Source of the DNA: Chondrosia reniformis
Lineage: Eukaryota; Porifera; Demospongiae; Chondrillida; Chondrillidae
Reading direction: 5' to 3'
Length of the DNA: 64,000 nt
Assembly (NCBI GenBank): GCA_947172415.1
Contig: OX359191.1
Coordinates: forward strand, 1,798,001 to 1,862,000
Shown here: piece by piece, positions 1-64,000 of the stretch
How the letters are laid out: every line of letters begins with the position of its first letter
How positions within the stretch are numbered: the stretch's first letter is position 1
Position numbers and translations under genes: made by a program
Notes under the pieces: generated by a model
Told to the model about the DNA's origin: nothing
What the model saw: the letters and a program-made list of their open reading frames with translations, nothing else
Databases searched by the model: none

Positions 1-2390
1 TACACTGGGGGCTGGATACACTGGAGGGATGGATACACTGGGGGCTGGATACACTGGGGGCTGGATACACTGGGGGCTGTATACACTGGGGGATGGATAC
101 ACTGGGGACTGGATACACTGGGGGATGGATACACTGGAGGGATGGATACACTGGGGGCTGGATACACTGGGAGCTGGATATACTGGGGGCTGGATACATT
201 GGGGGCTGTATACACTGGGGGCTGGATACACTGGGGGCTGGATACACTGGGGGCTGGATACACTGGGGGCTGGATACACTGGGGGCTGTATACACTGGGG
301 GATGGATACACTGGAGGGATGGATACACTGGGGGCTGGATACACTGGGGGCTGTATACACTGGAGGGATGGATACACTGGAGGCTGTATACACTGGGGGA
401 TGGATACACTGGAGGGATGGATACACTGGGGGCTGGATACACTGGGGACTGTATACACTGGGGGCTGGATACACTGGGGGCTGGATACACTGGAGGGCTG
501 GATACACTGGGGGCTGTATACACTGGGGGCTGGATACACTGGAGGGATGGATACACTGGGGGCTGTATACTCTGGGGGATGGATACACTGGAGGGATGGA
601 TACACTGGGGGCTGGATACACTGGGGGCTGGATACACTGGGGGCTGGATACACTGGAGGGATGGATACACTGGAGGGATGGATACACTGGGGGATGGATA
701 CACTGGAGGGATGGATACACTGGGGGATGGATACACTGGGGGATGGATACACTGGGGGATGGATACACTGGAGGGATGGATACACTGGGGGCTGGATACA
801 CTGGGGGCTGGATACACTGGAGGCTGGATACACTGGGGGCTGGATACACTGGGGGCTGTATACACTGGGGGCTGGATACACTGGAGGGATGGATACACTG
901 GGGGATGGATACACTGGAGGCTGGATACACTGGGGGCTGGATACACTGGGGGCTGGATACACTGGGGGCTGGATACACTGGGGGCTGGATACACTGGAGG
1001 CTGTATACACTGGGGGATGGATACACTGGAGGGATGGATACACTGGGGGCTGTATACACTGGGGGCTGGATACACTGGAGGGATGGATACACTGGGGGCT
1101 GGATACACTGGGGGCTGGATACACTGGGGGCTGTATACACTGGGGGCTGGATACACTGGAGGGATGGATACACTGGGGGCTGGATACACTGGAGGGATGG
1201 ATACACTGGGGGCTGGATACACTGGGGGCTGGATACACTGGAGGCTGTATACACTGGGGGATGGATACACTGGAGGGATGGATACACTGGGGGCTGTATA
1301 CACTGGGGGCTGGATACACTGGAGGGATGGATACACTGGGGGCTGGATACACTGGGGGCTGGATACATTGGGGGCTGGATACACTGGGGGCTGTATACAC
1401 TGGGGGATGGATACACTGGAGGCTGTATACACTGGGGGATGGATACACTGGAGGGATGGATACACTGGGGGCTGGATATACCGGGGGCTGGATACATTGG
1501 GGGCTGTATACACTGGGGGCTGGATACACTGGAGGGATGGACACACTGGGGGCTGGATACACTGGGGGCTGGATACACTGGGGGCTGTATACACTGGGGA
1601 CTGGATACACAGGAGGGATGGATACACTGGGGGCTGTATACTCTGGGGGATGGATACACTGGAGGGATGGATACACTGGGGGCTGGATACACTGGAGGGA
1701 TGGATACACTGGAGGGATGGATACACTGGGGGCTGGATACACTGGAGGGATGGATACACTGGGGGATGGATACACTGGGGGATGGATACACTGGGGGCTG
1801 GATACACTGGGGGCTGTATACACTGGGGGCTGGATACACTGGGGGCTGTATACATTGGGGGCTGGATACACTGGGGGCTGGATACACTGGGGGCTGGATA
1901 CACTGGGGGCTGTATACACTGGGGGATGGATACACTGGGGGATGGATACACTGGGGGATGGATACACTGGGGGATGGATAAACTGGGGGCTGGATACACT
2001 GGAGGGATGGATACACTGGGGGCTGGATACACTGGGGGCTGTAAACACAGGGGGATGGATACACTGGGGACTGGATACACTGGGGGCTGTATACACTGGG
2101 GGATGGATACACTGGGGGCTGGATACACTGGGGGCTGTATACACTGGGGGCTGTATACACTGGGGGCTGTATACACTGGGGGATGGATACACTGGGGGAT
2201 GGATACACTGGGGGCTGTATACACTGGGGGCTGTATACACTGGGGGATGGATACACTGGGGGCTGGATACATTGGGGGCTGGATACACTGGGGGCTGTAT
2301 ACACTGGGGGATGGATACACTGGGGGATGGATACACTGGGGGCTGTATACACTGGGGGCTGTATACACTGGGGGCTGGATGGGCTGGTGT
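1..2390. repeat. 16/17-bp G-rich minisatellite array (reaches window edge)
   Basis: About 145-150 head-to-tail copies of a unit with core GGATACACTGGGGGCT. The variants are GTATACACTGGGGGCT, GGATACACTGGGGGAT and a 17-base form containing GGAGGGAT. The plus strand carries a GGGGG or GGAGGG run every unit, so it may form G-quadruplexes. All three plus frames stay open for hundreds of codons because no unit contains a stop. Those long ORFs are artefacts of the repeat, not genes. By comparison with the paralogous locus near 24,540, where only about two degenerate units remain, the array lies in what would be intron 2 of the sacsin-like gene whose exons 1-2 are at 3,392-4,268. Confidence 0.97.
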
Positions 2391-2879
2391 TTTGTAGTAT
2401 GTTTAGCATATACGTAGGCCAAGAGTGGCTTAGGAAGTTCAGTCTATAATCAATTATGAAAAGGTTGACTCTGAAAATTTAGGTTGTGAATCCTGGCTAC
2501 ACTTTCTGTATGGTAGTGACTTTTTAATGACTTTCATTATTCTTGTACTAACTGTCCAACAGACACTCTTTGGATAGGTTCTGATTCACTGGACAATATG
2601 ATTGAGAATCTCATCATAATGGAGGAAGAGAACCATTTATAGGAACTTGTATATACACATATTATGAAAACTGAAATATCAACTATTATGAACTGTACAC
2701 ATTGTTTCATTGTATGTACGTAGCTTCATTTACACTAGTTTATGAATGGATATTACTTTCATATGTGTCATTGACCCTTAATGCTTGAGAAACAAATTTA
2801 TCAGCCTTGCTAAACAGGAAGACTATACCATACAATGCTGTATGTAGCTCTATGCTATTGTTGTCGATGATATACGTGA

Positions 2880-3000
2880 AGAAGACAAAGAGTTATGTGT
2901 GATGAAGGGTGGAATTCCCAGAAAATGCTGTCTGGCTAGTGGAAGTTTCTATCCTCATCCAAAGGTTTAGTTCCCTATAGGCATACTCTAAGTATGTAGA
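2880..3000 (-). repeat. Dispersed repeat family 1, copy A
   Basis: Carries the family signature TGATGAAGGGTGGAATTCCC, followed by CAGAAAATGCTGTCTGGC and then GGTTTAGTTCCCTATAGGC. Related copies lie at about 9,098-9,262, 24,985-25,135, 52,130-52,318 and 56,625-56,838. No open frame is seen, so it is probably a short non-autonomous element. Confidence 0.7.
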
Positions 3001-3041
3001 TGTAGATCTATACAATGTACGTGTGTTATAAATAATCGAAG

Positions 3042-3320
3042 TGATAATCAAACCACAAGTACGTAATTATAATCAGTCAAACATCATAAAGAGGGAAAAC
3101 ACGAAAGAAGCAATTGCTGGGAATTGAACCCGTGATAGTTGGTTATGACCATCAGTTGCTCTGCCACTGAGCTACACTTGCCACAGCAATGCCTCCCTCA
3201 TGCTTTCCCTCTACAAGCTAGTAATTACTCTTCATTCACTAATTAGTGGTGTTTTCTTTATCAGGACAAGCTGATAATCAAGACCCAGCCCATTTCCACT
3301 GGGAGGGGCCATCTTAACCA
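3042..3320 (-). mobile_element. tRNA-derived SINE, left copy
   Basis: The minus strand contains a tRNA-like head with an A box (TAGCTCAGTGGCAGAGC), an anticodon region reading TCATAA (CAT, Met-like), and a B box (GGGTTCAATTCCC). The seven-base acceptor arms GCAAGTG and CAATTGC pair at 6 of 7 positions. Outside the head there is a conserved tail (GGGAGGGGCCATCTTAACC on the plus strand). Similar units at 25,232-25,510 and 31,365-31,590 make it a repeat family rather than a working tRNA gene. Pol III transcription is inferred from the A and B boxes only. Confidence 0.7.
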
Positions 3321-3391
3321 AAGGGTCGCTGGCCACCATTATGTTTCACTGTTACACAACAACATACATACAGTTATGCATGTTTGTTAAC

Positions 3392-4268
3392 CTGTTATGT
3401 TGTAAACAGACTGAAATCCAAGTCCAAAGCGTCCAACCTTCAGTACATCCTCCTCTTTCATACTCTTATGCATCTTACCAATGTTCCTCCAGTCCTCATC
3501 AGTAAACACACTGTCATTCCAAGCCAGGAGGGCAGGTCCCTGGAATGGAGCTCCTCCAGGGTCTATGAAGTGCTGACGAGCATCAATACAGAACTTCACT
3601 CTACTTGCTTTGGCATCGTCAGCATTCTGAATAAGTTCCTATACATTAAAAATTACCACTATAAAGACATTCAACACAGTAGCACTGAGTAGGCAGTTAA
3701 AAGGAAACTGCATGTGAGTACAATGCCAAATCAACACTGGCTATATATTATCAAGGAACTAACTTACTGTACACACAATCTGCAACTTGCTATTTTATAG
3801 GGATAATAATATCTACCACTAAAATGTGAAAATGGATGTTTATGACAAAGGAAGGAAATTCTATATTTTAGAGGAAATTATACAATTTAATGCATAGATT
3901 AGCTGGACTTATGTACTGCATGAATATCATGAGAGATTCTATTGTAAAAAGCAAACATTGAAATTCCATGTCACTTTATACTTTAGCAGAAGTACATACT
4001 CCTTAACAATCTCCATATTTACAGCAAATAATGAAATGATAGCAAGTACTGTGGACATCAAAGAATGGTATACCATACTACTAATAAACGATACCACTCA
4101 TACATTACTAGTGAGATGGACTAACTAGCTACTACAATAATTGGATAAAGCTGAAACCTTAAGTATTTGTCCTCCTTCTGTGTAGCGTTGAAGTAAGTTT
4201 TTAAGAAACTCTGTAAGTGGTGGTTGTCTAGTTCCAAAGTCGTCATCTTCAAACTTACGAGCGCACAT
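3392..4268 (-). CDS. Sacsin-like gene, exons 1-2 only (partial paralogue)
   Basis: Exon 1 (4,268-4,158) starts at an ATG and encodes a typical sacsin N-terminus ending GGQILK. Exon 2 (3,638-3,392) continues ELIQNADDA (the N box of the HSP90-like ATPase fold) and ends with the glycine-rich VGRFGLGFQSVYNIT. Both have GT-AG sites, and the frame joins in phase exactly as in the paralogue at 26,666-26,003. An 18-base in-frame deletion removes residues corresponding to LWKPSL, which the right copy keeps. The expected third exon would lie to the left, beyond the minisatellite and outside the window, so I cannot tell whether a full second gene exists or only this fragment. It is divergent from the kinase gene, 666 bases away. 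Confidence 0.75.
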
Positions 4269-4934
4269 CTTCGCTGGTGCGGCTACACAAGTGCAACGTA
4301 CGTAATTTATAAATTGCTGAACTTCGCTGATCCCTGTTAACCGTACACTGAACTACTATATAGGTCAGACTCGAAACGATTAACTGATTCGCTAAAAAAT
4401 GCTTGCACCATAACCTTGAAAGTCTTTGCAAAGGTCAAGCTCGCACCATAGATATACGGAGTCGTATATCTATGCTCGCACGCACTGTCTAGACGTCTAA
4501 TAATGGCATTCACAGTTAGAATTTCCGTTGACCTTTCGTAATTTGTTTAGTTTTCACCGAAAGTACATGTTTATTCAGAATTTATAAGAGAATGGGAAGG
4601 CTACAAGGGATATTACCGGAATGCTAAAAATAATAATTTGTAATGGGAAATACCCTATGACCCATCACTCACATATATAGTCTAACATGGCTTACGTCAG
4701 ACTATTATATTAAGGAATTTTACCAAGCCTACCTTTTAACTGGTTTAAAGCTGTAATTGTCAAGTCGAAAGTGCTGATAAATGTATCCGAGCAAGAAATC
4801 TATAAACAGTTTAAGATTCACTAAGGCACAGCCAAATTCAAAGAACCCCGATTCGTCTAGTAAATTCCAGAAGAATCTAAAGAGAATATTTTTTTATAAA
4901 GTCAATCACTTAGAAATTTGATCTCAGTGTGCTG

Positions 4935-7900
4935 ATGTTGATGTCGCATAGTATTAGTAATCTCTCCGTTGGCAATCCTCTAACATTGTTGTTATCCTTT
5001 ATTGGAAAATATTGCAGGAAACTTAAGCTTCAGAGAAAAGTATTGACAACCAAATCTACGTCGATTTATGATTCCAACCACGACGAGAAGGAATCATCCT
5101 CAGCTGATATAGGTACAATGATCGTAGCTCCATTGCCCAAGCTTGAAATTGGAATTTCAAAAGGTATAGTAAGAGCTGATGAGGAAGATTCAAAGAACAA
5201 ATCTGCTCTCACCAAGTTTTCCTCTTTCAAGAAAGATAAAGTAGAGAATGCCATCTCATCCCATTCTTCAAGCAATGACAATGTTTCAGCTGAGGTATTC
5301 CCAATTCAGGCTCCCCTTCGCTCCACTACACATGAGGGGGAGTGTAGTATAACCAGCAGCCCATGTACAAGTGATAACATTAAAGAGGTATTACCTCCAC
5401 TGGGAGAAGAGCAGAAGCAATCGTGTGATGTTGCTGCCACAACTCCCAGTATTGAGGACAACCAAGGAAAGACCTTTCATTACTCTTTTGCAAATGGCCC
5501 CAACCAAGATGAACCTCAGTTCTTTGTTCCTCTTGAACTAGTACCCCAAACTGGTAGAACAGTTGTGGGCAAAGAACTATCTTCCCAAGATGTATCGCAG
5601 TTATCCAACACGTCTGGTACTAACCAGGACCAAAGCGAGGAGCAGAAAGCAAGCATTCCACTTTCAACTATTTTAGGTAAAAATCATTCTGAGAAGAATC
5701 AATCTAAATCTGGTCAACATGAGCGTGTTATAGCACTGCAATCATCAACTTCTAAGATGTCCAAGCCATCCGTGTCTTTTCAAGACTGTAGTGCACCTGT
5801 GACAAGGAACCCGTCAACTGTAACTACAGAACACGTGTCAACCATGATCCAGCCGGTAATGGAATCTGTGAAAGGAAAAGAAACATTATGTGAGCTGGTA
5901 TCCTCTGGAATGTTTCTACCTCAAAGTGTGAAGAAGAATATTGTGATTGCAAGGTATGGTTAAGTAATGTATATATCCATTTCCATGTACTCATACCTGT
6001 ATGTACAACTTCACTGATCATGCTCAGCTCCTGTCTACATCCTACATATACGTACATTTGTGTCCAATTGACTACTGGTACTGTATAAGCTGCTACTAAA
6101 GTGTTTTCAATCAGTAATAACACGAACATTGAATGGGTTTAAGTGGACAGTGATGTTTAAAACATTTTGTGAGTTGTTCTGTAATTGAAAATGTTGCTGT
6201 TGATATAAGTACACTAATCAGTGCCGGTAGTCAAGTTTCTAATTGTCTACTATTGTGTATATGTAAATTCTTATTGCTAGCTGATTTACTTTGAAATGAG
6301 GATAGTTGTCTACTGGTTGTCTACTGGTGTCTTTACTATACACGGTTCATACATAGGTACTTGCATAAAAGTCAGAAATCTGGAAAGGAACGGCAAAGCT
6401 GCAGTGAGAAAGGTAAAGAAAATCACTTGGAAAGTGTACCTCCGCCTCCACCTCCACAGCTGAAGTTGTCACCCAAATTTAGTGGCCAAGTAACAAAGGC
6501 TGGAACCATACTCTATTCAGTGAGTTGATGTAGCAAAGTGATGCAGAATTAAGTATAGCCATAAAGTATGCAAGTATGGTACGCACCATAATAAAGATAA
6601 CATTAACCAAAACAGTCCTTATATATTAAGATAGCGTAACATTTTTAGACGAATTCTTGACTTTTGAAAGAGATGCAGTTTTGGTACTCTTTTGTTGAAG
6701 CTTTTGATCTTTGGAATCTTCCTTAAATGTCAGACAAAGACACTACCAAGCTGCACCCCTATAGACACTCAAAAGGCCTAAATACATATATATGAACCAT
6801 ATCAAAAGGATAATAGAATAAGGATTTCTTCGAACTGCCTCACACTTATCTTTTGGATGGTTCATCTTTCGATAATTTGAGTGTTACTGAAGAAGACCCC
6901 CAGGGTTGAAACGTCTGACAGAAAGAGAATGAAAAACTGTGTCTTTAGACACTCAAATTATCGAAAGATGAACCATCCAAAAGACATCAAAAGGATATTT
7001 TGATACAGTTAGAAGAAAAGAAATCCTTCTTCCATAATGGTAGAACAGTGTTCTTTTACTCACTGAATTCAGTTGTATGCCTTTGGTAACCTGTCTGTTT
7101 CTCAAAGACAGTGCATTTAGCCTTTACAGTGCTCTATGTATATATTTAATACAGCAAAGCTTTAAGCTATGATCTGCACCTCAATGAGTCAGACTGTTCA
7201 AATTGCTTAGCTGCATTCTACATATACTAAGAAATTACAGGAGACACTCTATTGTATGCTGTAATGCAGTCCATCACTTTAATCAGGTAATGACTCACAA
7301 TTAAGGTGCCATATATACCTTATATTGGACCCAAAAGGTTGATAAATTCTTTTAGCTAGTGCTTTTATTAACAACTAAAGGTTATATGGAAAATCACAAA
7401 GACTGCGTTTTTATGCTTTATGCTGTAGTACAATTTTTTAATGAAAAATTGTCGTTTTATTGACTATACCTGTGTCAGATTTGTATGAAACCTTTTTGGT
7501 CCATTGCAGTATGTTGTATGCTGTGTATGCATTTTATAGTAAAACTGTTTTTGAAGTTCATACTACCTGTGTCACTGTAACTTAGGACTGCGAATATTTT
7601 ACAGAAGGAAGCTTGCTTCCTGTACCATCTCAAGAGGCAATGGACAGGAACATTGGACAAGGAGGAAATGGAACAATAACCATTATCTACTACAAGGAGC
7701 AAGAGTTTGCTGTTAAAAAGGTATATTTGGCATTATATACACATTTTTATATGTACGTACATACATATAGATTTCTTCGAAGATGCCATATACGTACATA
7801 CGTATGTGTTAATTTCACTCTCCAACATGTGTATATAGACTCACTATCGTCAAATGGAAGTAGAGATTATGTCTAAAGTAAGGCATCGCAATATTCTCTC

Positions 7901-9808
7901 AATGATGGCTGTGATGATGGGTGAAGAAGATCCCAAGAGATCAAAGCGCTTCTATTGTTATCATTTTCTTCCTAAAATGACCTTTGACCTCCAGTCCTGC
8001 CTCACTAAGGTTGGTCATGGTGGCGTCTCTGCATTGCTTCTCAAATACAAAGATGAACCAGTGATGCTGCAGCTTGTGGTAGACAATGTGAAGCACATTC
8101 TGAGTGGCCTCTTGTCTGGACTAGCTCATCTCCATGACAACAACATTGTGCACAACGATGTCAAACGTAAGTGTATAGGCATGCAAGCTTGCTGAATTAT
8201 ACCACTAAGATGTAATATATATGAGCAAATCAATTAGGACCACTAATAGGATCTTTAAACTTCCAAGATTCCTCCGAGTCAGCAACACTTAAAATTTTCC
8301 CATCATATATCCATTACATTAACAAACTTTTATAGGAATAGGTAATTTAAACACGACTAAATCTCCCTAATTAAGAGTTTAAATATTTCTTTATATGTAC
8401 ATATACAGTATGTTTCTACTGCATATACTGTATAAAAAAGAATGTACTTTTTCTAACTTTTCTAGCCAGTAATATTCTGCTGAACATGCACTGCTTGTGT
8501 GACAGCCCTTTTCTGTGTACTCACAACCAGAATTTTGATATAAAAATTGGAGACTTTGATTCAGCAATTGACTTGCCAAGATTACTGACCAATCCAAACC
8601 TGGCAGGCCAGCTGCAGAGGAACAACCCAATAGGAACACCAGGATATCGTGCCTTGGAGGTAACATTTTATTTTGTATTAATAATAATATTATCATTCTA
8701 GTGTATATGTATATATCTGATAGGGGGTAATTTTAGTTGCGTTCATTATGAAAGATAAGTTTATTGGAGCAAATTACTGCTGATGAAGACCTACGGGTCG
8801 AAACGTTCAATCTAGCTCAATTTTGTTGCTGATAGCTCCAATAAACTTATCTTTCATGTATATATCTATCTTAATTCCCTATATCTAGTTTATACTAATT
8901 GCTACGAGGACCAAGTCTGACTTATCAGATTATGACAAACTCACTGCTTCAGACATTTGGTCTGTTGGAGCTACTGTTTTGAAGATATTCCTCAGTCACA
9001 GTGGTCCCCACACACAAAGAGAGGTATGCAAGTACCAAATGTATACATTACATTACATGAAAATCTATTACACCATTTTCCTATATGCCTATATGCATAC
9101 TCTTTAAAAAAGCCTATAGAGAACTAAGCCTGGAGAGAGCTATGTATGGATGAAGATACAGTTCCTGGAGACTTTTATTTTCTTTCTTCTTCTTCTCCAC
9201 TGGGCCAGGCACTGTTTCTGGGAATTCCACCCTCCATCAGTGACCCAGAAATCTTTATCCTTCCTTGCAATTGATCTTGATCTTTTCTGAATCTTTGGCA
9301 TGTATACATATACTTTTATATACTGTACAAGCATTCTATAGGTAAAATCCTCCTTTTTAGAACCTTTTTAATAGTTTCATAGTATACATATGTACATATA
9401 CATGGTACATATGTTTAATATAATTTTAATCATTTGATTTCATTCCATGCTATTAGATGGCTGCTATACATCTCTGTGAGCTTGATTACTTTCCTTGGAA
9501 TAAGCAGAAAATGCTAGTTAAGAAGATCAAGAAGCTAACACTGCTGCAAAGTGTGTATCCCAACTGGGCCCAACTGTGGCAGTTTGTTGGTGATTGCTTT
9601 CAGGTAGGAATCACATATAATTTTGTATATGCAGATTTTGTAAGATAATAAGGATCTCTTCTAACTGCAAAACTAATTCAGGTTCATGTTTAGTCATTTG
9701 AGCATTAAGCATTATAATATTTTTTTATTTTTATTTTACTTGTAGGCCCAGCCAAGACTCAGACCTAACTGCCAGCAGCTGTTAAAACATGACTTTTTTG
9801 ACTCCTAA
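4935..9808 (+). CDS. Atypical serine/threonine protein kinase with long Ser-rich N-terminus
   Basis: Eight exons can be followed: 4,935-5,953; 6,357-6,519 (or 6,523); 7,605-7,720; 7,839-8,166; 8,466-8,659; 8,889-9,023; 9,457-9,603; 9,746-9,808. Together they give about 720 residues. The first 390 residues are Ser/Gln-rich, probably disordered, with a PPPPP run near the end. The kinase domain follows: glycine loop GQGGNGTI, FAVKK with the VAIK-type lysine, catalytic loop HNDVKPSN, then GDFD and GTPGYRALE. HND replaces HRD, DFD replaces DFG and ALE replaces APE. Lys, both catalytic-type Asp residues and Asn are present, so activity is possible. All kinase-exon joins agree in phase. The exon 2 to 3 join needs either a non-consensus donor (GTTGAT) or an exon I missed. 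The start is uncertain: ATGs at 4,935 and 4,941 are close, and an upstream exon cannot be excluded. The family within the kinome was not recognised. Confidence 0.8.
6850..6983 (+). mobile_element. Foldback element with hammerhead-like core (intronic)
   Basis: Perfect 35-base inverted arms (6,850-6,884 and 6,949-6,983) enclose CTGAAGA (6,887-6,893), a stem-forming GACCC...GGGTT segment and GAAAC (6,908-6,912). This is the order of the hammerhead ribozyme core, with the arms in the position of stem I. It lies in the intron between kinase-gene exons 2 and 3. A stem III and cleavage triplet are not clearly identifiable. Confidence 0.5.
8748..8857 (+). ncRNA. Hammerhead-ribozyme-like motif in a foldback repeat
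   Basis: Perfect 23-base inverted arms (8,748-8,770 and 8,835-8,857) flank CTGATGA (8,780-8,786), a four-base-pair stem GACC/GGTC closed by a TACG tetraloop (8,788-8,799), and GAAAC (8,800-8,804). CUGAUGA, stem II, then GAAA is the conserved hammerhead core, known from Penelope-like retroelements and related repeats. I could not place a convincing stem III, so catalytic ability is unproven. It is located in an intron of the kinase gene. Confidence 0.4.
9098..9262 (+). repeat. Dispersed repeat family 1, copy B
   Basis: Starts AAAAAAGCCTATAGAGAACT and runs through CCTGGAGAGAGC, a TTCTTTCTTCTTCTTCTCC tract and GGGAATTCCACCCTCCATCA, the complement of the signature in copy A. It is intronic in the kinase gene. 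Confidence 0.7.
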
Positions 9809-10466
9809 ACAAGATGTTATATAATTAATTGAAAGCAATCAAACAAATGATCCTATTACTAGTTCAATATATATTTACTAAGAATTGAGTTTTTAAATTG
9901 TACATGTACTTTAACATAATACATGTATATTATACATATGTACGTACGTACGTATATACGTATTTTATACGTATAGATGTGCACATTTATATAGCATGCA
10001 GTATTATAGCTATATAGCTATATAGTATAGTGTGATATAGTCATGAGTACATGCATCAAAATTTCTAGATTTGAATCTCAGTGGATTGCTGTGATTTGTG
10101 GATGTCTGTGAATTCTGACTCAAAGTGTCTGCTTCAATTAAATACGTACGTATACCAACCCATTAATTTACATGCATCTTTAGATTAAATGTACATTAAT
10201 GAGTATATATTATGTATACATAATATATGTATAGGGACTTAATGTATGCTGAGAGTTAGGCATAGGGCAAATTATATAGTTAGTCGCTTAATTCAACTAC
10301 AATGTACATCATTATATATATTAATTTTTCAAAACAGTATATAGGTTAACGATATATATATGTACTATGTATACATGTTATTGCATATGCAAAGCATGTT
10401 GACATGCAATAATAGTAGTTACGTATGCTTGATAAGACTGCTAATATAGTTAATTTTTAATGATAT
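9809..10466. other. Convergent intergenic spacer
   Basis: Lies between the stops of the plus-strand kinase gene and the minus-strand sacsin-PARP gene. It is very AT-rich with TACGTA/TATACGTA runs. Fragments at 10,085-10,125 and 10,230-10,280 (TGTGGATGTCTGTGA; GGCATAGGGCAAATTATA) resemble units of the repeat block at 27,370-28,285. On the minus strand ATTAAA just after the PARP stop could serve as a poly(A) signal. No gene is seen. Confidence 0.6.
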
Positions 10467-11074
10467 CTAAATGTCATATGTGATACAGTAAGCGGGATAG
10501 GACTGTTCATTGCGGTGCACAACATAGATGATGCTGAGTGTTCCAAGCACTCCTAAGATACTGTCATACTGCTCTACTATTCCACCTCTCTCTCCTTTGT
10601 GTAAACTGAGATTACTCCTGTCCTCTGTGCAGTCTTTAGCATCACCTAATAGGACCTTAGCTACTAACATTTTATAGTATCCATCAGTTGTCCTGTGTGC
10701 ATAATCATGTGATATCCTGGCATCTCTGGCAAAATAGGCCCCAGGACCATACAACCCATGTCTACTCTTCAAAACATCAAAGCTTTTCTGGCTTTTAAAT
10801 ATATCTTCTGGATTATGTGAACGGGTACCATGAAAAGCCATCACCTCATTACAGTACCCAAGTCGCTGTACAAGTAGGTTTCTCTTAGAAGCATAATCTT
10901 TCCAAATGTCAACATTCTGAATCCTGTCAATACTAAAAATTCTCACTCCTATATTCCCCATACTGCTGAAGAAGAGCTCAGAAATGCTTAAATATTCATC
11001 ACATGTGATTCTCAATGGTACAAGAGCAAATCTTTGTCTTTCCATACACTGAAGGGACCAACCAGGAGGTAAAC
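10467..11074 (-). other. Terminal exon: PARP-type ADP-ribosyltransferase domain
   Basis: The acceptor TTTTGTAG precedes 11,074. The donor at 11,319-11,318 (GTAAGA) ends the HEPN exon, and the join reads ...DPA-S-LPPGWSLQ in frame. The exon encodes ISELFFSS...IDRIQNVDIWKDY, then FHGTRS (first triad His), GPGAYFARDA (triad Tyr) and SYPAYCITY at the end. In PARP1-like enzymes the third triad residue is Glu; by my alignment it is Cys here. That points to a mono-ADP-ribosyltransferase or an inactive domain, closest in style to the PARP10/14 group. Confidence 0.85.
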
Positions 11075-14000
11075 CTACAAAAGTGCACAAACATTTAGAA
11101 GATCAAGCAATCACAGGTTAATACAATTCAGACACATTTTTGTCAAAAGATTTAGGGAGTATTATGTATATGCACTATTGTTATACCTATCATGGTATAA
11201 GTGTATACTATTAATTAAAGGAACACAATACATATTAACTTAATTAAAGTAGACTTAGAAGCCAGGATTTTGTTAAAAACATAAAGTATGTTTAAGGTAT
11301 ATGTACACCAAGTTCTTACTTGCAGGATCAATAGGATCATCTCTTCTATTGGTCAACCTGACTTGCACTTCCTCCATCATTTGTCCGACATTGGGTAATT
11401 GTTCTTTAATTGTGTGATACATCTCTTGAACTGCTGCCACAACCTCTTCGGTTTCAGAAAATCTTTTGGCATAAGAATAGGCTGGTGCCTGTTTTGGTAC
11501 ATTGTAGCCAGGATAGCGACACTGCATAAAGTGCCTTGATACTTGTAGAACTTGAGGTCTCAAATCAATACCTGATGCCCAACCTTTATGCCTTTGCAGC
11601 TCCTGACAAAGGTCCATGACATTTGTGTGTCCTGACAACTTTGTGTCAAGGCCAAACAGAGCAAGAAATAATGCCTTGAGACATTTTTCAACACTTTCAT
11701 GAGACAAAAAACAAACTTGAGCTGGAAACACTTCCAGAACAAGTTGGGAATCACGATGTGCTGCTCTAATTTCTTTGGACTGTTGTAGCAAATTTTGTGC
11801 AGCTTTGAAATCATTAAGTGCTTGCATCAGCCACATTCTTGCTTCTTCAAGGTTAGGCTGTGGAGGTGGCTCAGCTTCAACATGAGAACGCCAGAGTGGG
11901 TCCCTGAAATTTTGTTGTCCTAACCAGAGGCCACTAAATTTCACACTTATTGGGGAGGAGCTACCTCGGGAGCTCTGACCTAGATATGCATTGTCACTGG
12001 ACACTCCTCCATAACCGGTGGAGCTCACAAAAGTCGGTTCTGCTTGATGTTTGGTTAGCTGTTGCTTTACAGACAGCAATAGCTGTAAGTCGATACCAAA
12101 AGATGATACTACTCCAATTAAAACTTTGACTGCTTTATCAAATACATCCATACGAGCCATCTTGGTACACATATAGTGAATCTGGTAGAGTAAACGAACA
12201 GCAGTAAATTGCATTTGCTCATGGGTGAAGACTTGTCTTACTCCAGTGTAAAGCTCCATTAATTCTGCTCTTAAGATGTCCATATGAGCTACAGACAACG
12301 CTAGGAAAGATATTGGACCTGGTAGGGCTGTATCAAGACTATCTGGTAGGTTGGTAGCAATTTTCCAAGTTTTTAGAATATTGTACTCGTAAGCTGGTGG
12401 CATGTATTTACTGAGTAAAAGTGGACAGTACTGGACTACCTCAACTTGATCATTCTCTCTCTTTTTACTAGGTTTAATCTTAAGATTGCACTTCATAGAC
12501 AATGTCTCTCCTTCTAATGTAACAATTTTAGCATTGATCGGAGAACTACTGTTTTCCTTTTTGAACTTGATAATCTCTCCAACCTTAAAATTAAAGACAA
12601 TAATATGATCCAAGTATGGTCTTAATGTAGCATTATCTCCTAAATGTGATTTTGAAAAATTCTTATCACTACCATGAATATATTCTGGTATCTGGTGGTT
12701 ACTCAATAAAGTGCCAATCATGTTGGGATGTTGACAGGAGAGCATTTCCATAAAAATGTGACTATCATGAACAACATGACCAAACTGCTGATTGAGTCCA
12801 ACAAAGAGTCTGTAGAGGAGCTCATTTCGGTCTGTTGTTGTACTACTGTCCCTCTCATGTGGTGCAATGTAGATGGTACAGGATAATCCATCTTCTGCTG
12901 GTGCTATCAGACAAGGGGAACTGGAATATAGTGAGTTGGAAATTTCTTTATTATTTTCATCCAAGAGTACTGTAGTTATGAGTCGTACACAGACTAATTT
13001 TGCACTGTTCAACTTGCTCTTTAAGTGCTCAACCAGTTCATCTGAAGGTGGGCTTTTGGTCTCATACTTTATCAAGCGTAGTAGACCATCTAAAAAATAG
13101 CCAGATTTCAAAACTATCTTAAGGTGATTTAGATAGGGACAGCACTGACTGCTTCCCTCAACAGCTGCAACTCTTTCTATATTGCACAGATTGACTTCAT
13201 TGAGCATCTTAGGATGGGATGTCTCTCGGATCACAGAAGACAGTAAACGTACACCTAGCCACTCTGGTAAAGACGGATTTGCAAAGCTGTCCTTTGGTGG
13301 TGTTTTGATGAATTTGTAACAGTTACTCTTAGATGTTCTTTGAAGCCTTTCTTTATACCATGGTGCATCATTAAGCAGAAGTGTTGTAGCCAACTCCAAT
13401 GTTTCCTTTTCAGAAAGGAGAGGGAGATTTCCTTCATAAAGATCCTGCTGGATACTACCATCTGGTTCCTCAAACAATCTAGCCAGCTCTATAAAGAGAT
13501 AATAGGCTCCTCTGGCATCTTCCTGATCATTAGGGCTTAGTCTTTCTCTGCCATGTCTGGTATTGTGCCAAAGTGTCTTTAGGAATATACAGCAGTGATG
13601 AATGGTAAGGTCATCAGAAGATCCAATTATTTTCAAAAAGGTTATGAGTGATTTGCAATAGTCTGGGACAACTTCAACACATGAGAACATTGTATCAGCA
13701 TGTTTCATGACAGTGTGACTTCCTTGTAATAATTGGAAGCTACAATGTCTATCTAAAATATACAAACAGTTGCTTGTCCCAAGCAGTTCCTTTAGTTCGT
13801 GCTCATCTTTCTCTTGGCAGGAATTGATGCAAGTATAGTGAGCAAGAAATAAATCTCTTAACTTGTGCAAAATTTTCAAATTATTTTTTCTGTTTGGAAG
13901 TTCCTTGCATTCAGACAAAATCTTAGAAAGTATTCTGAGATTTTCAGCTGCTAATATGGGAGTCACTCTGCATAAACCTAAGGCTTCAAAGATAGAATTG

Positions 14001-17000
14001 AAATTCTTAAATTTAGGAGAGAAATAGAATTCATCTGGCAACACTGGCTTGCTAAGGCAAGAAAGGTTCCAATCGTGGTCCTCAAGTTGAATCACTGAAC
14101 CTTTCACAGTATTCCAGCCAATGATTGGCATCTTAAAACCAGGTAAGATGTGTTCTAAGACATTATTCGGACTCCTCTTATGTAAACATGGTACAATAGC
14201 AAAGCAACTAGCTCTACGAAGAAAATCTGGACTTAAGTCTGATTGATTGATTTGTTCTGCTAAATTAGCCAAAAGTAGTAGTGATTTATTTTTGCTGATG
14301 CTAAAATCCTCATTGCCAGATTCAATTGTACTGATCAGAGATTTAGCAAATGACAACCACAACTGACTTGTAACTGTCCTATTTAAGCCCAAAAATTCTA
14401 AAAAGTCGAGCCATTGTGAAGAATCCCAAGACTCTGGAGGAAAATCACTATCTTTCAAAAATGCTTTGAAAATTTCACAATTAGGATCATACAAATCTTT
14501 AGGTGCTGCGATGCTTTGATCTCTTAAACGAATAAACTTTAAGGAAGAGAGGGTGGTCACTATAACATTCCATGAAGATTTGGTCCTTTTACTAGGACCT
14601 GCTTGGTAATAAAGCTCCCTTAAGCGTTCAATATGGGGAAATATAGTTTTTGGTGTAAAACATTCTCTGTGAAAGTGGCAAATCAATACCCTATACAACT
14701 GTAACACTGCATGGGGATGGTTGTCTACAATATCTACACCTGCTTTGGTCAAAAAAGTTTCACAATACATTGGTACAAGAATAAAACCTAATCCTTTCTT
14801 CATGTCTGTAAGGTCAGCAAGGCCATCGAAAGGTATACTGTTCTTGTACAGTCCATATACAGTGCCAAAGTAATCAATTCTTGAAATCCTTTTTTCAAGC
14901 AAATAGAACAAGGGTAGTTCCTTTAACCAAATTTGACTACCTGATTCTTGTAATTCTTCAGAGCCATTTAAGAAATTAATCAAGTCATAAACCTCATTTT
15001 CATCAATATTCTCTAATTGAGGTAAATTCTCTTTATAGAATAAAAGAAGATGCAATATCTCATTTGGATTGTCAGGATTAGCAAAAAAATTTTGAAAGTT
15101 GATGTAATATACATTCTTGCCGAAGACTTTTTCTAAACACAACACAGGAAACTTGAATTTATTAATTAACTGAATTCGTTCAGATTTAGCAAAAAGTATC
15201 TGTTTTCTTCTCGAAATTTGATATAAATGATCGCTAGTGGTAGGAATTGCAGCAAACGGAGAGAAACTTTGAAAGGCATCTTCGCTTTGACAGTCTGATA
15301 GATACCACCAAAATAAAAGTAATAGTTTCTTGTCAACTTCATCTAAAGATAGCACTTTATGATTAGAAGGCTTTGGTAAAGCAAGGTTATCAGCAACAAA
15401 CTTTGGATTATCGGCTAACATTTTTATTACACCCAGATTTTGAAGGATAGAATAAATATCGACATCATTTGCTATACACTTATGGATAAAGTACCCTTGG
15501 CAAGTTGGTAGAAGTTCAGAATGCCTATAGTCATAGACCATACACATCAATCTCAACTGATCGTTGTTTGTCAACATAAGTGGAACACCTTGCAAAACAC
15601 TCTTCCAGTTAGGAATGGGCTGTGGTCCTAATTGAATGTCTTTCACTACAAACTTAAGAAGAGGCATTATGTTTGCCTTTATCACATCTTGGTAATCATC
15701 CATTGATTGAGCAATAGAACGCAGATGATCTCTCAGAAAAGCTGGACTTATTCTTCCAGAAAAAGTGCCTGATTTCTTCTGTGAGGCTAAGGAAGCTTCT
15801 AAAGATCGCAATAATTCAGGAGGAGCATCAGTAAGGAACAAACCAAGCTTGACTAAAACCTTTTGCTTTGGCTCATAAGACAGAGGGCTATAAAATAGTC
15901 CTTTATCAGGCCCATTGAAGGAAAGCCAACTACCGGGATTATTCAATGAAGTAAGTATACTAGTATTATTGTCAAAAAGGTAACAAAAAAGAATTTCAGA
16001 TAATCTGAAAGATTCAAGAACGCCTTTTATGTCTGGTTGAGGAAAGAGGCCATAGAACCATTCTGTAAAAGCCTTACCCTGAACAAAAAACTTTTTGCAG
16101 TGTATTAAAAGTTCAACATAAGCTCTCAGAACTGTTTGCTGTACAAGTTCTCTATTCCAGTCTTTGAGTTGATGTGTAGTACTGTGTTGGAGATCTCGCC
16201 TTGAGTCACTCAACCAGAAATGGCCATTTACATGTATTGGCAGTTGGGAAGTATGTGGTAAAGGAAGGTAACAGTAAACCATACTCTTTGAGGAACTACT
16301 GTCACTCTTAAAGTCTTTCTTTTTATCCTTCTGTGATATACGTTCAGTAAAGTCTGGAACATAAGCGGCCACTCCACCAAGTGGTAGAAAACTACATTGA
16401 AAAGCTGTTGCCAGAAGCTCTGGAATGATATCATTGGCTCCTAGCCTCTTGCTAATTACCCAATGTTGTGTTTTATGATCTAAATGCCTATCAATAGTCT
16501 CAGTAGTTAGATCATACACAGTACTGCTGCTAACCATTGTAAGATCACTCTTAAAAGAGGATGCAAATGAGTGCATTTCACTTCTAAAATTTTCACATTC
16601 CCTTGTTCCTCTTTTTTCCAAAGTGGCTGTAAATGAGCCCACAAGACTATATTTATTTTTGTCAGATATTTCAAAAAATGCAATTTTCCTAACAGAATTG
16701 AGAAAAAGTAGGCAATTTTCCCCAATTTCATTGCAAAATGAAAGAAATAATGCCCTCATCTTCCCTGCTGTCATTTCTTCGGCTGTTTTAATGCATCTTA
16801 ATTCATTCTTACTTCTAGCAAAAGGGAGACGGAAGAAAGCAAATCCATTTGGCCACTTTTTTGAAAGTTGTTGAAAGAATTTAGGACACATTGATGAAAG
16901 TCTTTTTAGTGTTTCTGTGGAAAAAGGAGCCATTTGATCCTCTAAGAGTCTACTGATATCACCTGATTCACCTTGCAATCTCCATCGCTGTCCAGGATTA

Positions 17001-20000
17001 TCTCTATTACTTCCAGGAACAAACTCCAGTGTTGGATCAAAAGCACAAAAGTGATCAGGTGTTCCTCCTTCTGAATGCGATACAAACACTGGACAGTCAG
17101 TAACATGGTAGGCAACATTGAAGCCAATTCCAAATCTGCCGATTGTCTCAGGAGAATTGTCCTTAATACCTTTCCCTAGTTTTGTAATTCCAACAATATC
17201 TTCTTCAGTGAATTTCTTGTTGTTGAACACTAGCAGAGAAGGCATCTGTTGTAAGTTCTTCCAATTACTATGACTAGGGTCAAAGAGCATTTTATCTTTA
17301 AACTTTCGTTGGTCTAAGATAAACGCAATTTCTGAAGCTCCAGCATCATCAGCATTTTGAATAAATTCTTTGAATATGGAACCATCCGCATGATAATTTC
17401 TCAATATATTGCTCAAGCGATCACATAAATTTTCATGCTGCCCTTAGCCAACACCAGAAAATACAGAATTATCACTATATTTTGATAAGAGGGCTTGCAA
17501 TGGATCTCGGATACCTAAACCCTGAGCAGTGTCAAGGGAAATCATTGGGTGCAAACGGTACTGTCTTTTGGAACTTTTCATCACTTCAAGAGACTTAAAA
17601 TACTCTTGCTTTGTAAACAAAGCTTGAATTTGTTGATCAGAGTACATTAGTCTATCCTTACTTCTCATTATACAATCAACATCAGGTAAGAACAGATTGC
17701 TAAGCTTCTTAGATTTGTGAAGTCTCCTCGAGCAGTAAATAGTAAAATCAAGTATGTCCTCAGGTAGAGGGGCTTCTTTATAATCAGCATCTATGGCCTG
17801 CAGTGTAAGGAGCACATTTTCATGCGAAATCCTATCATTTACACCCAGCTCTTTCAGCAATAATGATGTAGATGAGGTTAACTTATCTCTGTCAAGAGTA
17901 ACAAGATAGGGTGGACATTTATATGCTTCGTCAAAATATACATGATTAATGTCATAAAAATCAGATTCCTCCCAAATAAAAGCCACATCCTTCAGTATGA
18001 ATGATATCTTGGCAAACACCTCTTCGTTTTCCTTCAGTCTCGAGTTAGATGCATCACTTATTCCTAGTGCCATAAGAGATAGGTAGGAATAAATTTCTTG
18101 TGTGCTATCATCAAGAAACTTTAGCACTTTCTTTTCATTTTGCAATCCCTTTGCTCTATTCTTCCACCACAGTGCAACTGTTCTAAGATGTTCAAGGATG
18201 TACTCCAAAGTGGGGCTTCTCATGAATGTCAACAATTTGAATAGATCATTTGGAACTGCTTTGTCCAAAATAAAATGACTTGTAAATACCAGTTTGTCAT
18301 ATACTGAAGGAAACAGATCAACAGATTTCATAAAAACAGCATCTGAATACCTCCAACAAGTGATCATTGGGTGAGGACTTTTCATGATTGGCAAAAAAGA
18401 AATGTTTGACAGTGATACAGCTAAGTCTTTGTCACTTTCTGACAGGTTTCCAGTGGGTTTTGATGAAGAGTATGTGGATCTGCTATCTTTAAAATGGTAT
18501 TCTAGAAGATATTTGACTAGAAAATTACTTCTTGATTTGCTAGTTTCTACATCAAGCCGGGAGATTGAATGAGCTCGTTCAAGAACATCCTCATCTCTAA
18601 GTCTCTTATGAGCCATCCCAAGTGAATGAAGGGCAGCCACCACTTGTCTACTCTTCATGTAGCAAGCAGCAGGAAATCGCCCTTCTTGTGTAGTAAACAA
18701 CTTTGCTACATCAGTCACAGATGAATCTACCAAATAATCTACCTTAACAAGACAGCCCTTGGGCTCAGTTGGAATAAAGGCAGTAGAAGTAAGCATGGCT
18801 TGAAACCAGGTGTACTTGTCACTTAAGATCTGTAACTGTTGCAACATAAATAATGCCACTGTATCTCTCATGGTGGGATTAATGCTGACAATTTTGGAGA
18901 AAAAGCAGGTACAAAATTCTTTAAATGTAAACATTTTAAAGAAATAGTTGAGTCTTGAAGGTACATTAACAATGGGTACATTCTGGCTGACTAACAGGTT
19001 ACAAATCAGCTCCCTTTGAGATAATTTAAAAGGATGTACTAAAAAGTCATGACTTAATATTACCACTTCAGAAGGTGCCATCCAGCGCCCTCCAAAACTC
19101 TTGGTCCAAACAATTTTATTAGTTGTTTCATGCACTTCCTTTTCAAAGGCCTTGGCAAGGATGGGTCTAATTGCATCCACCTCCTCACTCTTCTGCTCCC
19201 TAGTAGGATATAGCTGATAGTAACTTTGTAAGAATTCATCATCTCTGGCAGAATTCATGTCAGGTGCATTCTTGGCAAGATATTGTAGCAACTCAAGTAC
19301 AGCTAATACAAGAGAATCGCTGATTAATACTTCATTCCAAACACTCCTCTTTAGTAAACGACGGTCTTTAGTGACATCAAAAAATCCATTTACATGAAAT
19401 TCAAGTGAGCAGCCAAATGGTAAGGGAAGAAAGCAAGACAATCCTCCTTTTGTGCACTGTGCAATAAGACTACTCTCTTTCCTGCCCACTTTCACAGCAA
19501 CTTCTGTGAAGGGAATGAGACCATCCTCAGTACCACAATTCAGTACGTGCTCAAGACTCTTTTTTCTACCTAAAGCCGATGAAACAATCCACAAAGTAGA
19601 TTTTTCCTTACCACCTGGTAAAGAAACAGTTGTTATTTTCTCAATCTGTGAGGTAGGTGGATGTGAGAAATCATTACCAGTTGGTAGGCAAAAGGATTTT
19701 TTGAAAGGATTTGTGGTCTCTCCTGATCTCTCTAGCTTAAATAGACAACTAGGAGCATTTTTGTCACTTTTTTCTAGCAATTCTATTGAATTTACATTCT
19801 GTAGAAATAAAAGAAGTGTGGATGCTGACTCCTTCAAAGACCTTTTAAGAGACTCAATGTTCCCTTTGGTGAAGGTTTCATTACAAATTTCACTGATCAT
19901 TCCAGGCCTGCGGAATGGAAATCTAAATAAGGTACCATCAAATCCATCAGGTGGAGGGTTAACAATGCTACACCCAAATATACCTTCATAGGGAGCTATC

Positions 20001-23000
20001 TGGTCTGAGTAGTACTCCTTCAGGCCTGTGTTTTCCTTCACAAAGTCAATCAGCACACCTGGTTTAGTTGGCTGCACTCTTTCTCCAAGATATTTCAGAT
20101 GTGGATCAAATATCTGTAGCCAGTTCTTGGAAACAAAACTTGGAACATCTGTTAGATGATAGGTTGCACAAAACCCAACTCCAAAACGACCAATTTTTGT
20201 ATGATCAGTGAGTTTGGTTTGTCCTGCTATTTTGCAGATATTCCTCAAATCACTTTCACTGAATGTTTTGTCGTTATACGCATACAAAGCTGGGCCTTGC
20301 CAAGCTGCCATTTCTTTAGTTACCAAGTGTGACTGTTCAAAATGCTTCCAAGATATAAGGAACTTTACTACAGTAGCTCCAGCATCATCAGCATTTTGTA
20401 TCAGCTCCTTGAAAACATCAATATTGTCACCGTAATCTTCCACAAGACATTTAATTCTATGAGTGATGGATTCATAGGGCCCAGTTGCTTGAAAGTCTAT
20501 GGCAATTGCTTTTGATGGAGCAGCTTTCAAGCTAAGAGGCTGTACTTTGAAAAACTGTGCTACTTCAGCAGTAATCCTTTTATGAACAAAGCAAAAAGAA
20601 TCATTCCTTCCTTCTGAAGGTGAATGCTGAAGATAGTGATTGTCATAAGTCAGATCTGCTGGATTTCTCAAGTCATGACGGATTGTAGGTAATAGAAAAG
20701 TAGAAATGGAGGCCACTGAGTTCACTTGCTTCAAATGTTCAGCAACAGAGACAACAGTGTCCAACTGCTCAGGGCTAAGTGTGCCATGCCGGCCTAGTGA
20801 GGAGTGTATCTCATGAACTACTTCCACTCCATCTTCAACAGTCAAACACTTGGATACTCCACTCTCCAGCCACATAGCTTTGTGGTCCCTCAGACACGAA
20901 GCATCTTGTAGACTGTATCTGTAAGGAGTTAAAGAGCAGTTTCCTAATGGCTTCAAAGCACATTTGGCCTTTGTGACAAACTTGTACTCTGAGTCAATCC
21001 AAATACAAGCCAGCTCAGCATTTAAGAAGGAACAAGAAGACTGACCTGCAAAATATTCATATATTGATTTAATCATCATTAAGACTGCTTTGTCTTTCAA
21101 TACATTACTTGGCAGAGAGGTTATATTAGCAAAGTGCCTCCCTACAGTGTTAGGAGTAACTACAGCAAACTCCTGTGATGTCACTCCAAGTGGAAGTGGA
21201 TAATCATGGGACAGAAATAGCAACACAGATCCTACCAAATGTGAGTGAGAGAGATCCAAACAGAGTTCTGCTGGAGAGCATAACCTGTTCACCTTACTCC
21301 CTGCCCACAGGAGCTGTTTAGGATATCTAGGAGGTGGGGATTGGTTACAAAATAGAAATGGGATGGACTTCAAGCTCTGAAGCAAGTGTGCACAGTTTCT
21401 GTTCTTGAAGATTTCTGTTAAAATAAGCTGAGATCTTTTAACTGCTTCTTCCTTTGACACTTTATATAGAGCTACTTGAACTGATTTAGCTCTCTCTTCT
21501 ATAAAGTCTAAAAAGGTTGTGTCGCTAGCGATCACACTCTCCCATGTCTTAAGATTATAGAGTCTCAGTTTAGAAAGTACCTTATCATACTCTTTTGGAG
21601 GAAAAGGAGAGTCAAAGGGGAGAAAGAAATCTTTTAGCTTACTATCCTTGGGGTCATAAAGCTTACAAATATACTGTAAGGGACCATTTGCTGTGGGAAT
21701 TATAGCAGTCAGTCTTATAAACTGCTCCAATTCGCTATTTTGGTACTCTGGGTTAGAGCACTCAATCAACCACAGCAATAGCGCATTTCTCATTGTAAAG
21801 TGGTGTTTAGTGGCAAATGTGTATAATTTCTGAGCAAACTGCCCCAGTGAGGAAGGTACCACTCCAACTGCCCTCTGGTAAAGGTTTATATCTTCATGAC
21901 AGACTTTCAATATGTTGTCAGGGAAAGGAATATTTGTTGGAAATTGAATAGTTGGTAAAGGCAAAATGTAAACATGAGGTGAGTCTGGTGACATCAGATT
22001 TGTAAAACGACTTCCTCCCATTCCCACCCCATGCTCAAATATAGACAGTGATCTGATACAATTCAATTCGTTGAGTGAACTTAGTGATTGACTAGCTGAA
22101 GATAGATATGAACGAAGTTGCCTTTTTTGCTCATCATTAAGTAACTGAGATACTCTTTGAGCAACCTGAGGTAAATTAGGCAAGACATGGAGAAGACCTT
22201 CGGGACTCAGCTTAGGCAAATATTGACTTAGTTTTGGTCCTAATCTGAAATAACAGCGTGAATGTTTAACTAAAACGCAACCTAACAATTGTGCCATGAT
22301 ATTTAGGTCTTGGTTTGATCCACTGAAAAACAAATTTCCTGTATCAAGACGATAAAGAGAATATGTTCCTTCATTAGTGACATTTTCTGGTCCTTCTGAC
22401 ACCACAAGGGGAAGAGTGGCAACACTATCAATGACTTCATTATTAGTAATGTAGGTCCAAACATTTAGCAGCCATTCAGCTGAAGGATGATTGTTTCTGT
22501 TGGGGGTCCACTGAACCGGATTAACATGAGTATGCGTCCAAGTCTCAATGGATTCTGGGAGAAGGGAATTACATACAATCTGAGCATTTGCCACGATCAA
22601 TTTGTTAATCTTAGACCTTGCAAGCTGGTTAAATAATTTCCCTAGATCAGTGAAAAGAACATTTGAAAGAATAAGCTTATCAAGATTATGCAAGACTTTA
22701 GAAAGACTTTCATTGACTAGGTAAACCTTTTGCTGTCCAAATGGAACAACTTGTCCACTCTTCAACAAAAGAAGTGGAATGTTGGTAAGCTCATCAGTTC
22801 TATCAGAAGTAACAAAACAAAGGCAATCCTTTAACAGAGAGAGGTCAGACTTCACTTTAGACTTTAACATTTCATTACTTCTAAACCACTTCCTTACAAC
22901 TTGTGGTGTCACTTCTGCGATGGGTAACTGGCAATCCTGCTGAATGTGTCTCGGAAAACAGACTACAGGAAGGCCAAGTTGAATCAAAAGATCTAAAATG

Positions 23001-26000
23001 GAATTTGGGATGGTTCCATTCAGAGGAGGGCAGAAGGCTTCACAGGGTTTTACCCAGTTTCCTCCACCAGCTGGAGTCCAAAGAACAGGAAGGTTGGACA
23101 GGAGGGGAAGCACCTTTTTCACAAGGTACTCCCAAGCCTTTTCCCTTGACGCACTCATTAGAGGAAGCAAAGCAAATGGACGACTGCTCTTACACAGCTG
23201 TTGATAAGAAAAAAGGGGGAACTGGAAGTTCATCAGGGAACAGCTGGTTGTGATAAGAACAGCATATGATGGAGAAATGAGATGCCGAACAAGACACTTG
23301 TTCCATTTGGCTTCATCACTTTGATCATCAAGATCTGGCCATCGAACTCTTCTTCGGTTGTCTGAAAGACTAAAGTAGCCATGAATGTGTACTGGAAGAC
23401 CAGTATCATTATTAGAAGACATTGGAAGAAAGCAGAAAGCAAATCCCTTGTTAACCAACGTAGCAGGTGAGGCCTCAATAGAGAATTTCTTTCTATTTTT
23501 ATGAAATATTTTTAAAACAATATTTTCAATATGGCTACAGTCTGGCTTTTCACTGATAAGCCCTTTAAATACCTGTCGAGGTGGAGATATGGGACCAGGT
23601 AAGGGGGCAGCTAGGCCAACCCATGGAATGACTTTGAGCTTCTTTGCAAGATCTACCATTTCTGCATTGCTTGACCCCACTGTATTGCACACAAGATATG
23701 AGTACTGAGCAGCACCTCTACTGAGAGGTCCCTCTACACTGATTGCACACTCACTGATGCTACAGACGGGAGTCTGCAGTCCCTTAGCTGTTTGTGAAGC
23801 CATGGATTTCTCTATACACCACTGCCTGGTGGTGGACACATCGCCACCTTCTATAGCAATTCTAAGTAGCAGTTCGGGTTGGAAACTCTTTGAAGAGTGC
23901 ACCTGTCAGTATAACTCAACAGTGGTCACATGATTGAGGAACAAAAGAAGACGAGGCGCCTCCTCAGCAAGAGATTCATAGAGGACTCTGTGAGCCTCAT
24001 CAGCACTGTACATTCGATCAGAGATTTTGGAAATGAATTTATCATTGCGAAATGGGAAGCGAAAGAGTGTTCCATCGTAGTGGTTTGCATGGTTGCTGAA
24101 CCCAAACACTCCCTCAAATGGAGCTGATTGAGCAGCATATATGTTGAACTCCTCCAATGGGAATCTTTTACCAGTCTTACCTTCATTCTTAATGACTGTC
24201 TCATGAGGATCCATTATACCAACACAGTCACCACTGACTATAGTGGGTAGATCTATATACACATGAAAATGTAATTCAATTTAAGGCACTCGTGAAAAAT
24301 GATATGTATTTCTATACCAGTTCATTGGCAAATCAAAGGAATCCAGTGTATACTATGGCAGTTATCCCCTAGCTGGATGATATCACCATGTATGTAATTA
24401 GCCCAATGATATCCAATTACGTAAGTGATTCAGTTACGGATATCGGATGTACACTTTCACAACTACTGACCATTCAAGCATGTTTTGTATGATGCTCAGA
24501 AGTCAATCATCCCTAAATAAAATGGCCATACTGAGGGTTTGATACACTGGGGGGTGGATATGCTGGGTTTTGTAGTATGTATATCATTATGAAAAGGTTT
24601 ACTCTTAAAATTTAGGTTGTGAATCCCTCGGTTGGACAGCAAGTACACGAATAATGAAGATCATTAGGAGGTCACTACCATACAGAACGTGTATACAGTA
24701 TCATACAGAAAGTGCATATACACATATATAAAGACTGAATTATATCAACAATTATGAACTGTACACATAGTTTCACATTCTTTGTATGTACGTACGTAGC
24801 TTCATTTTCAGTGATTTTTATGAGTTTATGAGTGAATATGACTTTCATATTTTGTTACAATATAGTTAGTATATAAATATGTGTCACTGACCCTTCAGTG
24901 CTTGAGAAACAAATTTATTAGCCTTGCTGAATAGGAAGACTATACCATACAATGCTGTAAGTAGCTCTATGTTTTTGTTGTCGATGATGTACATGAAGAA
25001 GATTAAAGACTTATCTTCTTCTATCTTATCGATATGGTCACTGATGAAGGGTGTAATTCCCAGAAAACGCTGTCTGGCCTGTGGATAATTTCATCCAAAG
25101 CTCTCACTAGGTTTAGTTATACTCTGAGTATGTAGATGCAGCATGTTGAAAAATTCATACACACCTGCCCTTAATAATACACATTAAACTGTTAGCTGAC
25201 TATATAAATAGACCTTTACCATGTATGTTATAAATAATCGATGTGATAATCAAACCACAAGTAAATATAATCAGTCAAACATCATAAAGAGGGAAACACG
25301 AAAGAAGCAATTGCAGGGAATCGAACCCGTGATAGTTGGTTATGACCACCAGTTGCTTTGTCCTGATAAAGAAAATCACCACTAATTAGTGAATGAAGAC
25401 TAAATACTAGCTTGTAGTGTGGTAATTGTAGCTCAGTGGCAAGCTGATAATCAAGACCCAGCCTATTTCCACTGGGAGGGGCCATCTTAACCAAAGGGTC
25501 GTTGGCCACCTAGTCTGGCTTGCTATCCCCTACTTTCTGCCTGCCAATGATAATTGTGCGGGGCGAGAAAGTAGGGTCTAGCAGAAAATGTATATGCCAC
25601 ACCTCGTGGATAAGCGCCCCGCAGTGGTACCTTAAGCGTACATACACATCACGTGGAGGTTCTTTGAATGTTGCGGCGGTCAGACGATGGTTTCAGCTGA
25701 AGCAGCTTGTGATTTGTGCCTAAAGGAAGCCATCAAAAGCACGGAAAGAGCAAGAATATACTCGAATACATGGACATCCATACTACTGGCCTCCTCATGT
25801 AGGCGCCCATTTACTGGTGTGAAATCGGTAGCTGTAAGCTGATTGGTCGAGGCAAGGTGTGGCATTTACATTTTCTGCTAGACCCTACTTTCTCGCCCCC
25901 GCACAATTATTGTCAGCGGGCAGGAAATAGGGGATAGCAAGCAAGACTACTGGCCACCATTATGTGTCACTGTTACACAACATCATATGCATGTTTGTTA

Positions 26001-26666
26001 ACCTGTTATGTTGTGAACAGACTGAAATCCAAGTCCAAAGCGTCCAACCTTCAGTACATCCTCCTCTTTCATACTCTGATGCATCTTACCAATGTTCCTC
26101 CAGTCCTCATCAGTAAACACACTGTCATTCCAGACCAGGAGGGCAGGTCCCTGGAATGGAGCTAAAGATGGCTTCCACAACCCTCCTGGGTCTATAGAGT
26201 GCTGACGATCATCAATACAGAACTTCACTCTACTTGCTTTGGCATCATCAGCATTCTGAATAAGTTCCTATACACATGGATAAACCTGATAACATAGAAA
26301 TGTCAATATTTCAAAGGATCTTTACTATACCAAAATGAATAAGAAGTACATAAACATAACTATCTTATGACAAATAACTCAAACAGACTATGTAGTTTAT
26401 GTTTATTCTAACAGCAGTAATTAAGGTTCATCTTTCAATATTTGAGATCTAAAAATGTAGAACAAGAAAATCAAGCCAAAAACGGTTTTTAAATGCTCGA
26501 AAACATCGAAAGATGAACTCTATAAAAGAATCTGCTTATACAGAACAGAACAGACCTTAAGTATTTGTCCTCCTTCTGTGTATCGTTGAAGTAAGTTCTT
26601 AAGAAACTCTGTGAGTGGTGGTTGTCTAGTTCCAAAATCGTCATCTTGGACCTTTCGAGCGCACAT
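10467..26666 (-). CDS. Giant sacsin-like protein fused to HEPN and PARP catalytic domains (two internal stops)
   Basis: Four exons: 26,666-26,556; 26,267-26,003; 24,252-11,320; 11,074-10,467. All junctions are GT-AG and the phases sum exactly to 4,639 codons including the terminal stop. Three sacsin-type repeats are visible, each opening with an HSP90-like ATPase N box: ELIQNADDAKAS (near residue 40), ELIQNADDAGAT (near 1,408) and EFIQNADDAGAS (near 2,423), followed by glycine motifs such as RFGLGF, RFGVGF and RFGIGF. Around residues 4,260-4,410 a HEPN domain begins EEARMWLMQALNDFKAAQ and contains CFLSHESVEKCLKALF. The last 200 residues are a PARP catalytic domain. No ubiquitin-like N-terminus or DnaJ domain is seen. 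Classical sacsin is about 4,580 residues and acts as a co-chaperone. In-frame TGA (23,906-23,908) and TAA (17,444-17,446) interrupt an otherwise open 12.9 kb exon. The locus could be a recent pseudogene, recoded, or affected by assembly error. Confidence 0.88.
17444..17446 (-). other. In-frame TAA stop in the giant exon
   Basis: The frame reads SGVG-stop-GQHENLCDRLSNIL and continues unchanged for another 2,040 codons. In the two other repeats of the protein, and in sacsins generally, this boundary is FGQxExL-like. The stop sits where the conserved Phe should be, immediately before the third ATPase module. Confidence 0.9.
23906..23908 (-). other. In-frame TGA stop in the giant exon
   Basis: The frame reads HVTTVELY-stop-QVHSSKSF and continues for about 2,150 codons. 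The second repeat of the same protein has NVNSIELLEK at the equivalent place, so the stop replaces one sense codon within a homologous block rather than marking a natural C-terminus. Confidence 0.9.
25232..25510 (-). mobile_element. tRNA-derived SINE, right copy, with inverted core
   Basis: The B-box half (GGGTTCGATTCCCTGCAATTGC, minus strand) is in the normal orientation. The segment holding the A box and CACTAATTAGTGAATGAAG is reversed relative to the left copy and to the third copy at 31,365. Here TAGCTCAGTGGC reads on the plus strand near 25,430. This breaks the internal promoter. Confidence 0.65.
25511..25950. mobile_element. MITE with long terminal inverted repeats, hAT-like
   Basis: It begins TAGTCTGGCTTGCTATCCCC and ends in the inverse (reverse complement TAGTCTTGCTTGCTATCCCC). 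The TIRs extend about 90 bases with mismatches. It is flanked by TGGCCACC on both sides (8 bases; 9 if the preceding T/C difference is a later mutation). The left paralogue has a single uninterrupted GCTGGCCACCATTATG at about 3,330-3,345, an exact empty site. The 8-base duplication suggests hAT. There is no transposase ORF. Confidence 0.8.
26429..26518. repeat. Small inverted repeat related to the 6,850 foldback
   Basis: GTTCATCTTTCAATATTTGAG at the left is mirrored by CTCGAAAACATCGAAAGATGAAC at the right. The arms match the 6,850-6,983 element, but the hammerhead-like middle is absent. It sits in intron 1 of the sacsin-PARP gene. Confidence 0.6.
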
Positions 26667-26690
26667 CTTCGCTGGTGTGGCTACACAACT

Positions 26691-28456
26691 GAAAATACAA
26701 ATTTTAATTTCTATACAGGTCTGTAACAAACATACGTACAGTCTTATGACGCATAGTCTAGATGACCTATGACAACAGACCTCTATTTTAAACCTTTCCC
26801 CTTTTAAATAATAAAAACAGAGCAAGCTAAGTAACTGTGACTACGAAAACTATACTCAAAATTAATCTCACCTCAGATAATTATGTTAGGTATAATATAG
26901 AATCAATAATCTTCTTCTCCACAGATGAAGCTGACTCGAGCTGAGTCACCTTGATTTGAAACAATAAAATATTCTCTGAAAGACGGATAAAGAAGTCCTT
27001 TGGTTCGCGGAAATGCCATACTTCCAAGAATTATATACAGCTATCCAGGAATGCAGCAGGCGGGAGTTCCCCTTGAGACGTATGGGCTAGCTAATAAGGT
27101 TTGCGATTGCGAGTTGCGAAGCGACTTAGTCATTTAAATAAATAAAAAGTTATACATACAGAACTGCCATAATGTTTCAAGTATTATAGGAAGTAACTTG
27201 TAGAAAAACAAAATATATACTTTATACAAAATCATAGTTCCAAAAACATGTCATATATATTTGTTTCTTTGTGCAAACTACATGGCAGCAAAATATAACT
27301 ACTTAGAAATTAAATTATATAGTGCAATACAAAACTTTCAAGCAAAAGAATTTTTAACCAAGGACCAGAGGAAACAGGTCTCTGAGTGTGAATAACAAGT
27401 GTTAGCTTGATATATAGCTGTCCATTTGGTGCATGGAGTTTCAGCACTAAATATATCCAAACTTCTAGCATATGTATGGTGATATTTCTTATCATCATTA
27501 TCCTAAATCTCATAATATATACTTTATGGATGTCTGTGAGTTTGACATGTCCATTTGTTGGAGTTTCAGCACTACATCCAGCATAGGAAGATAATGTATG
27601 TTGAGATATAATAGTATTTCTCTTCATCAAATATCCTAAATCTCATGGGAGACACTTTATGGAAGTCTGTGAGTGTGAATACCAAGTGTTAGTTTGATAG
27701 CTGTCCATTTGGTGGAATTTGAGTTCTATTACAGCTATATAGTAGATTGCCATATATGGTAACAGTTCATAACCACGTGCATTATCCATGTAGAATAAGA
27801 ATAACAGCCGCATAAGCAATTGAAATTGTCTTGAATATGTAGGAATTCATTATTAGCCATTTTACAGAGTCACAGAACTAGATGCTACATATATACATTA
27901 AAATACTGGTATATATTTGAATGTAAGGTGAGAGATATGTATATAGGAAATTAATGTATGGTGATCATGTGATTAGGGCAAATATTTCAGAATCTCTTCA
28001 TCAAATATATATCCTAAATCTTTCTAAAGCATATACTTTAAGTCTGTGAGTGTATATATATAAATTATACGTATATATATACCAAATGTTAGCTTGACAG
28101 CTGCATGTCCATTTGAAGGGTTTTCAGCACTAAATACACTAGAATAGGAAGATAATGTATTTTGAGATAGGGCAAATATTTCTTTTCATCAGTATCCTAT
28201 AAATCTCATAATTTAAAAATATACTTTATGGATGTCTGTGAGTGTAAATACAAAGATTTGGTAGAGTTTCAGCACTGAATATACCCAAAATTCTAGAATA
28301 TATAATTTAATTAATACATATATATATGTTCAGAAGATGGACAACGTATATATACCAGGATGTATTGTAATGTAAGGATTACAAATAACAGCAAGTATCG
28401 TACTGTATATATAATATTAGAAATATTGTTTCTCTGGCAGAAGCTTACTTTATGAG
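26691..28456. other. Intergenic region upstream of the sacsin-PARP gene
   Basis: No supported coding exon. A short GC-richer stretch near 26,920-27,110 may include the promoter or 5' UTR of the minus-strand gene. The rest is AT-rich and dominated by the repeat block described at 27,370-28,285. Confidence 0.5.
27370..28285. repeat. Degenerate ~110-bp repeat block, about five units
   Basis: Units share the phrases CTAAATCTCAT, ACTTTATGGATGTCTGTGAG, ACCAAGTGTTAGCTTGATAG, CTGTCCATTTGG and AGTTTCAGCACTAAATA. They recur near 27,370, 27,500, 27,645, 28,015 and 28,195 with differing spacing. Spacer phrases (GATAATGTATGTTGAGATA; GGGCAAATATTTC) also recur. It is non-coding. Confidence 0.7.
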
Positions 28457-28985
28457 CTACATAGTTTGGGGTAGTTTCTCCAACATTTCTGAAGCTTGCC
28501 TGCTCACAAACGTCTCTCTAGTCTCTTCTCCACAACTAGAACTATCTTTTGGTTGGATGTTCAATATTGTGTCCAATAGCTCCTTTGCAGTCTTACTTTG
28601 GTAACTGTAAGCACATATATATATATACATCATGTGATAGAGGCCAGTGATGCAATGTCATGAGATGTATATATCAAGTTTACTATAGAGCTGCTACATT
28701 TTCACTATTGTCTATCATTTCACGGCTAAAAGAGCCATATTTGCTATTCAGTTATTAATGATTAATTTATATTATACAAAATACATATAAACCAGATATA
28801 TATGTATATAAACAAAGTTATAATCATACATACATTCAATTTCATTATAAGTCCTACCCAGCCTAGAAATCTGGTGCTAGTTTAAATTCAGATCTTACAC
28901 TTACGTAATGTCAGCATTTTGGATGCATTCCAAATATCTGTGGAGTATCATTGAGTGGCAGTGTATCAATGCAGTCCAGGTACAA
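28457..28985 (-). pseudogene. Dynein heavy-chain exon relics
   Basis: Exon a (about 28,985-28,905) encodes YLDCIDTLPLNDTPQIFGMHP, then one extra A shifts the frame before NADIT. Its donor is GTAAGTG. Exon b (28,604-28,457) continues in the correct phase: [20 protein letters not shown], then [20 protein letters not shown] and a stop. These are the hallmark dynein heavy-chain C-terminal segments (SLP...D.PEIFGMHxNA..., then LL.TIL..QP, then ML.KLP). The frameshift, early stop and lack of neighbouring exons make this a dead fragment of a duplicated gene. Confidence 0.75.
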
Positions 28986-28989
28986 ACAG

Positions 28990-30027
28990 TACAGTCAATA
29001 GTGTTACTGCTTGTATAATGTGCATGATGTCATCCCTGCATCTTAGACAATCAAATTGTTATAATATAAGAGCTTGAGGGGTTAATTGGTATAATATAAT
29101 CATTTGTCTACAACTGGTTTCACAGTTTTAATAGTGCTACATTGTGTTTGTATAAGCACCTATCATTATTTCTAATTTAAAAATGAATATATTATGTAGG
29201 TTGGTATTTGCTCTCTATAAATAAACATTGATAACCAGCTTGGTGTTATGAATGCATATTGACATAATATGCATATTGGCTATACTCCCAGCCACATGCA
29301 TGTTGGTATATGTATAATCATTAAATGCCCTTGTTTAGTGTTAATTTGAAATTGCATGACATGTGAAATTTCCCGTTATATATGTATTTACATATGTATC
29401 CCGAAGTAGACGAAGCTGAAAAGTGGTACCGGTTCTCGCTTCTACAAAAGAATACTGGCAGCTCGGAAAATTTGCAATAGTTTCGTTTAACAATTAGTCC
29501 AAAAGTTTATATAGTTTTTAGTTATGGCTGGCGAAGAATAAGAAGAATATGAAGAAGACGAAAATGGAAATTTTTAAAGTTTATTATCGGGACATAATCG
29601 CTTGCCTTGAAGGTCTATTTAGAGTATGTAGATTGTATAGTATTTAGCTATACATAGCCTTGTTTTGTCGATTTTCGGTCTATTTCGGGATTTTGCTCCT
29701 ATACCGATGTATGGGGAAAACGAAAAAACGCGTCATCCCTACAAAGGGAGTACTACCGTACTCCTGATAATCATTCTCAAACATGTACAATAACTGTTGT
29801 GAGGGGTTTTATTATAAGAATTTTTGAGTTGTAAATTCGTGTAGCTATATAAATATTTTATGAATTTGAAACATAAAAAGTCATATGTATTAAAGCATTA
29901 CATGTTGTTTAGAATCTGTAGGCATGCAATGTATTTTCTATACTGAACTGGGGAAAAAAAATCGACAGAGACAAACAAGTGATGTCAGCATATATTAAAT
30001 GGCGCCCCCCGCGTCCCGACCGTTGTT
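28990..30027. other. AT-rich non-coding stretch
   Basis: No gene is recognised. It contains scattered short TATA-rich tracts and no clear terminal inverted repeats. Confidence 0.5.
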
Positions 30028-30177
30028 TATATAAACCAGGTGCGCTCACTTCCGCAGTTAAGGTTTTCTACACGTACCAGTCATCGCGCAGTTGTAGGTC
30101 ATCTCGACCATTTTTCAATAATCTCTAATTCTGAATCACTATACACCTGTACGTTCAGAAAGGCTTATATGTGAAAG
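30028..30177 (+). promoter_or_regulatory. Probable TATA box and non-coding first exon of the M13 gene
   Basis: TATATAAA at 30,028-30,035 lies in a locally GC-rich patch. Transcription would start near 30,060. A good donor (GTGAAAG then GTGAGC) follows at 30,178. The coding exon of the M13 gene begins with its ATG immediately after an acceptor (ACACAG, 32,746), so an upstream 5' UTR exon is required. This is the best candidate I see; it is inferred. Confidence 0.45.
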
Positions 30178-30284
30178 GTGAGCTGCATGCACGAGTAGGG
30201 TATGAGTAATTTTCCAGGTGTTATACTGTTGCGAACACTGCAATCTCTACTTCCAACCATTTAACTTATACCTTCCCCCTTTAT

Positions 30285-30531
30285 CAGGCCCGTACGCAGG
30301 AGGTTCGAAGGAAACCCCCACTCGCCTATAGGAGTCCTAGCTGAGCGGCAACTTATCCCGGTAGCCTTAATTAGCTGCTAGCTATCTATAGCCAGCGCGA
30401 GCTATATAGACCTTCTTGTGCACGCCAGAAATTTGTGCGAAACACTTCACGTGTGGCGCATCACATGCTATGCTGTATGTTGATTTACACTTTGAGAACA
30501 GAAGACCCGGCCGGAGCTGCGTACGGGCTTG
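30285..30531. mobile_element. Short MITE with 15-bp TIRs and TTTAT duplication
   Basis: The left end is CAGGCCCGTACGCAGG; the right end inverts to CAAGCCCGTACGCAGC. TTTAT occurs immediately outside both ends (30,280-30,284 and 30,532-30,536). The length is 247 bases and no ORF is present. Confidence 0.6.
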
Positions 30532-31364
30532 TTTATATTAGCGTTTTAAAAGTTTCTTTGTGATATATATATAGAACTCGAAATGTTTTCATAACGAAAC
30601 TTTTTGCATGCATTCAAAGAGAGAGGGATATGCAAAAAAGATTATACAGAAAAGACCCGATCTTGGTATTTTCAGCACTAACAGCGCATTCAGACTAAGT
30701 GTTGTCTGTTCCCTAGTTAATGACGATTTAGAGTATATTTGCCATGTTTTCCTGTGTCTTGTTCCTATCACTTATCGCTTTCAAATGTGAGGCATTTATA
30801 AAGTGACATAACTTTTGGGAACTATATGCCTATAGAAGTTCGCATACCCTATTTGCATGAAATAAGAACAAGTATTTCGAGTATATATTTTGAGTTAAAA
30901 TATGGAGACCAGATAAAAAATGACTGAAAACTAATGAAATTTTTGCTCACATTAATAGTGGTCCAATTATAATGGATGACCTGTTCAATGTTTTCCAACC
31001 ACTAAATTAATTATGCATAGCCTATAACAACATATAGTGCATGTGTGTATATATCCATAGATATATCCATAGATTATATAATCTATGATCTAAGCAATTA
31101 GTCTCTAAGGAAATATGAGCTCACATAGGGTTAAGTAATTGTCAAGTGCAAGAGTGGAAAATCAATGGTGTACAGCTATGCTGGCACTGCAAGTATTCAG
31201 AGATAAGTATATACTTGATATATATAGCTCTTACCAATGTAATACATTGGGAAAACGTTTCTATATAGTAGCCTTGGTGAATAAAAGCTCATCAAAGATT
31301 CCAGATTGAGTGGTTCTGCAATATGTTGAATCAGTACCTATATTGAATTTATATACATATATCT

Positions 31365-31590
31365 ATAATATGATAATCAAACCACCACTTATTTTCAAAT
31401 ATCAAAGAGACTGCTGGGATTCTGTTACTGAGCTACAATTGCCATAACAATGCTCCCTCTATGTTTCCCTGTTACATATACTAACTACAAAGATGCAATA
31501 TACTAATTAGTGATGATTCATTCAGGCTCTTTATCAATCTAATAATCAAGAGCCAGCCCATTTTATGTGCTTGGGAGGGTCATCTTAGCT
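31365..31590 (-). mobile_element. tRNA-derived SINE, third (degenerate) copy
   Basis: Shares with the other copies the GATAATCAAACCAC end, the A-box remnant (TGTAGCTCAGTAAC on the minus strand), the ACTAATTAGTGATGATTCATT core and the CAGCCCATTT...GGGAGGGTCATCTTA tail. The B-box region is largely lost. Its core orientation agrees with the left copy. Confidence 0.6.
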
Positions 31591-31648
31591 CATATATCAT
31601 TAAGTAAACACAAGCTGTCATTTAACACTTGTACTTGGTATTTTATAT

Positions 31649-32506
31649 GGGCCAGGATAAACGGCGGAATGGCGGAAACGGCGGAAACGAACCCTTGCAA
31701 ATGGCGATCTCGATTCAGAAGACGTTTTGCTTAGCTGCTTCCCGTTCCCCACTACGAGGCAATGTGAAACGGCCGAAACAATCGAAGCTCATATAAGTCA
31801 GGAAAACGATTTTTCGAACGAATCTTATTAATTTTGTGCCTTATGTTATATTAAGCAAATAAAGCCCACTGGCAAAAACTAAGTATTAGTACTAGTGTCA
31901 CTGAATTAATATTTTGAGTTAGCTGCTAAAGAGGCCTTTGAAAATAGGTAGTACACACACTGTTCAAACTCTAATTCCAAGGTTCTGAAAGAGAAATATC
32001 TTGTGCTCTGGTTGTAACATAGGTAGCAGTTCTGTGGGAATAATGATATCATTGCCAGATAAGGTAGGCCAGTTGGATCGCAGACAAGGCAAGTAAACGT
32101 GGTAATAGGCATTACCAACTCTATTTGTTGGCATCCCAGTGATGGGGCTGTTGAACATTCGCTGTTCTACGTGTTGGATGGCCATGTTATAGGGCGGGTC
32201 AGCATAATCACCAGAAGGTTTCCTGGGAAATCTCTGGTGGCATCCTGCATACGTGCATGGTGCGAAAATTTGTGGTACCGCACTGTACGATCAAAAAATA
32301 ATAAGATTCGTACGAAAAATCGTAGTTTAACCTACGTTAATTTTTCCTGACTTATGAGCTTCGATTGTTTCGGCCGTTTCACATTGCCTCGTAGAGGGGA
32401 ACGAGAAGCGGCTGAGCAAAACGACTTCTGAATCGAGATCGCCATTTGCAAGGGTTCGTTTCCGCCGTTTCCGCCATTTCCGCCATTCCGCCGTTTATCC
32501 TGGCCC
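31649..32506. mobile_element. Foldback / Mutator-like non-autonomous element with captured coding fragment
   Basis: TIRs of about 158-166 bases (31,649-31,806 and 32,341-32,506) start GGGCCAGGATAAACGGCGGA. The right arm has one extra GGCGGAAAT unit. A perfect 9-base duplication, ATTTTATAT, flanks it (31,640-31,648 and 32,507-32,515). Long TIRs plus a 9-base duplication fit Mutator-like elements. The centre is open on the minus strand from about 32,284 to 31,964, including CTYAGCHQRFPRK, YADPPYNMAIQHVEQRMF and NAYYHVYLPCLRSNWP. This looks like a piece of a real protein (Cys/His-bearing, possibly from a transposon), but I do not recognise the family. Confidence 0.8.
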
Positions 32507-32746
32507 ATTTTATATAATATGTGTTGTTTGTGTAGCTCTGGCTCAGTCATTCCTACTTACAAAGTAATGGTAGTATAGATAATCTGTGGTTACTATTGTA
32601 TTAACCTATGTGAGCTTGTAAAATCTCTACATGTTAATCGTTCACACTTTTTTAATTGGACCAATAGTATCTCTGATTAAACATATAGATGTTTTTATTT
32701 AACTTGCTCTTTTTATGTTGAAACCTTCTTCTGTCTCCATACACAG

Positions 32747-35700
32747 ATGAGCAGTGAAAAAGATAAAGAAGCCTTTGATATGTCCAATCCAGGAAGCCAT
32801 GAAGAGGGTGTAGCAGAAAAGAAATCTAATAAAAGAGGCACCTGCCTATGTTGCTTTGCAATCATTGTAATTGGACTAGTTATCTTAATTCTTCTGGCAG
32901 CCTTGGCCGTCTTCATTGCACTTTATGTGCTCGAGAGGAGGGAAAACGATGAACAGGCCCAAACCTGTACTAATGAAGCATGTGTCTCTCTCTCTTCAGC
33001 TATTCTCTCAAATATGGATGAAACTGCAAATCCTTGTGAAGATTTTTATCAATTCTCATGTGGTGGATGGGATGCAAGAACAAGAATTCCAGAAGGTTTA
33101 AAAACAGATACTGTAAAACCATCAATTTTAGCGCACCATTAATGTTAGCGAAACTAGCGATGCGATATCATTCGTGATCACTAAAATATTTATTATTATT
33201 ACGCATGCGCAGTAGTGTGCCACATTGTGCAAAATGGCATCCTCCCTATACAGCAGGTTGCAGAAAGGAAAATACTTGTCCCCTTTTGCTGCCAAGTTGT
33301 GATGACCCATGTACTAGTACTTCTGTGGCAAATGGGAGCGTGGAGCAAGGACTTCCAACAAAATGTTAACGCTAAACTTAATGGACACTAATAAGTCATA
33401 TTATGGTAAAAACGCTAAATGTAATGGACGTTAATAGTAATGACTAGTACTGCTGTGGCAAATCGGAGTGTGGAGCAAGGACTTCAAACAAAATGTTAAC
33501 GATAAACTTAATGGATACTAATAAGTCATACTGTATATGGTAAAAAACACTAAATGACTAAATGTAATGGACGTTAATAGTAATAGCTTTACAGTAGAAT
33601 TAGAGGTATATAATACATTGGTATATATACCTTTTTATGATATTGGCAGTTACAAATCACATGGTTGGAGATGTTTATGTCTGTCAAGAAAATGACCATC
33701 CGATGCAAATAATTTTGTAATGATTAAATCTCTGTTTAAGTGTGCTGGTGCACTTTCTGTGATCGTAATTGATTTGGGAAAACAGTGGAACCTCCATATA
33801 AAGGACACATTGGAACAATAGGGTTTATCTGTTATATATGTATGTAGTATGATTTAATGTCCACTATTTGCAAATGGTGTTTGTCCACTGTTCAGAGTGT
33901 CTGTTAATTGGAGGTTCCACTGTACTCACATATAGTTAACTGCATATACGATAATCACAAAACTATGAGCTGTGATATACATATATTAATTTGTAGGCGA
34001 AGGACGCTGGTCCACATTTGGAGAGTTGGATGAAAGTAACCAAATTATAATATCAAAATTACTTGAATCTGATGTGGATAGTTCGTCAACTGCTGTTCAA
34101 AAAGCTCAATCTTTTTACAGTTCCTGTATTGATGTTACAGATATTGAAATGAAAGGTATGTATTGTATATATGTACAAGTTAAAGCCCGGAGGTGGAGAT
34201 GATAGCAAGAATATAATATGAGGCAAAGCCAAGGCTGAATAATTATATTCTGACAGATGTCCGAGTTCATGGGCTATAATTATAAACTCGTTTATACTTT
34301 GTTATCCATAGCTACGTATCAATTGATTTTCAATGATGCAATGCAACTGATTGAATATAGTACTTTTTGGGTCGATTGTCCAGACCGGACATTGTAATCA
34401 GTAATCGGTTAGCACTTGCGACTACCATTTGAATAAACATTCCCACTAGAATAATGTCACCATACATGTGGTGATAACCTTTTACGATTACTGATTGCAA
34501 CGCCGGGTCTGGACAACCAACCCATACTATTAGCTTTGTGCACTGTTAAAGGTGACTAATGAACCAATCAGATAATATATCCAGAATGTATCTCACCATT
34601 AACCAGTACCATGGCAACGGTGACCTACATTAAAATTAAACAACTATACAGGATTTCTTATAATTCTATACATATTAAAAGAATCCTTTATAGTTAAATA
34701 TAATATATATATGTGAGCGCCACCAGTAGAAATCACAGAAAATGGCCCCCAACAGAAACCGACTTTTTCTTAGCAAATGTCTTTATGGCCCTTAGAGAAC
34801 GTTTGTACCAAATTTGAACGAAATCTCTTTTTTTACAAAGGAGATATGGTCGATTAAAATTATCGTACCGTATACATTTTACCGTATTAAAATATATGAC
34901 GGCCATTTTTCCATAAATACCTGAGGCCATTTTCTGCGATTTCTACTGGCGGTGCTCACATATGTATAATGTGTGTAACATGTAATGTGTATTATGGATA
35001 TACTTTGGATATATAAATGCACTCTCCCATTTTATTGCATATATATGAAATATCTTTCACTATAGGAGTACAACCCATGATTAATCACCTGTCATCACTG
35101 GGAGGGTGGAAATTGGCTAACATAAATAGTAGTAATGGTGGTGAAGCAACTGTATGGAACTTTTCAAAACTAGCTGAGGTTGAGCGTTACGCTGGTCCTT
35201 TCTTTGATCTAACTGTTACAGCTGATCTTTTGGAGTCCTCAAAGCAAACCATACTGGTATAGGCATATGTACATATATACCAATCTGTACAAATCCATGC
35301 AGATAAACTCCAAATTGGAACCAGTATATTATACTATGAGCTTATGCATTCTCCATATTGACCTCTTTTAATTATTTTATACAGCTGTATCAATCAGGAC
35401 TATCTCTTGGAATTCCATTCTTTTATAGGCCAGAAGTAAGAAATCAAATTTACAGACTTTATTTGTGTGTATATATTGGTTAACTTTATGCATGCATACT
35501 CCTGATGAGAGTTACTTATATATATATATTATACGTACATATACATTTTAAGCGTTCTACGTATTTTACTACATTTTGCATAACTGCAGTTATGTATATA
35601 TGCACACATATGTATGTCCATATATATGTATGTACATACATCTATACCATGTATTGCACTCCATCTATTTATGTACGTACATACACAATTAAATCCCTAC

Positions 35701-38700
35701 AGTAAGAGGGAGATGTTACGTGAATATAAAATTATATATACAATTTTAGAATTAAAGTTTTGATGAAATCTGATATTATTCAAACATCTTGCACTAGTAG
35801 ACATGTAATATTTACAATGCACAGCTTTCTTCTTTGTTGATTATATAGGTCAAAGAAATTTATCTTGGTCTCATCACACAAATTTTAACTCTTCTGGGAG
35901 CTTCAAATGAAGCTACAGTCCTTGAGCAAATGACAAGGGTTTATGACTTAGAAAAGGCCTTATCTGAGGTTAATCAAATTGCAGATAATTTAGAAGTGTA
36001 TAAGAATTGTATATACATATACTATATACGTACGTATATGATCATGAGCACTAATATAACACTATATATACCACATGAGCACATTACCATAGATGTGATA
36101 CATTGGCTTTGCAGCTTAATTATTAGGCTTAGTACAATTTCCAACACTTAATTTATATGTAAATGCAAATGACAGTGTTCAGGAAGCTTAATTAACTAAG
36201 CTTTAATTAATTTCTATTGTTCTTAATAATTTTGAGGACACTTTACATTTGACAACATATACGTAAGATCAACAATATTAGCAAGTAATTTGAGTGTGGG
36301 GGCTGCAGTACCACCAGTTTTTTATAACTCAAATTATTACTTGTTTCAATCAGTCTATTTTCACTTTCACTTATGTGTGTGTACATAGATGAGGATACCA
36401 TGCACTGCCTCTTTGCCATTTTACTGTTATTAATCTGTAGTATTTACCTTACCAATTGTTGTAACCAGTGTCATCAATCCAGGACAAACACTTACAGTAT
36501 TAGTTTGCATGAACATATAATAAACTGCATGTGATTGATTCCTTTATTGACTTTCTGCATTCACAGATATTCTTACCACAAGCAGAACAACGTAATATCA
36601 CAAAGATTAATAATCCAACTTCAATTGCTGAAATTATCCAGAAATACAATATACACGAAGATGTGTGTTGATGGTTGGCCAAATGTGTAAAAATAGTTAA
36701 TGTTTCAAATACATGCTGTACTTTATATACCCCAAATATTTAATATATAGAATGAATACATATACATGTATATACTTAGATCTGACATGTACATGTACAT
36801 ATGCATGTATGTATACACAGTCCAAGTTATTAAACTGGCCTGCATGATGAAAAATTGTATAACATTTAGTTTGTCTGTATTCAGTTTGATTGGCTGCAGT
36901 TCTTCAAAGCTTACTTTAGACCAGTAGGAAGTGATCATCTCATCACTAATGAAACAATTGTGACTGTGATAACAGAGGACTATTTTTCACAATTTGCAGC
37001 TGTTATTAGCAATTTTACAGAAACGTTAGTCACCACAGATATGTATATTTTATATAACTTCCTTTATGACTAACAATGCATGAATGGTTGAAATTTATTT
37101 TTTACTCTTCTTTATTTACACAATAGAGATTTTGACAATTATGTCAAGTGGTCCTTGGCTTTCCCGTATCTTCCACTGCTAGACTCAACAATTAGAGATA
37201 TCTACTACACCTTCAGTGAATTACTTTATGGAGTCGGTGAAACACCTCGCTTTAAAACTTGTAGTTCTGCAGCAACACAAGGCCTTTCATTTGCAGTAGC
37301 TAGATTGTACCAAAAATCTAATATTCAACCAGGGACAAGACAAAAGGTTTAAGTAAAATATTCCTTTCTGTGCAAACCATGTACACATTATTTGAGTTGA
37401 ATACCGTGTGAAATGGCCTCACCAAAGAAACAGTGCTCCTACACGATCGATTTTAAGATAAAAATATTTGAAGAGATTGACCCTAAAACTTTCTAAAACC
37501 AAATTTGCATGTTAAGTTCAGTAATCATGTACAATAAGTATTACCGAATACTACATAAGCAATGATGCATGTGTATATACACTTAGGTACATATAAATAT
37601 ATGAACATATGAACACATGCCCATGTACCTGAAAATCCAATATGCTACGCCTACTCTGTGTTAATACTATCAACATATATATTGTGTTAAGACTATAATT
37701 TACCTACCTAACTCGTTATCTCCTAACAGATGAATGAAGTCATAGATATTGTTCAAGAAACTTTTAAGAACCGTCTAGACAACAGAGAATGGATGGATGA
37801 TGAAACAAAAAAGCAATGCAAAAATAAGGTTGGTTAAGTTGTAATTCACTTATATATAGTGTAAAGCTGTATGTATTTCTTGAGCCTTTGCAATTCCACA
37901 AGTTAAGGTTTAACAAGATTGGAGACCTTAAAATTGTATATTTAACTGCATGGGAGATCTTTTCAGCAGTGTTGATGTTATCATATCTATAAAGTGAATA
38001 TAGAAATTCTAAATACAATTGACGTTTAACAAAACAAGAGGTAACTGATCGAAGGACGACATATATAATACCCTGGTTTGCAGTCTGGCTTAATAAGATT
38101 ATGCTTAATATATATGCATGTTGTTTCAAATAGCTAAATAATATCTAGGTTTATGTACAATACTTATTTTGTGTACGTAGGTTGACAAGATAACTAGGCA
38201 AATTGCATATCCAGATTTTATTACTAACAGAACCTATGTAGATGAGTACTACAAGGAGGTAAGGTGAAAATTGCTCTTGGCCACACATATTATACTTGTT
38301 TTAAATATGCATATGCAGGAGAGGTTATATAACATTGTTTTGTAAATAAATTGTATATAGCTCATTATATCACCAGATACTGGCTATTTTGAAAATGTAC
38401 TACTGGTCAGTCAATATTCATTAAATGAGTTGTTAAGGCAGTATGGGAAACCAACAGATAAGTCAAGGTATTGTAATGATTTTACAAGGAATTAGTATAA
38501 TTATCATGATCATTCAGCATGCATACTGAGACAGTATAAATATTTCACACAATGTGTTTAAAGAGATTATAAACATTATTTATTCATATTCATATATGGC
38601 TGCATGGCTATATATAGTTACACTTTTTACCCATTGCCATGGCAACGAACTGAAAATGGGGGTATTATCTATCTATACAGCATAAATTGGTGATTAATAG

Positions 38701-41700
38701 GATATATGATGTGAACAAGTTAATACAGGAAATGAAGTAAATCTTGAGCATTTGTTTTCTTTGTTACTAGCAATGAAGTCCATGAATCAAATTTCTAATT
38801 CCTCTGCCCTTTTTTAGCGATTTTGATCCCAGGCTGCTCAAATGTCATGGCAATGGGGTATATATCAGTTATAGCCCATCGTTTTGGACTTCACCAAAAA
38901 ATAATTTCTCAGCCTTGGCTGGGCAGCCTCTACGTATACCTCGCATTATATTTTGGCTATAGTCCTTGTCTCTTGGCTATATATATGTAACTATTACAAT
39001 ACATTCCTTTTAGATGGGAAATACCTCCTACTTCTGTCAATGCTTACTATTCTGGAAGTTTCAACCAATTTGGTAAGTATATGTAAGTGCAGGTGTTCTG
39101 ATGACCAGTAATCAGCTGCCATGTAATTTTATATTATTATTATTATTATTACTATTAATTAAAGTGACATGTGTATGTACCTGTAAAAAGGAAACACAAG
39201 GCCAAGCTGAGCCCATGAGTCACTGTAATTAAGTTTATACTATACGTATTTATATATGTATATATATATCATTAATCAGCAGCTGTGCAACTCAAATCAG
39301 AAAAACAGAAACATCCTATCTATATCGTAAACCACCCACAGCGGTAATATATATTACCGATGTTATATATGATTTATATACATTTCCGTTTGGATTTATC
39401 TAATCTATGTATATATATGTATTAGTTATACCATGCACGGTGCTGAGGTGTATATGGATTTTATACGTATGAGTCACGAGGGTGAGTACGTATAAAATTC
39501 ATATACACCTCAGCGCCGTGGTATGAGTGATATATACTCTGTCGCTTTATCACTATTTTGGCGGGACTTTCAGGATGGCTCTGTTAGCGTCTGGTTGTTT
39601 TGCTTAAACACTGACAACTTAATAGAATGCTCTTGCCCTGACTACTCCAACTGTCCTAAATGTAAGGAGAATTGTCCACCCCCCAATGCAGTATATAGCT
39701 TCTTAAATCCTGTTATATCATGGTTACCAAAATTTAAACACAGGTGGTTCCCCCAGCAACGGAATATATATATGATAACACAAGTTCTGATATTATTAAT
39801 GTTTGGTGTTACACCATTTTTGCTTTTCTAATTATTCAGTATACCTGGCAGGGATTCTTCATCCTCCATTTTTTGATGTAAAATGGCCAGAGTGAGCTAT
39901 ATAATCATACACCATTAGGAATGAATTAGGATTAATTAATTAATTTAGAATGAATGTTCATACAGTACATATTAACTAAGAGTTACGTATTTGAGCAATG
40001 ATTTTCTAATAATTAACATTTACTAAAATTGAAATAATCTGCACTCATTGATGTAGCTACTTTTTATATGGTGCAATTGGAATGGTGGTAGGCCATGAAT
40101 TAACACATGGCTTCGATGATCAAGGTACACTATATACTTTTACAAGATGTACATATATATTGTTTGTTCAAGGTGTAACCTATTAGTAACAGCTGAAGAA
40201 GGTCTACGGACCCAAACGTTCTGATTGTTTCGCTCTGCTGTGGAAAGCTCACTATTCCTTCTTGTCATACTGAAATTTATTCGTATATAGCCATATTCTG
40301 TATACTGTACACACATCACTTCTATGTTTGAGCACATCATGATAGCTGAAGTATAAGAGATGGTACACCATCACTGCTATAATATTATAATCAATGCATT
40401 ATGTATTTCTCTAAAGGTCAGAGATTCAATGCTGAGGGAAACATAGAAAAGTGGTGGACAGATGAATCACAGATGGCTTTTGATAGTCTAAAGAAATGCT
40501 ATATAGATCAATATAGTGGATATACGCAAGAAGGACTTCCGGTACATATATATACATGCATTCACATATATTTAATGTGAATATATGATCCAATTTAAAA
40601 CTTTGCATATATACTAGATTGATGGAGCTTTAACTCTTGGTGAGAACATTGCAGACAACGGAGGAATTCAAAACAGTTTTCAGGTAGACCATTATTTTAT
40701 AATCTTTATATATACTTTTATTGCAATTTTGTATATACAGTGTAGTCCACATAATTCAAATCTCAGAATTCATTATCAAAATTTGAATTAAGCAAAAATT
40801 TGAATTGTCAGTATTTTATCAAAATCAAGTACATATGTATTAAACACAATTTCTACTGAAAGAAAGTTAGTTATAACAGTCAAATATAAGTACTGTTGGC
40901 ATTAGTAGTTACTGTCTAGTAAAGTACCGTATAGCGGGAATGCGAGAGTAAAAGATTGAGATTTGTCAAAATTAAACATTGTGGTTAAAAGAATGTGAGA
41001 TAACGCTTAGGTGTATGGGATGTGTATGCAAAATTACTGAGGTGTCAAATCAATACGTGTCAAAAGATTGAGCACACAGTCAAAGATATGTGGCTTCAAC
41101 ACGGTAAACTAATTTGAGCTTTTTCCTTATGGATAAAGATTTGTAGCTGCCTCTTTTCATTCTAGAAATTAAGGTGAAACAAAAGCTATTTTTCGAACTA
41201 AACAGAATTGTCCGTTCGAAATTTTGTATTACTGAAATACAGGGAATATACGGATTCTTCTAATTATGCAAAATTTCGAATGAACCGGATAGGAATTATG
41301 TGGACTACACTGATCATTCTTTTTATATGTTAATTAAAGTGGGCTAGGAGTGCTTTATCACACAACGTTAACCACACTGCATGAGTGCCATAGATCACAT
41401 AAAGAGCTCCTAGCCCACTGAAATGATATAGAGTGCCTTACATGGGCAGACTGCTGGTATTTTTACGTAAATTCATTTGGCTGACTGCTAGCTATTCTCC
41501 CTGTTGTGTAATCTGCAAGCCAATTGGATGATTTTTGCTAGAGTGCTTTGTGCAATTTAAAGTATGCAAAACCACTTTGATCTGCCCACACAAGTCATTT
41601 ATAAATTGGGATGTTTGTTTATCTGAAAAACTGGTTGTACTGTATATATACGTACATATTATTTATAGGCCTACAAGACAACTCCTGGTTCACAAAACCC

Positions 41701-43954
41701 TACACTACCCATAATAGGAGAAAAGTATACCAACGACCAGCTCTTCTTCATAGCTTTTGGTCAAGTGAGCATATATGTAGACATATAATATGAATGTATA
41801 GATATTGTTCTACGTATGTACATCTGCAGAAGTCGAAATCATTATTTGAAACATATGTGTATACAAACAATATACACCCATTTTTAATTTTATTACTTTT
41901 ATAAATGTTTCCGAACTAGGGAATAGACAGCCCTAAGTCCGAATACACTCTACAGGAATACATCTGCAAAAAGTATCGAAACAAGACACTGATTATATGA
42001 TAAGGCTAATCATACAGAAGTTGCATATACACTGAAATTTAAGTAACTTAACCATACACTTCTGTGTTTGGGTGCACCATTCCTACTTGAGGTTAGTGCG
42101 TCCAAACACAGAAGTGTATGGTTAAGTTACTTAAATTTCAGTATATATGCAACTTTTGTATGATTAGCCTTATCATATAATCTGTGTCTTGTTTCGATAC
42201 TTTTTGCAGATGTATTAGTGAACACTTCCATTCCTACTTCCAACATCATTTTTTAAATGTTTTTTTACTTGTATAAACAGCAACACCTTTACAGTATATA
42301 CCTATACGCATTTTTATTTTTCCCTCTACTTTAAGCTATATAGACTCTTTAGTCTTTTAATGTGACTTATAAACCCTTGTGGTTGGGCTGCCTTTATACT
42401 GATTTCATTTTTGTATATATAGCATGTCTAATAAGTTAGCCCATGTTTGACCTCCTGTGTACAATTAGGGGTTATATATAGTGCTTTGTTTCAAAGCATG
42501 TAATAAGGTTATATCTGAAAGGGATCAAAATTCAACTGTTGTAGATCCTTCAGGTCACAATGATATAATCTGTATACTATTAGAGGTTTCCTTCATTGTA
42601 TCTGTACATATATATTTATATAGGTTTGGTGCACATTGTATTCCCCAGCCAGACTTCAACTTCAAATTCAAAGAGGCCCGCACAGTCCTGGAAAAATAAG
42701 GTACAAGCACACATGTAGTTTGAAATTATGACAAAGTGGAAAGTTTAGCTTTATATATATAGACCACCCCAATACACATTTGGGCCATCTAAAAAGTTTG
42801 TATGTATTTAACCCTTTATCGTGGATGAGCCACTATAGTGGCTCGCGTGTGACCGCAGCTGGTGTGGAAAAGATGTAGCTATTGCACAACCGTCATGGTG
42901 GACAAGCCACTATAGTGGCTCGTCTCATAGAACATATTTACGAACGAATGTGAACTTTCTTAGCATAATTCTTACCTTTTCCGTTAACTACGCTTAATAT
43001 TGAACACAATAATAAGTCTGCACTGATAAAATCGGGCATTTTACGATGGTGTTTACTCGCCGAACATGATTATCAAAACATCTGGTATAACCCTACAAAA
43101 TATCGTCGTGTCTATTGTTTATAAAGTCTGTCATTAGTACCTTTAAGATGGTCCGAAGATTTAGAGCCGAAAATATACCAGTGGGTGAGCCAGACTGGGA
43201 CAATTCTGACGCTAGCTCCGATGAAGACGACTACTCAGAATAGATTCCCTCAGAAGACCCGCACCAGCAAGCAGAGGAGTCGGACGAAGATTCTGACAAC
43301 TCGTACGATACAAATAACGAACCCACGAGCATCTCCACCAGTGACAACGCAACCGAATCTACATGTAATTCACTTGTAGATATTACTACGTACGTATATT
43401 ATCGTAAAACTGCCACATAACACCGTATAGTCTCCTTGTACGTAAAGTTTTATATGTGTTATAACTTTGTTGTAATATACCGCATGGCTGTATTATTGCA
43501 AATTTATATACTACTCACTATGTGTTACCTAGGAATTTATTTTAAATAAAATAATCGAATCGTCCACGACCACCAGTCGAGCCACTTTAGTGGCTTATCC
43601 ACGATAAGGCATTATTGCGCAAGGACATTTTTCCACAATAAAGGGTTAACTTCTTTATATTTTACAGGAATATGTTAATAATGTGCTCTACTATATTATT
43701 ATGATGCATACAAGTTAATTAAATGAATTGCACTATCCACGTGTATTTCACCAATGCAATCTGCACAAATAATGTGAAATTTTGTAAAAAATTTGCTGAA
43801 TGAAAGCAATCACTTTCTGGTATACTATATTATGGTAAACATTTCCTTCCTTTGCAGAGTCCTGGGCTCTCTTGCCAACTCCTATGACTTTGCAAAAGCT
43901 TTCCAATGTCCAACTACCATTTACAATCCAGAACAAAAGTGTGAACTTTGGTAA
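32747..43954 (+). CDS. M13 zinc metallopeptidase (neprilysin / endothelin-converting-enzyme family)
   Basis: Nineteen exons: 32,747-33,095; 33,997-34,155; 35,066-35,256; 35,385-35,435; 35,849-35,995; 36,567-36,662; 36,885-37,024; 37,127-37,346; 37,730-37,828; 38,181-38,258; 38,361-38,467; 39,014-39,072; 39,840-39,891; 40,057-40,124; 40,417-40,541; 40,618-40,683; 41,669-41,764; 42,624-42,700; 43,858-43,954. Every phase agrees, giving 758 residues (human family members are 750-770). It is a type II membrane protein: short cytosolic tail, a membrane segment at about 33-62, then the extracellular CEDFYQFSCGGW motif. Zinc and catalytic residues are His596, Glu597 and His600 (GHELTHGFDD) with Glu656 and Asp660 (GENIADNGG). 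NAYY (555-558), His721 and Arg727 match substrate-binding positions. It ends CELW, the family C-terminus. It probably cleaves small extracellular peptides. Confidence 0.95.
33115..33600. mobile_element. Insertion-like block in M13 intron 1 with promoter-type motifs and a tandem duplication
   Basis: ACGCATGCGCAGTA (an NRF-1-type palindrome) is followed by CAAAATGGCATCC (YY1/initiator-like). That contains an ATG opening a 22-codon frame, MASSLYSRLQKGKYLSPFAA, rich in Arg/Lys/Ser without acids like a mitochondrial presequence. Two imperfect tandem copies of a roughly 120-base unit follow (33,310-33,430 and 33,441-33,580). No clear termini or target duplication are found. Confidence 0.4.
34369..34523. 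mobile_element. MITE with ~40-bp TIRs
   Basis: GGGTCGATTGTCCAGACCGG at the left is mirrored at the right (GGGTTGGTTGTCCAGACCCG), followed on both sides by an ATCAGTAATCG block. The fragment of this intron repeated at 55,255-55,430 lacks the element. Confidence 0.65.
34713..34959. mobile_element. MITE with ~38-bp TIRs
   Basis: The left end GTGAGCGCCACCAGTAGAAA is mirrored by the right end (inverted GTGAGCACCGCCAGTAGAAA), continuing through CACAGAAAATGGCC. ATAT flanks both sides. Intronic in the M13 gene. Confidence 0.65.
39431..39523. repeat. Near-perfect hairpin with 17-base loop
   Basis: Arms of about 38 bases (CGGTGCTGAGGTGTATATGG side and its inverse CTCAGCGCCG side) flank a loop that begins TGAGTCACGAGGG. 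It is followed by a 102-codon intronic frame containing CPDYSNCPKCKENCP. Both are kept in the second duplication copy (about 59,015-59,110), but there the downstream frame is altered. I treat the frame as unproven. Confidence 0.6.
40186..40217 (+). ncRNA. Decayed hammerhead-like core
   Basis: CTGAAGA (40,193-40,199), then stem GGTC/GACC closed by TACG (40,201-40,212), then CAAAC instead of GAAAC. Compared with the 8,780 motif (GACC/GGTC) the stem bases are swapped but pairing is kept. The duplicated copy at 59,757-59,790 has lost pairing (GGTC/GTCC). Probably inactive. Confidence 0.3.
40738..41312. mobile_element. MITE-type element with perfect 20-bp TIRs
   Basis: It begins CAGTGTAGTCCACATAATTC and ends in the exact inverse. 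It lies in M13 intron 16 and is also present in the second copy (60,315-60,911), so it predates the duplication. No transposase was recognised. Tc1/pogo-like ends are possible. Confidence 0.7.
41336..41420. repeat. Short inverted-repeat element
   Basis: GTGGGCTAGGAGTGCTTTAT at the left and ATAAAGAGCTCCTAGCCCAC at the right form imperfect arms around a roughly 35-base middle. Conserved in the second copy (60,937-61,020). Confidence 0.6.
41957..42216. repeat. Long foldback (two ~117-bp arms, short loop)
   Basis: AATACATCTGCAAAAAGTAT at the left is mirrored by the right arm ending GCAGATGTATT, with nearly complete pairing over about 117 bases. The loop is around GGTGCACCATTCCTACTTG. The transcript would form a long hairpin, a possible small-RNA source. 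The second copy at 61,557-61,817 keeps the pairing. Confidence 0.85.
42812..43645. mobile_element. Non-autonomous piggyBac-type element
   Basis: TTAA occurs on both sides (42,808-42,811 and 43,646-43,649). The ends are CCCTTTAT and the inverse ATAAAGGG, with internal GTGGATGAGCCACTATAGTGGC motifs repeated at both sides. Inside, ATGGTCCGAAGATTTAGAGC opens a short frame with acidic DSDASSDEDDY-like composition that stops early, reminiscent of a piggyBac transposase N-terminus. The duplicated intron at 62,433-62,436 has a single TTAA and no element. Confidence 0.9.
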
Positions 43955-44191
43955 TCCAATTGGAAGTTTTACATATATATACGTATATACCTGCTTATAA
44001 GGTATATATACGTATACACTCTAGGTGGATATATCTGTAGTCTATATAAAACCCATAGTGCTCTTTACTCAGCTAATAGGAATAATAGTTGCAGCTTGAC
44101 AGTGCTTTACCTAGCTACATATATACTTTGAGTTTTGTATTCTGTATATCACTGTCAAAGTTTAGATCATGCATGCAGTATATTAGTATCA

Positions 44192-44197
44192 AATAAA
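44192..44197 (+). terminator. Poly(A) signal of the M13 gene
   Basis: AATAAA lies about 240 bases after the stop and is kept in the second copy at 62,979-62,984. Confidence 0.5.
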
Positions 44198-45083
44198 CAA
44201 TGGATTTAATGATGAAACTCCTAAGGATGAAATGTACGTATACCTTGAGAAAACCAAAGTATACCTATTTGATACTCAAAAAAGTCCAAATGTACAACGT
44301 ATATATATCAAAGACATATGGAAGCCCCATTTACAGAAGGAAATGGTAATGGTACGTAATTAAAAGGGATTGATATATAGCATGGACTGCTTTCTGAGTA
44401 ACTAAATTACAAGGCCACATACAGGTCCTGAAACTATAATGACATGTTATCGTACAGTGTTTGCATTGTGTCAAGCCATATATAGTATATAAGTTCTCCT
44501 ATAGCAAGCTCACAATAGGCCTATAGAATTGATGAATCAATTTATTATTGAAGTGACCTGACATGACTGTATATGTATTAGCCATGTACATGCATCCCTA
44601 TTTGTATAAATGTTTCTGCTGCAGCCTGTATCTGTAACTGCATGGGGATGTATGATTAAATAGAACTGTTGCTCAATAATCTCAGTATCCTATTATGATC
44701 GCAACAAATACCCCCTATCACTTCATATCCCTTATCATAGCTATAGCTGCATGATTACTACATAAAAATGTACGCTTGATCATATATATACTGTATTTCA
44801 TTTTCTTCAATGTACACACACAGTTCAAATAAAAGGTGACAGGTGACATTTTTAATATGTTTAGATTTCCTTCGTAATAGTGTAATTATTAATCAGGTCT
44901 GCTGCATGCATGCATGTCAAGACCTTTGGGGACTATATATGTATGTGTAAAAGCATCTATAATAACAAGACCTATTGTATATAGATGTGGTGTTTATATA
45001 TTATTCATACGTACATGCAGGTTATCTAATTTAGTACTCCACTGCATGTACATTTTTACATAAGTGTATTAGCAATTGCTTGT

Positions 45084-47797
45084 CTATTGTCCTTTATATT
45101 TCCTATAAAAGTTTAATCCGCTTTGAGTGAGGAAATTCATCAGTTCTTTTGGATTGGATTGAATTCTTTTATACTGTCCACTTGCATGACCATAGAAATC
45201 ATCATGTTTAGCATCCTACATATAATTGAAAAAGTGCATGGGGCTTATCAAGTATTCATGATCACTGGATCAAAATTAGCTATTCTAGCAATTCTTTTAG
45301 AATCACCTGTAGAACTGCCAACAATCTGCAACAAGAAACAGCCTTTGCAAAGTAAAGGTGCTGATAACTGAAGGGGACTCCAATCAATCCTCTGGTATCA
45401 AATACATGAGACTTGTACAAATCAATGATTTCTGTCTCTGTTATGCCTGGCTTTTTCCCAATACCTAGGAAAAATAAATCTTTTTAGTGGTAATATATCC
45501 AAATATTCATAATATATATATATATATCATGGCAATTCTGTTCTGGGGTATATAGGATATATGTACATCTACATATGCTGATCAATTTTGTATTTACACA
45601 AACATATTGAAAATGCTATATATATACATACACGAAACAGTGTCTTATAATAATGTTCACATGCACACTAACTGGAAATCAGTAATGGTATTCCTTTCAT
45701 GTTGGGGGTGGAAGGCTCCAAAAACATCATTAGAAAGTAGGCAAGGTCCATCATTGGATCACAGTTGTAATTGTATTTCCAATCCAGTATGGCTACAACT
45801 TCATACTGTATACATACATGCCAAATGTCTGCTATAAAGGCTTTAATGGTTGATTACTTAATTACTTTACTTACTTCTCTATTAAAGACAAAGTTGGATA
45901 TGTCCAAGTTTCCATGCACTAGCCCAGTGCAAACATGGGAAGGATGCACACTGCCTTTTATTGCTGAAAAAAGCTCTCTGGGCCTCGGCTCATGTGAACT
46001 GTGATGCTGATCAAAATCATCAAAGAAGCCACTGTCAGTAAATTTCTTCCCTTTGGAACCTTTGCTAGCTCTCTGAAAGTTCTCATCCCAAATATCAACC
46101 TGCATATATATTAGCATATGCATGTAAATGTGAGCGCTATATAGTAGGTGTTATTATATATAATAATAAAAAAGCTTAAGGATACTAAGAGCTGGTATAA
46201 CGTACTTTAAACACCCTGCAGAGAGTTCAATATATTGTATATATATATAACATTCAGGCAAACACATGCATCCAGATGTATTTGTATATCTGCATATACC
46301 TGTTTACTCCAAAATTGCTGGCTGTTTTTGAATTTCATGGTTTCCTGAGATAAAGTCCAAATCCAGTGGTAATTGTGTATATTTCCCATTTCCCTGATAC
46401 ATTTTATCAGTGGGTGTTTGATACTTCGCCCATCTTTCAAAGTAGCAATGTATAACTCATATATATTGGCAAATGTTCTTCCTTCAACAAATTCTAAAAT
46501 GAGAAATTCTGTTCCGATGATTTTTGCCTCCTCTGAATTGCTTAAATGAATCACCGATTGTACAGGAATAACACGAGTGTTGTATCCTCTTTTTGTGTCT
46601 CTCTTTATAGTCATAAGAATGTGGTTAAGAACTTCGACCTTAAAAAGAGGAAGAACTATATGTACATTGCTTTATTATACACTTATGGAAAACTGCTAAT
46701 AAAACAGTACATGGGAATCACATGTTCATTTGAAATGAATATACAGATAAGATAGACACACAGATAGATATATAGATAGATATATAGATAGAGGCCTAGG
46801 GAGAGATGAAATCGATTTCAACATTGGACGTTTATTCGATAACTTCAAGAAGTATTCGATTATCGATGACACGATTGCAAATTTTTGATGTCTGTTACTC
46901 AATTATCCAAAAAACTTAATCGATTTGCCCCGATGCATGGACTTGCATCTCGGACACTTTGTAGTTTTGTAAATACGCGCCTACTAGTGTACAAACTGTA
47001 GCGAATGTTTCTGTAGGACCTTTTTGGCGGTGTCTGTAAGTTTCTCATAGCCCTCATATGCCTTCTTCCATCTAAAAGTTTTAGACTATATAGCTATATG
47101 AGATTCACCCATGACTTTTTGTGACGAGATGGTAAAGGGGGTTAAAGGCATAAGTACAGGTGCATAAAAGAAAGAAAGAGAGGTCTATATTTGATTGGAA
47201 TAGGTATAATTGTGAAGATAATACTATTTATACTAACCAATTGCTAGGCTTCATAATTTTCTAAACATCACATGTACAGGGAACATAATTATGCATGTAT
47301 ATATGTAGGTATATATGTAGATTATACCTTTGTCCAGCTGTCAGCATATCCATTGAATTTGACAATAAATTTGAATTCCTTTCTGCTGTGCAGTTCTTTA
47401 AATGTTAATAAAAAGGTATGCTGATTATCCTTTTTCCTATATACATGCATACGTATATAGGCTAGTTATATGTGTTGAAATGCATGCACTTTTATAATGT
47501 GTATAATGTAAACAACACTAATGTATAGAACATGTAAGCTATTTTCTGAGGAAATTGTATCAATAATTTTCAAAAATGAGAAAAATTAGTTAATGTTTTC
47601 CTTTATGTTGATATATCCATCGTTACCTAATCAGCTAGTGATATATAGATATTAATTCATGGTCCTGCAAACCTGCTCAATGGTCTTATGTCCCAATCTG
47701 TGGTTTGTATCTCTCCTTTAGTTAGCTTCCTCTTGATACTTTCTAAACGACTGCGATGCGTCTCCAAATTCTTCTTTAAATTTTGTGCGTAGTCCAT
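45084..47797 (-). CDS. APH-fold small-molecule kinase-like protein, catalytic Asp replaced
   Basis: Seven exons: 47,797-47,673; 47,436-47,328; 46,638-46,300; 46,099-45,875; 45,805-45,673; 45,464-45,307; 45,215-45,084. They join in phase to 406 residues. The order of motifs is that of aminoglycoside-phosphotransferase domains of the ACAD10/11 type: FLILEFVEGR, then the Brenner-like loop LVHGNLDISNFVF (residues 252-262), then VVAILDWK (269-276) and DPMMDLAYFLM. The usual HGD is HGN here: Asn255 replaces the catalytic Asp, while Asn260 and metal-binding Asp274 remain. It may be inactive or use altered chemistry; the substrate is unknown. It is divergent from the NB-ARC gene, 406 bases away. A second copy of its 3' end lies at the right window edge. 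Confidence 0.85.
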
Positions 47798-48203
47798 TAG
47801 CCATCTACTGTTCAGATGAAAATTTTGTAAATCTGGATTCAGAGCTAATATACGTAATCGTAGAATGACTTAAGGTACTTATATATAGCTTATATAGCTA
47901 GTTCTAGCTAATTGTAGAAAATATACACATACATGCATGACGTAGTGCGCAATTGTATTTTTCAAAGGTATTTTCCATCGGAAAGCACCGCCTAGAATCC
48001 CTCCACTTTACCATTTCATGACTGAACAATTATAAATGGCATGCCCAGGCATGTCTGAAAGCTTATGACCATGATTATATGGAGTAGAAAATCGATAATC
48101 GGACGACAGGTTTCCAACGGGGAGCAGCATTTCGCAATACTGCGGTGAGTGCCACCCACGCAAATTCAGTTTCCTGAAACATTTTCTTCTTTTTTTAGTT
48201 GAG
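47798..48203. promoter_or_regulatory. Divergent promoter region with a short 5' UTR intron
   Basis: Lies between the ATGs of the APH-like (minus) and NB-ARC (plus) genes. A 54-base intron (48,145-48,198, GTGAGT to TTTTTTTAG) in the 5' leader of the NB-ARC gene fits well. Shared control is inferred from the head-to-head layout. Confidence 0.5.
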
Positions 48204-51200
48204 ATGATTCATATCGTGAAGAATGAGATTGTTCATCCGAGGTCTAGATACCCTGCTCCACAACCTTGTGTTCCGTGTCATAGACTACCTTTCTCGGTAC
48301 ACCAGTACATATGTGACGAACTGGATAGTGACGAGGAATGGACGAGACTAGCCGAGGTGGCCCTTGATGACTGTTGCAAGGAAGATATTGAAGGTCGCCT
48401 GAATACAGAGTCTATTCCTCACCAGAGTCCTACGACGCTTGTGCTAGACGAGTTGTGGAAGAAGAGTGATGGAGATATGACGGTTAAGAAGTTGCAAAAG
48501 TTATTTAAATGGAACACAATATCGCCTCAAGTAGAAGACAAACTGACCGAATTTCTTGAGGGACGTACACCAGTCGATGAGTCGCTGGGGGAGAGCTCGG
48601 GGTCTCTAAAACGGATGCCTAGCACTACTTTGCCAGAGGATCCTAGACGAGAGGTTAGCATATTTTCAAAGTTAATTATAACCACCATTTCTCATAAGTT
48701 GCTAAAAAAATTTCCTCATTCTGAAATTCATTTATATACCAATATATTCCATTTGATTACTTGTACTCTTTAGCCTTAATGTACTAGTAAGTAATCTTGG
48801 AGTACTTCTGTTCCTAGCAATCTTCTGGTTCACATTCTAGAATGCCTAATAATACTAGATTTCAAGCTTTTTGACTTTTTGCACTATATTAATAAACAAA
48901 TCTATCTATCTGGAAGGCAGTCATATGGTATGCTGTCTACATGGGGCTTATTCATGCTTGTCCCTATTCAGTGTTGGGAGTCATTCCACGTTCCTTTCTT
49001 TATTATTACTATATAACAAACCCGACCAACTGATTCCTAGATAAACTGACATATATACAGGATAAAAATATAACAAACATTATACTCCATTACTCCTATA
49101 GACTGCCTTCTAAATGCCTTGTCTATTTATATTATTTTCCTTTCTTTATTATTTCTTAGCCTTATCCAGCATATCTTGTGTTCAAGCCCGAACATGAAAT
49201 TTTAGAACGTGAGGATGTCTTGAAAGAAATAAATGAAAGCTTTTCTAGGCTTGAAAGTTCAAATGGTGAAATGCGATATGAAACTCCAACGATTGTAATC
49301 CAGGGTGACCCTGGTTATGGTAAGAGCCAGGTAGCCAGGCAGTACGGAGAGAAGTACCTAAATGAGCACGTCTTAAAAGGCTACCATCCGTTTGTATTTA
49401 CCCTACATGCTGGAGATTTGAGCGAGCTGTATCACTCTTACAAAGACTTGGCTGCCACTTTACTAATCAAGGATTCTGAAATTAAAAGAATCACTGGAAG
49501 CCTTCACGAGCAACTCTCTTCTCTTATATATTTGGTGTCTGGTAAGCTGAGTGAGATAGAATATCCAGGCTGGCTAATCATAGTGGACAACCTGATGAAC
49601 TGGAAGGTGAACGAGGAAAAGGAAAATCAAAGTATCTTCAAATACATCCCGTATTATGGAAACCCAGATACCTCATCTTGGGGAAAGGGGCGGGTGCTAA
49701 TCACTACACAATACAAAGGCATATTCAGGGATGGCATTCCATCAGTAAAGCTACAGCTTAGTGAAGCGTCTGCAATAGATCTACTCCTTCTTGTAGCAGG
49801 AGAAGAGAAACCGAATGATGCCAAGGCAATGGATGTTTTGAAAAAGGTTGTCGCCCAGGTTGATTGTATTCCTCTAGCCTTAGTGTCTGCTGCAGTCTAC
49901 AAGTCTGCCATGATGAAAACAAGGAAAGACTTCACTTGGAAAAATTACTCTGATGATCTTGACAGATCCGTGCTCTCTCTCAAGTGCAGAGCAAGCAGTA
50001 CTTACCAGCAAGAATGCTACACTGAAGCAGTTAAGATGGCCCTTACCAAATTAGGTGAAAATAAGGTAATCCAGTTGGCCTTTCTGTTTGTTTACCAGTG
50101 TAATTACAAAGATATTCCATTGGAGTTCATTGAGGCATTTATTGCGAAGAAGGGAGAGAGTTTGCCTAGTTGGAAATTGCAAGGATGCCTTAGGAAGTGT
50201 CAGCTCATATCAGTCCATTCCTTGAACAAGGAGTTGACCCTGATAGATCTGCATCAGGTATCCCACCGAGTCCTCTCTGATGAGGTAGTAAAAAGATGGC
50301 TACCACAGAGCCATCCATCACGTAACAAGGAAAACCTATTCCCAACAATGGAAGTGATGGCTGAATGCTACACCATTAATCACAAAAGAGAGGATCTTTT
50401 GCGCCTCAGTTTAGTTGGACCGCATCTCTGCAAGCTCAGTGAAATTGGCAAAAAGTCCCTTGATCGGTCAAGAGAAAACGTAGACAGCTCCCTGAATAAT
50501 TCATACTGGAGACATCTCCCTGAAATTTATTTCATCATGGTTGAGAACAGCAGCTTTAGTCCTCTTCCCATTGAGCAGTTGGATAATGCTATGAACGACT
50601 GTTTGGAATTAGCAGAGGAATTAAGTGAAGTAGTCCCCGACCTCCAGAGGGCACACTATTTAGCTGAAGCCTGTGACCACAAAGCCCACATGTGTCAATA
50701 TGCTGATGCTAGAGCAAATGGCTTTAAAGCCCTTGAAATGGCCAAAAGCTTTAAGCAAGCACATCCAGAAGATCCAAAGGTAGCTGAAGCGATAACGTAT
50801 GCTCTACAAATGTTGTCTTGGCATTTTAGTCCAGAAATTGATACAGGAATAAATGAGAGTTTGAGTCCAGAAACTGATATAGGAATAGCAACAATAAAGG
50901 AAAATCTCTGCTTTGTAGAAGAGGCATTTGGAAGAAACAGTCAAAAATATGCACAGAGCCTTTTTCAATTAGCTGAACATGTCAAAAAAAGAGATCGAAG
51001 TAAAGCTGAAGCTTTGTTTGAGCAATCCTTAAAAATCCTTAGAGGTGATCCCAAAGGATGGAGGTTAACAGTGTGCTACAGCTTTTACGGTAGATTTCTC
51101 TTGAGGTCAAATGATTTCAAAGATGTATTAAAAGCTGTTGATATTTTTCAAACTGCAATTGAAATCAGTAAGGAGTTACATCAGACCGAAACTGTGGCTC

Positions 51201-51616
51201 ATTCCGATGTGCTCACGTTCCAAGGATGGGCCTATGTCAATTCATTCCAACCCAAAGAAGCTATAGACAACTTTGAAGAAGCACTTAAGAAGGTCTTAGA
51301 AGTCTTTCACAGGAAGGATAATGAATGGAGGATCCGACAACCGCTTGCTAAAGCCTATCTTATGAGAGGACGTCCGGTGCAGAGCTTGAATCACTTCATC
51401 CGATCTCAAGAACTACTTGAGCAAAATGAAGATATATTTGAAATAAACGAAGATGATCAGTTGCTGATGAAAGAAGCACTGAAAGTTTTACCAGTCATTG
51501 GATATCTGGTACACTTAACCAATAAAGAAATCAGGACATTATCAAAGCTACTGTATTATGTACTATTCTTACTTACTGTAGCACCCTTGTTAAGAAAATT
51601 CAATTTCTTCAATTAG
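48204..51616 (+). CDS. Death-domain / NB-ARC / TPR STAND ATPase
   Basis: Two exons, 48,204-48,653 and 49,160-51,616, join in phase 0 to 968 residues. Residues about 40-120 (EWTRLAEVALDD...TTLVLDELWKKS...TVKKLQKLF) fit a Death-type fold. The NTPase follows: P-loop GDPGYGKS (199-206), Walker B WLIIVDN (Asp293), sensor GRVLITTQ and CIPLAL, the GLPLAL position. The C-terminal half is helical with TPR-like repeats (AKALFEQSLKIL; AIDNFEEALKKVLEVF). This APAF1/NLR-like layout, with an N-terminal signalling domain, an oligomerising ATPase and a sensor, suggests a role in cell death or innate sensing (inferred). The final residues are hydrophobic; a further 3' exon cannot be excluded. Confidence 0.88.
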
Positions 51617-52559
51617 TATGTATTTAACTTAACAAAACAAATGCATAGCTCAACTTAATTGTTTTTTAAGCTTTTTAAAGTTTATTTTACAATTAATTTT
51701 TCATATCGTGGAGAATAATTTCCATGACTGCCACAATAGTCGATGCACTTTAAGCTAAAATCTACCTTTAAAACCTTCCTATCCCGGTAGCCTCTAGTCA
51801 GAATCAAGTATAAGCAAAAAGTAGCTAGTATGCTTAAGGACTGTCTTGTGTTACCCCACCTCCAGAAATGTTATTATATACTATATAGAAGACCTAAGGG
51901 TAGACTTATGTAATATGTCCTACTTGTGTCTATAGTTATGCTGAGTATGTTTTACCCGTACAAGCCAGATTACTAATAGATTAATCCATAAAATTTAATT
52001 CAACTTACATTCCTTTCATAAAATTAAATTTCATCATGTGTCTTAGTTAACACCTTATTTAACTTTTGGCACCAAAATAGTGTATATAAAGCCCCTAGAT
52101 TTAGCATAGAGAGCCAAGGATTCACAGAAAATCAAGATAAAGAAAAAGAAAAAGGCAAAGACTCCCAGGATCACTGATAAAGGGTGCATGGAATTCACAG
52201 AAACAGCTGTCTGACCCAGGGGAGAAGAAGATGAAAGAAAGGAAAAGAAGAAATAAAAGACTTCTGTATCTTCATCCAAAGCTCTCTTCAGGTTTAGTTC
52301 CCATATAGGCTTTTTTACAGAATAAGCATAACATGTAGGAAAATGGTATATTAGATTTTTCATCTGTGTATATAGTGCTGTCACAGAGTTGGAGTGTACA
52401 TGCATGTCAGGTATAGGGTTATCAATACTGTACATACCAAGTTTAATAAATTTCTAACAAGACATTGGCATTTGGTGTCAGCAATTGCAATGAAGTACAA
52501 AATTTTAAACACACTAATTATAAACTTATTATATTGACCAAGGTCTGGATACTTGATTA
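51617..52559. other. Convergent spacer between NB-ARC gene and FUT8
   Basis: No gene is recognised. It holds 3' UTR sequence of both genes and dispersed repeat 1 copy D (52,130-52,318). Confidence 0.6.
52130..52318 (-). repeat. Dispersed repeat family 1, copy D
   Basis: Contains ATCACTGATAAAGGGTGCAT, GGAATTCACAGAAACAGCTG, a purine-rich tract and GGTTTAGTTCCCATATAGGC ending in TTTTTT, matching the other copies. Confidence 0.7.
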
Positions 52560-54835
52560 TCATGACACTTCTGGGTAGGTTGGAAAGTCCTTGATCACAG
52601 CAAAGTCAGTGATCTTGTATGAGGGAAAAGTCTTTCGCGCGCCAGTTCTGCGGTTTTTACCCACACTGAATCCATTCTTTTCATTCCTAGCTATATTAAT
52701 TAGGTCACCAACTTTCAGTTCCAATTCATCTATTCAAAGTTGAAATGGGTACTATACAAGTCCACTAAAGGCAGCTTTTACTTACTCGGTTTATCATGTG
52801 AATACAGTGCCTTAACATTGTGGTACCTTTGACCTGTGACAGAGTGAGGAGAGGTAGCATCAGAGAGCAGGGCAACGTTAACCCTTACCCCATAAGGCAA
52901 CTCACCAGTAAAGAAGTAGATCATGTCAAGAGAATAATACTTTTGTGATGCATCAGTGTGCTTTGTTTGCATCAGCTCATAGGCCATTCTACATACCTAT
53001 CAATATGTTCCCATGACAACAGTATCATAGCAACCAGAGACAAAACATACATTTGATGAAAAGGTACAGACGATGTATTCACTTTCTGAGAGGGTGTGAA
53101 CATCAAATATTATTCCTTGAAGGGACTCCATGGAGTAGCGAGTGTTCATTTGGGCAGACCTTGCTATATCAGAGTCTCCATACACTGTATACTGAGTATA
53201 CCTACACAGGATAAAGGGGTCATGTGATACCCATGTGACCACAAGGTAATCATGTGACCTCACTTGTTTATTGCCTCCTTGACTACAGAAGGGTCGTCAG
53301 TTGCAATATAAACTCTCCTTTCCCAGTGGTTCCCCAAAACCTCCTGATACTCATACCACTCTTCAACGTGTACCATGTACTCAGCAAGTGCATGGAAAGC
53401 TGCCTCCCTAATGAGTTTGTCAGTTCTTCTCACTTGTATACTACAAGAACAGGCAACAACAGACCAAACCACTAGTAGGACACACCCACCGCTAGTAGGA
53501 CACACCCACCACTAGTAGGACACACCCACCACTAGTAGGACACACCCACCACTAGTAGGACACACCCACCGCTAGTAGGACACACCCACCACTAGTAGGA
53601 CACACCCACCACTAGTAGGACATACCCACTTACCCAACATATGGCTTCTGAATAGAAAAACCTTTTGATTTGCTGTCAATGTAAGATTGCATCTTTATGT
53701 TTGGTCTCATTAAATATTTGACAAAATGACCGACAAACCAGACAAAAGGATAGCCATGGAATGCCATCAGCTCGTCTGCCAAGTCCTTTGGCACTGCTTG
53801 TGGTAACTGCGGCAACTTTGGAACTAAACTCCCAAAACGTGGTAAAAACACAGTTTTTATGGCCTTGTGGTTACTTCCCCAATTGATAGGATGGTCTGCC
53901 TCAGTGCAGGTGGAGCTCAAGGGCTGGAACACATCCGTCCACCCATGCTCGGATGAATAGGACCATCCTGGTAGAGAGACGAAGCTAAAATACTGCAAGC
54001 ACAGTGAATAATGACTACCTTTTGAATCCAAAATGAGTGTTCTCCTTGTAGCATATGCCACTATGAAGCAGTACATTAAATGGTGCAGCTGACTTCCAAA
54101 ACCAGTTTGATCTCTAATTTTACAAACCAGCTTTTGGGCAGAAACGCAATTTGGAGGATTTTGCAAGTATTCCAGTCGCTTTTGAAGCAAACTTGACAAC
54201 TTCTACAGTAACACATGCATCACCTAACTTCTACATGTACAGTAACACATGCATCACCTAAATACAACTCACAAACATAATAGAAATTGTATACTAACAA
54301 TTGAAAGCTTCTGCCTGTAATTGAGGTATGACGTCAAATTCTTCAATCGTTGCAAGTCAGCCGAAATTGTCTTCTCTTGATGACTAAGTTCTTCTAGTAA
54401 AGGAGCAATTTCCACATCTTTCTTTTCTTGTATCTTCCTCAACCTTGCTCTTATCGTCCACCATAACTCCCGCACCCCAACGCTAGCCTATATACGTACG
54501 AGACCCCACTGTTTTAATATACATGGAACTTGCAGTATGTGTGGTACACTAACTCGCAACATTAGTTGGTACTTCTCCCTCGCTTCTGATAGATCCACTG
54601 AAGCAGGCGATTGGTCAAATCCGTTAAGGTTCTGCGTATGTGCCTTTGGCATTCGCAGGACGTCTTTACCGAGGTCAGTCTCATCCTCAAAAAGATCCTC
54701 TTGCGTGACTGTCTCAAGCGTTAGGTGAGAATCTTTCGATTGCACTTCTAAAGAGCTTAGCTTCAAAAGAATCACAAACAAACTGATGAATAAAGCAACT
54801 AATAAAACATAGACTCCGCGAATATTATACGCCAT
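52560..54835 (-). CDS. FUT8: Alpha-1,6-fucosyltransferase (core fucosylation of N-glycans)
   Basis: Seven exons: 54,835-54,554; 54,487-54,299; 54,202-53,634; 53,440-53,264; 53,201-53,051; 52,996-52,786; 52,729-52,560. All phases agree, giving 582 residues (human 575). It is a type II Golgi protein: membrane anchor [17 protein letters not shown] near residues 8-25, a stem coiled coil ([20 protein letters not shown]), then the GT23 catalytic domain. That domain has [19 protein letters not shown] and GIQVRRTDK (347-355), the Arg pair that binds GDP-fucose, followed by [31 protein letters not shown] and a C-terminal SH3 fold ([20 protein letters not shown]) complete the family layout. It transfers fucose from GDP-fucose to the innermost GlcNAc of N-glycans. 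Nothing suggests loss of function. Confidence 0.96.
53468..53632. repeat. 20-bp minisatellite in FUT8 intron 3
   Basis: About eight head-to-tail copies of ACTAGTAGGACACACCCACC, with GCTAGT variants, ending right at the splice donor of FUT8 exon 3. The exon itself is untouched. Confidence 0.95.
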
Positions 54836-55433
54836 TGTTTATATAGCCGGAAATATTATAATAATACGGTATTTTTACTTATACCACTGCATTCTTAGTT
54901 GCAGATTCAACAACAGCTAATATAGATTAATTATATTACTACACTTAAAATGGCCCGGTTGCTGCATGGTTGGTTTGAGTAACTCTTAAACTGCAGCTGT
55001 TTGCTGTAGACGTATAGGTAGTGTAAGAGGGAAAACAATAAAATATAACCAGCTATCCATGGGTTCAATCAGCAATTATGTTTTTTCTCTTTATTCAAGA
55101 TATTGAATAAAGTAAAAAAAAGTAACCTTTACAAAAATGATGTTTTAAGTAAGAATGGCACATGTACATACACAGGATTTCAGGTTTCATATGGCATGAA
55201 ATCTATATTTGAAACTTCTTGAACAGCCATGCAGGTTTCAAAGGGTACCGGTCATGGGCTAAAATTATAAACTCGTTTATACTTTGTTATCCATAGCTAC
55301 GTATCAATTGATTTTCAATGATGCAATTAGCTTTGTGCACTGTTAAAGTGACTAATGAACCAATCAGATAATATATCCAGAATGTATCTCACCATTAACC
55401 AGTACCATGGCAACGGTGACCTACATTAAAATT
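54836..55433. other. Upstream of FUT8, ending in a copied M13 intron-2 fragment
   Basis: The first part holds the FUT8 promoter region without a clear TATA box. From about 55,250 to 55,433 the sequence repeats parts of 34,275-34,640 (ATAAACTCGTTTATACTTTG; ACCAGTACCATGGCAACGGT), lacking the MITE found there. It forms the left part of the duplication junction. Confidence 0.7.
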
Positions 55434-55485
55434 CATTAGTGATGAGATGACCTACATTAAAATGTAGGTCATCTCATCACTAATG
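55434..55485. repeat. Perfect palindrome at the duplication junction
   Basis: Arms of 23 bases (starting CATTAGTGATGAGATGACCT) surround a central TTAAAA-type spacer. One arm is M13 exon 7 sequence and the other its inverse. Copy 1 has only the single direct version near 36,935. Confidence 0.95.
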
Positions 55486-55634
55486 AAACAATTGTGACTG
55501 TGATAGCAGAGGACTATTTTTCACAATTTGCAGCTGTTATTAGCAATTTTACAGAAACGTTAGTCACCATAGATATGTATATTTTATATAACTTCCTTTA
55601 TGACTAACAATGTATGAATGGTTGAAATTTATTA

Positions 55635-56064
55635 GGGGCTGCCGCAGGCAGCCCCTTATATTGTTTTCATTTGCCGATTACGTTGTACGGCTTCATGTTA
55701 CGGAAAGATATATATATAGATATATATATATATATCTATATATATAATACGGGTTCATACGCAACTGTTATAACACTTTATTTATACGTCGATATATATT
55801 TAATACAGGTTCATATATACGCAACTATTATAATACTTTATAATACTTAATTTATACATCAATACATCGTTTTGCAAATGGCGGCGTTCAGGAAGCTTTA
55901 GTTAACGAAGCTTTTCTGTCGCTATTTATAGTGTTCAGGACACTTAAGCGTCTTCAATCGTTAGTATTACGAATATATATATTAAATGCCAACGATACGG
56001 CCAAGTAGTTCGAGTTGATTCGGGGGGCGGCAGCCCCACGAGTTTTTAAACTCGAAATACTTGT
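55635..56064. mobile_element. Hairpin-ended insertion, class uncertain
   Basis: Absent from copy 1 (insertion point near 37,100 within TTTATTTTTT). The left end is the hairpin AGGGGCTGCC/GGCAGCCCCT; the right end has GGCGGCAGCCCC and the hairpin CGAGTTTTTAAACTCG. Read on the minus strand the hairpin is followed by CTAA then T, as at a Helitron 3' end, but the 5' terminus is not convincing. The interior is TATA-rich. Confidence 0.6.
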
Positions 56065-56624
56065 TTTTTACTCTTCTTTATTTACACAATAGAGATTTTG
56101 ACAATTATGTCAAGTGGTCCTTGGCTTTCCCGTATCTTCCACTGCTAGACTCAACAATTAGAGATATCTACTACACCTTCAGTGAATTACTTTATGGAGT
56201 CGGTGAAACACCTCGCTTTAAAACTTGTAGTTCTGCAGCAACACAAGGCCTTTCATTTGCAGTAGCTAGATTGTACCAAAAATCTAATATTCAACCAGGG
56301 ACAAGACAAAAGGTTTAAGTAAAATATTCCTTGCTGTGCAAACCATGCACACATTATTTGAGTTGAATACCGTGTGAAATGGCCTCACCAAAGAAACAGT
56401 GCTCCTACACAATCGATTTTAAGATAAAAATATTTGAAGAGATTGACGCTAAAACTTTCTAAAACCAAATTTGCATGTTAAGTTCAGTAATCATGTATAA
56501 TAAGTATTACCGAATACTACATAAGCAATGATGCATGTGTATATACACTTACGTACATATAAATATATGAACATATGAACACATGCCCATGCACCTGGAA
56601 AATCCAATATGCTACGCCTACTCT

Positions 56625-56838
56625 GTAAAAAAGCTTATAGGGAACTAAACCGGCATGGAGAGAGCTTTGGGTGAAAATACAGATCCTGGAGTCTTTTCTA
56701 TTCTTTATTTCTTCTTCTGCTCCACTGGGCCAATGGGGCACATGCATGCATACATGCATACACACTTACACACTAAGTACAATTAACAATGTTTTTGTGT
56801 CTATTCAACTGATATGTAGTTTTTTCGTAGGCTATAGT
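56625..56838 (+). repeat. Dispersed repeat family 1, copy E (recent insertion)
   Basis: Begins AAAAAAGCTTATAGGGAACT. TCTGT flanks both sides; copy 1 has a single TCTGT at the matching place (about 37,655-37,660). This shows family 1 is mobile. Confidence 0.75.
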
Positions 56839-58434
56839 CTGTGTTAATACTATCAACATATATATTGTGTTAAGACTGTAATTTACCTACCTAACTCGTT
56901 ATCTCCTAACAGATGAATGAAGTCATAGATATTGTTCAAGAAACTTTTAAGAACCGTCTAGACAACAGAGAATGGATGGATGATGAAACAAAAAAGCAAT
57001 GCAAAAATAAGGTTGGTTAAGTTGTAATTCTCTTATATATAGTGTAAAGCTGTATGTATTTCTTGAGCCTTTGCAATTCCACAAGTTGAGGTTTAACAAG
57101 ATTGGAGACCTTAAAATTGTATATTTAACTGCATGGGAGATCTTTTCAGCATGCAGTGTTGATGTTATCATATCTATAAAGTGAATATAGAAAATCTAAT
57201 TATATAAATGAATTTCAAAACAAGAGTTAACTGATCGAAGGACGACATATAACATATATAATAACCTGGTTTGCAGTCTGGCTTAATAAGGTTATGCTTG
57301 TATATATGCATGTTGTTTCAAATAGCTAAATAATATCTAGGTTTATGTACAATACTTATTTTGTGTACGTAGGTTGACAAGATAACAAGGAAAATTGCAT
57401 ATCCAGATTTTATTACTAACAGAACCTATGTAGATGAGTATTACAAGGAGGTAAGGTGAAAATTGCTCTTGGCCACACATATTATACTTGTTTTAAATAT
57501 GCATATGCAGAGAGAGGTTATATATATAACATTGTTACTTGTATATAGCTCATTATATCACCAGATACTGGCTATTTTGAAAATGTACTACTGATCAGTC
57601 AATTTTCATTAAATGAGTTGTTAAGGCAGTATGGGAAACCAACAGATAAGTCAAGGTATTGTAATAATTTTACAAGGAATTAGTATATCATGATCATTTG
57701 GCATGCGTACTGAGACAGTATAAATATTTCACACAATGTGTTTAAAGAGATTATAAACATTATTTATTCATATTCATATATGGCTGGCTATATATAGTTT
57801 CACTTTTTACCCATTGCCATGGCAACGAGCTGAAAATGGGGGTATTATCTATCTATACAGCATAAGTTGGTGATTCATAGGATATATGATGTGAACAAGT
57901 TAATACAGGAAATGAAGTAAATCTTGAGCATTTGTTTTCTTAGTTACTAGCAATGTAGTCCATGAATCAGATTTCTAATTCCTCTGCCCTTTTTAGCGAT
58001 TTTGATCCCAGGCTGCTCAAATGTCATGGCAATGGGGTATATATCAGTTATAGCCCATTGTTTCGGACTTCACCAAAAAAATAATTTCTCGGCCTCGGCT
58101 GGGCAGCCTCTACCTTGCATTATATTTTGGCTATAGTCCTTGTCTCTTGGCTATATGTAACTATTACAATACATCCCTTTAGATGGGGAATACCTCCTAC
58201 TTCTGTCAATGCTTACTATTCTGGAAGTTTCAACCAATTTGGTAAGTATATGTATGTGCAGGTGTTCTGATGACCAGTAATCAGCTGCCATGTAATTTTA
58301 TATTATTATTATTATTATTACTCTTAATTAAAGTGACCCGTGTATGTACCTGTAGGAAACACAAGGCCAAGCTGGGCCCATGAGTCACTGTAATTAAGTT
58401 TATACTATACGTATTTATATATGTATATATATTG

Positions 58435-58845
58435 AATTCTTCATTATTATCTTGATTATTTTGCTCATTTAATTAAGCAAAACTTCGCCAGACGTTTCTT
58501 ATACATATGTACCATGATATATGTTGGTTTCACAGTTATCTGACAAATTGAAAATTTTTATTAATATAACACGTGGTTTGAATATAAATTTCCCATAGGT
58601 TTTCTATAGTCCTATTGCCTTTTATATGCTGACTTTCTCCTCCGTTTTCTAACAAACGGAGGCCTAAATAAGAAATCCCTTAATTTAAAACGAGTTTTAT
58701 ACCCTATACTTTATGATGATATGCCCATTTTGTTTCTAGATCCTTTCTTGGAGCCATATGAATTATTTAATTACATTACATTATATTAATTACATTATTT
58801 ATTTAGATTATTTAGATTACCTTAGTATATTGTAACTTGCACTGT
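58435..58845. other. ~410-bp insertion in M13 copy 2, intron 12
   Basis: Inserted into a TATATA run that is continuous in copy 1 (39,250-39,270). It is AT-rich with no TIR, ORF or similarity recognised within the window. Confidence 0.55.
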
Positions 58846-61800
58846 ATATATATATATCATTAATCAGCAGCTGTACAACTCAAATCAGAAAAACAAAAAC
58901 ATCCTATCTATATAGTAAACCACCCACAGCGGTAATTATATTACTGATGTTATATGATTTATATACATTTCCGGTTGGATTAATCTAATCTATGTATATG
59001 TATTAGTTATACCACTGTGCTGAGGTGTATATGGATTTTATACGTATGAGTCACGAGGGCGAGTACGTATAAAATTCATATAAACCGAAGCGCCGTGGTA
59101 TGAGTGATATATACTCTGTCACTTTTATCGCTATTTTGGTGGGATGGCTCAGTTAGCGTCTGGTTATTTTTGCTTAAACACTGACGACTTCATAGAAAGC
59201 TCTTGCCCTGACTACTCCAACTGTCCTAAATGTAAGGAGAATTGTCCACTCCCCAATGCAGTATATAGCTTCTTAAATTCTGTTATATCATGGTTACCAA
59301 ATTTAAACACAGGTGGTTCACCCGGCAACGGAATATATATATGATAATACAAGTTCTGATATTATTAATGTTTGGTGTTACACCATTTTTGCTATTTCTA
59401 ATTATTCAGTATACCTGGCAGGGATTCTTCATCCTCCATTTTTTGATGTAAAATGGCCAGAGTGAGCTATATAATCATACACCATTAGGAATGAATTAGG
59501 ATTAATTAATTAATTTAGAATGAATGTTCATACAGTACATATTAACTAAGAGTTACGTATTTGAGAAATTGATTTTCTAATAATTGACATTAATACTAAA
59601 ATTGAAATAATCCGCACTCATTTGATGTAGCTACTTTTTATATGGTGCAATTGGAATGGTGGTAGGCCATGAATTAACACATGGCTTTGATGATCAAGGT
59701 ACACTATATATTTTTACAAGATGTACATATATATTGTTTGTTTAACCTATCAGTAACAGCTGAAGAAGGTCTACGGTCCAAAATGTTCTGATTGTTTTGC
59801 GCTGCTACGGAAAGTTCACTATTCCTTCCTGTCATACTGAAATTTTTTCATATATAGCCATATTCTGTATACTGTACACATCACTTCTATGTTTGAGCGC
59901 ATCATGATATATAACTGAAGTATAAGAGATGGTGCACCATCACTGCTATAATATTATAATCAATGCATTATGTATGTCTCTAAAGGTCAGAGATTCAATG
60001 CTGAGGGAAACATAGAAAAGTGGTGGACAGATGAATCACAGATGGCTTTTGATAGTAGAAAGAAATGCTATATAGATCAATATAGTGGATATACACAAGA
60101 AGGACTTAAGGTACATATATATACATGCATTCACATGTATATATATATATAATGTGAATATATAATCCAATTTAAAACTATGTATATATACTAGATTGAT
60201 GGAGCTTTAACTCTTGGTGAGAACATTGCAGACAATGGAGGAATTCAAAACAGTTTTCAGGTAGACCATTATTTATATTCTTTATATATACTTTTATTGC
60301 AATTTTGTATATATAGTGTAGTCCACATAATTAAAATCTCAGAATTCATTATCAAAATTTGAATTAAGCGAAAATTTGAATTGTCAGTATTTTATCAAAA
60401 TCAAATACGTACATATGTATTTAACACAATTTCTACTGAAAGAAAGTTAGTTATAACAGTCAATTATAAGTACTGTTGGCATTGGTATATAGTTATATAC
60501 TGTCTAGTAAAGTACCGTATATCGGGAATGCGAGAGTAAAAGATTGAGATTTGTCAAAATTACGAGTCTAAGTAAAGATTGTGGTTAAATGAATGTGAGA
60601 TAAAGCTTAGGTGTACGGGACGTGTATGCGGAATTACTGAGGTGTCAAATCAATACTTGTCAAAAGATTGCGCACACAGTCAAAGATATGTGGCTTCAAT
60701 GCAGTCAACTATTTCGAGCTTTTTCCTTATGGATAAAGATTGGTAGCTGCCTCTTTTCATTCTAGAAATTAAGGTGAAGCAAAAGCTATTTTTTGAACTA
60801 AACGGAATTGTCCGTTCGAAATTTTGTATTGCTGAAATACAGGGAATATACGGATTCTTCTAATTACGCAAAATTTCGAATGAACCGGATACGAATAATG
60901 TGGACTACACTGATCATTCTTTTTATATGTTACTTAAAGTGGGCTAGGAGTGCTTTATCACACAACGTTAACCACACTGCATGAGTGCCATAGATCACAT
61001 AAAGAGCTCCTAGCCCACTGAAATGATATAGAGTGCCTTACATGGGCAGACTGCTGGTATTTTTACGTAAATTCATTTGGCTGACTGCTAGCTATTCTCC
61101 CTGTTGTGTAATCTGCAAGCCAATTGGATGATTTTTGCTAGAGTGCTTTGTGCAATTTAAAGTATGCAAAACCACTTTGATCTGCCCACACAAGTCATTT
61201 ATAAATTGGGATGTTTGTTTATCTGAAAAACTGGTTGTACTGTATATATACGTACATATTATTTATAGGCCTACAAGACAACTCCTGGTTCACAAAACCC
61301 CACACTACCCATAATAGGAGAAAAGTATACCAACGACCAGCTCTTCTTCATAGCTTTTGGTCAAGTGAGCATATATGTAGACATATAATATGAATGTATA
61401 GATATTGTTCTACGTATGTACATCTGCAGAAGTCGAAATCATTATTTGAAACATATGTGTATACAAACAATATACACCCATTTTTAATTTTATTACTTTT
61501 ATAAATGTTTCCGAACTAGGGAATAGACAGCCCTAGGTCCAAATGCACTCTACAGGAATACATCTGCAAAAAGTATCGAAACAAGACACTGATTATATGA
61601 TAAGTCTAATCATACAGAAGTTGCATATACACTGAAATTTAAGTAACTTAACCATACACTTCTGTGTTTGGGTGCACCATTCCTACTTGAGGTTAGTGCG
61701 TCCAAACACAGAAGTGTATGGTTAAGTTACTTAAATTTCAGTATATATGCAACTTCTGTATGATTAGCCTTATCATATAATCTGTGTCTTGTTTCGATAC

Positions 61801-63732
61801 TTTTTGCAGATGTATATATTAGTGAACACTGCCATTCCTACTTCCAACATCATTTTTTAAATGTTTTTTTACTTGTATAAACAGCAACACCTTTACAGTA
61901 TATATACTTCATTTGTGCATACCTATATGCATTTTTATTTTTCCCTCTACTTTAAGCTATATAGACTCTTTAGTCTTTTAATGTGACTTATAAACCCTTG
62001 TGGTTGGGCTGCCTTTATACTGATTTCATTTTTGTATATATATAGCATGTCTAATAAGTTAGCCCATGTTTGACCTCCTGTGTACAATTGGGGGTTATAT
62101 ATAGTGCTTTGTTTCAAAGCATGTAATAAGGTTATATCTGAAAGGGATCAAAATTCAACTGTTGTAGATCCTTCAGGTCACAATGATATAATCTGTATAC
62201 TATTAGAGGTTTCCTTCATTGTATCTGTACATATATATTTATATAGGTTTGGTGCACATTGTATTCCCCAGCCAGACTTCAACTTCAAATTCAAAGAGGC
62301 CCGCACAGTCCTGGAAAAATAAGGTACAAGCACACGTGTAGTTTGAAATTATAACAAAGTGGAAAGTTTAGCTTTATATATATAGACCACCCCAATACAC
62401 ATTTGGGCCATCTAAAAAGTTTGTATATGTATTTAACTTCTCTATATTTTACAGGAATATGTTAATATTGTGTTCTACTATACAATTATGATGCATACAA
62501 GTTAATTAAATAAATTGCACTATCCACGTGTATTTCACCAATGCAATCTGCACAAATAATGTGAAATTTTGTAAAAATTTTGCTGAATGAAAGCAATCGC
62601 TTTCTGGTGTACTATATTATGGTAAACATTTCCTTCCTTCACAGAGTCCTGGGCTCTCTTGCCAACTCCTATGACTTTGCAAAAGCTTTCCAATGTCCAA
62701 CTACCATTTACAATCCCGACCAAAAGTGTGAACTTTGGTAATCCAATTGGAAGTTTTACATATATATACGTATATACCTGCTTATAAGGTATATATACGT
62801 ATACACTCTAGGTGGATATATCTGTAGTCTATATAAAACCCATAGTGCTCTTTACTCAGCTAATAGGAATAATAGTTGCAGCTTGACAGTGCTTTACCTA
62901 GCTACATATATACTTTGAGTTTTGTATTCTGTATATCACTGTCAAAGTTTAGATCATGCATGCAGTATATTAGTATCAAATAAACAATGGATTTAACCCC
63001 TAAGGATGAAATGTACACCTTGAGAAAACCAAACTATACCTATTTGATACTCAAAAAAGTCCAAATGTACAACGTATATATATATCAAAGACATATGGAA
63101 GCCCCATTTACAGAAGGAAATGGTAATGGTACCTAATTAAAAGGGAATGATATATAGCATTGACTGCTTTCTGAGTAACTAAATTACAAAAAATTATCTA
63201 CACAAGGCCAAGAAAGGAATTATATACTGTACATACAGGTCCTGAAACTATAATGACATGTTATAGTACAGTATTTGCATTATGTCAAGCTGTATAGTAT
63301 AGTATATATAGTATATAAGTTCTCCTATAGTAAGCTAACAATAGGCCTTTATTATTGATGAATCAATTTATTATTGAAGTGACCTGACATGATCATGACT
63401 GTATATATATTAGCCATGTACATGCATCCCTATTTGTATAAATGTTTCTACTACAGCCTGTATCTGTAACTGCATGGGGATGTATGATGATCAAGCATAC
63501 ATTTTTTATTTAGTAATCATGTGGCTGGGATATGTATCAAATTTAAATTAAAATCTTCATATATACGTACATATATATATACAGTATATATATCCTTTTC
63601 ATAGTAGTGTAATTATTAATCACATCTGCTGCATGCATGCATGTCAAGACCTTTGGGGACTATATATATAGACCATTGCATGTACATTTTTACATAAGTG
63701 CATGTATATATTTATATATATCAATTGCTTGT

Positions 63733-64000
63733 CTATTGTCCTTTATATTTCCTATAAAAGTTTAATCCACTTTGAGTGAGGAAATTCATCAGTTCTTTTG
63801 GATTGGACTGAATTCTTTTATACTGTCCACATTCGTGACCATAGAAATCATCATGTTTAGCATCCTACATATAATTGAAAAAGTGCATGGGGCTTATCAA
63901 GTATTCATGATCACTGGATCAAAATTAGCTATTCTAGCAATTCTTTTGGAATCACCTGTAGAACTGCCAACAATCTGCAACAAGAAACAGCCTTTGCAAA
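63733..64000 (-). CDS. APH-like kinase, second copy, 3' end only
   Basis: The last exon (63,864-63,733) and the start of the penultimate exon (from 63,956 to the window edge) match 45,084-45,352, with changes such as HEC for HAS. The frame is intact as far as visible. The rest lies outside the window. Confidence 0.8.

Follow-up and report, generated by a model that had tools for sequence, protein, structure and literature searches.

Do the sacsin-type ATPase modules, HEPN domain and PARP catalytic exon that lie side by side at this locus belong to one gene, and what might such a gene do? Here we analysed a 64,000-nucleotide stretch of DNA from the marine sponge Chondrosia reniformis (the window, C3:1798001-1862000) and searched the genome from which it comes (117,379,552 bases in 15 contigs). 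The window gene is probably one copy of a sponge-expanded family of sacsin variants that combine SACS modules, HEPN and PARP in a single protein and would act by a scaffold and effector mechanism. This explanation draws on the order of the domains, splice sites that fit together, selective constraint in the PARP exon, the recurrence of the arrangement in ten clusters and the absence of DnaJ. Read from the sequence, the window copy (C3a) has four exons on the minus strand and spans 26666-10467, as follows.

26556 to 26666, minus strand: exon 1, with the ATG start and the first part of SACS module 1; 37 codons
26003 to 26267, minus strand: exon 2, SACS module 1 from the N-box ELIQNADDA to GRFGLGF; Pfam SACS, 113 bits
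11320 to 24252, minus strand: exon 3, 12.9 kb, with the end of module 1, modules 2 and 3, HEPN and two in-frame nonsense codons
23906 to 23908, minus strand: in-frame nonsense codon TGA, exon 3, end of module 1
19760 to 20473, minus strand: SACS module 2 (Pfam), equal to C3:1817760-1818473
17444 to 17446, minus strand: in-frame nonsense codon TAA, exon 3, linker between modules 2 and 3
16652 to 17437, minus strand: SACS module 3 (Pfam), equal to C3:1814652-1815437
11402 to 11836, minus strand: HEPN domain, PF05168, 34.5 bits (cut-off 22)
11075 to 11319, minus strand: inferred HEPN-PARP intron, 245 nt, phase 1, GTAAGA...TTTTGTAG
10467 to 11074, minus strand: exon 4, PARP catalytic domain of mono-ART type, stop TAG

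The SACS matches in exon 3 score 242 and 195 bits and the PARP match in exon 4 scores 64.9 bits (cut-off 26.7); an ELIQNADDA-type N-box is present in each of the three SACS modules. Exon 1 has a counterpart in three paralogues (C1a, C1b and C3b). Determined by hand, the three junctions have splice phases 0, 1 and 1, and all agree. The initial annotation, which described three sacsin modules and a HEPN domain joined in splice phase to a PARP exon and proposed a check with ATPase, HEPN and PARP profiles, is borne out: Pfam finds SACS, HEPN and PARP in the window exons, and the phases agree at every junction. Elsewhere in the window, a protein kinase fragment lies on the plus strand at 7839-8195 (PF00069, 31.1 bits, just under the cut-off of 31.7).

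Whether the PARP exon is part of the same transcript depends on the HEPN-PARP junction. In the window copy, A11320 is the last base of exon 3, with GTAAGA following, and exon 4 starts at 11074, directly after the acceptor, giving ...DPA-S-LPPGW. A phase-1 joint is readable in all eight loci that were read, across introns of 245 (C3a), 217 (C1a), 386 (C1b), 276 (C3b), 229 (C12), 1388 (C12'), 107 (C13-2) and 920 nt (C13-5). Donors were chosen by eye from phase-compatible GT sites, which we count against the fusion. Agreement of phase carries more weight in C3a, C1a and C1b, whose donors align, than it does in the diverged loci. Phase-1 donors exist in C13-1, none of them settled, and the count leaves out C13-1, C13-3 and C13-4, which also weighs against the fusion. 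Compared with C1a, C1b and C3b, the window copy is 63-75% identical over the final 150 nt of the HEPN exon and 63-73% identical over the opening 150 nt of the PARP exon; identity across the intron is 31-42%, with shuffled maxima of 31-41%. For the recent pair C1a-C1b, intron identity is 41% versus a shuffled maximum of 30%. From these sequences we infer a HEPN-PARP splice in the window copy and its paralogues.

The PARP exon could instead belong to a gene or transcript of its own that happens to adjoin sacsin-HEPN genes. This is very improbable, although several observations point that way. A search with a joined HEPN-PARP profile as a transcript check, which scored the 7994 candidates sharing most words, returned no spliced HEPN-PARP sequence: its three proteins all have HEPN and none has PARP, a result that we count against the fusion. 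Two of the three extend beyond HEPN and end near the donor position, and the other stops inside HEPN. Translation continuing past the donor would stop where the 11273-17443 frame ends, one ATTAAA occurs inside the C1b intron, and neither AATAAA nor ATTAAA was found within 600 nt past the PARP stop in C1b and C12. Against a separate gene, the introns of six of the eight loci (107-386 nt) are hardly long enough to hold a promoter and first exon, those of C3a, C1a, C3b and C12 contain neither AATAAA nor ATTAAA, and, in the window copy as in C1a, C1b and C3b, the PARP exon reaches an invariant tryptophan before its first methionine. Splice sites of matching phase can be read in 8/8 loci, and the adjacency itself recurs in all ten SACS clusters of the genome.

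The genome search gave at least 46 SACS matches, which group by position into ten clusters (two on contig C1, two on C3, one on C12 and five on C13) with one to seven modules each by our own count. In every one of the ten, the last SACS match is followed 5.4-6.5 kb downstream by a related PARP exon in the same orientation; the window gene thus stands in a family, which the initial annotation had not noted. By a hand estimate, about 0.0015 same-strand PARP matches would be expected within 8 kb on one side of a point (43 matches in 117 Mb); the ten clusters are paralogues and so are not independent for this estimate. Chance adjacency of SACS and PARP is ruled out by its presence in all ten clusters.

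Matches to the PARP exon itself number 16 across the genome: ten in the clusters, and six comprising C12', C3:1385k, C6:5340k and three partial matches. The genes at C3:1385k and C6:5340k look RRM-containing by eye and are separate from the SACS-HEPN family. C12' (C12:4668001-4678000), possibly a truncated duplicate, has HEPN-like and PARP exons around its long intron and no SACS match nearby. All five HEPN matches listed at E ≤0.001 fall within SACS clusters. In C13-2, C13-5 and C12', HEPN scores under the Pfam threshold, and no HEPN match is listed for C12, which we count against the fusion; all four stretches align.

A second tandem sacsin-HEPN-PARP copy, C3b, begins inside the window, with its exons 2 and 1 on the minus strand at 3390-3638 and approximately 4128-4352, and continues to the left of it. 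A 16-bp minisatellite at window positions 1-2380 (147 copies in the window, open in several frames) sits within a C3b intron and extends left to around C3:1795456. Over the first approximately 1,500 codons of the giant exon, C3a and C3b are 92-98% identical in nine of ten comparison windows, and identity then falls abruptly to 45-64%, an apparent trace in the sequence of gene conversion between the tandem copies.

Two copies keep an open giant exon, C1a with 4420 codons and C12 with 4338. Exon 3 of the window copy carries two nonsense codons, not mentioned in the initial annotation, and this copy is probably a null of recent origin. Other copies are also damaged. C3b has one TGA and C1b a +4 frameshift; C13-2, read over its 3' portion, has a single TGA following a frame of 6666 codons, and C13-4 has a TAA within a SACS match. 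We count all of these lesions, those of the window copy included, against the fusion. The short linker before module 3 carries three different lesions, at window 17446-17444, at C3:1788291-1788293 in C3b and near C1:6359330 in C1b. We considered sequencing errors as the source of the stop codons and find them unlikely at the assembly consensus quality of QV 69.8 given in the consulted part of PMC12181767. No convincing splice pair for a short intron excising the stop was seen by eye at 17444.

It is likely that the family is real and the window copy a pseudogene, such that these coordinates yield no full-length protein, a reading compatible with the fusion. Besides the two stops and the published quality, it is favoured by the state of the alleles. 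P0031, a probable allele of the window PARP exon, is 98% identical, but the 27 HEPN-end homologues listed include no intact giant-exon allele (approximately 2376 amino acids or more), suggesting damage in the alternate haplotype as well. Against a pseudogene stands the low dN/dS of the PARP exon, 0.25-0.28 between the window copy and C1a, C1b and C3b; by this measure the exon is under purifying selection, and any loss must be recent. Readthrough, editing or splicing-out of the stops is also conceivable. Two features of the C1 copies count against the fusion: PARP dN/dS between C1a and C1b is 1.96, on about 10 changes (around 8 nonsynonymous and 2 synonymous), and within the HEPN domain of C1a a stretch of about 35 residues is repeated in tandem.

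Relatives of the family's two ends were found in other sequences. The HEPN-end search gave 27 proteins, 26 of which have a CRYP motif and 22 of which, by eye, have DP near the C-terminal end, in the same place as the Chondrosia donor. The PARP search gave 425 proteins, of which 120 are listed. One homologue, P0006, has three SACS stretches and HEPN and shares a contig size (2146581) with three PARP exons that group near the C13 and C12 PARPs in a tree drawn from listed branches without support values. A second contig size, 10369955, probably the other haplotype of C1, is common to the sacsin-homologue and PARP lists. Equal contig size is indirect evidence of a shared contig and is silent on the distance between SACS and PARP. 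The other 13 of the 15 sacsin-homologue contigs have no counterpart among the best 120 of the 425 PARP matches, which we count against the fusion. Judged by these matches, the SACS-HEPN-PARP family has relatives in other genomes.

The HEPN model of the window copy (pLDDT 80) has the human sacsin HEPN structure 3o10 as its top Foldseek row (probability 1.00, E 0.07); no row reached E ≤0.001, and the sequence gave no match in the PDB at E up to 1. The RNase motif Rx4-6H is absent: the window copy reads RYPGYN, none of the 26 homologues in which the region was found (of 27) has the motif, and in 6 of the 26 the histidine falls one place short (RYPEH). An RNase-type HEPN response thus appears less likely. 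Exon 4 has the catalytic domain and fold of the PARP/ARTD family, and its model resembles PARP15. Alignments with PARP12 and the paralogues, read by eye, place H81 and Y113 in the first two triad positions and isoleucine in the third. Mono-ADP-ribosyltransferases keep H and Y, and their third triad residue is not Glu. On these residues, exon 4 is of the mono-ADP-ribosyltransferase type, with predicted activity.

These features suggest how the family might work. The SACS modules, with their GHKL N-box kept, would form an ATP-gated scaffold; HEPN, lacking the RNase motif, may serve as a dimerisation or nucleotide-binding spacer, these being the roles of HEPN in human sacsin. On activation, the C-terminal PARP would mono-ADP-ribosylate nearby proteins or RNA, so that an ATPase scaffold presents an attached mono-ADP-ribosyltransferase. 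Tandem duplication, a module number that ranges from one to seven, apparent gene conversion between neighbours and frequent nulls give the family the appearance of one that recognises stress or infection, with a putative role in defence or stress. A more specific and tentative version, which we hold possible but not probable, is that the proteins are sponge-expanded giant NLR-like receptors, whose conversion-shuffled ATPase modules sense a trigger and fire the mono-ADP-ribosyltransferase through HEPN dimerisation. It is rather unlikely, by our estimate, that the proteins are instead housekeeping chaperone-type scaffolds like vertebrate sacsin, in which PARP tunes protein quality control and not defence. 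Homology of SACS and HEPN to sacsin speaks for such a function, but the ten clusters have no DnaJ match, and a housekeeping gene would not typically show such variation in module number, tandem arrays, apparent gene conversion and nulls.

The combination of sacsin modules, HEPN and PARP is unusual, and it may link the sensing of stress or infection to ADP-ribose signalling. The initial annotation put forward a putative coupling of protein quality control, or of a defence response, to NAD+ signalling. As every SACS cluster found precedes a PARP exon, the sacsin-type scaffold appears to be tied here to ADP-ribosylation and not to HSP70 recruitment via DnaJ. If transcripts confirm the joined gene, it would be a testable case of how, early in animal evolution, a chaperone-like scaffold turned into a possible effector of immunity or stress. 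The family also bears on the role of the HEPN end of sacsin, a question that dates from the discovery of the human ataxia gene. The link of the sacsin gene to human ataxia is noted in the consulted passages of PMC3710099.

Among the closest known systems is vertebrate sacsin, which likewise has three SACS/GHKL modules and a C-terminal HEPN; window module 2 matches solved sacsin domains at E 3.8e-41. In vertebrate sacsin, DnaJ precedes HEPN and a ubiquitin-like domain lies at the N terminus. The sponge gene, by contrast, has no DnaJ and adds a C-terminal PARP exon: as the initial annotation had observed, DnaJ is not visible before HEPN, and Pfam lists none for window exons 2-4 and places none of the 30 genomic matches listed at E ≤0.001 within a SACS cluster. 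This makes the sponge gene a sacsin-like variant and not a vertebrate-type sacsin. No ubiquitin-like domain was seen in the sponge gene; the 37 codons of exon 1 are already SACS, and a further upstream exon is possible.

No sacsin-PARP fusion appears among the listed titles, abstract starts and passages of open-licence PMC papers, in agreement with the earlier remark that no standard family has this architecture. The sacsin-DEATH proteins of Amphimedon are also sponge sacsin-like HEPN proteins in several copies, and have been proposed to act in host-pathogen conflict or apoptosis; the available passages describe DEATH domains and do not mention PARP alongside them (PMC3710099). Cnidarian TRADD-N occurs in fusions with HEPN, macro and PARP domains, and sacsin is also named as a TRADD-N fusion partner; SACS modules and PARP in one protein are not described in the passages available on these invertebrate proteins (PMC8195603). 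The catalytic exon finds a close parallel in mono-ADP-ribosyltransferases of the PARP10/12/14/15 types, which share the PARP fold, the conserved H and Y and a hydrophobic third residue, whereas its partner in the sponge gene is SACS-HEPN.
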